Shown: positions 1-64,000 of the stretch, piece by piece
Layout of the letters: each line of letters begins with the position of its first letter
Numbering within the stretch: position 1 is the first letter of the stretch
Source: an uncultured Chlorobiaceae bacterium
GTDB lineage: Bacteria > Bacteroidota > Chlorobiia > Chlorobiales > Chlorobiaceae
Direction: 5' to 3'
NCBI GenBank assembly: GCA_903869365.1
Contig: CAIPYV010000105.1
Span: 1 to 64,000, forward strand
DNA: 64,000 bases
Translations under genes and position numbers: made by a program
The notes under the pieces: generated by a model
Told to the model about the DNA's origin: nothing
Databases searched by the model: none
Seen by the model: only the letters and a program-made list of their open reading frames with translations

Positions 1-404
1 AGCAGCTTGAGCACTTCGAGGTTGTCGCCTTCGATAAAGAGGTTTTCAGTGGTGTCGAAATTTACTGACTCCTGACGGCAGGGTTTGAGGGTGGCGGAGC
101 TGAGGGTCTGAATGAGGTGCAGGGCCTCTTTTTTACCGGGCCACTCCATACCGTAGCGCTCACGACGTGACTCGAACGTGTCGCTGAAAGTACCAAGTTC
201 GGCCTTGAGCTTTTCAAAGTCGATGGACTCGGTCAGTTCCCCTTTGTCGTTGCGGGTTTCGGCAAAAACGGTTGGAAAGAGCTGTTTCAGCCGGGCACGG
301 TTTTGGGCGGCTATATCGAGCGTGGTTCCTTTCATGTTTTCGGGCTGGATCTCTGCCATAGTCTTTAACAATGTGTGGTTTAGACCGTCAACGGAAGCAT
401 TCAT
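1..404 (-). CDS. Type III restriction-modification system methylase (Mod) N-terminus, truncated by window edge
   Basis: Reverse-strand open frame from ATG at 404 (or 359) runs off the left edge: MNASVDGLNHTLLKTMAEIQPENMKGTTLDIAAQNRARLKQLFPTVFAETRNDKGELTESIDFEKLKAELGTFSDTFESRRERYGMEWPGKKEALHLIQTLSSATLKPCRQESVNFDTTENLFIEGDNLEVLKLL; the ENLFIEGDNLEVLKLL block is typical of type III Mod subunits. Absent from the ORF track because it has no stop in the window. Confidence 0.85.
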   Translation of the reverse strand, partial: MNASVDGLNHTLLKTMAEIQPENMKGTTLDIAAQNRARLKQLFPTVFAETRNDKGELTESIDFEKLKAELGTFSDTFESRRERYGMEWPGKKEALHLIQTLSSATLKPCRQESVNFDTTENLFIEGDNLEVLKL

Positions 405-658
405 TCTTAGGGTATAAATCACCCGTTGATTTTTTACTTAATAAACAACAACCAGTGAGTGTGGCTTCTTAATATGTCCATTTTTTTGTTGCAAGTTCAA
501 AATGTTCAGATCAGCGGAAGAGTCCGTAACCTGATATTTTTTTAATCTTATTTTGTTCTTATATTTGTTTTGGCCTGTGTTGCATGAAGGTCGGCTTCAC
601 GCCGTTGAAGTGTATCCTTCTAAGTGCAATGATGGGCTTTTTTTATTTGTTGTATTTT

Positions 659-1200
659 ATGCAGTTATCGCTCGATAGCTTTTTTTGCCGGTTGTAATAA
701 TTTCCTCTGCTTTTCCATTTTTCGAAGTCATAGAGATCTTGCACCGTGGCAACCTGGTCGCTGATATAATCGTAATATCTGGTTTCGCCACGTTCAAAAA
801 CACGTTGAATCGCCCAGCAAAAATAATCAGCGATAATTCAGTAATGGCTCTGCTGTTGGCTGTTGGACGTTGAAGACAACGCTGCAATCGGGTGCTTTTG
901 ATTGTGCTCTGGTGATAGCCTTGCTCAGTCCTTTTTGAAGGTTCGTATGCGTGGTACACCTGCTCCGATGCGATATGTTTAAAACCAGTTTACTGTATGC
1001 ATTGAGTTTGTTTTTCAGTAAATGAGAAAGCAGGTCAGCATAAAATTCGGCCTCTTTACCGTTGTGTTTGCTTTCGTAAAGAGTTGGTATCTTTCTACCA
1101 ACGACGGCTTCAAAACTGCAATCAATAGTTTTGATCAAGTCAAAAGCCATTTTTTTTACTTCAGGGAGGGAAATCAGCTCATCGACAAACTGGCACTGTT
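659..1200 (-). pseudogene. DUF3800-like protein remnant (frameshifted)
   Basis: Two reverse frames join into one family-like sequence: ...QFVDELISLPEVKKMAFDLIKTIDCSFEAVVGRK...KHNGKEAEFYADLLSHLLK... ending in a frameshift near 830-845, then IIADYFCWAIQRVFERGETRYYDYISDQVATVQDLYDFEKWKSRGNYYNRQKKLSSDNCI in another frame; DYFCWAIQRVFERGETRYY resembles the DUF3800 C-terminal block. Confidence 0.55.
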
Positions 1201-1370
1201 ATGCTGCTTGACCGGAATTGTGCGAATGTTATCGGCAGAAGCGTATTGCTGTCTTAAGCTTGGTATTTCAGTTGATTTATAAAAAAGATTTTACAATTTT
1301 TGGGTGAGGGGGGGATGTTCTGCTGGAAGCACCTCATTTCAATTCCGGTTAATCCATTAAATATCATCCT

Positions 1371-4300
1371 ATGGGTGTTACCTGGCTACATGTTTCTGAC
1401 ATGCATTTGACACAAACAAGGTCGTATGACCATGACGTTGTACTCACTGCTTTACTTGAATCGGTTCGAGATGTTAAGGACAATCAAAAGTGGAAGCCGG
1501 ACCTGATTTTTGCGACTGGTGATATTGCAGGCAAAGGAGATGTTGGGGTTTTTAAAGGTGGGGAAAATGCCCCTGCGACTAAATTTTTTAATGCGCTCCT
1601 TGAAGCTTCGGGGGTAGATCGAAAGAATTTGTTCATAGTTCCCGGCAATCATGATGTTGAGCGTAAAAAAGGTATTGGACTTGTAAGAACTCTCGAAACT
1701 CAGACCGATATTGATGAATATTTTGAGGATTCTTCACCAAAATACCATCTCACCTTTAAGCTGGAAGCCTTTGCGTCCTGGTACAATTACTATTTCTTTC
1801 CTCGAGTTTTTCCAGTAGACTCCACTTGTGAGCTGATTTCTTGCGAGATAAATAAAGTTCGGCTTGAGCTGCTGCTTATCAACAGCGCTCTTTTTTGCAA
1901 GGAAGCCAAATCAGATCATGGAATGCTCTGCATTGGGCGTTCATGTATAGATAAGTGTATCAATAATCTCAGGGAGAAAAGGAAGAAATCTGAACTTGAT
2001 CTTGCAATTGCACTGATGCATCATCCGTTCGAATGGCTCCATACAAAATATGAAAGCATTGATCTAAAAAACACGCTTAGAACCCAGGTTGACATTCTCC
2101 TGCAAGGACATTTACATCAAACAGATGTAATAACCGGGAATATGTTACAGCTTGGAGCAGGAGCAGGTTACTACAGTCCTGATAGCCCAAAAAGAGCACT
2201 CTATGGCCAGGTTAATGGAGCAACGGTGAAGGTGCGTCCATTTTGCTATCAAGCTACCAGTTCACCAAAAGTTTGGACAGTAGATACAAGTCTTTTCCCT
2301 CATGAAGAAGGGTATATCGGCAGTTTCACCATTCCAAGTCGTTTCAAACCTCAAGAAACTGACAATAATGACGCATCCAGATATCGTGACTTTCTCAAAG
2401 GTGAGCTGGAAAATATTACCAATAGGCAGCCTAATGCATTTCAAGATATTTCAGTAAAGCTATCCAACATTTTTATCGAATTACGTCTTTCAGAGAGTTG
2501 GAGGAATGAGATGCGTTTTGAGGCTGATTCAGGATTTGACCAGCAGATGGTTGGGCACATCCGCACTCCCGCAGAGGTCATGGATCAAGCTTTTCAAAGG
2601 AAGCACCTGATGCTTGTGATTGGAGATCCAGGTTCGGGTAAAACAACCCTGCTTAAGCATTATGCATTATCCTGCCTTGAAAATGATGGTTATAAAGCGT
2701 TTGGGTTTAAAAACCCGGTCATGGTTTTTTATCTCGCCCTACGAGAGCTACCAAAGAAAGATGGTGCGTATCTTTCCTTACCTCTCTTTATCGAAGCAAT
2801 AGCCAAGGAAAAATTCCATGAATTTCCTCAAGAAATTATAGCTGGTTGGCTTGAAAATCAAGAGACCTTAGTTTTGCTCGATGGGCTTGATGAAATCAGC
2901 GAAGTTGTTGCCAGAAAGGAGGTTTGCCAGTGGATTAATAAAATCGTTACCCGATATCCTAAAGCACGTTTTGTGGTCACATCACGAACTACAGGGTATC
3001 GGCAGCTCGATCAGTCCAGGCCAAAGAATGCAATACGGGCTGATATAATGGACTTTACAGAGGAACAACAGGCTGCTTTTTTACAGAAATGGTTCGCTTC
3101 TGTATTGTTGGCTGATTTTTCTGGCGGTTACTCGACTTCGTGGTCAGAACAAAAGAAAAAAGAATGGTCAGATAAGCAGCAACAAAAAGCCAAAGATAAA
3201 GCGGAAGCCATTACTATCTATTTAAAGAAAGACAAAGAAAAAACTAACGAAAACAAAAACAAGAGTATATGGGCATTGGCCGGCGTGCCTTTATTGCTGC
3301 AGTTTATGGCGATGCTCTGGAAGGAAAAGGATTGTCTTCCACAAAGTCGCACGGATTTATATAAAAACGTTTTGGAATATCTCCTCAGTTATCAGAATAA
3401 TCGCCAACAAACCAAATCGCAACTGCCGGCAGAGGATGCGATGCGAGTACTGGGTTCGGTCTCACTCTGGTTACAGATAATAGTGGGGAAGGATCAAGGA
3501 AGTAAAAAAACAATGAAAAAAAAGATGCAGGTTGTATTGAATAATCTCGATAACCCTCCAACAGTCGACGACTTTTGCGAAGATATGATTTACCATGCTG
3601 GGTTACTCATAGAGTATGGCAAAAAAGATGATGATATGTATGGATTCCGTCATAAATCATTCAGGGAATACATGGCAGCTGTTAAGCTCAGCAAAGTTTG
3701 CACGCCAAAGCAGTTTCCAAAACTTATCAAACATTTTGGCGTCGACTGGTGGGCAGAGCCACTTCGATTTTTTATTGGTCAGTGTGATGAAGTAACCGTT
3801 ACTGCATTTATAAATGAAGTCATTGATTCGGCGATCAGTAGGGAGTTGAACCAAACGCAGCAGGATCTTTTAGTAACCTTGGTAGAAGAAGCCCAGGCAA
3901 TAGATATAAAAGCTTTACAAGTAAGGCTAAATGACCCTGATACAGCGAAAAACCAGCAGCAATACTTGCAAGCATGCTTGAAAGCCACTGGCAAAAAAGA
4001 AGCAGTTGATAGCGTGATGGAGTTTGCTAAAAAAGGTCTTGTCAATTATCATACAGATAAGCTTGATGCACTCTATATCCTGATCAAGGGAGGAACATTT
4101 ACCTATTCATTGACGAAGAAACCTGAACCTGTTCAAGACCTTTATGTAGCAAAATTCACTGTTACAAACCAACTCTACGGCAGGTTTATTAATTATCTGG
4201 CATCAAAAGAACCCTCATTTGCAGGTATAATTTCCATTGAAAACTATAAAACAAAATTGCTTGGCCTTGCAAAGGGCATCAAGGGTTTCAGCAACCATCT

Positions 4301-4727
4301 TGCGGACATGATGAATGAGTTGCCTACCCGCTTTCGCTCGGATTCAGCCGACGACAAACGATTCAACAAGGATGAGCAGCCTGTCATGGATGTTACCTGG
4401 TATGCTGCGGTTGGAAAAGAGAGCAGAACATATCCATGGGGAGAGCAAGATCCGACACCAACCCTGGCTAACTATAATTTCAATGAAGGAGCGACAACGC
4501 CGGTAGGCCGATATTCCGAAGGAGCAACACCGGAAGGTTTGTATGATATGGCCGGGAATGTATGGGAGTGGACTGATAGTTGGTATGATGATACTTGTTC
4601 GTACCGTGTGATTCGTGGCGGGGGCTGGAACGACGACTCCGAGCGCTGTCGGTCGGCTGATCGCGGCGGCAGCGGCCCCGGCGACCGGTACGACAGCATT
4701 GGCTTCCGCTTGGTCTTCGTCCCGTAG
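1371..4727 (+). CDS. Metallophosphoesterase - NACHT NTPase - FGE-sulfatase/C-type-lectin-like domain protein; probable DGR target
   Basis: N-term MPE motifs DMH, GD, GNHD, HH, GHLH; Walker [12 protein letters not shown]; Walker B LVLLDGLDE; C-term YPWGE...GLYDMAGNVWEWTDSWY...RVIRGGGWNDDSERCRSADRGGSGPGDRYDSIGFRLVFVP. Confidence 0.9.
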   Translation: MGVTWLHVSDMHLTQTRSYDHDVVLTALLESVRDVKDNQKWKPDLIFATGDIAGKGDVGVFKGGENAPATKFFNALLEASGVDRKNLFIVPGNHDVERKKGIGLVRTLETQTDIDEYFEDSSPKYHLTFKLEAFASWYNYYFFPRVFPVDSTCELISCEINKVRLELLLINSALFCKEAKSDHGMLCIGRSCIDKCINNLREKRKKSELDLAIALMHHPFEWLHTKYESIDLKNTLRTQVDILLQGHLHQTDVITGNMLQLGAGAGYYSPDSPKRALYGQVNGATVKVRPFCYQATSSPKVWTVDTSLFPHEEGYIGSFTIPSRFKPQETDNNDASRYRDFLKGELENITNRQPNAFQDISVKLSNIFIELRLSESWRNEMRFEADSGFDQQMVGHIRTPAEVMDQAFQRKHLMLVIGDPGSGKTTLLKHYALSCLENDGYKAFGFKNPVMVFYLALRELPKKDGAYLSLPLFIEAIAKEKFHEFPQEIIAGWLENQETLVLLDGLDEISEVVARKEVCQWINKIVTRYPKARFVVTSRTTGYRQLDQSRPKNAIRADIMDFTEEQQAAFLQKWFASVLLADFSGGYSTSWSEQKKKEWSDKQQQKAKDKAEAITIYLKKDKEKTNENKNKSIWALAGVPLLLQFMAMLWKEKDCLPQSRTDLYKNVLEYLLSYQNNRQQTKSQLPAEDAMRVLGSVSLWLQIIVGKDQGSKKTMKKKMQVVLNNLDNPPTVDDFCEDMIYHAGLLIEYGKKDDDMYGFRHKSFREYMAAVKLSKVCTPKQFPKLIKHFGVDWWAEPLRFFIGQCDEVTVTAFINEVIDSAISRELNQTQQDLLVTLVEEAQAIDIKALQVRLNDPDTAKNQQQYLQACLKATGKKEAVDSVMEFAKKGLVNYHTDKLDALYILIKGGTFTYSLTKKPEPVQDLYVAKFTVTNQLYGRFINYLASKEPSFAGIISIENYKTKLLGLAKGIKGFSNHLADMMNELPTRFRSDSADDKRFNKDEQPVMDVTWYAAVGKESRTYPWGEQDPTPTLANYNFNEGATTPVGRYSEGATPEGLYDMAGNVWEWTDSWYDDTCSYRVIRGGGWNDDSERCRSADRGGSGPGDRYDSIGFRLVFVP
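4617..4724 (+). other. Putative DGR variable region (VR) at the 3' end of the MPE-NACHT-FGE gene
   Basis: GC-rich, A-poor terminal stretch; 17 of 25 codons from 4623 to 4697 are NNC (GAC, GAC, TCC, CGC, GGC, GGC, AGC, GGC, GAC, TAC, GAC, AGC...), as expected from AAC template codons with adenine-directed mutagenesis; followed by invariant IGFRLV. Confidence 0.7.
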
Positions 4728-4776
4728 TCAGTTGGCAGCTCATTCCGGCTTTGTTTTTGAGCGAGAGAGCAGTACC

Positions 4777-4827
4777 AACATTTTGGTGAGAGGCGTTGAG
4801 GGACGAAACGCCTCACGCCAAAATGTT
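4777..4827. repeat. Long imperfect inverted repeat (21-bp stem, 2 mismatches, 9-nt loop)
   Basis: AACATTTTGGTGAGAGGCGTT (4777-4797) / AACGCCTCACGCCAAAATGTT (4807-4827), ~50 bp after the DGR-like VR stop codon. Confidence 0.8.
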
Positions 4828-4851
4828 CTGGTAACAAACGACAACAGAAAT

Positions 4852-4880
4852 GACCACCTCAGGTGGTCCAAATTTTTTTT
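4852..4880 (+). terminator. Rho-independent terminator
   Basis: GACCACC-TCA-GGTGGTC hairpin followed by an 8-T run. Confidence 0.75.
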
Positions 4881-4984
4881 GAAAATTCCCGTTATCAGGT
4901 ATTTTTTTTACATATTTTTTACATTACACAAAATCAGTTGTATCATTGGTGTGAAGCCATAGCAAGTTCTATTCAGTGTAGAGT

Positions 4985-5213
4985 CTACGGTTGAAAACTT
5001 AGGTGAGGCTTTACTCCAAAAACATATCCGAAATAACTCAGAAATACCAGACAGACATTTCTATAAGCTCCTGATGCCAACCGTGAAATTGCAGTTTGTG
5101 AGGTATGTGCCCGGCGCGCAACTTCTTTTTTGAGTCATGCCGGCATTACTTCAAATTCCTCTTCGATGGCGTCATACTCTTTATTATAGTTTTCGTCTTT
5201 GAGATGCAAAGAG
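4985..5213 (-). pseudogene. HigA-like HTH antitoxin remnant
   Basis: Reverse frame LHLKDENYNKEYDAIEEEFEVMPA*LKKEVARRAHTSQTAISRLASGAYRNVCLVFLSYFGYVFGVKPHLSFQP* resembles a HigA-type antitoxin (AIEEEFE...EVA.R.HT.QTAISRL.SG...G.KP.LSF.P) with an in-frame stop and apparent internal loss. Confidence 0.5.
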
Positions 5214-5457
5214 TAACATAAATAAATGAGTAAGACGTATTATATTACTAATAAAAAATATATATTATCGTAATATTCTTGATTATTGCATAAGATGCTG
5301 AAAGCCATAGCACGCGCATGGCAACCACTGAACGACGACAACCCCTGGCGAGAAGCTATTGAGCACTATTTCCCTGATGCTTACCGCAGGAACGACTGGT
5401 CAGTGATACAGTACTAAATCTAATCAACCCGGAACTGATAGAAGGAGAGAATAAACC

Positions 5458-6072
5458 ATGAACGAGCAACCCACTTCTGATTCTATCCAATCCAACTCCA
5501 TTAAAGTTGCTGCAGCGCCCTCCATCTCCAGGCTTTTGGGAGTGGTGCCGATTTTACCTGGAGAGTCTGCCGATCTCTACCAGGCAAGTCTTGATGCACT
5601 CATCGAAGAGTTAGGCGCTCGTTCAGTGCTTCAGGTCTACCTTGCAGAAAAAATCCATGAATGCCTCTGGTGGATGCGTCGCTATGAGGAGCAAAAGCGG
5701 GCGACAGTCACTACCGAGATGGCCTCAGAGCTTACTTCTGGTTTATTTTCGAACAGCCGCATCAGTGAAACAGAAATTCGCAACACGCTTATGGCTAATA
5801 AGGTCGACAACGTACTCAAAAAAGCCCTCAAAACTCAGGAACACACTCTTGAGTCACTCCGTCAAGTTGCCATGGCAGGGAGGCAATCGGACATTCTTCA
5901 GCTCGACCAGCAAATCGCACTGCAAACCAAAATCCTTGCTGCTCTGCAGGCCTCTTATGAAGTGGCGTTTAACCGCAAAACGAATGTCGAGCGCTTGCAA
6001 CTGCAAAACGCATTGATCCGTCGCAATTTGCACTCTATCGAAGTGGACGCAGAGGAACTCTCCCAGGCATGA
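5458..6072 (+). CDS. Conserved hypothetical protein ('LPGES...LIEEL...L.EKI...WWMRR' type)
   Basis: ORF with RBS (gaaggagag) upstream; stop overlaps the next ATG. Confidence 0.65.
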   Translation: MNEQPTSDSIQSNSIKVAAAPSISRLLGVVPILPGESADLYQASLDALIEELGARSVLQVYLAEKIHECLWWMRRYEEQKRATVTTEMASELTSGLFSNSRISETEIRNTLMANKVDNVLKKALKTQEHTLESLRQVAMAGRQSDILQLDQQIALQTKILAALQASYEVAFNRKTNVERLQLQNALIRRNLHSIEVDAEELSQA

Positions 6073-6404
6073 CGAGCGCTAAACGTAAGGCCGCAAATCA
6101 GCGTAACGCGCAACGCTCATCTGGCCCCCGAACCGATGAAGGTAAAAGGCGCTCCTCAGCTAACGCCACACGGCACGGCCTCACAACATCGATCGAAACC
6201 TCCCTCTGGGCCGCTCACCTCCAGTCGCTCCAGGCACTTCTCGAGTCCGATGGCTTAAATCCACAAGAAGCCAGAGACCTTGCATTATGCATACTCAACT
6301 ACGAGCGCAACGTCCACTCCCAGCGCAAGCTCCACCATGCACTCAGGCACCTCAGGCGAGCAGCCAATCAGTTAACCAAGCAGTGCAAGGGCTTGACGAT
6401 CTGA
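6069..6404 (+). CDS. Conserved hypothetical protein ('SSGPRTDEGKRRSSANATRHGL' type)
   Basis: 4-nt ATGA overlap with the upstream ORF; conserved-looking GPRT.EGK..SS.NA..HGL motif. Confidence 0.65.
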   Translation: MTSAKRKAANQRNAQRSSGPRTDEGKRRSSANATRHGLTTSIETSLWAAHLQSLQALLESDGLNPQEARDLALCILNYERNVHSQRKLHHALRHLRRAANQLTKQCKGLTI

Positions 6405-6538
6405 GGCGTTCTCATCAAATTTACAAAACGAACCCATTCAGTTATTTGCAGAAGGGGGCACCTTCGCCCAGCACTCTTTCCCCTCGCATCCGAATTGCAT
6501 GATTTAGAGCGCGACCATGTACCCGATCAGGTATCTTT

Positions 6539-6860
6539 ATGGCCATGAAATTGGACATGACCCAACCAGAACTGGCAGAAAAAGCTGGTACGGGGCTGCG
6601 TATCATTTCTGTTATTAAGGCGTATATGGAATCGAATGATCCCAAGGCGACTGAACGGACAACGATTCCCATTTCCATACCGCTTGTGGCAAACCTCCTC
6701 TATAGGCCATCCTATATTTAATCGGAATTGACCGTATCGAGAATACCGATAAAACTGCTTTTTTGATGGCCTCTCCAGAGAAGGCGTTGTGTGACAAGCT
6801 TGTGTTTACCCGAAATCTGAATATAATGGTTGAACCCTCTCAAAAGCGAACTGTTTCTTA
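6539..6860 (+). pseudogene. Composite remnant of an XRE-like HTH and an AbiEi-type antitoxin
   Basis: MAMKLDMTQPELAEKAGTGLRIISVI (XRE-like), then LVANLLYRPSYI and, in another frame, LYLIGIDRIENTDKTAFLMASPEKALCDKLVFTRNLNI (AbiEi-type PEKALCD motif) with interrupted frames. Confidence 0.5.
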
Positions 6861-6878
6861 AACTTTTTTCAGAGCGGT

Positions 6879-8417
6879 TCAAGCAGTCACCCTTTTTTGC
6901 GGAACTGGATTGACCGGTATGCTGGATGGAAAGATCAGTGTAAAAGTAGTCCCGATATTTTTCACACTGTTCACCGATATTTTGATCTGTTGGAGATCCG
7001 CCAGTCTTTTTACTATGGACAATCCCAGCCCAAACCCACCTGTGCTTGAATTTCTTGACTCATCAACCCGGTAAAAGCGTTCAAAAACGGCAGTAAGTTT
7101 TTCTTCAGGAATTCCGATTCCCTGATCGGTAATGCTGCACATCATGTATTTCTCTTTTTGCTCTACGGTTATTGTTATCACTGATCTTGCAGGAGAGTAC
7201 TTGATTGCATTTGAGAGAATATTTTCAAGCATTATTTCAAGCATTGCAGGGTCTGTCGTAACTGTCGCCTTTTCTTGTCCCTCAATGTTGAATTTGATCT
7301 CTTTTTCAAGTGCGATAGGGAACAGCCGAACCGTAACAGTTTCAAGAGCAACGGAGAGCATAACCCCCTCTCTATGTGGGTTCATTTTCTTGCTTTCATA
7401 TCGGGCAAGCATAAGGAGTTGATCTATAAGGCTCGCCATGCGGTTTAATTCTTTCAGGCAGAACTGAATTTTTGTTTCGTAGTGTTCTTTCTCTCTTGGT
7501 TTGCGCACCAATACTTCCAGTGTGCCTTTAACCACAGCAAGCGGGGTTTTCAGTTCGTGTGAAGCATCAGCTGTAAACTGCTTTTCACGTTGAAATGCTT
7601 CCTGCATACGGTCCAGCAGGGTATTGATGGTTGCTGACAGGCGATACAATTCGTCTTGATGATACGGTAGCTCAATACGATGAATAAGGTTTGTATGCGT
7701 TATTTTTTCAGCGGTCGTAATAACCTTCTCTATGGGGCGTATACTTTTGCCCGCTATCAGGCGTGTAAGAACAAAGAGTGTAAGAATAATGCCTGGAAAC
7801 GAAAACAGAAAAACGTTTTGGAGATCGTTCAGGACAATAATAGCTTTTTTCATAGGGACAGCAACAATGAGATATCCTTTGATGATGCCGTCGCGATTGA
7901 AAAGGGGAAGTTGTCCCTGGTGAATCGTTGAATTGTTGATAGTGCTGTTGAAATAGATCGTTTTTGTCTCGCGGGGTTTAAATATCAGGACGTTACGGGC
8001 AAGATTTACTGATTTGTTTATGACCTGGCCTTGAGTGTTGACCAGCTGAATAAATTCGGTGTCAATTTTTGCAGGACCTTTCTCTTCATGCTTTGTTTCG
8101 TTGAAATTGATCTCTTTATCATCAATACAATTTGTAAATCGTGAGAAACTTGTAAAATCATGACTTGTTACGTGTGCATCTGCGAAAATTTCACTAACCT
8201 CATTGTTTACTTCATCATCAAATTGCTTATACACCATACTTTCAACCATGAAGAAAAGTATCGTAAAGATAAGAGCGAGGAGAAACGCTGTAGCAATGGT
8301 ATAGTAAAAAGCGATACGGTTGCGCAGACTCATTCTCGACCATTTTTTTAACAGGATGGAGGTATTCCTGAGTGCATCTTTTGCATCTGTTTTCATCGTA
8401 TTCATTTCAGGATTCAC
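6879..8417 (-). CDS. HAMP-domain sensor histidine kinase
   Basis: Two TM segments, HAMP, H-box ADASHELKTPLAVVKGTLEVL, N/G boxes NAIKYSP, DQGIGIPEEKL, GFGLGLSIVKRL. Confidence 0.95.
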   Translation of the reverse strand: MNPEMNTMKTDAKDALRNTSILLKKWSRMSLRNRIAFYYTIATAFLLALIFTILFFMVESMVYKQFDDEVNNEVSEIFADAHVTSHDFTSFSRFTNCIDDKEINFNETKHEEKGPAKIDTEFIQLVNTQGQVINKSVNLARNVLIFKPRETKTIYFNSTINNSTIHQGQLPLFNRDGIIKGYLIVAVPMKKAIIVLNDLQNVFLFSFPGIILTLFVLTRLIAGKSIRPIEKVITTAEKITHTNLIHRIELPYHQDELYRLSATINTLLDRMQEAFQREKQFTADASHELKTPLAVVKGTLEVLVRKPREKEHYETKIQFCLKELNRMASLIDQLLMLARYESKKMNPHREGVMLSVALETVTVRLFPIALEKEIKFNIEGQEKATVTTDPAMLEIMLENILSNAIKYSPARSVITITVEQKEKYMMCSITDQGIGIPEEKLTAVFERFYRVDESRNSSTGGFGLGLSIVKRLADLQQIKISVNSVKNIGTTFTLIFPSSIPVNPVPQKRVTA

Positions 8418-9075
8418 GTATGATATACCCTACACCTCGGATGGTTTGAATCAGGTTTCCGCAGCCAGCGTTTTCAAGTTTTCTGCGGAGAAAGGTGATA
8501 TAGACATCAATCACGGAGGTGTCGGAATCAAAATGGATATCCCAGACGTGTTCGATAATGCGGCTTCTGGTACACACCTTGTCTTTATTACGAATGAGGT
8601 ATTCCAGCAAGGAAAATTCTTTTGGCGTAAGGGTCATTTCGCTGGAATTACAGAATGCCTGATGGGTAGCGGGATTTATCTCCAGAGGACCAGCGCTTAA
8701 GGAGTCGTCACTCTGATTTTTATTCCTGAGCTGTACCCTGATCCGTGCCAGCAGCTCTTCAAAGGCAAAAGGTTTTTTTATGTAATCATTAGCCCCTGCA
8801 TCAAGACCGAACAGCACGTCTTCCAGTGTGTCTTTGGCCGTCAGAAACATGATCGGGACTGCACTCCCGGCTTTGCGTATCTGCCTGCAGACTTCAATGC
8901 CGCTTATGGCAGGAATCATCCAGTCTATAATAATCAGATCATAGTCGTTAGTCATGGCAAGATCAAGTCCGTTTTTGCCATCGTAAGCAATATCCACGGC
9001 AAAGTACTCTTCCTCAAGCCCATCTTTGAGAAAACCGGCAATTCCGTGTTCATCTTCAATAATGAGAAGTCTCAT
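8407..9075 (-). CDS. OmpR/PhoB-family response regulator
   Basis: MRLLIIEDEHGIAGFLKDGLEEE...DLIIIDWMIP...FLTAKD...DYIKKPF; winged-helix C-term IRGVGYIIRES. Start chosen at the internal Met at 9075. Confidence 0.95.
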   Translation of the reverse strand: MRLLIIEDEHGIAGFLKDGLEEEYFAVDIAYDGKNGLDLAMTNDYDLIIIDWMIPAISGIEVCRQIRKAGSAVPIMFLTAKDTLEDVLFGLDAGANDYIKKPFAFEELLARIRVQLRNKNQSDDSLSAGPLEINPATHQAFCNSSEMTLTPKEFSLLEYLIRNKDKVCTRSRIIEHVWDIHFDSDTSVIDVYITFLRRKLENAGCGNLIQTIRGVGYIIRES

Positions 9076-9088
9076 GTTTTTTTCTCTA

Positions 9089-9634
9089 TTAATTATTATC
9101 ACTGTTTTTTTCTGAGGAAGCCTTAGTCTGCTGTAACAAGACTCCCAGAACTTCTTTGTCAATTTTTCCGTTGTATTTTGCAATTTCCCGTACGGTTAAC
9201 GACGGGTTGTTAACAATGATACCGTTATTGCCGAGTCGTTCAACAAGTTGTTGTGGCGTGGTTTTTAGAACAAGAGCTATGGTTTTCACGGATGAAGACT
9301 CAAGTACTTGCACTGCAATTTTCCCTGGATTTTCTTTATCATGCTCTTTGTCATTATTACCGAAAAAGGGGAGAAGAGAAAGAATGGTTACAGCTATGGC
9401 CGCTCCGATAACACCTCTGCCCGCGTTTTGAGAGAAATATCTGGTGAATGGTTTCAAGTTTGAGAGCACATGGAAAAATACACTGCCAAGCAGAAGCCAG
9501 CTTAACCATTTGTGAACCGGTTCAACCATGCCGATTTCAATATCAAAAAAAATCAACAGACCGGTAACAGCTGATATAATAAAAGCTCCTATAACAAAAG
9601 GGGTTGCCCAAGATTTCAAGGGTACCGTGTTCAT
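9089..9634 (-). CDS. DUF4405-like membrane protein
   Basis: TM helices with HKWLSWLLLGSVFFHVLSN pattern; 13 bp upstream of the response regulator. Confidence 0.7.
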   Translation of the reverse strand: MNTVPLKSWATPFVIGAFIISAVTGLLIFFDIEIGMVEPVHKWLSWLLLGSVFFHVLSNLKPFTRYFSQNAGRGVIGAAIAVTILSLLPFFGNNDKEHDKENPGKIAVQVLESSSVKTIALVLKTTPQQLVERLGNNGIIVNNPSLTVREIAKYNGKIDKEVLGVLLQQTKASSEKNSDNN

Positions 9635-9799
9635 AGTGTCTATAAATTTAATTAATTTCGCTCATGATTGACTTGTTAACTTTGACAATTCATAATGTAG
9701 CTGGTGGATTCTTAAAGAAGAGTAAGACGGAACTTAAATTTCGATTAAAAAACTTCAGGTTATGTGTGTGCTTAAGGCAATGTTTGCAATACCATTTCT

Positions 9800-10681
9800 A
9801 TGCGGTTGAACCTTGAGGCACTGCGTATTCGTGAAGGTGAAAAGGTTAACCTTGGTAAACGTCCCTCGCTGATTGATCCGGTTTACAGCACAAAAAAAGA
9901 GTACAAAGAGATGCTTGCCAATCATGTTGAGCAACTGAGCAAGCTTCAGCAAGTTCATTATGCAGATAATCGGTATGCGGTGCTTCTGATTTTTCAGGCT
10001 ATGGATGCTGCAGGCAAGGATGGTGTTATCAGGCATGTTATGACGGGCGTTAATCCTCAAGGGTGCCAGGTTTTCAGTTTCAAGCACCCTTCGGCTCAGG
10101 AACTTGATCACGATTTTTTGTGGAGGAGCAATCGGTGTCTCCCTGAACGGGGGCATATCGGGATTTTTAACCGATCCTACTATGAGGAGGTGCTTATTGT
10201 TCGTGTTCATCCTGAAATACTTTCAGTTCAGGGTATACCAGATGAGCTGATTCATGGAGGGAAGGTTTGGGAGCACCGTTTTCGATCGATTGTCGACATG
10301 GAACAGCATCTCTATCGCAATGGAACAAGGATTGTGAAATTTTTTCTTCACCTTTCAAAGGAGGAGCAGAGGAAACGATTTCTGGATAGAATAGATGCAC
10401 CGGCGAAGAATTGGAAATTCAGCGTAGCCGATATCGAGGAGAGAAAATACTGGAAGGAATATATGCTGGCCTATGAGGCTTGCCTTGGAGCGACAAGCAC
10501 CAGACATGCGCCATGGTACGTTGTTCCTGCTGATGACAAACAAAATGCCCGACTTATTGTTTCGGAACTTATTGTGAAGATGCTGACGGAACTCAAGCTA
10601 TCGTATCCTGAAGCTACCGCACAACGTCGCAATGAGTTACTCGATATCCGCAAGCGGCTTGAGAAAGAAGCTGCGGATTGA
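9800..10681 (+). CDS. Polyphosphate kinase 2 (PPK2) family protein
   Basis: [34 protein letters not shown]...[34 protein letters not shown]. Confidence 0.93.
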
Positions 10682-10696
10682 GTTTTACAGTGGTAT

Positions 10697-11452
10697 TCAT
10701 AATCGGACTGGAATTCCTTTGTTCCTGAGAAATTCTTTTGCTTCACGGATGGAGTGTTGTCGGAAGTGAAAAATAGAGGCAGCAAGTGCAGCATCAGCAT
10801 AGCCCTTGGCAAAACCATCGTAAAGGTGTTCAAGATTGCCGGCACCGCCGGATGCAATGACTGGAATATGCACTGACATTGACACCCTGCGGAGAATGTC
10901 ATTGTCATAACCCTCTTTGGTGCCATCCCGATCCATACTGGTCAGCAGGATTTCACCTGCACCAAGTTCCTGAACAATATGTGCCCATTCAAGTGCTTCA
11001 TAGCGCGTCGGTATTTTTCCCGAATGGGTATGGACAAGGTAATCGGTTCCTGTTTTTTTGATATCGATACCAACGACAACAGCTTGTGATCCATATTTTT
11101 CTGCAATACGGGTAATCAGTGATGGATCGTTTACGGCTGCAGTATTTACGGATACCTTGTCGGCACCGTGCAGGAAAACCTCCTTGGCTCGTTCAACGGA
11201 GTTGATCCCGCCGCCGACTGTCAGAGGAATGAAGATTTCACCGGAAACTTTCAAGACCTCTTCAAGCGTTGTTTTTCGGGATTCAAGAGATGCGGAAATA
11301 TCAAGAAAAACAAGTTCATCAGCCAGTTCATTGTTATAAAACCGGGCCTGTTCAAGGATGGAACCGGCATCCCGTAATCCTTCAAAGTTTATTCCTTTCA
11401 CAACCCTTCCGTCACGAACATCGAGACAAGGTATGATTCGCTTGGCTAACAT
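10697..11452 (-). CDS. hisF: Imidazole glycerol phosphate synthase subunit HisF
   Basis: [30 protein letters not shown]...LTVGGGI...[16 protein letters not shown]. Confidence 0.98.
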
Positions 11453-11583
11453 TACTTTTAGAGCTTAATTCTGTTATTGAAACCTCTGACTAAGAAATCA
11501 ATAAAGTTTGAACTCTACAACAATATTTTTTTAAATGTCTATATTTCCAGGCGACACTATCCCGAGAAATAAAAAGAGAGATT

Positions 11584-13905
<2,322 letters not shown>

Positions 13906-14793
13906 TTGTCTTTTTTTATGCGTTCCGAAACGGTGACCATAGCGCTCGTTCAAACCTCAGCTCAACGTGATCCTGCTGAAAATTTGTTTAAAGCCTGTGG
14001 AAAAATACGGGAAGCGGCAACTCAGGGTGCCCGGATTATCTGCCTGCAGGAGCTGTTTACTACTCGTTATTTTTGTCAGACAGAGGATTATGAGGCGTTT
14101 ACTTATGCTGAGCCGATACCAGGCCCCACAACACTGGTACTGCAGGAGCTTGCGCAAGAGCTTGAAGTGGTGCTTGTCGCCTCATTTTTTGAAGCAAGAG
14201 CAAGGGGCTTGTTCCATAATACCTCAGTGGTTATTGATGCTGATGGCACCTATCTTGGTAAGTATCGTAAAATGCATATTCCCGATGATCCGGGATTTTA
14301 CGAAAAGTTTTATTTCACACCCGGCGATCTTGGCTATAAAGTTTTTAAGACTCGCTATGCCACAATTGGCGTTTTGATTTGCTGGGATCAGTGGTACCCT
14401 GAAGCTGCAAGGCTGACAGCCCTCAAGGGGGCAGAAATTCTCTTTTATCCAACAGCAATTGGGTGGGCAACGGAAGAACTTTCCACTGAAGTGCGTCGTA
14501 CCCAGCAGGAGGCATGGAAAACCATACAAATGAGCCATGCTCTAGCTAATGGAGTGTTTGTTGCAGCGGCTAACAGGGTTGGAATCGAAGACGATCTGGA
14601 ATTTTGGGGCAACAGTTTTGTCTGCGATCCTTTTGGTCAAATCATGGCTGAAGCCTCGCATCACGACGAAGCACTGCTTTGTGTTGAATGCGACAGAAGT
14701 CGCATAGGGTATTATCGATCCCATTGGCCTTTTTTGCGAGATCGGCGGATCGAAACCTATGGGGAATTACAGAAGCGTTTTCTTGACGAATGA
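13906..14793 (+). CDS. aguB: N-carbamoylputrescine amidase (carbon-nitrogen hydrolase)
   Basis: CLQELFTTRYFCQTED...KYRKMHIPDDPGFYEKFYFTPGD...GVLICWDQWYPEAARL. Confidence 0.93.
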   Translation: MSFFMRSETVTIALVQTSAQRDPAENLFKACGKIREAATQGARIICLQELFTTRYFCQTEDYEAFTYAEPIPGPTTLVLQELAQELEVVLVASFFEARARGLFHNTSVVIDADGTYLGKYRKMHIPDDPGFYEKFYFTPGDLGYKVFKTRYATIGVLICWDQWYPEAARLTALKGAEILFYPTAIGWATEELSTEVRRTQQEAWKTIQMSHALANGVFVAAANRVGIEDDLEFWGNSFVCDPFGQIMAEASHHDEALLCVECDRSRIGYYRSHWPFLRDRRIETYGELQKRFLDE

Positions 14794-14852
14794 AGCGTGA
14801 CGAGCGACCCGGACTGTTGGCCGCTCTTTTTTTATAAATATTCTTTGAAGTT

Positions 14853-16109
14853 ATGAACATTTTTGGTGCTGTAGTTTTATGTACGCTGCTTATTACTTTC
14901 CTTGTTCAACTGGTTTCAGAACTTCTGAATCTCAAGGCCTCTGAAGTCGAACTTCCTGATGAGTTTGCAGAAGTGTTTGATGCGGAAGCTTACAGAAAAT
15001 CAAGGGACTATCTACGAATTTCAACCATTTTTTCCCTGTTCAGTGCGGCTGTTGATCTCTCTGTGCTTCTTCTGTTCTGGTTTATGGGTGGATTTAATCT
15101 GCTTGACCAATTTTTAAGGGGGTACGGGTTTCATCCGATTGCTGCAGGGGTGCTTTATATCTCTCTTTTGCTGCTGATGCAATCGTTGATTGCTTTTCCC
15201 TTCAGCATATACAAAACGTTTGTCATCGAAGAGAAATTCGGTTTTAACAAAACCACGCCAAAGGTTTTTGCTGCGGATATCCTCAAAAAGCTTGTACTTG
15301 CTTTTCTTATTGGAACCCCTTTGCTTGGAGTGGTTCTCTGGTTTTTTGAAGAGACAGGGCCGATGGCTTGGCTATGGGCTTGGGCTGGTATTACAGCAGT
15401 TTCTCTCTTGCTTCAGTATGTAGCTCCGACTTGGATTATGCCGCTATTTAACAAATTTGTGCCTCTTGAAGAGGGCGAACTGAAAAGTGCCATCATGCAC
15501 TATGCCGCCAAAGTAAAATTTCCTCTTACTGGTATCTATGTTCTTGATGGATCCAAGCGTTCAGCAAAAGCAAATGCTTTTTTTACCGGTTTTGGAAAAC
15601 GCAAGAGAATTGCCATGTTTGATACGCTTATTACCAGTCATCCTGTGGATGAACTGGTTGCTGTTCTTGCCCATGAAATAGGCCATTTCAAAAAAAAGCA
15701 CATTATCGTCAATATGATTTTAAGTCTCACCAATCTTGGTGTGCTTTTTTTTCTGCTCTCTCTTTTCATGAATAACCGGCAGTTATTCGATGCCTTTTTT
15801 ATGAAGGATCTCTCCGTGTATGGGAGCTTGATCTTTTTTTCGCTGCTGTACACTCCTGTTGAGTGGATACTTTCTATTGTTATACAGGCACTTTCAAGAA
15901 AGCATGAATATGAGGCGGATTATTATGCCGTTTCGACATGTGATCAAGGAGATGCTCTTGGCGATGCATTGAAAAAGTTGTCACGCAATAACCTCTCAAA
16001 CTTGACACCGCATCCGTTGTATGTTTTTCTCAACTATTCCCATCCCCCTGTGATCCAACGAATTATGCGCATTAGAGAACTCTCTGCCGGATATCAAGCA
16101 AAACCCTGA
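14853..16109 (+). CDS. M48 family (Ste24/CAAX prenyl protease-like) metallopeptidase
   Basis: HEIGHFKKKH zinc motif, multiple TM helices, EYEADYYAV. Confidence 0.93.
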   Translation: MNIFGAVVLCTLLITFLVQLVSELLNLKASEVELPDEFAEVFDAEAYRKSRDYLRISTIFSLFSAAVDLSVLLLFWFMGGFNLLDQFLRGYGFHPIAAGVLYISLLLLMQSLIAFPFSIYKTFVIEEKFGFNKTTPKVFAADILKKLVLAFLIGTPLLGVVLWFFEETGPMAWLWAWAGITAVSLLLQYVAPTWIMPLFNKFVPLEEGELKSAIMHYAAKVKFPLTGIYVLDGSKRSAKANAFFTGFGKRKRIAMFDTLITSHPVDELVAVLAHEIGHFKKKHIIVNMILSLTNLGVLFFLLSLFMNNRQLFDAFFMKDLSVYGSLIFFSLLYTPVEWILSIVIQALSRKHEYEADYYAVSTCDQGDALGDALKKLSRNNLSNLTPHPLYVFLNYSHPPVIQRIMRIRELSAGYQAKP

Positions 16110-16124
16110 ACTGATTGAATTTTT

Positions 16125-17168
16125 ATGACAGAGTGTAGTTATTTCATGCCACCTGAATGGACATTGCATAAGGCAACCTGGCTTTCCTGGCCTCACAGGC
16201 TTGAAACTTGGCCAGGCAAATTTGATCCGATTCCAGCAGTGTTTGTGGAAATTATATCCTGGCTGAGCTCTTCTGAGGAGGTTCATATCAATGTTCTTGA
16301 TGAGGTAATGGAGCGGGAGGTTTATGCATTGCTGCGCAATTCGCGCCATCAGCAGATTCAGATGGAACGTATTTTTTGTCACCAGATTCCAACGAATGAT
16401 GCATGGTGCAGAGATCATGGGCCGAACTTTGTTTTCCGTAGGACAGATGGCAAGGTTGAGAAAATTATTGTCAACTGGGTGTATAATGCCTGGGGAGAAA
16501 AGTATACCTCTTATGCTGATGATAATGCTGTGCCTGAAAGGATTGCATCGTTGCGGCAGTTGCCTCTGGTTTCACCACGTATGGTTCTTGAGGGTGGCTC
16601 TATAGATGTTAATGGAAAGGGCCTTCTGCTGACAAGTGAGGCTTGTCTGCTGAATCCTAATCGTAATCCATTACTGAGTCGAGAGGAGATAGAACAACAA
16701 CTCGCAAAGTATCTTGGTATTGAAAAAGTTCTCTGGTTAGGCGATGGTATTCTCGGCGATGATACTGACGGCCATGTGGACGATATGGCTCGTTTTGTCA
16801 ATGAAACAACTATTGTTATTGCTGTTGAGGAAGATCTTACAGATGGGAATTATGATGCATTGCAGGAGAATTACAAGAGGCTTCAGTGTTATACTGATCT
16901 TCATGGCAACCCGTTAACAGTGTTGAAACTTCCCATGCCTTCTCCAGTTTATTTCAACGGAGATCGTCTGCCCGCAAGTTATGCGAATTTCTATATCGCC
17001 AACACTGTAGTCCTTGTTCCAACCTACAGATGTTCTCAAGATCTTGCGGCCATTGAGATACTTCAGCAATGTTTTCCTGAAAGAAACGTTATCGGTATCG
17101 ATTGTTCCGACCTTGTCTGGGGGCTTGGGGCAATTCACTGTATTACTCATGAAGAGCCTGAATTGTAG
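16125..17168 (+). CDS. aguA: Agmatine deiminase
   Basis: MPPEWTLHKATWLSWPH...WCRDHGPNFVFR...LEGGSIDVNGKG...DDTDGHVDDMARF...GLGAIHCITHEEP. Confidence 0.96.
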   Translation: MTECSYFMPPEWTLHKATWLSWPHRLETWPGKFDPIPAVFVEIISWLSSSEEVHINVLDEVMEREVYALLRNSRHQQIQMERIFCHQIPTNDAWCRDHGPNFVFRRTDGKVEKIIVNWVYNAWGEKYTSYADDNAVPERIASLRQLPLVSPRMVLEGGSIDVNGKGLLLTSEACLLNPNRNPLLSREEIEQQLAKYLGIEKVLWLGDGILGDDTDGHVDDMARFVNETTIVIAVEEDLTDGNYDALQENYKRLQCYTDLHGNPLTVLKLPMPSPVYFNGDRLPASYANFYIANTVVLVPTYRCSQDLAAIEILQQCFPERNVIGIDCSDLVWGLGAIHCITHEEPEL

Positions 17169-17381
17169 GGTTCATGAGATAACGTTAGTGCAGTATGGTT
17201 ATCTCTTCATGATGAACAAATGTACCATATTAGTATGATGTGTGTTCTATAATTTGAGACGACGTGTTTCAAATCGCTGATCATATCTGTAAAGGAATTA
17301 AAGAGCAGTATATTTTCTTTGAGGCTAACTTATTTTAAAATAAATCATTATTTGGTATTCTTATTGAGTTGTATCTTGTTT

Positions 17382-17396
17382 TGGCACGGGAGTTGT
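17382..17396 (+). promoter_or_regulatory. Candidate sigma-54 promoter (-24/-12)
   Basis: TGGCAC-GGGAG-TTGT matches TGGCAC-N5-TTGC with the correct GG-to-G spacing of 12 nt and one mismatch. Confidence 0.6.
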
Positions 17397-17407
17397 AAAT
17401 ATATTGT

Positions 17408-17492
17408 TGAAACTTCTCACGCCAGTGAGATTGATCAGATGTAATGGGGGACATCTGATCATGAAAAAAGCGGCTTTACAGCCGCTTTTTTT
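17408..17492 (+). ncRNA. Candidate sigma-54-dependent small RNA with three tandem hairpins
   Basis: Predicted TSS ~12 nt after the -12 element; hairpins TCTCAC-gcca-GTGAGA (17415-17430), GATCAGATGT-aatggggg-ACATCTGATC (17433-17460), AAAAAAGCGGC-tttaca-GCCGCTTTTTTT (17464-17492). Confidence 0.5.
17464..17492. terminator. Bidirectional intrinsic terminator between aguA/sRNA candidate and mdh
   Basis: AAAAAAGCGGC tttaca GCCGCTTTTTTT. Confidence 0.85.
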
Positions 17493-17525
17493 CATTCCAT
17501 AAAATTCTTTCTAAACTCTCTGATT

Positions 17526-18482
<957 letters not shown>

Positions 18483-18514
18483 TCAGATGTTCTTGTGACA
18501 GTAATGAGCTTATA

Positions 18515-18552
18515 ATAAAAAAAGCCGCCTGAAAAAAGGCAGCTTTTATTTT
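18515..18552 (-). terminator. Terminator downstream of rplU-rpmA
   Basis: A-rich/GCCGCCTgaaaaaAGGCaGC/T-rich hairpin between rpmA and mdh. Confidence 0.6.
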
Positions 18553-18580
18553 GTACAGGTTTATTTCATTGTAGCTATGA

Positions 18581-18835
18581 TTAGCAAGGGAGTATGTTGA
18601 CCTGTTTTTTATTATTGCGTCCGTTGCGGAAGGTAACGACACCGTCAATCAGTGCAAAAATGGTGTGATCACGTCCTAAGCCAGCATTGTCGCCCGGTTT
18701 GATAACCGTGCCTCTCTGGCGGACAATTATTGTTCCTGCAGCTACAGTTGATCCTCCTGCAGCCTTAACTCCGAGATATTTCGGATTACTGTCGCGACCG
18801 TTTTTAGTCGACCCGCCACCCTTTTTATGAGCCAT
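18581..18835 (-). CDS. rpmA: 50S ribosomal protein L27
   Basis: [43 protein letters not shown]. Confidence 0.99.
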
Positions 18836-18869
18836 GAGAAAAAATTAACGTTAGAGATCCTGAACTTTG

Positions 18870-19160
18870 TTAAAGCGAAATAATTTCGATCTGAGTCATC
18901 TGCTGACGGTGGCCGTTTCTTGACTGGTAGCGTTTTCTGCGTTTTTTCTTGAAAACGATGACCTTGTCATCTTTGACATGACCAAGAACTTTTGCCTGAA
19001 TGCTGCCGGTAGGGTTCAGATCGGTATTTGCTCCGTCAATTGCAGCCATGGTCTTGATCTCCATGGTATCACCAATTGCAGCTTTTTGTTTAGGGACGAA
19101 AAGCGTGTCCCCCTGTTTTACCAGAAATTGTTTATCGGAAATCTTGATCAGCGCCTGCAT
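18870..19160 (-). CDS. rplU: 50S ribosomal protein L21
   Basis: MQALIKISDKQFLVKQGDTLFVPKQKAAIGD...KVIVFKKKRRKRYQSRNGHRQQMTQIEI; start chosen at internal Met 19160. Confidence 0.97.
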   Translation of the reverse strand: MQALIKISDKQFLVKQGDTLFVPKQKAAIGDTMEIKTMAAIDGANTDLNPTGSIQAKVLGHVKDDKVIVFKKKRRKRYQSRNGHRQQMTQIEIISL

Positions 19161-19249
19161 CGTGTACAAATATTTTAGTGATAAAGGTCTCAAATATAGT
19201 ATTAATTCCCTGAAAATCAAATTACCGAACACATATAGCACGACTGACT

Positions 19250-19702
19250 TCAGAGAAGAAAAAAAGTGACAATGAGTACAAGTGCAAACATGGTGAAAGA
19301 AATTCCAAAGAGACGGTACCAGCTTCCATATTCTGACTTCGTACATGGATAGGTAAGTGTGCGGACTGAACGTATGATATAACTGATGGTCAGGGCAATC
19401 TGGAGGATGATAAGAAGCGATTTTACTACAACCCATATTGTCCAACCATGGTAAAAAACGGTAAGTATGATGCCGGTGATGATGACCCCGATGACGGCAA
19501 CGTCGGCAACCTTTGTTTCCAGTTTTAGAAACCGTTGCAGCAGCGCAGCAAACTCAGGAGTGTTTTCGTCATTGCCGGTAAGTTTGCTCTCAAGGGATTT
19601 AAGGAGGAAGAGCGATGCCAGAATAGTGCCAAACCAGGAAGCAAAAAATATGATATGGAGAGACCGCAGTATTGTATGAAAAGCCATAGGTTCAAAAATC
19701 AA
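19250..19702 (-). CDS. Hypothetical integral membrane protein
   Basis: Four predicted hydrophobic segments. Confidence 0.65.
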   Translation of the reverse strand: MIFEPMAFHTILRSLHIIFFASWFGTILASLFLLKSLESKLTGNDENTPEFAALLQRFLKLETKVADVAVIGVIITGIILTVFYHGWTIWVVVKSLLIILQIALTISYIIRSVRTLTYPCTKSEYGSWYRLFGISFTMFALVLIVTFFLL

Positions 19703-19871
19703 AGCATTATCCTGTAAACTTTTTGCTAAACATACCTTTTTCTAAACCTCATATCAAGCGTAAGAGCGCAATTCCGGCTATTGTTTGTTAAGTTGCGCTG
19801 CAGTAGCTTCTTTTTCTTGAAGCGAGTGGTGTTCCCACTCTTTAACGGGTTTAATCACTTATTATTACACA

Positions 19872-22490
19872 ATGAGTCGAGAACAGGGTGTTGCGCAGAA
19901 AGAGCATTCTCCAATGATGCGCCAGTATCTGGAGGTAAAAGAACGCTACCCTGATTTTTTGCTGCTCTTTAGAGTTGGGGATTTTTACGAAACTTTTTTT
20001 GACGATGCATGTCAGGTATCAGCAGCTTTGAATATCGTTTTGACGAAACGATCTGCTGAAATCCCGATGGCAGGGTTTCCTCATCATGCAAGTGAAGGAT
20101 ACATTGCTAAACTTGTCAAAAAAGGGTTCAAGGTTGCGATTTGCGACCAGGTTGAAGATCCAGCCTCAGCCAAGGGGATTGTCCGCCGTGAAATTACTGA
20201 TATTGTTACCCCGGGCATTACCTACAGCGACAAGATTCTTGATGATCGGCACAACAATTATCTGTGTGCTGTTGCATATCTCAAAGAGGGAAGGAGGCTT
20301 TTTGCCGGCATTGCCTTTATTGATGTAACAACAGCTGAATTCCGAATTGCTTCGTTCCAGCCCCATGAGCTCCCTGAATTCATCCTTTCGCTTCACCCAT
20401 CGGAAGTTCTGGTTTCCACAGCTGACAGAGAGCGATCGGAACTGTTGAAAAAAGTACTTTCTCGGGAGACTCTTGTTTCTGAACTGGATGCATGGATGTT
20501 CAGTGAAGATCAGACGCAGGAGGTTCTCCTACGGCAGTTCAAGACCCATTCACTTAAAGGATTTGGTATAGAGGGGAACCGGGCAGGCAAAGTGGCAGCG
20601 GGTGTTATTCTTCAATATCTTGAGGAGACCCGGCAGAACAGCCTTGCGTATATTACACGGATCGGTGAATTGCACAGCAGTGACTACATGACGCTCGATC
20701 TGCAGACAAAGAGAAATCTTGAAATTATTTCTTCAATGCAGGATGGCACACTGAACGGCAGCCTTCTCCAAGTGATGGATCGTACAAGAAATCCCATGGG
20801 TGCGAGGCTTATCCGACGATGGCTGCAGAGGCCGCTGAAAAGAGTCGAAGATATCCAGATGCGTCTTGATGCAGTTGAAGAGCTTGCTGAATTGAGGACA
20901 GTGAGGGAAGGTCTTTCTGAACTGCTATCAGGAATCAATGATCTTGAGCGCTCTCTTTCTCGCATCGCAACTTTCCGCACCATTCCAAGGGAGGTTCGGC
21001 AGCTTGGGTTTTCTCTTTCTGTCATTCCCCGCCTAAAGGAGCAGCTTCGTGATACAGGGTCGGTGAAGCTTCGAATGCTTGCGGCCTCGTTAAAACCTCT
21101 CCAGGAACTTGCCGTGCGTATTGAGGAGGCGATTGATCCTGAGTCAGGTGCATCAATGCGTGACGGAGGTTATATCCGCATGGGCTATCATGATGATCTT
21201 GATGAGCTTCGCTCTATTGCTTCCACAGCTAAGGACCGCCTTATGGAGATTCAGCAGCAGGAACGGGCGAGCACATCGATTTCATCACTTAAGGTCAGTT
21301 TTAACAAGGTTTTCGGCTACTATATCGAAATAAGTCATGCGAATCGCGATAAGGTGCCCGCTTATTATGAAAAAAAGCAGACACTCGTCAATGCCGAGCG
21401 CTATACCATTCCTGCCTTAAAAGAGTATGAGGCGAAAATTCTTAATTCCGAAGAGAAAAGCCTGATTCTTGAAGCACAGCTTTTCCATGATCTTTGTGCA
21501 ATCATAGCTCAGCACGCTTCTGACATACAGGAAAATGCTGTTCTGATCGCCGAAATTGATTCGCTCTGCTCGTTTGCACTCTCTGCCGTCGAATACGGAT
21601 ATTGCAAGCCAGAGATCAAGGCACACGAAAAGCTTGTTATCGTCAATGGTCGTCATCCTGTACTTGAAAGAATGATGAGTGCCGATGAGCCCTATGTACC
21701 GAATGACTGTTTGATGGATGAAAAGCAGAAAATGCTGATCATAACAGGCCCGAATATGGCTGGAAAAAGTTCGTTTTTGCGCCAGATAGGGCTTATTGTG
21801 CTGCTTGCGCAGGCTGGAAGTTTTGTTCCGGCCGAACGGGCTGAAATCGGGCTTGTGGATAGGATTTTTACACGGGTTGGCGCTTCGGACAACATAACCT
21901 CCGGTGAAAGCACCTTTCTTGTGGAAATGAATGAAGCGGCAAGTATTCTCAACAACGCTTCAACCCGAAGCCTCCTGCTGCTTGATGAGATTGGCAGAGG
22001 AACCAGTACGTTTGACGGGATGTCGATTGCCTGGTCGATGAGCGAGTATATATGCCGCTCGATTAAAGCAAGGACGTTATTTGCAACGCATTATCACGAG
22101 CTTGCCGAACTTGAAACCCGTCTTCCCGGTGTTGTGAACTTCAACGCCACCGTCGTTGAAACTGCCGACAGGGTTATTTTTTTAAGGAAGATTGTCAGGG
22201 GTTCCACTGACAACAGTTACGGTATTGAGGTGGCTAAAATGGCCGGAATGCCTGCTGAAGTCATCTCCCGTGCCAAGGAAATTCTTGCAGGGATGGAGAA
22301 ACGCGATATTGAAATTCCCCCCAATCGTCCACCAAAAATCAAAAGTATGCAGATCAGTCTTTTTGAAGAGTCCGACAACCGTCTTCGCACTGCGGTCGAT
22401 TCTCTTGACCTCGACAGGCTGACTCCAATCGATGCCCTGCTTGAACTGAAAAAGCTGCAAGAGCTTGTACGAAACAGGGGTGGCTATTGA
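19872..22490 (+). CDS. mutS: DNA mismatch repair protein MutS
   Basis: [71 protein letters not shown]. Confidence 0.99.
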
Positions 22491-23914
22491 TAGTGGTCGC
22501 AGGGGAGAAGAGAGTACTGCTCATTTTTATCCAGGCCGACAGCGGTGTGGATGGAGCATCCCTGCTCGATAGCGCAACAGTCAAGCGGAGTCTCCTCAGC
22601 TCTCTGAAAGACAGCGCCCTCAGCAATATCATCCGTCGGGCACAGTTTGCCATTCCGCCCCTCTCGTTGATGATTCTCAGCTCTCAGAAGGTGCCGGGCG
22701 TGAGTCAGACCATCTGCGATCTGCGCTTTGAAAAGCTTCCCCTCGAGCAGCACTGGGACATGGCGGGTATCAGTGTTCAGACCGGTGCCGTTAAACCAGC
22801 GTTTGATCTTGCTCGTGCACTCCGCTCCCGAGGAATCAAGGTGGTGCTTGGCGGTCCTTACGTTACCATCTTTCCCGATCAGTGCCGTGACCACGCTGAT
22901 GTTCTTGTTATTGGTGAGGCCGACGACATCTGGCGTGAGGTGCAGGAGGATTTGTTTAGCGGCACCCTCAAGGCGGAGTACCGGGTTGCCAACTTTCCCG
23001 ACCTTTCGGTTGAACGCACTGTCGGCAAAAGTGCGCTCGATATCAAGAGCTACTTTACCACTAATGTTGTGCAGACTACAAGGGGTTGCCCCTACAGTTG
23101 TGACTTTTGCAACGTACATGTCATGAATGGCCACCGCTTGCGCCACAGAACCATTCCAGCTGTCCTGAGGGAGGTCGAAACCTTTCTTAAAGAGGACAAA
23201 AGAATCTTCTTCTTTCTCGACGACACCATCAATGCCGACGAACAGTACGCAGAACAACTCTTTCGCGAACTCGAGTCGTTCAAGATCAGTTGGGTAGGCC
23301 AGGCCACCACCGCCCTTGGTGAACAGCCCCGTCTGCTCGATGCTTTCTCTCGTTCAGGTTGTGGCGCGCTTTTGGTCGGTATCGAAAGCCTTGATGACGG
23401 CAGCAACCACGCCCACAAGAAGTTTCACAACCCCTCCAATCGCCAGGTGGAGTGCATAAAAAACATTCGGAAAGCTGGTATCTGTGTCTACGGCAGTTTC
23501 ATTTACGGCCTCGACGAAGATACCCTTGAACTGCCTGCCAAGCTTGAAGCTTTCATCGAACAGACCGGTATCGACGTGCCCGGCATCAACCTCCTGCGCC
23601 CCATTCCCGGTACCGGCGTTTTCAACCGACTTGCCGAGGAGGGGCGTCTGCTCCACTCCCCGAATGACCACGACGCATTCAAGTTTTCCTGGGGTCAGGA
23701 GATGCTTTACAAACCTCAGCGCATTCCCCTTCAGGAGTTTATTCCCAGTTACACAGCCTTGACCAAGCGGGTCTTTACCTTTCAAAACGCCTTGAAACGG
23801 GCCAGACGTGCACCCCGGCTGCGCTCAGCCGTGCTTATGTTCAATCTGCTTTACGTCCACATGTATGGGATGTCCCGGAAAGATCTGATGAGGCAATTGC
23901 GGGAGATGGGGTGA
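22487..23914 (+). CDS. B12-binding-type radical SAM protein
   Basis: [31 protein letters not shown] (B12-binding-like region) and [25 protein letters not shown] (CxxxCxxC); TTG start overlaps the mutS stop. Confidence 0.85.
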
Positions 23915-23991
23915 CATACTTTTTCGCAGCGTAACCAACAATTTCCTTGCTTTGTCCAACAGAAACAAGTATCTACATTGTATAAACACAA

Positions 23992-24246
23992 ATGGAGATA
24001 TGTATGCTTACAAAGGTTCAGAAATGGGGCAACAGCCTTGCCTTGAGAATACCGATGAGCTATGCACTTGAGGCTAAACTGGAAAAAGATTCGGAAGTAG
24101 ATATCTCTTTCGTTGAGGGACAACTCGTTATCCGCCCAATGGTCACTATCAAACCAGATCTTGCTCACCTGCTTAGTGGCATCACTGAAGATAATCTGCA
24201 TGATGAATGTGATACAGGTGAAGCTGTCGGAAAGGAAAACTGGTGA
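23992..24246 (+). CDS. AbrB/MazE-family antitoxin
   Basis: MLTKVQKWGNSLALRIPMSYALEAKLEKDSEVDISFVEGQLVIRP; start taken from the ORF track (an internal Met at 24004 is also possible). Confidence 0.93.
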   Translation: MEICMLTKVQKWGNSLALRIPMSYALEAKLEKDSEVDISFVEGQLVIRPMVTIKPDLAHLLSGITEDNLHDECDTGEAVGKENW

Positions 24247-24250
24247 TGTT

Positions 24251-24586
24251 ATGGCTTATATTCCAGACCGCGGTGATATAGTATGGCTTGCCTTTAATCC
24301 ACAAGCAGGGCATGAACAGGCGGGACGTCGCCCTGCATTGGTACTCTCTCCTGCTTCGTACAACTCCAGAGTTGGTTTGGCGCTTCTTTGCCCAGTTACC
24401 ACGCGCATTAAAGGGTATCCGTTTGAAGTGTTACTCCCTGAAGGCTTGAAGATCAAAGGAGCGGTATTATCTGATCAGGTAAAAAGTCTTGACTGGAAGA
24501 TCAGGCAGGCTGATTTGATTTGCAGTTTACCGACAGCAACAGTTGCTGAAGTGTTGCATAAGCTGAATACTTTATTGGAAAAATAG
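24251..24586 (+). CDS. MazF/PemK-family endoribonuclease toxin
   Basis: MAYIPDRGDIVWLAFNPQAGHEQAGRRPALVLSPASYN...LCPVTTRIKGYPFEV...GAVLSDQVKSLDW. Confidence 0.95.
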   Translation: MAYIPDRGDIVWLAFNPQAGHEQAGRRPALVLSPASYNSRVGLALLCPVTTRIKGYPFEVLLPEGLKIKGAVLSDQVKSLDWKIRQADLICSLPTATVAEVLHKLNTLLEK

Positions 24587-24670
24587 AGGGTCAACATGGA
24601 ATGTTGTTGTTCTTATCTAACCGAATATCGTACTATATTAGGTTAGAAGAGAAAACGAATAAGGAGAGAC

Positions 24671-24952
24671 ATGAATATCACTACCGACATCAAACCGGTC
24701 ACCTATCTCAAGGCAAAAACGGCTGATCTTCTTGATCAGATCAATGATACGCGTCGTCCGGTTATCATTACCCAGAACGGTGAGCCGAGAGCTGTTCTTC
24801 AAGATCCGAAAAGCTATGAGGAGATGCGCAATGCACTTGGATTGCTGAAACTGCTTGCTCAGGGTGAAGAGGATATCCGTAAAGGGAACATTCGTCCCCA
24901 GGAAGAGGTATTCAGTGATCTTGAACGCCTGTTGAGAGCCGAGAAGTCATGA
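24671..24952 (+). CDS. Phd/YefM-family antitoxin
   Basis: ITTDIKPVTYLKAKTADLLDQINDTRRPVIITQNGEPRAVLQDPKSYEEM. Confidence 0.93.
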   Translation: MNITTDIKPVTYLKAKTADLLDQINDTRRPVIITQNGEPRAVLQDPKSYEEMRNALGLLKLLAQGEEDIRKGNIRPQEEVFSDLERLLRAEKS

Positions 24953-25278
24953 GCGCAGACTATGCTGTTTGGGGGACTGAAGTTGCTGAAAAAGATCTCA
25001 CTGCGATTATTACCTTTATTGCAAACGATAATCCGCTTAATGCTTTTCATGTTCTTGAAAAAATCAAGAATAAAGCAGCAGCATTGTATATCTCTCCCGA
25101 TCGAGGGCGGGTTATTCCCGAACTTCATGCAAGAGGTATTTTTATCTATCGGGAGCTGATTATCCCTCCATGGAGGTTGGTGTACCGGATTGCCGAAAGC
25201 AACGTTTATATAACAGCAGTTCTCGACGGTCGCCGCAATGTCGAGGATATTCTTCTGCACCGTCTTATTCAGATGTAA
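24949..25278 (+). CDS. RelE/ParE-family toxin
   Basis: 4-nt overlap with antitoxin; VAEKDLTAIITFIANDNPLNAFHVLEKI...GRVIPELHARGIFIYRELIIPPWRLVYRI...VLDGRRNVEDILLHRL. Confidence 0.93.
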   Translation: MSADYAVWGTEVAEKDLTAIITFIANDNPLNAFHVLEKIKNKAAALYISPDRGRVIPELHARGIFIYRELIIPPWRLVYRIAESNVYITAVLDGRRNVEDILLHRLIQM

Positions 25279-25290
25279 CAATAAATCACA

Positions 25291-26460
25291 ATGTCAAAAA
25301 AAATCATGCTGCTTGGCAGCGGGGAACTGGGTAAGGAATTTGTTATTGCGGTTAAACGTCTTGGTCATTACGTGATAGCTGTTGACAGCTACAATAATGC
25401 ACCGGCGCAGCAGGTTGCCGATGAGCGTGAAGTGATCGACATGCTTGATGGCTCTGCTCTCGACGTCATTGTGGCCAAACATAGTCCTGATATTATAGTG
25501 CCTGAAATCGAAGCCATTCGCACCGAGCGATTTTACGACTATGAAAAGCGAGGCATACAGGTAGTTCCATCGGCTCGTGCTGCCAACTTTACTATGAACC
25601 GTAAAGCCATTCGTGATCTGGCTTCAATTGAGCTTGGTCTTCGGACGGCCATGTATCGTTACGCCGCTTCCCTCGAAGAGTTGCAGAAGGCGGTCAGGGA
25701 AGTTGGTATTCCCTGTGTGGTAAAACCACTGATGAGCTCATCGGGCAAGGGTCAGTCAACCGTCAAAACAGAAGCGGATATTGAAAAAGCCTGGAACTAT
25801 TCCCAAAGTGGTAAACGAGGCGATATTGCTGAAGTGATTGTGGAATCCTTCGTGAAATTTCAGACAGAAATCACGCTGCTTACCGTGACACAAAAAAACG
25901 GCACAACACTCTTCTGCCCACCAATCGGCCATCGTCAGGAGCGGGGCGATTATCAGGAGAGCTGGCAGCCCTGTCTTATAAGTGACGTGCATTTACAAGA
26001 GGCTCAGGATATTGCTGAAAAGGTTACTCGTTCTCTGACAGGTTCTGGTCTATGGGGTGTGGAGTTTTTTCTGGGTGATGATGGCCTTTATTTTTCAGAG
26101 CTCTCTCCCCGTCCGCACGATACCGGCATGGTTACGCTGGCCGGCACGCAGAACTTCTCCGAGTTTGAGCTTCATGCCCGGGCGGTGTTAGGTCTGCCGA
26201 TCCCGGAAATAACCTTAATGCAGGCAGGTGCCAGCGCTGTTGTTCTCGCCGAGAGTACAGGAAGTAATCCTCAGTATGTCGGTGTGGAAGATGCAGTCAC
26301 AGAGCCTTGTACCGACATACGAATTTTTGGAAAACCAACGACCCGCCCATATAGAAGAATGGCTGTGACGCTGGCTTACGATCAATTAGGCAGCGATATA
26401 GAGGCATTGAAAGAAAAGGCGATTGCCAATGCAGCAAAGGTAAAAGTGATCAGTGAGTGA
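25291..26460 (+). CDS. purT: Formate-dependent phosphoribosylglycinamide formyltransferase (PurT)
   Basis: [43 protein letters not shown]...[14 protein letters not shown]...[14 protein letters not shown]. Confidence 0.97.
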
Positions 26461-26463
26461 AGT

Positions 26464-28215
26464 TCAGGTAATGGAAAGGATCTCTTCTTCCAGAAGCTGC
26501 TGGTTGTAGAGTTCCGCATAGATATGCTGTTGCTGCAAAAGCTCTTCGTGTGTGCCGCTTTCAGCAATGGTGCCATCTTTGAGGACAATGATGCGGTCGC
26601 AGTTTTTTACCGTTGAAATTCTATGGCTTATCAGGATAATGGTGGTATCGGGCAGCTTCTGAAGGAGAGCATCAAAAAGACGTGCTTCTGTGTCGGTATC
26701 AACTGCTGAAAGTGCGTCATCGAGCACGAGAAGTTGAGGTTTCCATGCAATTGCTCTTGCAATGCATGCTCTTTGTTTCTGACCGCCGGAAAGGTTGATG
26801 CCTTTTTCTCCGAGCATGGTCTGAAATCCATCGGGAAAGTCTTCGACATCTTCATAAAGCATGGCTATTCTGCTTGCTTCAATGACCTGATCAGCGTCAT
26901 TGTCCCGGCTGCCCCAGTTGATGTTGTTTTCAATGGTGTCAGAGAAGAGAAAGTTAACCTGGGGTACAAAACCGATCAGTTCCCTCAGTGTATGTAGAGG
27001 AAGGCTGTTAATATCCTGGCCATCAAAAAGAACAGAGCCTTTGACAGGCTCGTAGAGTCTTGGTATCAGATTGACAAGGGTGGTTTTACCCGAACCAGTT
27101 GCTCCGACAATCGCAACTTTTGATCCGGCAGCTATGTCAAGGGTTATATTGTTGAGTATCAGATTATTTTCATGACCGGGGTAGTGAAATTGAACATTGC
27201 GAAATGACACAGCTCCGTGAAAACTTCCAATAGCGGCAATGCCAGTTTCTTTCTCAGTCATGTCTGGTTTAATATCGAAAATTTCATTCAATCTGACTTG
27301 AGCGGAAGCCGCTCTCTGGATAATACTTGTAACCCAGCCTATGGATATAATCGGCCAGCTCAGCATGGAAACATAGACGATAAATTGAGCGATCCCCCCA
27401 ACAGTCATTTTTCCCTCAATGACGCTCAGTCCGCCGATCCAAACTACAGGAAGCAGGGAGACTGCAGTGAGCGAGGTAAGAAATGCAAAAAAAAGTGCCT
27501 GAAGTTTCCCGAGAGAAAGGTTTTTACGGAAGTACTCTTTATTGAGTGTTTCAAATCGTTTGATTTCAAAAGGCTCGCGGGTAAAGCTTTTGACGACTCT
27601 GATACCGGAAAGGTTTTCCTGTACCAGATTGGTTATTGCGGCATAGCTTTCCTGAATACTTTTGGAGCGCTTTTGCATGGAGCTGCCGATTTTATAAACA
27701 GAATAACTTAAGAGCGGTGCAGGCAGCAGCGCAAAAAGGGTCAGTTTAGGAGAAAGAGCCAGCATCGCTATCAGTGCGAAAAAAAGCCTGAAAAAGGTAT
27801 TGAGTGAGTACATGATGCCGGGTCCGAGAAACTCTCTTATGGCGTTAAGGTCATTGGTGCCCCTTGAAATGAGTTCACCGGTACTGGTGGTATTGTAAAA
27901 TTTGCGAGGCAGTTTTTGAAGATGGTTGTAATAGTCGTTTTTCAGGTCGAATTCAATATGCCGGGAAGCGACAATAATATTCTGGCGTACAAGAAAAAGA
28001 AAAAAACCACTCAGCAGCGCAGAAAGAAAATAAAGGCCTGCATCTCCAAGAACAACCTTGAGTTCGAAATGCTTGTTCATGGTATCGATTGCACGACCGA
28101 TATAGGTGGGCCCAATGACAGCGAAAAGGTTGGTTAGAATTATGTAGACAAAACCTGCGATGAGATTCTTTTTATACCTGAGCAGGTAAGGTTTCAGACT
28201 GCGTAAATTTTTCAT
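26464..28215 (-). CDS. ABC transporter, fused permease/ATP-binding (MsbA/MdlB-like)
   Basis: TM domain; VAIVGATGSGKTTLVNLIPRLYEP; INLSGGQKQRACIARAIAWKPQLLVLDDALSAVD. Confidence 0.95.
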   Translation of the reverse strand: MKNLRSLKPYLLRYKKNLIAGFVYIILTNLFAVIGPTYIGRAIDTMNKHFELKVVLGDAGLYFLSALLSGFFLFLVRQNIIVASRHIEFDLKNDYYNHLQKLPRKFYNTTSTGELISRGTNDLNAIREFLGPGIMYSLNTFFRLFFALIAMLALSPKLTLFALLPAPLLSYSVYKIGSSMQKRSKSIQESYAAITNLVQENLSGIRVVKSFTREPFEIKRFETLNKEYFRKNLSLGKLQALFFAFLTSLTAVSLLPVVWIGGLSVIEGKMTVGGIAQFIVYVSMLSWPIISIGWVTSIIQRAASAQVRLNEIFDIKPDMTEKETGIAAIGSFHGAVSFRNVQFHYPGHENNLILNNITLDIAAGSKVAIVGATGSGKTTLVNLIPRLYEPVKGSVLFDGQDINSLPLHTLRELIGFVPQVNFLFSDTIENNINWGSRDNDADQVIEASRIAMLYEDVEDFPDGFQTMLGEKGINLSGGQKQRACIARAIAWKPQLLVLDDALSAVDTDTEARLFDALLQKLPDTTIILISHRISTVKNCDRIIVLKDGTIAESGTHEELLQQQHIYAELYNQQLLEEEILSIT

Positions 28216-28293
28216 CCGTCATATTTTTTTGAAGTGCCGGTATAATGTATAATAGAAATAGGGAAAACAAAATATCACCCTTATCTCTGTTTT

Positions 28294-28695
28294 ATGGCAT
28301 TTGATTCAACAAAAAACTATTACTCGATCGGTGAGGTCAGTAAAATTGTCGGTATTCCTTCTTACCTGCTGCGGTACTGGGAGAGTTTTTTTAATGAACT
28401 TGCTCCGGCCAGGGATACAAGAGGGAACAGGAGGTATACCAATCGTGATATTTCCATGGTGCTCAATATCAAGGAGTTGGTGCATGAAAAAGGGTACAAG
28501 CTTGGAAAGGCCAGTGAAATTGTCAAAGGCGTTCTTAAAGAGAGTGCAGGTGATCATAAAACCACAGAAATTTTAAAACTTCAGAAACAGATCGGCCAGG
28601 AAAAGAATCGGCATATTGTCGTTGATGAACGACGAATGGTGCTTTTGCAGGAAATAAAAGAGGAGATTGAAGATATTCTTCACTTGTTGGGGTAA
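28294..28695 (+). CDS. MerR-family transcriptional regulator
   Basis: YYSIGEVSKIVGIPSYLLRYWESFFNELAPARDTRGNRRYTNRDISMVLNIKELV. Confidence 0.93.
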   Translation: MAFDSTKNYYSIGEVSKIVGIPSYLLRYWESFFNELAPARDTRGNRRYTNRDISMVLNIKELVHEKGYKLGKASEIVKGVLKESAGDHKTTEILKLQKQIGQEKNRHIVVDERRMVLLQEIKEEIEDILHLLG

Positions 28696-28705
28696 AGCAT
28701 GAACA

Positions 28706-28738
28706 ACAGAAAAACCGGCTTTTTGCCGGTTTTTCTGT
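28706..28738. terminator. Bidirectional terminator between merR and fmoA
   Basis: Perfect 14-bp stem ACAGAAAAACCGGC-ttttt-GCCGGTTTTTCTGT. Confidence 0.9.
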
Positions 28739-28756
28739 GTAAAAAGGAGAGGTCGC

Positions 28757-29857
28757 TTATTGAGCGTACAGCACCTCGAACTGTCCTGTACCGCCTTTAC
28801 AGACATGCTCAACCCAACGAGCATACGCTCCGCCGCTCCAGCGATATTCCTCAAGGTTCTGGGAACGGTACTGAGGTGCTGCATAACGGACTTTATATCC
28901 TTTAGGAAGAACAATCTTGAGCTGGGTATCAACCGTAAAGTCGTTGAACTTTCCTACCATGCCGTGGTGTACCAGCGGAATAAGAGGATGGTTCAGGATT
29001 CTGCGCAGACCGCCGCCGGCATCAACTGAAACACCCGGAAAATCACCGTCTACTTTCACTTCGATACCCTGGGAGTCGGAACGGAAACCAGCTTCTACTG
29101 ATGCAGGTCTGGTAAGTTTGTCAGCCGGGAAAAGTTCTGCCCAGCGAGCAATAGAGTCAACAATACCTGATCCACCATGTGAGAAACGCCATCTTGTAAC
29201 ACCAACAGGTCCTTTTTCGCCGCTCTGAGTACCAATGCTGTTTACTTCAATTTTTGAAATTCTCTGACCGCCTTCGTTCAGTGCTGTAAAGGCTGGTCCG
29301 ATAAACCAGAACTCGCGAATCCAGTCGTTGAATGAACCAGTTGTCTGGAGGGCCTTCAGTGTGCCTTCCCAAGTGTCGATAACATCAGGATTGTCAAGAG
29401 GCACTTTCATGATAATGTCGTGGAACTGACGTCCTTGCATGTAGATCGGGTTCGGGACATTTCTGCGGACTGCGTCAGAGCGGTAGTAGAAAAGGTTGAC
29501 AACGGAGCCTTCAAAGGAAAAACTGTGGGAGAAATCGCCTACGGTAACAGAACCTTCACCGACACAGATTCTTCTTTCTTTTGTTTCATTGGCAATGTCA
29601 GCCTCGACAACCAGCTTGTTTTTTGTGCTGTCAACAATTGATTCAATAACAGCCGAAAACCTTACGAAGCCTTTTGCCGGATCGAGAGGTTTCACATTGA
29701 TTTTGATGTTACAGTCAGCTGGAAGCAAGGGTAGTGCCGGGGGCACGTTAACCTTGGCCCGGCATTTTACTTTGCCCCATGAGCTGGAACCACCCTCGAG
29801 AATGATTTCGTAATCCGAGTGTGCTGTGGTTGCGTCTTTAGTGCCGAAAAGAGCCAT
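28757..29857 (-). CDS. fmoA: Fenna-Matthews-Olson bacteriochlorophyll a protein
   Basis: MALFGTKDATTAHSDYEIILEGGSSSWGKVKCRAKVNVPPALPLLPADCNIKINVKPLDPAKGFVRFSAVIESIVDS... Confidence 0.99.
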   Translation of the reverse strand: MALFGTKDATTAHSDYEIILEGGSSSWGKVKCRAKVNVPPALPLLPADCNIKINVKPLDPAKGFVRFSAVIESIVDSTKNKLVVEADIANETKERRICVGEGSVTVGDFSHSFSFEGSVVNLFYYRSDAVRRNVPNPIYMQGRQFHDIIMKVPLDNPDVIDTWEGTLKALQTTGSFNDWIREFWFIGPAFTALNEGGQRISKIEVNSIGTQSGEKGPVGVTRWRFSHGGSGIVDSIARWAELFPADKLTRPASVEAGFRSDSQGIEVKVDGDFPGVSVDAGGGLRRILNHPLIPLVHHGMVGKFNDFTVDTQLKIVLPKGYKVRYAAPQYRSQNLEEYRWSGGAYARWVEHVCKGGTGQFEVLYAQ

Positions 29858-29987
29858 AATGAGTTCTCCTTTTTCTGATGGCGTTGAAATTGGAAATTTT
29901 CAGGAAAGTACTTGGAGATTATTCCTGTTAAATAACAGATTAGAATAAATTTAAAGAATAAAAATCAATAATTAAAGTAAAATATGT

Positions 29988-31718
29988 TTGAATACGATTA
30001 TCTCTTTCCCTAAGGAAACTTATACTTTCAGTAGTTTCCGGTTTTGGGGGATGTTTTTTATTTCTTTTTTTCCAGATGTTAAATTTTTTGATCATCAGAT
30101 GACCTCATTTTCTCGGACAATAACTCAGCTTGGTCACTCCCGTTACTCAGCATCCGTTTTGAGTGGAGTTCTTCTCGGTGTGTCGTTTCCTTCCTATCCG
30201 TTTATCCGTCTTGAACTACTGGCATGGTTTGCGTTTGTACCGCTTCTTCTATCCCTTCGTACCGTAGAGAGAGCTGGGGAACTGTTTCGACGGCTCTATA
30301 TAACCATGCTGCTCTTTTGTTTGATCAGCCTCTGGTGGGTCACTCTTGCGACATTGCCGGGAGGAGTTCTCACCATTGTAGCTCAAGCTTTGTTTCTGAC
30401 GGTGCCACTCTTTGTTTTTTATCTGATAAAAAAAATGGCAGGGTTCCATTTTGCACTTTTTTCTCTTCCTTTTTTGTGGGTTGCGTGGGAATGGGCCTAC
30501 ATGCAGCAGGATCTCTCTCTCGGATGGCTTACTCTTGGAAATTCCCAGTCTAACCTGAATCTCATGATTCAGTATGTCGATTTTACGGGTGTCTGGGGTG
30601 TAAGTTTCTGGCTGCTCTGGTTTAATGTGCTGATTGTCCTGGCAGTGATCGGCAGCCGTAAGGATGTTTTTCGTTCTGTCGCCATCATGGCGCTTATGAT
30701 TCTGGCTCCTCTGCTCTATGCTTCAGCGGTATTTCATCGGCAGGCTCCGTTGACTGGAGAGAAAAAGTTGCTCCGTGTTACTCTTATTCAGCCGAATATA
30801 GATCCCCATGAAAAATGGGTAAGGAATAACAGTGCAGATATGATGGAGCGGTATTACCGTATGACCAACAGAGCTGTCCGTGAAAATAGGCCTGATCTGG
30901 TGATATGGCCGGAAACAGCTATTCCCTTCTATATACTCGACAGACCCTATGCCGATGATCTGCAATCCCTTCGGATATCCCTACGAGGCTGGAATACTGC
31001 ACTGTTGACCGGCTTTTCCGATATCATCTACTATCCTGCCGGGGGTCAGCCGAATCCTGAACATCCCGGGAATAACGATCCTTTGATGAATCGTGTTTTT
31101 GAGACCTATAATGCCTCAATGCTCCTTGAACACGGCAATGGTGTCCCTCAGATATATCGAAAGATGCGCCTTGTTCCATTTGCAGAGCGGGTACCCTATG
31201 TTGAGTATATACCATGGCTCGGTCATTTAACATTTTCTCTTGTTGGGATCAATGGATGGGGAAAAGGTCGAGATACTACCATCATGCAGCTTCATTCTTC
31301 AAGATATGGGAAGGTGAACATCGCCAACATTATCTGCTATGAATCCATTTTTCCCACTCTTGTTACCGAGTTTGTCCATAAAGGAGCACAGGTTCTAACG
31401 CTTGTGACAAACGATGGGTGGTATGCAACCTCTTATGGCCCTTATCAGCATTTAGCCATCGGCAGGATGCGATGTATAGAGAACCGCCGGGCAATGGCAC
31501 GGTGTGCAAATACTGGACTTACAGTTATCATCAATAAGTATGGTTCTATAACAGCCGAAATACCATGGTGGAGGGAGCAAACATTAACTGCTGAACTGCC
31601 CCTTGAGAGTGGCATGACCTTCTATACCAGCAATCCAGATCTTCTTCCGAAAACCGCAGCAGCAATCTCGGCAGGATTACTGCTGATCGCGTTTTTCAAA
31701 AAAAACATCTCATCATGA
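29988..31718 (+). CDS. lnt: Apolipoprotein N-acyltransferase (start may be internal, ~30099)
   Basis: Hydrophobic N-term, TLIQPNIDPHEKW, LVIWPETAIPFY, NIICYESIFPTLV, NDGWYATSYGPYQHLAIGRMRCIENRR. Confidence 0.95.
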   Translation: MNTIISFPKETYTFSSFRFWGMFFISFFPDVKFFDHQMTSFSRTITQLGHSRYSASVLSGVLLGVSFPSYPFIRLELLAWFAFVPLLLSLRTVERAGELFRRLYITMLLFCLISLWWVTLATLPGGVLTIVAQALFLTVPLFVFYLIKKMAGFHFALFSLPFLWVAWEWAYMQQDLSLGWLTLGNSQSNLNLMIQYVDFTGVWGVSFWLLWFNVLIVLAVIGSRKDVFRSVAIMALMILAPLLYASAVFHRQAPLTGEKKLLRVTLIQPNIDPHEKWVRNNSADMMERYYRMTNRAVRENRPDLVIWPETAIPFYILDRPYADDLQSLRISLRGWNTALLTGFSDIIYYPAGGQPNPEHPGNNDPLMNRVFETYNASMLLEHGNGVPQIYRKMRLVPFAERVPYVEYIPWLGHLTFSLVGINGWGKGRDTTIMQLHSSRYGKVNIANIICYESIFPTLVTEFVHKGAQVLTLVTNDGWYATSYGPYQHLAIGRMRCIENRRAMARCANTGLTVIINKYGSITAEIPWWREQTLTAELPLESGMTFYTSNPDLLPKTAAAISAGLLLIAFFKKNISS

Positions 31719-31763
31719 GTTCAAGCAAAGTACTCAGCATGGTTTTTTATACTCACTACTTTT

Positions 31764-32939
31764 TTAAAGTCCGTAAGCTTTAATTTTTCTGTAAAGTGTT
31801 CGCTCAGTAATACCAAGTGCCTTGGCAGTTTTCCGTTTGTTACCAAGACATATTTCAAGTGCATCAGCAATGGATTTTTTTTCTATCTCTTCAAGCGAGT
31901 GTAAAGCTTCGGCTTTGTTTTGTTTGTTGCCTTCTTCTGATACAGTATTCACGCTGGTGTTGACCGGTGGATGAGTTGCTGACCCATCGGGCAGAAGTAG
32001 GGGGATATGAGGTCTTGTTTGAACGAGATGCTGCAGAAGCTGACGGATATCACTTATTTCCTGTCGAAGCTGAATAATACTGCTGTAGATAATCTGGAGT
32101 TCGTTCTTTTCTGATTTGGAGGGATCATGAACAAGGCTTTTGTAGCGGTTTCGTTGAACCAGATGTTTCTCAAGAATTTCCTGGGTGATATATTTCCCTT
32201 TTTCCAGTACAAGGAGAGATTCTATAAGATTTCTGATTTCTCTGACATTTCCCGGCCAGGGATAGCGCATCAGCATCTCTGCAGCATCAGGGCTGAAGCC
32301 TTCAAAGACGATTTTATGCTTGTGTTCAAACTCATGAACAAAAGTTTCGGCCAGCAGAAGAATGTCTTTTCCCCTTTCCCTGAGTGGAGGAATCTGCAGT
32401 TCAACACTGCGAAGGCGGTAAAAAAGGTCTTCTCTGAAATTTTTTTCAGCTACAGCCTGATACATGTTCTTGTTGGTTGCAGCAATGATACGTGCGTCAG
32501 AATAGATAGTCTCCGATGATCCTACCCTTTGGAACTCACCTGTTTCAATAACTCTGAGAAATTTTACCTGCGTTTCCAGAGGCATTTCGCCGATTTCATC
32601 AAGAAAAATAGTACCTCTGTCGGCACTTTCAAAGTACCCTTTTCTGCTTTGCACCGCTCCGGTGAATGCTCCTTTTTCATGGCCGAAAAGTTCTGATTCA
32701 AGAATACCGGCAGGAATTGCACCACAATTGACGGGAATGAAGCTTTTATCGGCACGCAGGCTGTTGGTATGGATAAAACGTGCCAGCACCTCCTTTCCAG
32801 ATCCTGTTTCTCCGATGATCAGTACGGTTATATCGGTTTCTGCAACCTGGAGAGCCAGTTGTTTAAGCTGGGATATCAGGACAGATTGTCCGATAAGGTT
32901 AATCTCTCGTTTCATCAGATTTTTCTGCCTTGAATTCAA
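31764..32939 (-). CDS. Sigma-54-dependent transcriptional activator without receiver domain
   Basis: [44 protein letters not shown], Fis-type C-term [22 protein letters not shown]. Confidence 0.96.
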
Positions 32940-32951
32940 TACATGCTGCAG

Positions 32952-33725
32952 TTATATGGATGGAACAACAATTGACTTGACCGGCAGTTTTTTTGCTGCA
33001 GTTGTGGCCTCCTCATTTGAAGGATAGTGAGTTTTCAGTTGTACTTTATACATCTGACCTTTCTGGACAATTTCTACCGGGGCATGCTGAGCAATTTCTT
33101 TAGCAAGTGTTTCCGCATTCTTTCGGCTTTCGAAACAACCAAACTGCAGAGTAGAGGTTGTTGGGCCGGCAACAATTTTCTCATCGTTCTGTACATCAGA
33201 CGGTAGCGCGATGTTTGTACTTTGCTTGGCAGAATGCTTTGTTGTATCCTCCTTGACGACTGAAAAACGCTCTGTATTTGAGCTGGTCTTGGATAAATGT
33301 TTTGTTGTGTCCGCCTTGACAACTGAGAGTTGCTGTTTAGCCGAAGATCGCCGAATGGATTGCTTCGGCAAGGATGCAGAGTTATCCAATGCGACGTTAT
33401 AGGCTGCTATTCGTGAGGTGCTGAGCTTATCAATCGCTGGATCAGGATATTCTCTCAACTGTTTTTGGAAAAGTATAATTGCCTGCGGGCCGTCTTCACA
33501 GAGAAGTGCTTCCAGAACTGTTTTTTCAGAGGGAATGGTGACTTTTTGCCGAATATTTTCTAACAAATAAACCTTATCTTCAGCGACATCCCGTTCAATC
33601 TCCTGAGCATAGGAGTGTTCATCGCCTGCATGCAGCACTGTCGGGTGGAAGAGTGCGATAGAAAGCGCAACGCTGAGCGGTAGAGTTTTTTTGCCAATAA
33701 TGTGGATCGCCTTGACAGAAAACAT
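32952..33725 (-). CDS. SPOR-domain protein
   Basis: Signal-like N-term; C-term LQFGCFESRKNAETLAKEIAQHAPVEIVQKGQMYKVQLKTHYPSNEEATTAAKKL. Confidence 0.85.
   Translation of the reverse strand: MFSVKAIHIIGKKTLPLSVALSIALFHPTVLHAGDEHSYAQEIERDVAEDKVYLLENIRQKVTIPSEKTVLEALLCEDGPQAIILFQKQLREYPDPAIDKLSTSRIAAYNVALDNSASLPKQSIRRSSAKQQLSVVKADTTKHLSKTSSNTERFSVVKEDTTKHSAKQSTNIALPSDVQNDEKIVAGPTTSTLQFGCFESRKNAETLAKEIAQHAPVEIVQKGQMYKVQLKTHYPSNEEATTAAKKLPVKSIVVPSI
33211..33336. repeat. Two-copy ~63-bp imperfect tandem repeat inside the SPOR-domain gene
   Basis: Encodes SVVKADTTKHLSKTSSNTE(RF) followed by SVVKEDTTKHSAKQSTN; the GTTGT.TCC block recurs at 33241 and 33304. Confidence 0.7.
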
Positions 33726-33806
33726 TGGGTTGCGGTTTATTTTTATTTTCTGCGATTCCGTGATTTTCCATCTGTCAATATGCCAAATATTTCTTTATAA
33801 AATTAA

Positions 33807-34679
33807 TTGCATTCTATGCTTCCTTTGTCAGTTAAATCCTTTGCGAAGATCAATCTCGGCCTTCTTATAACCGGTAAACGGGAAGATGGGTACCATACGC
33901 TTGAGACAGTTTTTGCCCCCATCAACTGGTATGATGTCATTGAATTTTCAGACGCTGGAGATATTTCGATGAGCTGTTCAAATGCACAACTTCCGGTTGA
34001 CGACAACAATCTCTGCATCAGGGCGGCCAAATCCCTGCAGAAGTTATCCGGGTGCAACCAAGGGGTGACTATGAAGCTTCATAAACAGGTGCCTTTTGGT
34101 GCAGGGCTTGGAGGTGGCAGTAGTGATGCTGCAACGGTGCTCAGGGTTCTCAATGATCTCTGGCAGGTTAATGCCTCTTCAGCCGATCTGCATCTTCTCG
34201 CTGTCGCTCTTGGCGCAGATGTGCCATATTTTCTTGAAATAAAAGGACTTGCCTATGCCAGAGGTATTGGTGACGATCTTGATGATCTTGGTTTTACTCT
34301 TCCTTATTATATAGTGACAGTTTTTCCTGAAGAACACATTTCAACGGTCTGGGCGTATAAAAATTTTTACCCGCGTTTTGATCGTGAGCTTCCTGATCTG
34401 AAAAAATGTGTAACAGAGTTATCCCTTTCCGGGAAAAAAGAGGTTTTACCGGTTTTTGAAAATGATTTTGAACCAGCTGTTTTTGATCATTTCCCTGCAG
34501 TGCAGCTTGTCAAGTCCACCCTTCTTGGTGCCGGCAGTCTTTTCGCTTCTCTTTCCGGGAGCGGTTCAGCCGTTTTCGGGTTGTTCGACCGGGAGGATGA
34601 GGCCTTGGCTGCCATGAAGCTTCTGCCAGAAGCCTACCGTAGGAGCCTGACACCTCCCGGGTTTTCGATGGAACAGTAG
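33807..34679 (+). CDS. ispE: 4-diphosphocytidyl-2-C-methyl-D-erythritol kinase
   Basis: SFAKINLGLLITGKREDGYHTLETVF...KQVPFGAGLGGGSSDAATVL...SLSGSGSAVFGLF. Confidence 0.97.
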   Translation: MHSMLPLSVKSFAKINLGLLITGKREDGYHTLETVFAPINWYDVIEFSDAGDISMSCSNAQLPVDDNNLCIRAAKSLQKLSGCNQGVTMKLHKQVPFGAGLGGGSSDAATVLRVLNDLWQVNASSADLHLLAVALGADVPYFLEIKGLAYARGIGDDLDDLGFTLPYYIVTVFPEEHISTVWAYKNFYPRFDRELPDLKKCVTELSLSGKKEVLPVFENDFEPAVFDHFPAVQLVKSTLLGAGSLFASLSGSGSAVFGLFDREDEALAAMKLLPEAYRRSLTPPGFSMEQ

Positions 34680-34692
34680 ACAGTCAGGATGT

Positions 34693-35553
34693 TTATAATC
34701 GCCGCCCCTGAGCAATGATGTCGTTCAGTTCTGCTCCGATGAGTCGTAGATCTTCATCAAGAAAATGGGAGGAGTTCAGTCGGGCGCGTTTGACCTCGGC
34801 AAAATCAAGGACTGCATCTATTGTTTGCGGTTGAAACAGGGGTGCAGCGCAAAGAAGGAGGCCGTCAGGCCCGGTAAGTGATGAGTTCCCCCAATAGGTG
34901 AAGCTGTCTTCATTACCCACACGATTCACACAGGCGACATAGGTGCTGAATAAAAAAGCATAAGTGGTAGCAATGGTCTGCCACTGGGTTACTATAGGTG
35001 GATTACCGCTTCCGGGTGACATGCGCAGAGGGCTTGACATGAGCACGAAGAGCAGTTTTGCTCCCTGATGAGCAAGCAGATAAGGGAGAGATACATGCCA
35101 GAAATCCTCGCAGATTGCTACGCCGATTCGACCAAGTTTTTTGGAATCTATTGCTTTGATCTGCTGACCGGCTGAAAAATAGCGCAACTCTTCAAACATT
35201 CCGTAAGTAGGCAGATAAATTTTTCTATGGACACTGCGACCGGCTCCCTCTTCAAACATAAAAGCGGCATTATAGACGCCGTAATCATCGCTTAATTCTA
35301 TACCCCCGCAGATAATGCAGATTTTCCGGCTGAGCTCACGAAGTGGATCAAGTCGTGAGTCTTCGATATGCATGGCGATATCCTGTGCAGCATCCTGAAC
35401 ATTGTAACCTGTCAAAGAGAGTTCTGGGAACGCTATGGCATCAGCACCTTCCCGTATAGCCTGCTCGATATGGGTGCAGTGCTGAGCAAGATTTTCATCA
35501 AAATTAGCAAGTGTACAGTCTATCTGGGCAATTCGCAGTTTTGCGGTCAGCAT
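34693..35553 (-). CDS. Carbon-nitrogen hydrolase (nitrilase superfamily)
   Basis: AIAFPELSLTGYNVQD, HRKIYLPTYGMFEELRYF, VAICEDFWH. Confidence 0.92.
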   Translation of the reverse strand: MLTAKLRIAQIDCTLANFDENLAQHCTHIEQAIREGADAIAFPELSLTGYNVQDAAQDIAMHIEDSRLDPLRELSRKICIICGGIELSDDYGVYNAAFMFEEGAGRSVHRKIYLPTYGMFEELRYFSAGQQIKAIDSKKLGRIGVAICEDFWHVSLPYLLAHQGAKLLFVLMSSPLRMSPGSGNPPIVTQWQTIATTYAFLFSTYVACVNRVGNEDSFTYWGNSSLTGPDGLLLCAAPLFQPQTIDAVLDFAEVKRARLNSSHFLDEDLRLIGAELNDIIAQGRRL

Positions 35554-35565
35554 CCTTTTTGAGTT

Positions 35566-36867
35566 TTAGTGATAGGGGTAGAAAAGATAGAAGGTAAAAG
35601 AGAATAAGGCGAGTATCCACATGCCTGCACGAACCTCTCTGGCTTTTCCGGTAAAGATTTTCAGGATAACATAAGCAATAAATCCTGCGGTGATTCCGAC
35701 GCCGATATTGAAGGTGAATATCATGAGAACAATCGTAAGAAACGCTGGCAAAAGTTCACTGTAGTCAGTAAAATTAAATTTGGTGACCGACTGCATCATG
35801 AACATCCCGACAACCACCAGTGCCGGGCCGTAGGCATAAGGCGGAACAATGGTAAGGATTGGAGAAAAAAACAGGGCAAAAGCAAAAAGTGCCGCAACGA
35901 CAATTGCTGTAAACCCCGTTTTTCCTCCCTGTTCTATACCGGCTGCGGATTCAATGTAGACGCCTGCAGTTGTGGTTCCGAAAATTGATGCGGCAATGGT
36001 TGAAAGCGCATCAACCAGCATCGGCTTTTCAATTTCAGGTAGGTTATCCTCTTCATCGAGCAGGTTGGCCCTTGACGACAATCCAAAAAGGGTACCCATG
36101 GTATCAACAAAATCCATCACGAGCACGCTGGTTATGACGCCTGCGAATCCCCAGGTCAATGCTCCCTGCACATTGATTTTCATAAAGATAGGTGCAATAG
36201 ATGGGGGCATACTGAATACTGTTGCAGGCAGGGGGACAAGACCGGTAAGAAGAAAAGCTGCCGTTGTGGTGGCCATGCCGGCAAGAATAGCACCGGTCAC
36301 CCGCTGTATCAGAAGAACAGCGGTAATAAGCAGTCCACCCAGGCTCAGGAGTACGGGAAGTTTTGCGATATTTGCCAGTTGGACAGGTGCTCCTGGAACA
36401 CCAAGAGTGATGAGTCCCATGTCATTCAACCCTAAAAAAGCGAGGAAAAGTCCTATACCTACTGAAAAACTGTGTTTAAGCGTTCCGGGAATGGCTTTGG
36501 CCAGCCATTGACGCAGGCCGCCGAGAGTGATCAAGGTAAAAAGAATGCCACTGATAAAGATTGCCGCCATTGCTGTCTGCCATGAATAGCCGAGCGTGTG
36601 AACAACAGTATAGGCTATAAAGGCATTTTCACCCATGTAGGGAGCTACGGCAAAAGGGCGCTTGGCATAAACCCCCATCAAAAGGGTTCCGAATATCGAC
36701 GTAAGAATGGTTGCCGTCATCGAGGCCTCTTTGGGGATACCTGCCGCAGCAAGGATCGCCGGATTGACAATGATGATATAGGAGAGAGTGAAAAACGTTG
36801 TGATGCCGGCCAGTGTCTCCTGCCGAAAACTAGTGCCGTGCCTCTTAAAGTCAAAGTAGGATTGCAT
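35566..36867 (-). CDS. NCS2-family purine permease (guanine/hypoxanthine type)
   Basis: QETLAGITTFFTLSYIIIVNPAILAAAGIPKEASMTATIL...PYMGENAFIAYTV...DTMGTLFGLSSRANLLDE. Confidence 0.94.
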   Translation of the reverse strand: MQSYFDFKRHGTSFRQETLAGITTFFTLSYIIIVNPAILAAAGIPKEASMTATILTSIFGTLLMGVYAKRPFAVAPYMGENAFIAYTVVHTLGYSWQTAMAAIFISGILFTLITLGGLRQWLAKAIPGTLKHSFSVGIGLFLAFLGLNDMGLITLGVPGAPVQLANIAKLPVLLSLGGLLITAVLLIQRVTGAILAGMATTTAAFLLTGLVPLPATVFSMPPSIAPIFMKINVQGALTWGFAGVITSVLVMDFVDTMGTLFGLSSRANLLDEEDNLPEIEKPMLVDALSTIAASIFGTTTAGVYIESAAGIEQGGKTGFTAIVVAALFAFALFFSPILTIVPPYAYGPALVVVGMFMMQSVTKFNFTDYSELLPAFLTIVLMIFTFNIGVGITAGFIAYVILKIFTGKAREVRAGMWILALFSFTFYLFYPYH

Positions 36868-37079
36868 GATTTATGTCATGTAGTGGTAACAGGCTCCTGA
36901 AAAAGAAGGTAATCATTATGAGTCAAAACAGGCAGTTGTAAATGCTGAAATGCTCAAGATGGATAAAGAGCCGTCAGCATAGTCTTTGGAACACTCTTTT
37001 TTTGTTGAAGAAAGTTATTCGTTATTTTGTTTAAAAAGAAACAAAGAGTTTAACGTCACTCATCAACGGTATCATTGCA

Positions 37080-37688
37080 ATGGAAGTAATTGATCTCAAG
37101 AAGCAGTTGAAACCGCTTTATCAACCTTCCGCCAAATCAGTGGATGTGGTTGATGTTCCCCCTATGAATTTTCTTATGGTTGATGGTGAGGGTGATCCCA
37201 ATACTTCACAGGCATTCTCCGATGCAATTGAAGCTTTGTTTGCACTCTCCTATACCGTGAAGTTTATGATCAAGAAGGGGCCTATGGCAATTGATTATGG
37301 AGTCATGCCTCTTGAAGGTCTCTGGTGGGCTGACGATATGACAAAATTTTCATCTGAAGACAAGTCCAATTGGAAATGGACAGTGATGATCATGCAGCCC
37401 TCTTTTGCTACTCAGGAAATTATTGAAGATGCTCTCGTTGAAGTTAAAAAAAAGAAAAAAATGGATGATCTCTCCAAAGTGCGATTTGAATCCTTTTCGG
37501 AAGGGAAATGCGCGCAAACAATGCACATTGGCCCGTTTTCCGATGAGGGGCCAACGATCGAAAAGCTCCATCACTTCATTGACGCTATCAGTCATCGACG
37601 CGGAAAGCATCATGAAATTTATTTGAGCGATATTCGAAAAGCTGCTCCATCGAAATGGAAAACCATTGTTCGTCAGCCAATGCAGTAA
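37080..37688 (+). CDS. GyrI-like domain protein
   Basis: VVDVPPMNFLMVDGEGDPNTSQAFSDAIEALFALSYTVKFMIKK...GPFSDEGPTIEKLHHFI. Confidence 0.85.
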   Translation: MEVIDLKKQLKPLYQPSAKSVDVVDVPPMNFLMVDGEGDPNTSQAFSDAIEALFALSYTVKFMIKKGPMAIDYGVMPLEGLWWADDMTKFSSEDKSNWKWTVMIMQPSFATQEIIEDALVEVKKKKKMDDLSKVRFESFSEGKCAQTMHIGPFSDEGPTIEKLHHFIDAISHRRGKHHEIYLSDIRKAAPSKWKTIVRQPMQ

Positions 37689-37840
37689 TGATGAAAGAAA
37701 GAAGTACTGCTCAATTTCCGGAACTCTCTTGATAAAGCTCTTTGTATTCGGTTATATTTTGAAAGAAAGAAAATTGTTTTATATTGGATAAAATTTGTCT
37801 TATATATTTTTTAACCTGATTTCATTGTAAGGAGAATACC

Positions 37841-38431
37841 ATGAGTGTTTTAGTTGGTCGCAAAGCGCCGGATTTTGATGTAGAAGCGGTTGTTAATGGG
37901 TTGCAGTTTGTTGACTCTGTGAAGCTTTCAGATTTCAAGGGTAAGTATGTTGTTCTCTTTTTTTATCCGCTGGATTTTACCTTTGTCTGTCCGACTGAAC
38001 TGCACGCTTTTCAGGACAAGCTTGAGGAATTCCGTAAAAGAAATGTCGAATTGCTTGGTTGTTCTGTGGATTCAAAATTTTCTCATTTTGCATGGCTTAC
38101 TACTCCAAGAAACCGCGGGGGTATAGAGGGAGTAACCTATACGCTTCTTTCTGATATCAACAAGACCGTTTCAGCTGATTATGATGTACTTCTTGAGGGT
38201 GCGGGAATTGCATTGAGAGGTTTGTTTCTTATTGATAAGGAGGGTGTTGTCCGCCACCAGGTTGTCAATGATCTTCCGCTTGGTCGCAATGTGGACGAGG
38301 TACTACGACTTGTTGATGCCCTTCAGTTTACGGAGCAGTACGGTGAAGTCTGCCCGGCAAACTGGAATAAGGGTGATAAGACCATGAAGCCGACTGATGA
38401 AGGCCTGAAGGAGTTTTTTAAGGAGAACTGA
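37841..38431 (+). CDS. 2-Cys peroxiredoxin (AhpC/TSA)
   Basis: KYVVLFFYPLDFTFVCPTELHAFQDK...CSVDSKFSHFAW...EVCPANW. Confidence 0.97.
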   Translation: MSVLVGRKAPDFDVEAVVNGLQFVDSVKLSDFKGKYVVLFFYPLDFTFVCPTELHAFQDKLEEFRKRNVELLGCSVDSKFSHFAWLTTPRNRGGIEGVTYTLLSDINKTVSADYDVLLEGAGIALRGLFLIDKEGVVRHQVVNDLPLGRNVDEVLRLVDALQFTEQYGEVCPANWNKGDKTMKPTDEGLKEFFKEN

Positions 38432-38447
38432 TATTGTGACGGCCGAT

Positions 38448-38477
38448 TCCCCCGTTTCTTTCATGAAAAGCGGGGGA
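38448..38477. terminator. Hairpin between convergent peroxiredoxin and proS genes
   Basis: TCCCCCGTTTC...GAAAAGCGGGGGA. Confidence 0.55.
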
Positions 38478-38493
38478 TATGGTTGATGAGGTC

Positions 38494-39939
38494 TCAGTAT
38501 GCTTTTGCAAAAACCACTTTCCGTAAGGCTGGTTTACCTGAATAGATACAGAATCCTGGTTTATCAATACTGTATCGGGCAATATAGTCTGCTTCTTCTG
38601 GCTGCACCCTTATGGTGGCTTTTGTCTCTTCCTTGATTTTTGCTTCAGTTTCCCGGGTACCATCCCAGTGGGCGATGACAAATCCCTTTTCAACAGCCTC
38701 TTTGAACTCATCATAACTCTGCACTTCGAAGGTGTTCTCATTGCGGAACTGCAGTGCCTTGTCAAACATGTTCTGCTGAATGGCGTTCAGGATTTCCTGT
38801 ATGGTTACAGGCAGGGTTTCGTCGAGTGTCACCTCGGTTTTCTCAAGCGTATCTCGCCGTGCAGCAATACAAATGTTGTTTTCGATATCCCTTGGGCCCA
38901 GTTCGATCCGGATCGGAATGCCCTGCAGTTCATATTCTGCAAACTTCCAGCCAGGAGAGTTCTGTTCGCTGCTGTCAACAAAGGCAGGTATTCCGCTGGC
39001 TTTCAGCGAGTCGGCTATCGCATCTGCCTTCGCAATGACGGCAGCCTTGTCGCCCCTGAGAATCGGGATAATGACTACCTGACGTGAGGCAAGTTTTGGG
39101 GGGAGAACCAGACCGCGATCGTCCGAATGTGCCATGATCAAGGCTCCGATCAGTCTTGTTGAAACGCCCCAGCTTGTTGCCCAGACATAATCAAGTTTTC
39201 CCTCTTTTGTCTGGAATTGACAGTCAAATGCTTTGGCGAAGTTCTGGCCGAGATTATGGGAAGTTCCTGACTGAAGTGCTTTGGTATCCTGCATCATCGC
39301 TTCAATGCAGTAGGTTTCTATCGCTCCGGCAAATTTTTCGCTGTCGGTTTTTCTTCCCATAATAACCGGCATTGCCATATACTCTTCGGCAAATGTCTTG
39401 TAGACGTTGATCATGCGAAGCACCTCTTCCTGCGACTCTTCAGGAGTTTCATGAGCGGTATGGCCTTCCTGCCAGAGAAACTCGGTGGTTCTTAAAAAGA
39501 GACGTGTCCGCATCTCCCATCGCACGACATTTGCCCACTGATTGATGAGAATAGGCAAATCGCGGTAAGACTGGATCCACTTCTTATAAGAGGACCAGAT
39601 GATAGTTTCTGACGTAGGGCGGACGTAGAGCTTTTCGGCAAGTTCTACGCCCCCGCCGTGAGTGACAACAGCACATTCAGGAGCAAAGCCCTCAATATGC
39701 TCAGCCTCTTTTGCTATAAAGCTTTCGGGAATGAAGAGCGGAAAGTAGGCATTGACGTGACCTGTTTCTTTGAACATTCGGTCAAGGGCGGTCTGCATTT
39801 TTTCCCATATTGCATAACCGTTAGGCCGAATAACCATACAACCTCGCACATCAGCATAATCTGCAAGTTTTGCAGAACGTACAAGGTCAATATACCATTG
39901 GGAATAATCCTCTTTCCGTGAAGTGATTTTATCTGCCAC
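38494..39939 (-). CDS. proS: Prolyl-tRNA synthetase
   Basis: [40 protein letters not shown]...[12 protein letters not shown]...[14 protein letters not shown]. Confidence 0.98.
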
Positions 39940-39992
39940 GTTTACTGTAAATGATTGTTATAGAATAAGATTAGATGAGTAAAATATACAAC

Positions 39993-40733
39993 CTACTTTT
40001 CGAACTTTTTCATTTTTTCCATTAAGAGTTTCAGGTGTTCTTTTTCCTGATTGCCAAGAGGTTTCTGATTGTTGGTAACTTTCTGATACCCGGACGGAAT
40101 ATTAAAATCTGACGCAGGAAGTGCTTTTTGCCAGATCTGCATGATTTCCATGACGTACTGCCCATTATCGTTATATTGCACCATCTTAACAGGGAATCCT
40201 TCAATGCCTGCATTGCTGAGTGTTTTTGAGAGCGATGTATTTGAGAGGCGCGGATTTTGTGTCTGAAGGATTCTGAATGTCGAGAAGTCGCCAAGATCGC
40301 GGGTAACCCAGAGTTCAAGTTTTTCCGTGCTGCTGGTCAAACTGATGTGTTCACAGTTGTAACCTTTGAAAGTTTGTTTACCAAGTTTTGCAAGCTTGTA
40401 GTTGCTGTCGAAATTGAGCAGCATTGCATTTTCAGCAGCTGTTTTGAGATTGAGAATGCTGAAATTTTTCGCCTGATGATTAATAACATAAGCCTGATCC
40501 GGCTGCGAGGCTTTTGTGATGACGGTTGTTTTTAACAATTCCGGTATTTTATCCATCTGCATGGCCATATCCATGCGTTGTACATCGTTTCCGAAGGAGT
40601 AAGTGATTTCAGCGGAACCGTTCGGCATTTTCATGATCATTGCCATAATACCGGTAAATTTCGATACTGCTGAAGCAGGATTTCCGGCAGCTGACGTGAA
40701 AAGCATAAAGAGAGTAAACAGAAATTTTTTCAT
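39993..40733 (-). CDS. DUF4412-like secreted/periplasmic protein
   Basis: Signal peptide MKKFLFTLFMLFTSAAGNPASA; ...INHQAKNFSILNLKTAAEN...; internal Met chosen. Confidence 0.65.
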   Translation of the reverse strand: MKKFLFTLFMLFTSAAGNPASAVSKFTGIMAMIMKMPNGSAEITYSFGNDVQRMDMAMQMDKIPELLKTTVITKASQPDQAYVINHQAKNFSILNLKTAAENAMLLNFDSNYKLAKLGKQTFKGYNCEHISLTSSTEKLELWVTRDLGDFSTFRILQTQNPRLSNTSLSKTLSNAGIEGFPVKMVQYNDNGQYVMEIMQIWQKALPASDFNIPSGYQKVTNNQKPLGNQEKEHLKLLMEKMKKFEK

Positions 40734-40930
40734 CGTGACATTGCTCTTGACATATTGTAATGATTGTTGGTTTGGCTGCAAATCGGTTGTCATGGTCGAT
40801 ATTTAATGTACTATTTGTACCGTTACGTGATTGATTTTTTTTAAAAAAGACGCAGTAACGGTACATTTCTAACTTTTGCATTTTCCTGAACAAAGGAGAG
40901 CAAGCTGAACGTTTGGTTTAACAGAGAAAA

Positions 40931-41830
40931 ATGCAGGCATTGAAAGAGTGGCAGGTTGTTGAACTGCTCAAAACAACCACAGGTTATTTTGAGGAAAAGA
41001 ACGTTGATGAGCCTCGCATCAGTTCAGAACTTCTTCTGGGTCATGTCCTCGGGCAGAGCAGGCTCCAGCTCTATCTGCATCATAACAGGCCGGTGTATCC
41101 CGATGAACTTGATCGTTTCCGAGGGCTTTGCCGCCAGCGGCTTGAGGGTCGACCTGTTCAATACATTATTGGAGAACAGTACTTTTACGGGTTGAAGTTT
41201 ATTGTTGATGAACGGGTTCTTATTCCCCGTCCTGAAACCGAACTTCTTGTTGAGCATGCCCTTGAATCTCTTGGTATGACAGGTCGTGGTGGCTCCTCTG
41301 AGGCAAGAATTCTTGATATAGGGACGGGAAGCGGCTGCATTGGAGTTACCATGGCAAAGCTTTGTCCTTCGCTCACGGTCACTGCCCTCGATTGCTCACT
41401 TGATGCTCTTGATGTTGCACGTATGAATGCAGCAACCCATGCAGTGGAATCCCGGGTGACCTGTATTGCTGCCGACATGTTTGATGAGAAGTTTGTCACA
41501 AGACTCCCTGAGCATGCTTTTGAACTTATTGTTTCTAATCCTCCTTATATCCCCGATGCAGAGTGGGAGGGTCTTCAGCGTGAAGTCCGGCAGTATGAGC
41601 CAAGGATTGCATTGACGACTCCACAGGGGATTGAGTGTTACGAGGCGATAGTAGCTAAGGCAGAAAAGCTTCTTGTTCCGGGCGGAAAGCTCTGTTTCGA
41701 ACTGCACGCTGATGCCGCCGTATCGGTCTCAAGGCTTATGACCGTTCAGGGCTTTTCAGAGATAACGGTATATAAAGATTATTCCGGCCTTGACAGGGTT
41801 ATTTCAGGAGTTATGCCTCTTGGAAATTAA
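40931..41830 (+). CDS. prmC: Peptide chain release factor N5-glutamine methyltransferase
   Basis: VLIPRPETELLVEHAL, ILDIGTGSGCIGVTMAK, LIVSNPPYIP. Confidence 0.97.
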   Translation: MQALKEWQVVELLKTTTGYFEEKNVDEPRISSELLLGHVLGQSRLQLYLHHNRPVYPDELDRFRGLCRQRLEGRPVQYIIGEQYFYGLKFIVDERVLIPRPETELLVEHALESLGMTGRGGSSEARILDIGTGSGCIGVTMAKLCPSLTVTALDCSLDALDVARMNAATHAVESRVTCIAADMFDEKFVTRLPEHAFELIVSNPPYIPDAEWEGLQREVRQYEPRIALTTPQGIECYEAIVAKAEKLLVPGGKLCFELHADAAVSVSRLMTVQGFSEITVYKDYSGLDRVISGVMPLGN

Positions 41831-41927
41831 CTTGCTTTCGGTTTTGTTTATATGAATGGATGTGGTGAAGTTTTTTTAAATTCACCTGTTTGTTTTCCCC
41901 TGTTATTTATTGTAATCGCTATGGTGT

Positions 41928-43010
41928 ATGTTGATGGATTCTCGTGATCTTACTTTGAGAGAACGGCAGGTACTGGGTATCGTTATCCAGTCCTATGTTG
42001 TGACTGCAGCGCCGGTTGGCTCAAGATATATAGCAAAAAATTATAATCTCGGTCTTTCCGATGCCACGATAAGGAATGTTATGGCTGTACTGGAAGATGA
42101 AGGCTATATCAGTCAGCCGCACACTTCAGCGGGCAGAATTCCGACCGATAAAGGGTACCGTTATTATGTTGATCTCATTATGACCTTCCAGTGTCTCGAT
42201 GATAAAGAAAAAAAGCGGATTGAGGCGAATATTGGTCAAATTACCATTGATCGTAAGGGAACCTCATCAGATGTTCTGCTCTCAGCCGCAAAAGTTCTTG
42301 GTACTATTTCGCGGCAGTTAAGCGTTGTTTTGTCACCGACACTGTCGAACGCGATTTTCGAAAAACTCGACATGGTTCTATTGAGTTCGACACGGATGAT
42401 GGTTATTCTCTCCATTCAGTCTCTGTTTGTCAAAACGATTGTTATGGAGCTTGATATTGAGGTTTCCCGTCAGACAGTTGATGAGGTTGTTGATGTTCTC
42501 AATCAGCGTCTTTCCGGATTGACGCTTGCTGAAATTCGACGAACTATCAGCAAACGTCTTTCCGATAGCGTTTGTGACAAGGCACTGAAAAATCTTATTG
42601 TACGCTCTGCCGGAAATCTTTTTGATGAATCGCCTATTTTTGAACGGCTTTATATTTCCGGTACTGAGTACATTGTTGATCAGCCTGAGTTCAAACAGCC
42701 ACAAAAAGTTCGTGATCTTATCACCATGATTGAGGATAAGTTCAGCATGGCGAAGCTTGTCGGGCATAGCGGGTCATCGTCAGTCGAGACCATTAGATCG
42801 ACCGGAAGGGATATAACCATCAATATCGGCAAGGAAAACAGCGAACGACAGGCAGAGGACCTCACCATTGTTTCCACACCGTATTATGTTGGAAACATGG
42901 TTGGAAAAATTGGAATTTTTGGGCCGAAAAGAATGGATTACGAGTACGCTGTCCGCGTTCTCAACTATATGGCCGACAGTCTCTCTTCAACGCTGTCGGA
43001 TGTTAACTAA
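41928..43010 (+). CDS. hrcA: Heat-inducible transcription repressor HrcA
   Basis: [75 protein letters not shown]. Confidence 0.98.
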
Positions 43011-43025
43011 ACAGATAATGTATTT

Positions 43026-43631
43026 ATGACAAAGAAAGCATCGGATGGACAGGAGAATTGTACAGAACATTTTATGGACAAAGACATAAATGATCTCCCG
43101 GGAACCTCAGCGGTTCAGGAAGAGTCATCACAAGGGAATGAGTCGATTCTTTCAAGAATAGTTGAACTTGAAACTGAATTGAACAAACAGAAAGAACAGT
43201 CAGACAAATATCGTGATGAACTGCTGCGAAAAGCTGCGGATTTTGAAAATTTTCGTAAGCAAAAGGAACGTGAGGCTATGATGGCCTCATCCAGAGCTCT
43301 TGAGAATATTATCAGGGAACTGCTTCCTGTTGTTGATGATGTAAAGAGGGTTCTTCAGCATGCACCTCTTGATTCTGAAATATCCACGGAAGCAAAGGTA
43401 TATATTGAGGGAGTGGAGATGGTGAAAAAAAATCTTGAAAAATGGCTTGATTACAAAGGGGTGCAAGCGATAGAATCAAAAGGAATGAAGCTCGATGTGA
43501 ATTTTCATGAAGCCATTTCCCAGGTTGATCATCCTGATGTTGAGCCAGACACGATCATTGAGGAGTACCAGACTGGGTATGTGCTTGGTGACAAGGTTAT
43601 CAGGCATTCTAAAGTTATCGTGGCGAAATAG
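43026..43631 (+). CDS. grpE: GrpE nucleotide exchange factor
   Basis: [43 protein letters not shown]...[12 protein letters not shown]-like C-term ([43 protein letters not shown]). Confidence 0.97.
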
Positions 43632-43686
43632 TGTAAGACGTTTTAAGTAGAGTGAACAATAGACAAGCAAATTTGTTGGTGGTATT

Positions 43687-44880
43687 ATGAAGAGAGAATA
43701 TTACGAGGTTCTTGGTGTAAGCCGAACGGCTACCAAGGACGAGATAAAAAAGGCATACAGGAAGCTCGCGCTGCAGTTTCATCCTGATAAAAATCCTGAT
43801 AACAAGGATGCTGAAGAGCATTTCAAAGAGGTGAATGAAGCATACGAAGTGCTGAGCAATGATGACAAGCGACGTCGGTATGATCAGTTCGGACATGCAG
43901 GTGTCGGATCTTCAGCGGCGTCAGGTGGAGGCGGCCAATATGGCGGAGGTGCTGATTTAAACGATATTTTCAGTGCTTTCAACGATATGTTCAGCGGGGG
44001 GAAAACGCGGGGCGGCGGTGCTCCTTTCGGCTTTGAGGAGGTGTTCGGTGGAGGGGGAGGCAGAAGAGGTCGGGCATCAAGCGGTATTCCCGGAACTGAC
44101 CTGAAAATTCGCCTCAAGCTGACCCTTGAAGAGATTGCCAAAGGGGTTGAAAAAACATTGAAGATAAAAAAACAGGTTATCTGTGAGGAGTGTAAAGGCA
44201 GTGGTTCCAAATCTGGAGCAACAGAAAACTGTCAGACCTGCCATGGTACCGGCGAGGTTCGACAGGCCTCCAAAACAATGTTCGGCCAGTTTGTCAATAT
44301 TGCTGCATGTCCAACATGCGGAGGGGAAGGCAGAATAATTAAGGATCGCTGTACCTCCTGTTACGGCGAGGGGATCAAACTCGGTGAGGTCACCGTGAAG
44401 GTTAACGTTCCTTCCGGTGTTGAGGACGGCAATTATCTGACGTTACGCGGGCAGGGCAATGCGGGTCCCAGAGGTGGTGCTGCCGGTGATCTGCTTGTGG
44501 TGATTGAGGAGATAGCTCACGAACTGTTTTCACGCCATGGTGATGATGTGGTGTATTCACTTGCGGTGAGTTTTCCTGACCTTGTGCTCGGTACGAAAGT
44601 CGAAGTGCCTACTCTGGATGGAGCGGTCAAGCTGACCATCCCGCCTTCAACGCAACCTGAAACTATGCTTCGCATTGCCGGTCACGGTATAGGTCATCTG
44701 CGAGGATCATCGAGAGGCGACCAGTACGTGAAAGTTAATGTTTTTGTTCCTAAGGATCTTTCGCATCAGGACAAGGAACTTCTGAAGGAACTGAAGAAAT
44801 CTTCAGGGATTTCACCGACGGCGCATAATGACAAAAATTCCAAGGGCTTTTTTGAAAAGGCTCGGGATATATTTTCATAA
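43687..44880 (+). CDS. dnaJ: Chaperone DnaJ
   Basis: [34 protein letters not shown]; four CxxCxGxG-type zinc repeats. Confidence 0.99.
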
Positions 44881-44896
44881 GGTGTAGCTATACAAG

Positions 44897-44929
44897 AAAA
44901 AAGGCCGGTAATAAACCCGGCCTTTTTTT
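44897..44929. terminator. Bidirectional terminator dnaJ / malic enzyme
   Basis: AAAAAAGGCCGG-taataaac-CCGGCCTTTTTTT. Confidence 0.9.
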
Positions 44930-44961
44930 GTATCTGAGCAAACGACTGATCTCTTACCAGG

Positions 44962-46164
44962 TTACCAATTTGCAACCAGTTTAACCTCTTCTTCCACGTC
45001 GTCATTATCAGTTGGGTTTAACCCCTCCTGAATTTTTACGATAACGTCAACGATATTCGGAACAACATCTTTGTTGAATGCTGTTGGCATTAAATGATCG
45101 TGTGTAGGGACGATAGAGTGGGCAATTGAAGCAGCTACAGCCAATTTGATTTCTGGTGTAACTTTTCTAACACCAGCTGTAAACAAACCCTTGAACAAAC
45201 CGGGAAACACAAGAGCATTGTTAACTTGATTAGGTAGATCTGATCGTCCTGTACCGACAATGCTGGCGCCTGCTTTGTATGCAAGATCAGGCATAATTTC
45301 AGGATTAGGATTAGCCATGGCAAAGATAAACGGGGCATTATTCATGCCTTTAATCATCTCTTGAGTGACAATATCTCCTACAGAAACCCCGACAAATACA
45401 TCTGCACCTACCATGGTGCTCTGTAAATCTCCACTATGCTTCGCTTTGTTACTCATTTCAGCAATCTTCTGCTTAATCGAATTCATGCCCGGACGGCCAT
45501 CATAAATTGCACCCTGAGTATCAACCAGAACGACCTCTTTGACTTGAGCTTGAATTAAGAGTCTGGCAATAGCAATACCAGCAGCACCAGCACCATTAAT
45601 GACAACATGCAGTGTTTTGATATCACGACCAGTTACACGACAGGCATTGATGATGGCTGCAAGCGTAACAATAGCTGTTCCATCCTGATCGTCATGAAAA
45701 ACTGGTATTGATAACTCTTCTTCAAGACGCTCAAAAATTTCAAAACATCTCGGTGCTGAAATATCCTCAAGATTTATACCTGCAAAACTTGGTTCAATGA
45801 GTTTGCAGAATTTAATGATATCCTCGACATCGGTCGAATTTATACAGAGCGGTATGGCGTCAATATCGGCAAATTCCTTAAAAATTATTGACTTGCCTTC
45901 CATTACCGGCATTGCTGCCTCAGGGCCAAGGTCACCAAGACCAAGAATGGCAGTCCCATCGGTAACAATAGCCACCTGATTGGCACGATTGGTTAGTGTA
46001 TAAGATTTTTGTTTATCCAGACCGATTTCTGTGCAAACGGCCGCAACACCGGGAGTGTAAGCTAACGAAAGGTCATTTTTAGTTTTTATGCTGACTTTAG
46101 ACCGGATTTCGATTTTACCACGTGTTTGGAGATGTAATGCGATTGACTGTTTAGAATAACCCAT
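44962..46164 (-). CDS. NAD(P)-dependent malic enzyme
   Basis: LAYTPGVAAVCTEIG...VAIVTDGTAILGLGDLGPEAAMPVMEGKSIIFKEFADIDAIPLCI...FHDDQDGTAIVTLAAI. Confidence 0.96.
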   Translation of the reverse strand: MGYSKQSIALHLQTRGKIEIRSKVSIKTKNDLSLAYTPGVAAVCTEIGLDKQKSYTLTNRANQVAIVTDGTAILGLGDLGPEAAMPVMEGKSIIFKEFADIDAIPLCINSTDVEDIIKFCKLIEPSFAGINLEDISAPRCFEIFERLEEELSIPVFHDDQDGTAIVTLAAIINACRVTGRDIKTLHVVINGAGAAGIAIARLLIQAQVKEVVLVDTQGAIYDGRPGMNSIKQKIAEMSNKAKHSGDLQSTMVGADVFVGVSVGDIVTQEMIKGMNNAPFIFAMANPNPEIMPDLAYKAGASIVGTGRSDLPNQVNNALVFPGLFKGLFTAGVRKVTPEIKLAVAASIAHSIVPTHDHLMPTAFNKDVVPNIVDVIVKIQEGLNPTDNDDVEEEVKLVANW

Positions 46165-46362
46165 CTATTTGATTAGTTCCCTTGTTATTATCTTAAGTTA
46201 TAGAGTAAAATTAGCTTGCCGTCCTGAATATGCTGCCTGGTGTACGCAATCACACCTGAAAAAGTGTACAGAATGACAAGGTTATTATAAAACTGTGGAA
46301 TATAAGTTTTTTTTAGGGGAATGGCTATTATTCAAGCCAAATAAAACAGTGCAGGTATGGTC

Positions 46363-46809
46363 TTATTTTTCTTTGTAGGCTGCATTCACTTCATTGACAA
46401 ATTTTTCTATGATCGTCAGGTCTGACAGCTGATCAGGCGCAAAAATCTTTTCAGCAAGTATGGTATTGTTAACCAGGTTCATTTTCAGTTGCGGAAGATA
46501 GAGCAGGTTTGCCATCAGTTCAGGACTGCCGCAGGTAAGAAAAATCGCAACTTTTTTTCCCGTCAGGTACTTCTTAAGGTTACTTTGCAACAAAGCCCCA
46601 AGGAGCTGTGATGAGACAAGCAGATAGTAAATAGGTGCACCCATGATCACAACATCAAAATCCTCAATGAAGCTGTAATCCCCTGTAGTCTTGCATTTTG
46701 CTTTTTCGACATAAGCACCTGTTTTTGCTAGTTCCTGACCAATAGAATCGATGAGTTTTTCGGTAGAACCACCAGCTGTTTTGCTGTCGAACAGGATAAT
46801 GGCTCTCAT
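46363..46809 (-). CDS. Flavodoxin-like protein
   Basis: MRAIILFDSKTAGGSTEKLIDSIGQELAKTGAYVEKAK...DFDVVIMGAPIYY; internal Met chosen. Confidence 0.8.
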   Translation of the reverse strand: MRAIILFDSKTAGGSTEKLIDSIGQELAKTGAYVEKAKCKTTGDYSFIEDFDVVIMGAPIYYLLVSSQLLGALLQSNLKKYLTGKKVAIFLTCGSPELMANLLYLPQLKMNLVNNTILAEKIFAPDQLSDLTIIEKFVNEVNAAYKEK

Positions 46810-46916
46810 AGGATTAGCTTCGGAATGTGTCATAAAAAAAGAAGAGTTGCAGTGAAAAGACAATCTGACATGGTATTGAGCCTTTACACTAAGGTAAGGT
46901 AAAAAATGACAAAACG

Positions 46917-46946
46917 AAAAAAGCGCTCTGGTTAGAGCGCTTTTTT
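46917..46946 (-). terminator. Terminator downstream of gap
   Basis: AAAAAAGCGCTCT-ggtt-AGAGCGCTTTTTT. Confidence 0.85.
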
Positions 46947-46975
46947 TCAGTCATTACCTCTTTTTGAAGAGCGTA

Positions 46976-48019
<1,044 letters not shown>

Positions 48020-48089
48020 TTATTATGTAAGAAATGTCTTTTTCAAAATGAAAAATGTTTTTTAAGATATACTATGAAAGTCGAAATAT

Positions 48090-49520
48090 TCAGGACTTTT
48101 TTTCAAAATTTTCAGTTAAAAGATTTTTCAAGTTGTCGAAGTTGCCATTGCTCAGGACGATAACAATATCTCCATAAATCAGTTGGCCTTGAAGAAATGC
48201 AACGATATCATAGGGATAAGTGCCATGATTTTGTCCGGCCAAGAAGACTGTTTTTCCTTGTTTTTGCAGTGAGTCCTTCAATAATTCCGTATCAAGGCTC
48301 TCTTCAGGAGGATAACGGTCAGGGCGGTGCACTTTTCCTATGACAACAATGGAGGCCGCTCCAAAACACTCTGAAAGCTCCTGTTGGAATATGTTTCTGG
48401 TCGTCGTGTTGGAACGTGGCTCGAAACACGTAATAATGCGCCGTCCTTTATAAAGCTTTCCAATGGCATCAAGCGTTACCCTGACGGCAGTAGGATGGTG
48501 AGCAAAATCCTCAATAAGAGTTATGTTTCCGGGAAAAGTACCGATGATTTCCATTCGACGTTTCGGACGCCGGAAGAGAGTTATACCCCGCCTGATCGCG
48601 TCAAAGGAGAGTCCGGTACTTGTAGCTGCCGCTACTGCTGCAAGGGTATTCATAATATTATGATTACCAAACAGCGGAACGCAAACCGTGCCCAACAGAT
48701 TGCCTTTATAAGAGATATCAAAAGATGATACATTCCCTTCAGACGATATGTTATTGGCGCACCATTCCGACTCTGTTGTCAGCCCGAACCTCTCAACCTT
48801 ACAGAAAGCCCGGGAAGCAATCTCAAGGGCAACAGGATCATCCCCATTCACAAAAAGAGCTCCGTTTTCAGGAATTAAATTGACGAACAATCTGAAACTG
48901 CGCTTGATATCGTCCAGGCAGCTGAAAATGTCGGCGTGGTCAAATTCAATATTATTGATAATGGCGATGTCAGGACGATAGAGAAGAAACTTGCTTCGCT
49001 TATCAAAAAAAGAAGTATCGTATTCATCACCTTCTGATACAAAAAACCCCTCTCCGCTTCGTCCCGATGCCCTGCACCCGATTGAAAAATTTTCAGGAAT
49101 ACCTCCTACCAGAAATCCAGGTTTGAGTCCCCCATCTTCCAGCAGCCAGGCTAAGAGTGAAGTCGTGGTTGTTTTTCCATGAGTGCCGGTAACCACCAGT
49201 GAGGTGTTTTTGCCGATAAGTTGCTGTCGAACAAGCTCCGGCATTGAAATAAGCTCAATATGGTGATTGAGTGCATATTCGAGTTCTGGATTTCCACGGC
49301 TTATCGCATTGCCGACAACGATCATATCCGGTGAAGCATGCAGCAGGTTTTCAGCTGAAAAGCCATTGAAATACCGGATATTATGGCTATCAAGATAGTT
49401 GCTCATTGGAGGGTAGAGCTGTGTGTCCGATCCAGTAATAGCATGCCCGGCATGTGAAAGTGCCACGGCAACCGATGCCATTGCTGTACCGCCGATACCG
49501 AGAAAGTAGAGGGAACTCAT
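48090..49520 (-). CDS. mpl: UDP-N-acetylmuramate:L-alanyl-gamma-D-glutamyl-meso-diaminopimelate ligase
   Basis: YFLGIGGTAMASVAVALSHAGHAITGSDTQLYPPMSNYL; VVTGTHGKTTTTSLLAWLLEDGGLKPGFLVGGIPENF; internal Met chosen. Confidence 0.94.
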   Translation of the reverse strand: MSSLYFLGIGGTAMASVAVALSHAGHAITGSDTQLYPPMSNYLDSHNIRYFNGFSAENLLHASPDMIVVGNAISRGNPELEYALNHHIELISMPELVRQQLIGKNTSLVVTGTHGKTTTTSLLAWLLEDGGLKPGFLVGGIPENFSIGCRASGRSGEGFFVSEGDEYDTSFFDKRSKFLLYRPDIAIINNIEFDHADIFSCLDDIKRSFRLFVNLIPENGALFVNGDDPVALEIASRAFCKVERFGLTTESEWCANNISSEGNVSSFDISYKGNLLGTVCVPLFGNHNIMNTLAAVAAATSTGLSFDAIRRGITLFRRPKRRMEIIGTFPGNITLIEDFAHHPTAVRVTLDAIGKLYKGRRIITCFEPRSNTTTRNIFQQELSECFGAASIVVIGKVHRPDRYPPEESLDTELLKDSLQKQGKTVFLAGQNHGTYPYDIVAFLQGQLIYGDIVIVLSNGNFDNLKNLLTENFEKKS

Positions 49521-49728
49521 CTTGAGAGAGATTATCTTCAGATTGCTTTTGTGCACGATACAGTGAATGGCATTTATATACATAAAAATTGCGTAGAGCG
49601 CAACTGTCATACTGTTTACGGGGGTATCATGCTAATTTTCTTGAAAGAACCTTGCCATCCTGCAAAAGAAATAAAATGAATCTGTATTTTAGCCGCTACT
49701 ATTTTAATAGATTTCAAACATTACAGTT

Positions 49729-50841
49729 ATGCAATTTATAGATCTCCTCTCTCAGAAAGACCGGATTCGTACCGCACTCCTTCATCGCATCGAAAGCATT
49801 CTGGACAGTGGCCATTTTATTATGGGACAGGAAGTGACTGAACTTGAGTCACGTCTTGCCTCCTATGTTGGTTCGCGCTACTGTGTCTCCTGCTCATCAG
49901 GAACTGATGCACTGCTTATGCCTCTGCTTGCAAAAGGCATTGGCCCGGGGGATGCTGTTATAACAACACCATTTACTTTTGTTGCAACTGCAGAAGTTAT
50001 CAGCCTTGTCGGAGCAACTCCAGTGTTTGTCGATGTCTGTCCTGATACCTTCAATATCAATCCTGAGCTTATCGGTCGAGCCATTGAAGAGGCTGTTGCA
50101 CAAGGATTGAAGCCCAAGGCGATTATTCCAGTCGATCTCTTCGGCCAGCCGGCTGATTATCCTCGTATTGAAGCGGTTGCCAACGCCTATAGGCTCTGGA
50201 TTCTTGAAGATGCTGCCCAGAGTTTCGGTGGAAGTTATAATGGTCGTAAAGCAGGAAGTTTCGGTCTTGCAGGAGCTACCTCATTTTTTCCGGCAAAACC
50301 CCTCGGCTGTTACGGCGATGGCGGCGCAATATTTACTGACGATGAAGAGCTTGACTCAGTGCTTCGATCAATAAGAGTTCATGGCAGCGGAGTCGACAAG
50401 TACAGTAATGACCGTATAGGTATAAACGGTCGACTCGATTCAATTCAGGCAGCAGTTCTTCTTGAAAAGCTCACTATTTTTGACGAAGAGCTTGCAGTTC
50501 GTCAGCGTATTGCTGATTGCTACAGCAACAGGCTGAAGCATAACGTCGTAGTTCCCCTGATTCAGAAACACTACACATCAGCATGGGCTCAATACTCCGT
50601 GCTTGCCGCGTCCCTTGAAGAACGCGAGCAACTCATGCAGGCTTTGCAAAAAGAGGGTATTCCTTCAATGATCTATTACAAAATTCCGCTCCATCTCCAG
50701 AAAGCCTATGCTTCTCTTGGGTATAAGGCCAGCGATTTCCCCGTTTCTGAAGATCTCAGCAGCAGAATCTTTGCTTTGCCGATGCACCCATATTTAAAAG
50801 AAGATGAGATTGAGAAAATCTGTGCGGTGCTGCTCGCCTGA
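49729..50841 (+). CDS. DegT/DnrJ/EryC1/StrS aminotransferase
   Basis: YCVSCSSGTDALLMPLLA, ILEDAAQSFGGSYNGRKAGSFGLAGATSFFPAKPLGCYGDGGAIFTDDEEL. Confidence 0.95.
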   Translation: MQFIDLLSQKDRIRTALLHRIESILDSGHFIMGQEVTELESRLASYVGSRYCVSCSSGTDALLMPLLAKGIGPGDAVITTPFTFVATAEVISLVGATPVFVDVCPDTFNINPELIGRAIEEAVAQGLKPKAIIPVDLFGQPADYPRIEAVANAYRLWILEDAAQSFGGSYNGRKAGSFGLAGATSFFPAKPLGCYGDGGAIFTDDEELDSVLRSIRVHGSGVDKYSNDRIGINGRLDSIQAAVLLEKLTIFDEELAVRQRIADCYSNRLKHNVVVPLIQKHYTSAWAQYSVLAASLEEREQLMQALQKEGIPSMIYYKIPLHLQKAYASLGYKASDFPVSEDLSSRIFALPMHPYLKEDEIEKICAVLLA

Positions 50842-50882
50842 ATGTTTTGTCACAGTCAGAGAAATGGTTCGGTTCTTCATTG

Positions 50883-51761
50883 TTATGTAAAGCTTACAGA
50901 AGTCCTTTTTCTTTTCAGAAAGTTCCTTACAGCAATAACAAAAGCTTCTGGCTTTTCTTCCTGTGGAAGATGCCCACAATCAGGCACAACCACCAGTTCC
51001 GCGCACGGAAGCTCACCGGCAAGCCGGATGCTCTCCTCTTTTTTTACCATGCTGTCGTGTTCACCCGTAATGACAAGGGTTTTCAGCGACATGGTTTTCA
51101 GTCGCTCATCCAGTCTGAGATGATGTGTCTCGATGAATAGTGCCCAGAAGGCTTGCGACCAGTTGCCAATCATCAGGTCATGGCGAAACGCAATCATAAC
51201 ATCGCCGCCAAGCCGTTTTGCGTTGTACCACATGGCACGAATAAGACGGTCATAAAGCCGTGTGATAACAAACTTCATGAAACGAGAAAAGAGCGGGCTC
51301 ATGGCTTTCATGGCAGGTTTTATGAACGCAGGCACCTCGCTCGTTGCATAGCCGCTGTAAATCATAGCGTCGGCAAGCACCAGCCCCTCGACATTTTCTG
51401 GATGGCGCAAGGCCGTCAGCAGTGCTATGGTACCTCCTGTTGAATTGCCAGCCAGCACTGCTTTGTTGAATCCAAGTTTTTTAATCAAAGACACAACCAG
51501 ATCACTCTGAGCTTCAGGAGTATAACTTACTCCCAAGCCCTTAGAAGGAAGAGGGCGTGAGGTCAGACCAAAAGCAGGGCGGTCGAATGCAATGACTGTT
51601 GCCGTTTCAGCCAGCTTATCAAAAACAAGCCTCCATGATCGGAGACTCAGAAAACTACCATGCAGCAGCACAATGAGCTGCTTTCCCTTGCCAGCTATCC
51701 GGTAATGAATATTGAACCCGTTCACCTCAATAAAACGGCTCTCTTTGTTTCCTGTGTCCAT
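50883..51761 (-). CDS. Alpha/beta hydrolase
   Basis: LIVLLHGSFLSLRSWR...AVLAGNSTGGTIALLTALRHPENVEGLVLADA...CGHLPQEEKPEAF. Confidence 0.93.
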   Translation of the reverse strand: MDTGNKESRFIEVNGFNIHYRIAGKGKQLIVLLHGSFLSLRSWRLVFDKLAETATVIAFDRPAFGLTSRPLPSKGLGVSYTPEAQSDLVVSLIKKLGFNKAVLAGNSTGGTIALLTALRHPENVEGLVLADAMIYSGYATSEVPAFIKPAMKAMSPLFSRFMKFVITRLYDRLIRAMWYNAKRLGGDVMIAFRHDLMIGNWSQAFWALFIETHHLRLDERLKTMSLKTLVITGEHDSMVKKEESIRLAGELPCAELVVVPDCGHLPQEEKPEAFVIAVRNFLKRKRTSVSFT

Positions 51762-51800
51762 TGAAATTTTCGGTATCTTTTCTGGTTGTGGAAAGAGACA

Positions 51801-52493
51801 TCACTCCCCGCAATTATGTAGCAGCCCATCCTGCATCCTAAGGCATCGGTCAGACATGGAGGCGTACTCCTCATTATGGGTTACGATAATAAAAGAGGTA
51901 CGTCTTTCCTTGCTCAGTCGGGCCATCAACTCATAGAGCATACGACTGTTCTTGCTGTCAAGGTTGCCGCTCGGTTCATCAGCAAGGACAAGCTTCGGAT
52001 TATTCATCAGAGCCCGTGCAATAGCGACCCTTTGCTGTTCGCCGCCTGAGAGCTCTGAGGGTAGATGCTCGAAGCGCTCACTGAGTCCGAGTCCGGCAAG
52101 CAGTTCACCAGCATGTTTTTTTGCCGGCTGGAGCTTTCCGGTGGCGATGAACTCCGGCATCGCCACATTTTCAATTGCTGTAAAGTCAGAAAGCAGGTGA
52201 TGGAACTGGAAAACAAATCCAATTTTCCGGTTTCGGAATTTTGCCAAATCTTTTGGAGAGAGAGAGTATTTTTTATTCATGAACAACAGTTTCCCGTCAA
52301 ACAGAATTTCGCCTCCGTCTGGTGTATCGAGGGTGCCGAGCATGTTCAGCAGTGTTGTTTTTCCGCTCCCCGAAGCTCCTATGACCGTCACCATCTCTCC
52401 TTCACGGAGTGAGAGATTTATTCCGCGGAGGATTGGTATGGTTCTCTGACCTGGAAGTGTATAGGACTTACTTATGTTTTTTGCTTCAAGCAT
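51801..52493 (-). CDS. LolD-type ABC transporter ATP-binding protein
   Basis: [60 protein letters not shown]. Confidence 0.93.
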
Positions 52494-52498
52494 CTTTG

Positions 52499-53752
52499 CT
52501 AAGGTCTGGTTTGGCCGTTACCCTCAATAATCCATTTGTAGGTAGTCAGCTCTTTCAAGGCCATCGGACCTCTTGCATGGAGTTTCTGGGTGCTGATGCC
52601 GATTTCTGCACCAAGTCCGAACTGGGCACCATCAGTAAATGCCGTTGAGGTGTTTGCATAGACCACCGCTGCATCAACTCGTTTTAAAAATATTTCTTTT
52701 GTCTCAGGGTCATCCGTTATAATTGCCTCACTGTGACGCGAACTGTAGTGTGCAATGTGCTCAAGTGCCTCTTCAAGCGAAGCAACGGTTTTTACCGACA
52801 TCTTCAGGGACAAAAACTCTGTGCCGAAGTGTTCCGGTTCAGCTCGGAGCAGTAAGGTGTCAGGGTAAAAACCTTGCAGTTTCAGGTATGCAGCTTCATC
52901 GGCAAAGAGCACCACCTCTTTTTCCTGCAGTGGTTTGACGAGTGTCGCAAGATCATCAAGCCGCTCCTGATGAATCACCAGGGTGTCGAGCGCATTGCAG
53001 ACACTTGGACGGCGGGTTTTTGCATTGAAAATGATCTTCTGACCAAGGTTGAGGTCGCCGCTTTTATCAAAATAGGTGTGTACAATCCCTGCGCCGGTTT
53101 CGATGACCGGAACTTTGGCATTGTCGCGGACAAAGTCGATCAGCTTCTGGCTCCCTCTTGGTATGATCATGTCGATATAGCCTACGGCGTTGAGCATGAC
53201 GCCAGCGGCCTCCCGTTCTGCAGGGAGGAGGTAGATGGTGTCTGGGTTGATCCCGTTCCCCTTCAGGACGGAGTGGATAAGATCGACAATGGCAATATTC
53301 GAATACAAGGCATCACTTCCGCCTTTCAGTACGGTGGCATTACCCGACTTCAGGCAGAGAGCAAAGACGTCGAAGGTGACGTTTGGTCGTGCTTCGTAGA
53401 TTATGCCAATGACTCCTATCGGAACAGTCACCTTTTTCAGGTTGAGGCCGTTCGGCAACACTCGAGCTTCAAGCACAGAGTCGAGCGGAGAGGGGAGTGA
53501 AGCGACGTTGCGGATGTCAGCGGCAATAGCATCAAGGCGCGATGCGTTGAGGAGCAGTCGGTCAACCATGGGGTCTGCCGGATCCATTCGTTCGATATCC
53601 TTCTGGTTGGCTTCAAGAATGACATCCTGGTGATCGGGTATGCTGTCGGCAAGGGCGAGCAGCAGGTGGTTGATCGTTTCATCGGTGAGAGTGATAATCT
53701 CTCTGCTTGCCCGCTGGACAGCGCGGAGCTGTGTTGTTATCGTTTCCTTCAT
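52499..53752 (-). CDS. proA: Gamma-glutamyl phosphate reductase
   Basis: [56 protein letters not shown]. Confidence 0.98.
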
Positions 53753-53764
53753 GTCGGACGGAGT

Positions 53765-54850
53765 TCAGGAGGTTATATAGAGGTAATCGTAATGAATCAG
53801 GGGTTTCTGATCTTTAAGCCCTATGATGGCCATTGTTTTTTCTGAGCTGTATTGCGCCATACCGTAGCCAATGACGGTGCCGTCTGTAGCGCATACCTTG
53901 ATAATGTCACCTTTCAGGAAACGCCCTTCAATCGACTCAATACCAACAGGGAGCAGGCTGTTGGCGCGCTCTCCGGCTACCAGCGCCATTTCAGCGCCCA
54001 TGTTGACGGTGACCGCTCCCTTTTCCATCCCTTCGCTATTGGCAATCCAACGTTTTGGCCCGTGCGTTGCTTTTTGAGGCAGAAATTTTGTTCCGTTTTG
54101 TTCTCCCCCAAGAATGGAAAGGAGAATATCGGGGGTGCGTCCGTTAGCGATATGAACGGTGATGCCGAGCCGTGAAAGCTTATGCGCTATATGGCACTTG
54201 GTCAGCATTCCCCCTCGTCCGAATTCTGATTTGCCCGGATGGATATACTGGTGAAAATGTTTTGTCGATGGGTCAATGACGGGGATGATGGTGCCGTTCC
54301 CTGTTTTCATGTCAAAGAGACCGTCAACATGTGAAAGAATGATATAGCCCTCAACATCCATCATTGATGCGATGAGGCCGGAGAGTTCATCATTGTCGGT
54401 AAACATCAGCTCGGTCACTGAAACGGCATCGTTTTCATTGACAACAGGAATAATGTTCTGTTGCAGAAGGGAGCTGAAGCAGGTTTGCATGTTGAGGTAG
54501 TGTAGGCGGTCGCTGAAATCACTTTTGGTTACAAGGATCTGTGCGGTAACCAGACCGTGTTTGCTGAAAAGCTCGTTGTAGGTGCTGATCAGCTTGATCT
54601 GCCCCGTTGAAGCAAGTACCTGTCGCGCAGCAACCGGCGCGATGGTACCCGAGAGTTTGACAACCGAACGTCCAGCGCCGACAGCACCCGATGAGACAAG
54701 GATAATCTGGATCCCTTGCATCTGCAGTTCAGCTATCTGTGCGGTCAGTTGCTGGAGAATTTCAAGGTCAAGTTCTCCTTTTTTATCGGTAATGACATTG
54801 GTGCCGACTTTTACAACAATTTTTTTATAAATCGGATGTGGATTTTTCAT
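53765..54850 (-). CDS. proB: Glutamate 5-kinase (with C-terminal PUA domain)
   Basis: KIVVKVGTNVITD...LVSSGAVGAGR...VVNENDAVS...GRGGMLTKCHIAHKL. Confidence 0.98.
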   Translation of the reverse strand: MKNPHPIYKKIVVKVGTNVITDKKGELDLEILQQLTAQIAELQMQGIQIILVSSGAVGAGRSVVKLSGTIAPVAARQVLASTGQIKLISTYNELFSKHGLVTAQILVTKSDFSDRLHYLNMQTCFSSLLQQNIIPVVNENDAVSVTELMFTDNDELSGLIASMMDVEGYIILSHVDGLFDMKTGNGTIIPVIDPSTKHFHQYIHPGKSEFGRGGMLTKCHIAHKLSRLGITVHIANGRTPDILLSILGGEQNGTKFLPQKATHGPKRWIANSEGMEKGAVTVNMGAEMALVAGERANSLLPVGIESIEGRFLKGDIIKVCATDGTVIGYGMAQYSSEKTMAIIGLKDQKPLIHYDYLYITS

Positions 54851-54853
54851 GCT

Positions 54854-55180
54854 TTAATGAACCTGTTTCTGACCGAAATGCAACCCTGCAACGCCAAGAA
54901 TAATAAGCAGCAGAGAAAAGAGTTTGATGGCACTGATACTTTCTCCGAACCAGACGACTCCGATAACAGTTATAAGAGCAGTTCCAAGTGCCGACCAGAT
55001 CGCATAGGTCACTGCGATGGGCAGTACCCTGAGTGTAAACGAAAGAAAGGTAAAGCTCAGCCCGTAAAAAAAGAAAATAAAAAGTGTTGGGGCCAGTTTA
55101 GTGCATCCGTCTGAAATTTTCAAGCATGTGGTGCCGGATACTTCAAACAGGATTGCAATAATCAGATAGATCCAGTGCAT
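54854..55180 (-). CDS. SMR-family multidrug efflux/QacE-like protein
   Basis: MHWIYLIIAILFEVSGTTCLKISDG...AVTYAIWSALGTALITVIGVVWFGESIS. Confidence 0.95.
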   Translation of the reverse strand: MHWIYLIIAILFEVSGTTCLKISDGCTKLAPTLFIFFFYGLSFTFLSFTLRVLPIAVTYAIWSALGTALITVIGVVWFGESISAIKLFSLLLIILGVAGLHFGQKQVH

Positions 55181-55356
55181 TGATAATTGAGAGAAAAAAG
55201 GTTAAAAAAAGGCCGCTGGTAGCCGGTGCATGTCAGCAGGGTAGTTTGTGTTCAACTGAAAAGATATGCATATTTGCTTCCAGATAACTTATTTTTCCGG
55301 ATGAAAATATGAGTGCCTTCCTGTAGGGTTGAAGCGTAACTTCTGGATTGTAAACG

Positions 55357-57531
55357 ATGCTGATGAGCCTTATTGATATTGCATTGCCGTTGAAGAATCC
55401 GGTATTACAGTTTTCACTGATACTGTTTATCATTCTTTTTGCACCTGTTTTCCTGAACAGGCTGAAAATCCCGAGCTTGATAAGCCTTATTATTGCCGGA
55501 GCGGCCATTGGTCCCCATGGGTTTAATTTGATGCTTCGTGACAGCAGTATTATCCTGTTTGGCACGGTTGGTTTGCTCTATATCATGTTTCTTGCAGGAT
55601 TGGAAATTGATGTTGAGGATTTTCGTAAAAACAGCCGAAACAGTATTCTGTTTGGCCTCTATACTTTTTCTATCTCCATTGTTCTTGGAATTCTTGTAGG
55701 CTTCTATATTCTCGACTTTTCGCTGTTTTCATCCATTCTTATCGGCAGTATTTTTGCCTCTCATACGCTCATTGTCTACCCGACCGTCAGTAAGCTCGGT
55801 GTTTCAATGAATAAGGCGGTCACTATTGCTATTGGCGGCACCATTATCACTGATACTCTTGCTTTGCTGGTTCTGGCAGTTATTGCCGGAATGTCGTCAG
55901 GGGAGTTGATGACTGGATTCTGGATAAGGCTTTTGATTGGTATAACGCTTTTCAGTCTTGTTGTTCTGCTGCTTTTTCCTTTGATGGCCCGTTGGTTTTT
56001 CAAGCGTTTTGATGACAGTGTTCTCCAGTATCTCTTTGTTTTGGCCATGGTTTTTTTCGGTGGTTTTCTTGCGGAAGCCGCTGGTGTTGAGGCCATTATC
56101 GGTGCATTTTTCAGCGGACTCGCTCTGAACCGTCTGATTCCCCGTACATCGCCGCTTATGAACAGAATCAAGTTTGTCGGCAATGCGCTGTTTATTCCGT
56201 TTTTTTTGATTGGTGTCGGGATGCTTATTGATATTCGCGCTTTTTTTAAGGATTATAACACGATAAAGGTTGCTGCGGTTATAACGGTCGCCGCTACAGT
56301 GGCAAAATATCTTTCAGCGTGGATTACCCAGAAAATGTTTGGTTTTTCGCTTGATCAACGCAGGCTGATTTTTGGCCTCATAAGTGCTCATGCGGCATTG
56401 GCGCTTGCAACAGTGTTGATCGGTTATAACATTATTACCGGTTACACCCTTAAAGGCGATCCAGTAAGATTGCTTGATGAGAGCGTTTTGAACGGTACTA
56501 TACTGTTTATTCTTATAACCTGTACTCTGGCTACCATTATAGGCGAGAAAGGTGCGCAGAATATTGCTCTTGCTGATACTGTTGATGAGGTTGCTGAAAC
56601 CGGTATGGCGCATACTGAAGAGCGTATACTGATTCCCATGAACGATATCAGCACGGTTGAGGAGCTGGTCAATCTCAGCGTAACCGTAAAATCGAAGAAG
56701 GACAAACGTGGGATTTATGCTCTTCATGTAGCAGACAACACCATGAGTGACGAAGCTGCAGAAAAGCATGCCGGAAAAATTCTTGAAAAAGCAGTGGTTG
56801 CAGCATCGTCTATCGATTACGATATGACAAGGTTGATTCGTTATGACAGCAATGTGGTTAACGGAATTACCGGTGTAATCCGGGAGCAGAAAATAACGGA
56901 TCTTATCTTAGGATTGCATCAACAGAGTATTCTTACCGATAGCTTGCTTGGCAGTGCATCCGCAAATATTCTTGGCCGGTGTAATATCACAACCTTTATT
57001 TATAAACCGGTTCAGCCCCTCGCTACCATCAAGCGCACGATTGTCGTTATTCCCGCGGGAGCTGAAAATGAAATCGGGTTTGTGCACTGGATGGAGAAGG
57101 TGATCAACATCATAAAAAATACTGGATCAAAACTTGTGGTTTATGCAACAAAACAAACACTCATTTATTTGAAAGAGGCCTATTTCCCAAGCATTTCCAA
57201 TGCAGAATACAAACTTTTCAAGGAGTGGGATGATTTTCTCGTTCTTTCGAGGGAGATAAAAAATGACGATAACCTGATTGTTGTGATGAGCAGGAAAAAT
57301 AATTTATCCTATCACAGTAAAATGGCAAAGATGCCGGTCTACCTTAACAGGTATTTCCAGAAAAACAGTTTTATTCTGGTTTACCCTGTTCAGACGGTTA
57401 TAGCGGATGATACCTGTGAGGGTACAACTGTTCTTCCTGTCAAAAAAACTTTTTTAAGTTTTGAGGGGATTGGACAAATTCTTGAAAAAGTGTACAAAAG
57501 AAAGAAGCATGACTCCTCGGATGAACCCTGA
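55357..57531 (+). CDS. CPA2-type cation:proton antiporter with C-terminal Usp-like region
   Basis: LKIPSLISLIIAGAAIGPHGFNLM; SHTLIVYPTVSKLG; GGFLAEAAGVEAIIGAFFSGLALNRLI. Confidence 0.92.
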   Translation: MLMSLIDIALPLKNPVLQFSLILFIILFAPVFLNRLKIPSLISLIIAGAAIGPHGFNLMLRDSSIILFGTVGLLYIMFLAGLEIDVEDFRKNSRNSILFGLYTFSISIVLGILVGFYILDFSLFSSILIGSIFASHTLIVYPTVSKLGVSMNKAVTIAIGGTIITDTLALLVLAVIAGMSSGELMTGFWIRLLIGITLFSLVVLLLFPLMARWFFKRFDDSVLQYLFVLAMVFFGGFLAEAAGVEAIIGAFFSGLALNRLIPRTSPLMNRIKFVGNALFIPFFLIGVGMLIDIRAFFKDYNTIKVAAVITVAATVAKYLSAWITQKMFGFSLDQRRLIFGLISAHAALALATVLIGYNIITGYTLKGDPVRLLDESVLNGTILFILITCTLATIIGEKGAQNIALADTVDEVAETGMAHTEERILIPMNDISTVEELVNLSVTVKSKKDKRGIYALHVADNTMSDEAAEKHAGKILEKAVVAASSIDYDMTRLIRYDSNVVNGITGVIREQKITDLILGLHQQSILTDSLLGSASANILGRCNITTFIYKPVQPLATIKRTIVVIPAGAENEIGFVHWMEKVINIIKNTGSKLVVYATKQTLIYLKEAYFPSISNAEYKLFKEWDDFLVLSREIKNDDNLIVVMSRKNNLSYHSKMAKMPVYLNRYFQKNSFILVYPVQTVIADDTCEGTTVLPVKKTFLSFEGIGQILEKVYKRKKHDSSDEP

Positions 57532-57674
57532 TATGCCAAAGCCTGTTTTTTGACTTTGGAAATTTCGCAAGGCTTCATATTATTTGGTCATCAAGGCCGA
57601 TGTCTCGGTATTGGGTGAGGCAACTATCAGCCTCTCCGGTATATTCCTGAGAGATAAATTAATGTAGTGGATTT

Positions 57675-58235
57675 ATGATATTAGCGATCAACATTTATAG
57701 TGACGATATACTTCGAAAGAAAGCCAAGCCTCTGAAGGGTATCGACAGTGGCACTGAAGAGCTGGTAGCCTTTATGTTTGAGACGATGCGCAATGCTTCG
57801 GGTATCGGTCTTGCAGCTCCCCAGGTCGGACATTCGGTTCGGCTGCTTGTACTTGATATTTCAGGTCTTGCCAATTATCCCGATGCAAAGCCGATGGTTG
57901 TGATTAACCCCCATATTCTTGCTGTCAGGGGCTACAACGATATGGAAGAGGGTTGTTTAAGCCTGCCCGGTGTGAAGGGGGACGTTGAACGTCCGGCTGC
58001 TATTACCCTGAAATATCGTAATGAGCATTTTGAAGAGATGACCGGGGAATTTTCCGGAATGTACGCAAGGGTGCTTCAGCATGAGATAGATCATCTCAAC
58101 GGCACACTCTTTGTCGACAGAATGGAGAAGCGTGACCGGAGAAAAATCCAGAAAGAGCTGGATGCCTTTGTTGCGGGCAGTGTGACTGCTGCCTACCCCA
58201 TTGCGCGTAAGCAACTTACAGCCAAATCCTCTTGA
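57675..58235 (+). CDS. def: Peptide deformylase
   Basis: [35 protein letters not shown]. Confidence 0.98.
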
Positions 58236-59182
58236 GTGCCATGCGGATTATTTTTATGGGCACGCCGCAGTTCGCTGTTCCTTCGCTGAAGGCTATTGCT
58301 GCAGCAGATGATCACTTCGAGCTGGTTCTGGTTGTTACCGGATCAGATAAACCCCGCAGGAATAAACATGCTGAGGCTGAACCCTCTCCAGTAAAACAGA
58401 CCGCAATGTCTCTTGGGTTTACGGTCTATGAAACTGACGATGTTACAAGCCAGGAATTCGCCGACATTGTAGCGGCTCAGAGAGCAGATGTCATAGTCGT
58501 GGCTGCTTTCCGTATTCTGCCGTCCGCGGTGTTTGAGCAGGCCTCCCTTGGTGCGTTTAACCTTCACGCATCATTGCTTCCGGCTTACCGCGGAGCAGCC
58601 CCGATTAATTGGGCAATGATCAAGGGTGAACACGAAACTGGTGTCACCACATTTTTTCTCCAGCAAAGGGTCGATACCGGTAATGTTATACTACAGGAAA
58701 AAATGCTTATAGAGCCTGCTGAAAATGCCACAGATCTTGCCACCCGCCTGTCAGAGGCCGGTGCTCGTATAGTTGTCGATACGCTTCACTTGATTGCTTC
58801 ACGCAAGGTGGTGGTATATCGTCAGGATGAAACCCTTGTTTCCAAAGCGCCAAAACTTACCCGTGACAATACTCGTATAAAGTGGTCCCAATCGGCCAAA
58901 GCTGTCAATGATTTTATCAGGGGTCTTGCCATGAAGCCAACGGCCTGGACAACCTTCAATGGGAAAACCATGAAGATATTCAAGGCCATAGCAGCTCCTT
59001 CTCCTGAAACAACGCCAGCCTCTCCGGGAACGATTGTTGTTGAACATGGAAGACTTTACGCATCCTGTTCTGATGGCTGGCTTGAGCTTCTGTCGCTCCA
59101 GCTTGAAGGCCGGAAACCTATGGAAGCATCTGAGTTTCTCAGGGGCTTTCGTCATGACCATCAGCAGCAGTTCTTTGTCTAG
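58232..59182 (+). CDS. fmt: Methionyl-tRNA formyltransferase
   Basis: [64 protein letters not shown]. Confidence 0.98.
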
Positions 59183-59260
59183 CGACTCTGCCATGTCACA
59201 ATCGTATTAATTGCTTATATTCCTCACCTTAAATTTTTATCAGAATCTAACGCTTATTTT

Positions 59261-61078
59261 ATGGCATTGTCCAGTACAGAAGTTAATCGTCTCAGGAACT
59301 TCTGCATTATCGCTCATATTGATCATGGAAAGTCCACACTGGCCGACCGCCTGCTGGAAGTAACCCACACTCTTGACCGTACTCAGATGGCCTCCGCACA
59401 GGTCCTTGATGATATGGATCTTGAACGGGAGCGTGGTATTACCATCAAAAGCCATGCAGTTCAGATGAAGTACAAAGCTGCAGATGGTTGCGATTATACA
59501 TTAAACCTGATCGATACTCCCGGTCACGTTGACTTCAGTTATGAAGTTTCCCGTTCACTTGCCGCCTGCGAAGGAGCGCTCCTTATTGTTGATGCCACCC
59601 AGGGAGTAGAAGCTCAGACCATTGCCAATCTCTATCTTGCCATCGAAGCCGGTCTTGAAATTATACCAGTTATCAATAAAATTGATCTTCCATCCTCGGA
59701 TGTGGAGGGAGTTGCCCGCCAGATCATGGATCTTGTCGGCATTAAACGTCAGGATATTCTTCAGGTATCGGCTAAAGCCGGCCTCGGGATTACTGAACTG
59801 ATGGAAGCCATTATCGCTCGAGTTCCAGCACCTGCCGACAATAATCATCTTCCTTTGAGAGCCCTGATTTTTGATTCGGTTTTTGATGCCTATCGTGGCG
59901 TGGTTGTCTATCTTCGTATTGTTGAAGGATCGCTTAAAAAGGGTGACAAGGTCAAATTTTTTGCCAGCGAAAAGGTATTTCTTGCTGACGAAATAGGGGT
60001 CATGGGCATGAAGAGGCAGCCCAAAAATCTCCTTGAATCAGGAGATGTCGGCTATCTGATCTGTTCCATCAAGGATGTCAAGGATGCTAAAGTCGGCGAC
60101 ACGGTGACGCTTGTCGATTCTCCTGCAAAAGAGCGTCTTGAGGGATACAAGGAGGTCAAACCAATGGTCTTCAGTGGACTCTATCCGATTAACTCGAATG
60201 AATTTGAGGATCTTCGCGAATCGCTTGAAAAGCTTGCCCTGAACGATGCCTCTCTTGTCTATACCCCCGAAACATCCGTTGCTCTGGGTTTCGGGTTCAG
60301 ATGCGGATTTCTCGGTCTGCTGCACATGGAAATTGTTCAGGAGCGTCTGGAACGTGAATATGGAGTCAATATCATTACTACGGTGCCAAACGTTGAGTAT
60401 CGCGTTGTTTTGACCAATTCAGAAGTGGTGATTGTCGACAACCCATCCAAGATGCCCAATACGACGAGGATAAATCTTGTTGAAGAGCCCTATGTCAGCA
60501 TGCAGATTATTACGCTTGCCGACTATATCGGTAATATCATGAAGCTTGGCATGGAACGTCGCGGCGATTACAAAACTACTGATTATCTCGATACCACAAG
60601 AGTGATCATGCATTTTGATTTTCCTCTATCAGAAATTGTGTTTGACTTTCATGACAGGCTCAAATCAATTTCAAAAGGCTATGCTTCAATGGATTACGAA
60701 TACATCGGCTACCGCGAATCCGATCTGGTTAAACTCGATGTGCTGCTGAATGGTGATGCAGTCGATGCACTTTCGATAGTTGTTCACCACTCGAAAGCTT
60801 ATGACTGGGGTAAAAAGCTGTGCCTGAAGTTGAAAGGGATTATTCCCAAACAGATGTATGAAGTTGCTATCCAGGCAGCCATCGGCAGCAAAATTATTTC
60901 GCGTGAAACCATATCGGCCATGAGGAAAAACGTGCTGGCGAAATGTTATGGTGGTGATATCAGTAGAAAACGCAAGTTGCTTGAAAAACAGAAAGAGGGA
61001 AAAAAACGCATGAAACAGGTTGGCAGGGTAGAGGTTCCGCAGGAGGCGTTCCTTGCGTTATTGAATATTGATGAGTAG
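59261..61078 (+). CDS. lepA: Elongation factor 4 (LepA)
   Basis: [23 protein letters not shown]-type motif ([25 protein letters not shown]); [14 protein letters not shown]-term [38 protein letters not shown]. Confidence 0.99.
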
Positions 61079-61128
61079 CGTTTGCTCCCCAAAGAAGATT
61101 TTATTAAACGAATCAAAAATCTACATCA

Positions 61129-61959
61129 TTGAATAATCAGAAAGGAAAACCGGAAAAAAAACATTCAAGAGAGTGGTTTGAGGCTCTTATTATAGCAGCG
61201 ATATTTGCGACCATTCTTCGTGTTTTTGTCGTTGAGTCTTACCGAATTCCAACAGGCTCGATGGAAAGTACTCTCCTTGCTGGAGATTTTCTTTTTGTCA
61301 ATAAGTATGTCTATGGTCCTAAAATACCCTTTACCGATATTCGGCTGCCTGGAGTTAAAAAGGTTGATCGTGGGGATATTATTGTGTTCAAGTTTCCCAA
61401 AGATCGATCACTGAACTATATCAAGCGTTGTGTTGCTCTCAGTGGAGATACCCTCGAGATTCATGGTCAGCAGCTCTCAGTCAATAAAAAATTGTCACCT
61501 CTGCCGCCGCATGCTCAGTTTATTGGAAACCGAATGGCAGCTGGAGACGGAGATTATATGATATTTCCACAGTTTTCAAACTTTAACAAGGATAATTACG
61601 GACCGATACGTATTCCCCGCAAAGGAGATATCGTACGATTGACCCCTTTAAACTATCCACTCTACAGTGCGCTCATTGCTGATGAAGGACATGAGGTAAG
61701 TTTACAGGGCCGATCGGTCTTTATCGATGGCGCACCTGTTCAGAACTACACCGTTCAGTCAAACTACTATTTTGCAATGGGTGACAATCGGGATAACAGT
61801 CTTGACAGTCGTTTCTGGGGCTTTTTGCCGGAAAAAGATATTGTCGGTCAGGCGCTTATGGTTTACTGGTCATGGAATCCTGATTTGTCACTGTTCACCG
61901 ATCTGGTGAGCAAAATCGGTTCTATCCGCCTGGAGCGTACGGGGTTAATGGTTCATTGA
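61129..61959 (+). CDS. lepB: Signal peptidase I
   Basis: VESYRIPTGSMESTLLAGDFLFVNKYVYG; YIKRCVALSGDTLEI; YFAMGDNRDNSLDSRFWGFLPE; TTG start. Confidence 0.97.
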   Translation: MNNQKGKPEKKHSREWFEALIIAAIFATILRVFVVESYRIPTGSMESTLLAGDFLFVNKYVYGPKIPFTDIRLPGVKKVDRGDIIVFKFPKDRSLNYIKRCVALSGDTLEIHGQQLSVNKKLSPLPPHAQFIGNRMAAGDGDYMIFPQFSNFNKDNYGPIRIPRKGDIVRLTPLNYPLYSALIADEGHEVSLQGRSVFIDGAPVQNYTVQSNYYFAMGDNRDNSLDSRFWGFLPEKDIVGQALMVYWSWNPDLSLFTDLVSKIGSIRLERTGLMVH

Positions 61960-62381
61960 GCAGGTCGTTTCTCTGCAAGAATTTTTTCGCAGAGGGCACT
62001 TGTGGATGAAATTCGCTCATCGCTGCTGAAAAGAAGCCGCTGCAGGTTGGGATATGGTATATACAGGGTATTGATTATAATGGTAGGGCTGGCAACCTGA
62101 GCTCTACTTTCAGACATGTTCGCTTTTGTAAGTTCGATATGATGCAGGGTGACGGAGTCAAGAACTAACCCTGATTTGAGTGATGTAATACTGACATTCC
62201 AGGTATTGCCGGATACTCTCCGGACCGATCGGGTCAGGTTTTTTTTGAAATCGGCATTCAGATAGATATTGGTGGTAAGGTAAAGCAAAAGATATCCAGC
62301 TGGAAAAAGCATGCCCGGGGAAAGCATAAAGGCTTTCAGCCAGTTTAAGAGGAAGTTTTTTCTATGGGACAGGAGGGGCAT
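61953..62381 (-). CDS. Hypothetical membrane-anchored protein (AsmA-like N-terminus?)
   Basis: Single N-terminal TM helix then a beta-rich region; convergent with lepB. Confidence 0.5.
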   Translation of the reverse strand: MPLLSHRKNFLLNWLKAFMLSPGMLFPAGYLLLYLTTNIYLNADFKKNLTRSVRRVSGNTWNVSITSLKSGLVLDSVTLHHIELTKANMSESRAQVASPTIIINTLYIPYPNLQRLLFSSDERISSTSALCEKILAEKRPAQ

Positions 62382-62498
62382 GCTTACAGATGACTTTCGG
62401 CAGTTTCCGGAGAGTAAAGGAGGATATCTTTTCTACAATACAAAATATTTTTTTTATTACGGTACATTGTAAACAATAACAAACAGCTTCCTCTTTTT

Positions 62499-63989
62499 AT
62501 GCCACTACAAAACAGGCATGGTCACTATCTTCTCAAGCCGCTCTTCAAGGAGGTTCATGCTGATACAGAGACGCCGGTTTCAGTATATCTCAAACTTAAA
62601 CGACCCTTTTCATGTCTGCTCGAATCGGTCGAAGGAGAGGAGCTTCTTGCCCGGTTTTCCTATATTGCCATAGATCCGGTCGCTATCCTCAGAGGTTCAG
62701 TGAGTGGCCCGGCAGATATCGAAATTCTTGATGAGAAATTTCATGATCTTGGACGAATCGCCCGGGAGGAAACAAATCTCCGTGTAACAATTGACCGGTG
62801 TCTTGCAGCTTTTGATACCGAAGAGATACCGAAAAAAAAGAACGGTGCCCCCCAGATGATAACATCAGGGGTTTTTGGTTATTTCGGTTACGATGCCATG
62901 CATCTTGTCGAAAGAATCCCAAAACCAGAATTGCCCGATCCGGCCGGGATGCCCGATATCTTTCTTCTTTTTTGTGATACGCTTGTCATATTCGATAATA
63001 TTCTGCGCAAGGTCTTCATTGTATCCAATTACCTTGACGATATCGACAAACCAGTTGCTTTGAAAAAAATAGAGCTGATTGCGGAACAGATGTTCAGACC
63101 GCTTCAGCGTTCAGAGATTACGTTCCAGTCCGAACAACCAGAGGAAGTGGTTTCCAACACGCCAAGAGAAGAGTATCTGCAGAAAGTTGGAAAGGCCAAA
63201 GAATACATTCTGGCAGGAGATATTTTTCAGGTACAGATTTCACAGCGCCTCAAGCGTACCCTGAATACCCGTGCTTTCGATGTTTATCGGATGCTGAGAA
63301 CCATCAATCCTTCGCCCTATCTCTACTACTTTGATTTGAGAGAGTTTGAAATTGTTGGTTCATCCCCTGAACTGCTTGTTAAGGTTGAACGTGATGTTGC
63401 CGGGCGACGGATGGTAGACACTCGCCCAATTGCAGGCACAAGACATCGCGGAAACAGTTTTGAAGAGGATGAAAGAATTGCTCAAGAACTGCTTGCTGAT
63501 GAAAAAGAACTGGCCGAGCATCTCATGCTTATTGATCTCAGCAGAAACGATATTGGCAGAATAGCTAAAATCGGCACTGTCGAAACCAATGAGATGATGG
63601 TTGTTGAAAAATATTCCCATGTCATGCATATTGTCAGTAATGTTCGCGGCGAACTCCGTGATGACCTCGGTACAATGGATGCCTTCTGGTCTTGTTTCCC
63701 AGCCGGCACCCTTACTGGAGCTCCAAAGGTTCGTGCCATGGAGATTATCTATGAGCTTGAAAAGGAAAAACGTGGACTCTATGGCGGTGCTGTAGGATTT
63801 CTTGATTTTAAAGGAAATCTGAAGACCGCAATTGCCATCCGGACTATGGTTATTGAGGATGCAACGATATACTTTCAGGCAGCCGGTGGTATTGTTGCTG
63901 ACTCAACACCCGAGGCCGAGTATCAAGAGACAATGAATAAAATGAAAGCGGGATTAACTGCCGTTGAAAATATTGAGGCTTTATCGTAA
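62499..63989 (+). CDS. trpE: Anthranilate synthase component I
   Basis: YILAGDIFQVQISQRLKR; PSPYLYYFDLREFEIVGSSPELLVKVE; RPIAGTRHRG; AGTLTGAPKVRAMEIIYELEKEKRGLYGGAVGFLDF. Confidence 0.97.
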   Translation: MPLQNRHGHYLLKPLFKEVHADTETPVSVYLKLKRPFSCLLESVEGEELLARFSYIAIDPVAILRGSVSGPADIEILDEKFHDLGRIAREETNLRVTIDRCLAAFDTEEIPKKKNGAPQMITSGVFGYFGYDAMHLVERIPKPELPDPAGMPDIFLLFCDTLVIFDNILRKVFIVSNYLDDIDKPVALKKIELIAEQMFRPLQRSEITFQSEQPEEVVSNTPREEYLQKVGKAKEYILAGDIFQVQISQRLKRTLNTRAFDVYRMLRTINPSPYLYYFDLREFEIVGSSPELLVKVERDVAGRRMVDTRPIAGTRHRGNSFEEDERIAQELLADEKELAEHLMLIDLSRNDIGRIAKIGTVETNEMMVVEKYSHVMHIVSNVRGELRDDLGTMDAFWSCFPAGTLTGAPKVRAMEIIYELEKEKRGLYGGAVGFLDFKGNLKTAIAIRTMVIEDATIYFQAAGGIVADSTPEAEYQETMNKMKAGLTAVENIEALS

Positions 63990-64000
63990 CATTAATAAAT

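Follow-up and report, generated by a model that had tools for sequence, protein, structure and literature searches.

The window analyzed here is the whole 64,000-nucleotide stretch of DNA from an uncultured Chlorobiaceae bacterium. It contains aguA and mdh, which converge on a short gap where the initial annotation had placed a small RNA driven by sigma-54, and that location is confirmed. The features of the gap and its flanks, with upstream enhancer motifs abbreviated as UAS, are as follows.

16125 to 17168, plus strand: aguA (agmatine deiminase type, PF04371), conserved upstream neighbor
17212 to 17227, no strand assigned: second, weaker UAS-like site ATGAACAAATGTACCA, the best 16-column palindrome match, 170 nt upstream
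17254 to 17273, no strand assigned: candidate UAS TTGAGACGACGTGTTTCAAA, half-sites TGAGAC at 17255 and GTTTCA at 17266
17382 to 17396, plus strand: predicted sigma-54 -24/-12 promoter TGGCACG-GGAG-TTGT (TGGCACGGGAGTTGT), scoring 14.0/14.5 against the consensus
17408, plus strand: predicted transcription start, placed by sigma-54 spacing about 12 nt past the -12 element
17409 to 17475, plus strand: Chlorobi-1 RNA, RF01696 match of 77.3 bits
17415 to 17430, plus strand: hairpin 1 (UCUCAC / GCCA / GUGAGA), from the fold and compensatory changes in 94 distinct copies
17432 to 17461, plus strand: hairpin 2, with the G-rich apical loop AAUGGGGG (17443 to 17450), from the fold and covariation
17463 to 17492, plus strand: hairpin 3, putative bidirectional intrinsic terminator, from the fold and from a hairpin of the same kind in most RNA-less aguA-mdh gaps
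17526 to 18458, minus strand: mdh (malate dehydrogenase), conserved convergent neighbor

In an Rfam scan of the window, the segment is a full-length match to RF01696 (model positions 1 to 67 of 67), a family named Chlorobi-1 that had gone unremarked in the initial annotation. The score exceeds the gathering score of 50, and the match is therefore far beyond chance. The segment shares the two hairpins and the phylum of the family and is a member of it. Chlorobi-1 was published in 2010 as a non-coding RNA without a function (Weinberg et al. 2010, PMC2864571); the main text of that paper classes it as a probable RNA with neither a cis-regulatory nor a switch role, has 0 occurrences of sigma-54 or rpoN, and makes no mention of a UAS or a link to an activator. 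No specific reports came up in literature searches on the function of Chlorobi-1, on sigma-54 in green sulfur bacteria, or on small RNAs of Chlorobaculum. Given the full-length match and the earlier publication, the RNA as such was already known: it belongs to an Rfam family of green sulfur bacteria. Within positions 17200 to 17600, the scan returned only Chlorobi-1 and a sub-threshold match to STnc50, with no Qrr, NrsZ, or CrcZ. Elsewhere in the window, positions 29901 to 29961 (plus strand) match RF01711 (Lnt RNA) over its full length with 76.6 bits. Lnt RNA is a Chlorobi RNA with a candidate cis-regulatory role, and an lnt-like gene lies downstream on the same strand.

The folding of positions 17408 to 17492 yields the three hairpins originally described, with a free energy of -40.2 kcal/mol. 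Shuffled sequences average -17.0 (z = -7.8), and none of 200 folds as stably. Stem 2 has 11 bp when the U17432-A17461 pair is counted. Compensatory changes are found in all three stems across 94 distinct copies, a number counted after removal of coding-like and degenerate matches. Most stem positions accommodate three to six of the standard pair types, with up to six at one position, and the two conserved stems of RF01696 are thus both supported by compensatory changes. The apical loop of hairpin 2, UGGGGGA(C), is nearly invariant across copies. Weak Rfam matches in four genomes (G190_C33, G302_C82, G270_C52, and G358_C43) were excluded by eye as lying inside coding-looking sequence; a degenerate match of low score that has no loop (G270_C1) was also excluded by eye. 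A kissing interaction between loops 1 and 2 was rejected because loop 1 is variable (GCCC, GCCA, GCAA, and GAAA). A small open reading frame (own frame, ATG GGG GAC ATC TGA) was likewise rejected, as it is not kept in relatives.

The -24/-12 box at 17382 to 17396 differs from TGGCACG-N4-TTGC only in its last base, the single mismatch reported for it initially, and none of 100 shuffled versions of the 80-nt region preceding the RNA reached its score. The start predicted from it, 17408, agrees with where the Rfam model begins, 17409, and the promoter and the terminator are together consistent with an independent non-coding transcript. The strict pattern TGGCACG-N4-TTGY occurs at three sites in the genome (at this locus, ahead of nifH, and ahead of hsp20-dnaK). 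Because the reversed control pattern also turns up twice, the box alone is inconclusive; what is conclusive is its conservation. A -24/-12 box ends 10 to 22 nt before the start of the RNA model in 63 Chlorobi-1 copies, 53 of them in the genus of the window (50 at aguA-mdh and 3 at other loci) and 10 in the second genus of the family. Within the genus of the window, the box stands at a near-fixed spacing in all 50 of the aguA-mdh copies for which upstream sequence was available. The sigma-54 gene, rpoN, is present in the genome itself and in 20 of 20 relatives (21/21). The box before hsp20-dnaK (G000:C128:15374, L170) is perfect, an unusual form of control for a heat shock operon.

Chlorobi-1 matches occur in 48 of the 398 genomes of the phylum, 39 of them over the cutoff. 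Across the two genera of the window's family, the main locus keeps the same gene order: aguA, the RNA copies, and convergent mdh. Copies are single or in tandem arrays of two to four spaced 135 to 510 nt apart, numbers that are lower bounds, as many of the genomes are draft assemblies broken at repeats. Outside the family, the RNA is found at other loci. Most of the boxless copies in the second genus lie 135 to 210 nt behind a boxed copy, as if they shared the transcript of the copy ahead. The box is also lacking from copies in other families of the order, from copies at a second locus of the second genus, from the G254 copy, and from 3'-untranslated-region (3'-UTR)-type copies in G028, G190, and G102. 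Because the copies in other families of the order have no box, the RNA core appears to be more ancient, or at any rate more widespread, than its sigma-54 control.

Several of these additional loci have features of their own. At L034, L036, and L038, boxless copies of the 3'-UTR type lie about 20 nt past the stop codon of a gene whose conserved product has no Pfam match. The second locus of the second genus (L046, L048, L049, L050, L053, and L055) carries a divergent type of the RNA (AGATCCGTGGGGGAAC) without a sigma-54 box and adjoins a gene for a PAS-domain protein (PF08447 in L055), several of these loci also having an ArsA-like ATPase gene. Extra copies in G028 and G190 are near a gene for a phasin-like small protein (L033 and L035).

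Upstream of the promoters, usually about 100 to 170 nt before the -24 box, lies a palindromic motif, TGTcTCA-N3-TGAgACA. This distance is the usual place for the site of a sigma-54 activator. The top enriched 7-mers upstream of the promoters, TGAGACA/TGTCTCA and GAGACAA/TTGTCTC, occur in 18 and 19 of 35 genomes (about 2.3 on average in shuffles), and a de novo search returned the 17-column palindrome TGTcTCAtaaTGAgACA with a log-likelihood ratio of 190.9 compared with at most 43.4 in shuffles. The case for an enhancer motif comes from this enrichment across genomes, the sites in the window's own genome being degenerate. The candidate UAS lies 128 nt upstream of the -24 box, and 29 positions in the window score as high as this best candidate, which makes it weak when taken alone. 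In the 66 genomes of the genus, exact TGAGACA-N1-2-TGTCTCA occurs three times; two of these sites precede Chlorobi-1 in G182. Exact TGTNTCA-N3-TGANACA also occurs at three sites in the genus, none before the RNA and not above the control, and no wider regulon can be read from that search.

The genome encodes eight strong sigma-54 activators, one of which, the distant C110 regulator (G000:C110:31285-32769), combines a receiver domain, a sigma-54 activation (AAA+) domain, and a Fis-type helix-turn-helix domain. Among the EBP ortholog groups of 12 genomes, the C110 group alone is present in all seven with the RNA and absent or broken in all five without it, where its only representative is a frameshifted gene in G170. 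Across 66 genomes of the genus, 29 of the 30 that have the RNA locus also encode the regulator (at least 52% identity), the exception being G353, whose genome is 86% complete. Among the 36 without the locus, the regulator is intact in G206 and G226 and frameshifted in G170, which form one clade. G102 and G254, which have Chlorobi-1 only without a sigma-54 box, lack the regulator. On a tree of AguA and HtpX, about four changes in the RNA can be counted; the activator changes in the same direction in three to four of the four independent pairs, with none or one otherwise (sign test, P = 0.125, significance being unreachable with about four changes). Because its presence tracks the RNA locus across the 66 genomes, this NtrC-type response regulator is the best candidate for the activator of Chlorobi-1, an assignment that is suggestive and not proof. 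Inspection of twelve loci revealed no kinase gene less than about 1.5 kb from the regulator, and a UAS or sigma-54 box was not consistently found before the activator gene itself. In most genomes inspected (L281 to L303), the sequence immediately preceding the activator gene encodes a repeat-rich protein of about 200 amino acids that weakly matches LPD38. The window also encodes, at about 32397 to 32897 on the minus strand (L099), a sigma-54 activator of about 383 amino acids without a receiver domain that is present in all 12 genomes compared.

Overall, we favor, with fair though not strong confidence, a model in which Chlorobi-1 is an RNA of about 85 nt with its own sigma-54 promoter that is probably switched by the C110 regulator and, most likely, works in trans by way of its UGGGGGAC loop. 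The regulator, presumably in response to a signal, would probably bind the TGTcTCA-N3-TGAgACA-type sites about 100 to 170 nt upstream and remodel the RNA polymerase-sigma-54 complex, so that the promoter would transcribe Chlorobi-1 as a separate RNA ending at the terminator common to the convergent mdh. The exposed, nearly invariant loop of hairpin 2 would then pair with C-rich mRNA sites (GUCCCCCA-like), and tandem copies in relatives might provide a higher dose. The sigma-54-driven, independent small RNA proposed in the initial annotation is supported, given that the promoter position, the fold, and the upstream motif are conserved across Chlorobiaceae.

The apical loop is the likely active site. 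Base-pairing with C-rich sites in mRNA is our first choice for its mode of action, at roughly even chances. A search with the complement of the loop in a 13-nt version found only the RNA copies themselves and no mRNA target. The earlier proposal that the GGGGG loop could pair with Shine-Dalgarno-type sequences looks weak in its anti-Shine-Dalgarno form, which would give five pairs including G-U with mismatched flanks. Ranked second, and rather unlikely in our estimation, is a protein sponge in which the G-rich loop would sequester an RNA-binding protein without any pairing to mRNA. Two small hairpins, a nearly invariant loop, and up to four repeats per locus would suit such a role, for which CrcZ supplies a precedent (PMC7602753), but the copies in the genus of the window are mostly separate transcripts with one loop each. 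The sponge is compatible with the promoter evidence and conflicts with pairing only over the mode of action.

A different source of activation would be a general activator, either NifA-like or another universal EBP, which would place Chlorobi-1 in a nitrogen fixation or general sigma-54 regulon. Universal EBPs (NifA-like, double-GAF, and window-type) are present in every genome examined, and nifH of the same genome carries the same perfect sigma-54 box. However, the upstream palindrome is absent before nifH and hsp20-dnaK of this genome, and genomes without the RNA retain NifA and other universal EBPs, so that we regard a general activator as improbable. No evidence emerged for nitrogen or carbon control or for the proposed connection to agmatine and putrescine metabolism: the nifH promoter of this genome has no such motif, and copies also occur away from aguA.

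A sigma-70 scan of the aguA-mdh gap found no site. In genomes without the RNA, aguA and mdh are usually a short distance apart, and most of these gaps retain the bidirectional AAAAAGCGG...CCGCTTTTT hairpin; hairpin 3 is thus best read as a bidirectional terminator common to the RNA, aguA, and mdh. Of the three-hairpin RNA first described, hairpins 1 and 2 stand as specific to the RNA, but hairpin 3 does not. The unit that is gained and lost, independently of the terminator, consists of the promoter, hairpin 1, and hairpin 2. In G102, the aguA-mdh gap still resembles by eye the enhancer region of relatives, and the promoter, the RNA, and the activator are gone. That the hairpins are a mere aguA/mdh terminator region with a coincidental promoter-like site, which the shared hairpin 3 might suggest, is scarcely credible, since hairpins 1 and 2 come and go with their loop and the promoter as one unit, covary, exist at other loci, and belong to a curated Rfam family.

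More tentatively, and somewhat short of an even chance in our view, Chlorobi-1 may be an output dedicated to one orphan regulator of the NtrC family acting with sigma-54, a multicopy switch resembling Qrr whose core predates its control and whose locus and activator were lost together in some lineages. The Qrr RNAs of Vibrio, controlled by LuxO and sigma-54, are the closest to it in working, with homology not implied. They too are multicopy small RNAs with sigma-54 promoters and an NtrC-type response regulator (PMC8043402, PMC11407668), whereas Chlorobi-1 copies are mostly in tandem at one locus and have a G-rich apical loop, and positions 17200 to 17600 show no Qrr match. NrsZ (NtrC) and CrcZ (CbrB) of Pseudomonas are similarly small RNAs activated by NtrC-family regulators (PMC7602753), and the candidate activator here is also of the NtrC family; unlike for these RNAs, no nitrogen or carbon link was found for Chlorobi-1. 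FopS of Bacteroides (PMC11697453) and LhrC of Listeria (PMC5880928) are paralogous small RNA families with possible dosage or redundancy effects, although FopS promoters are of the housekeeping type as opposed to the sigma-54 type predicted for Chlorobi-1 in Chlorobiaceae. The genomic evidence assigns Chlorobi-1 a class of promoter, an enhancer motif, and a single candidate gene for its activator, and hence a testable circuit that, if true, would bring a phylum far from the Proteobacteria into the company of known sigma-54-controlled multicopy small RNAs.
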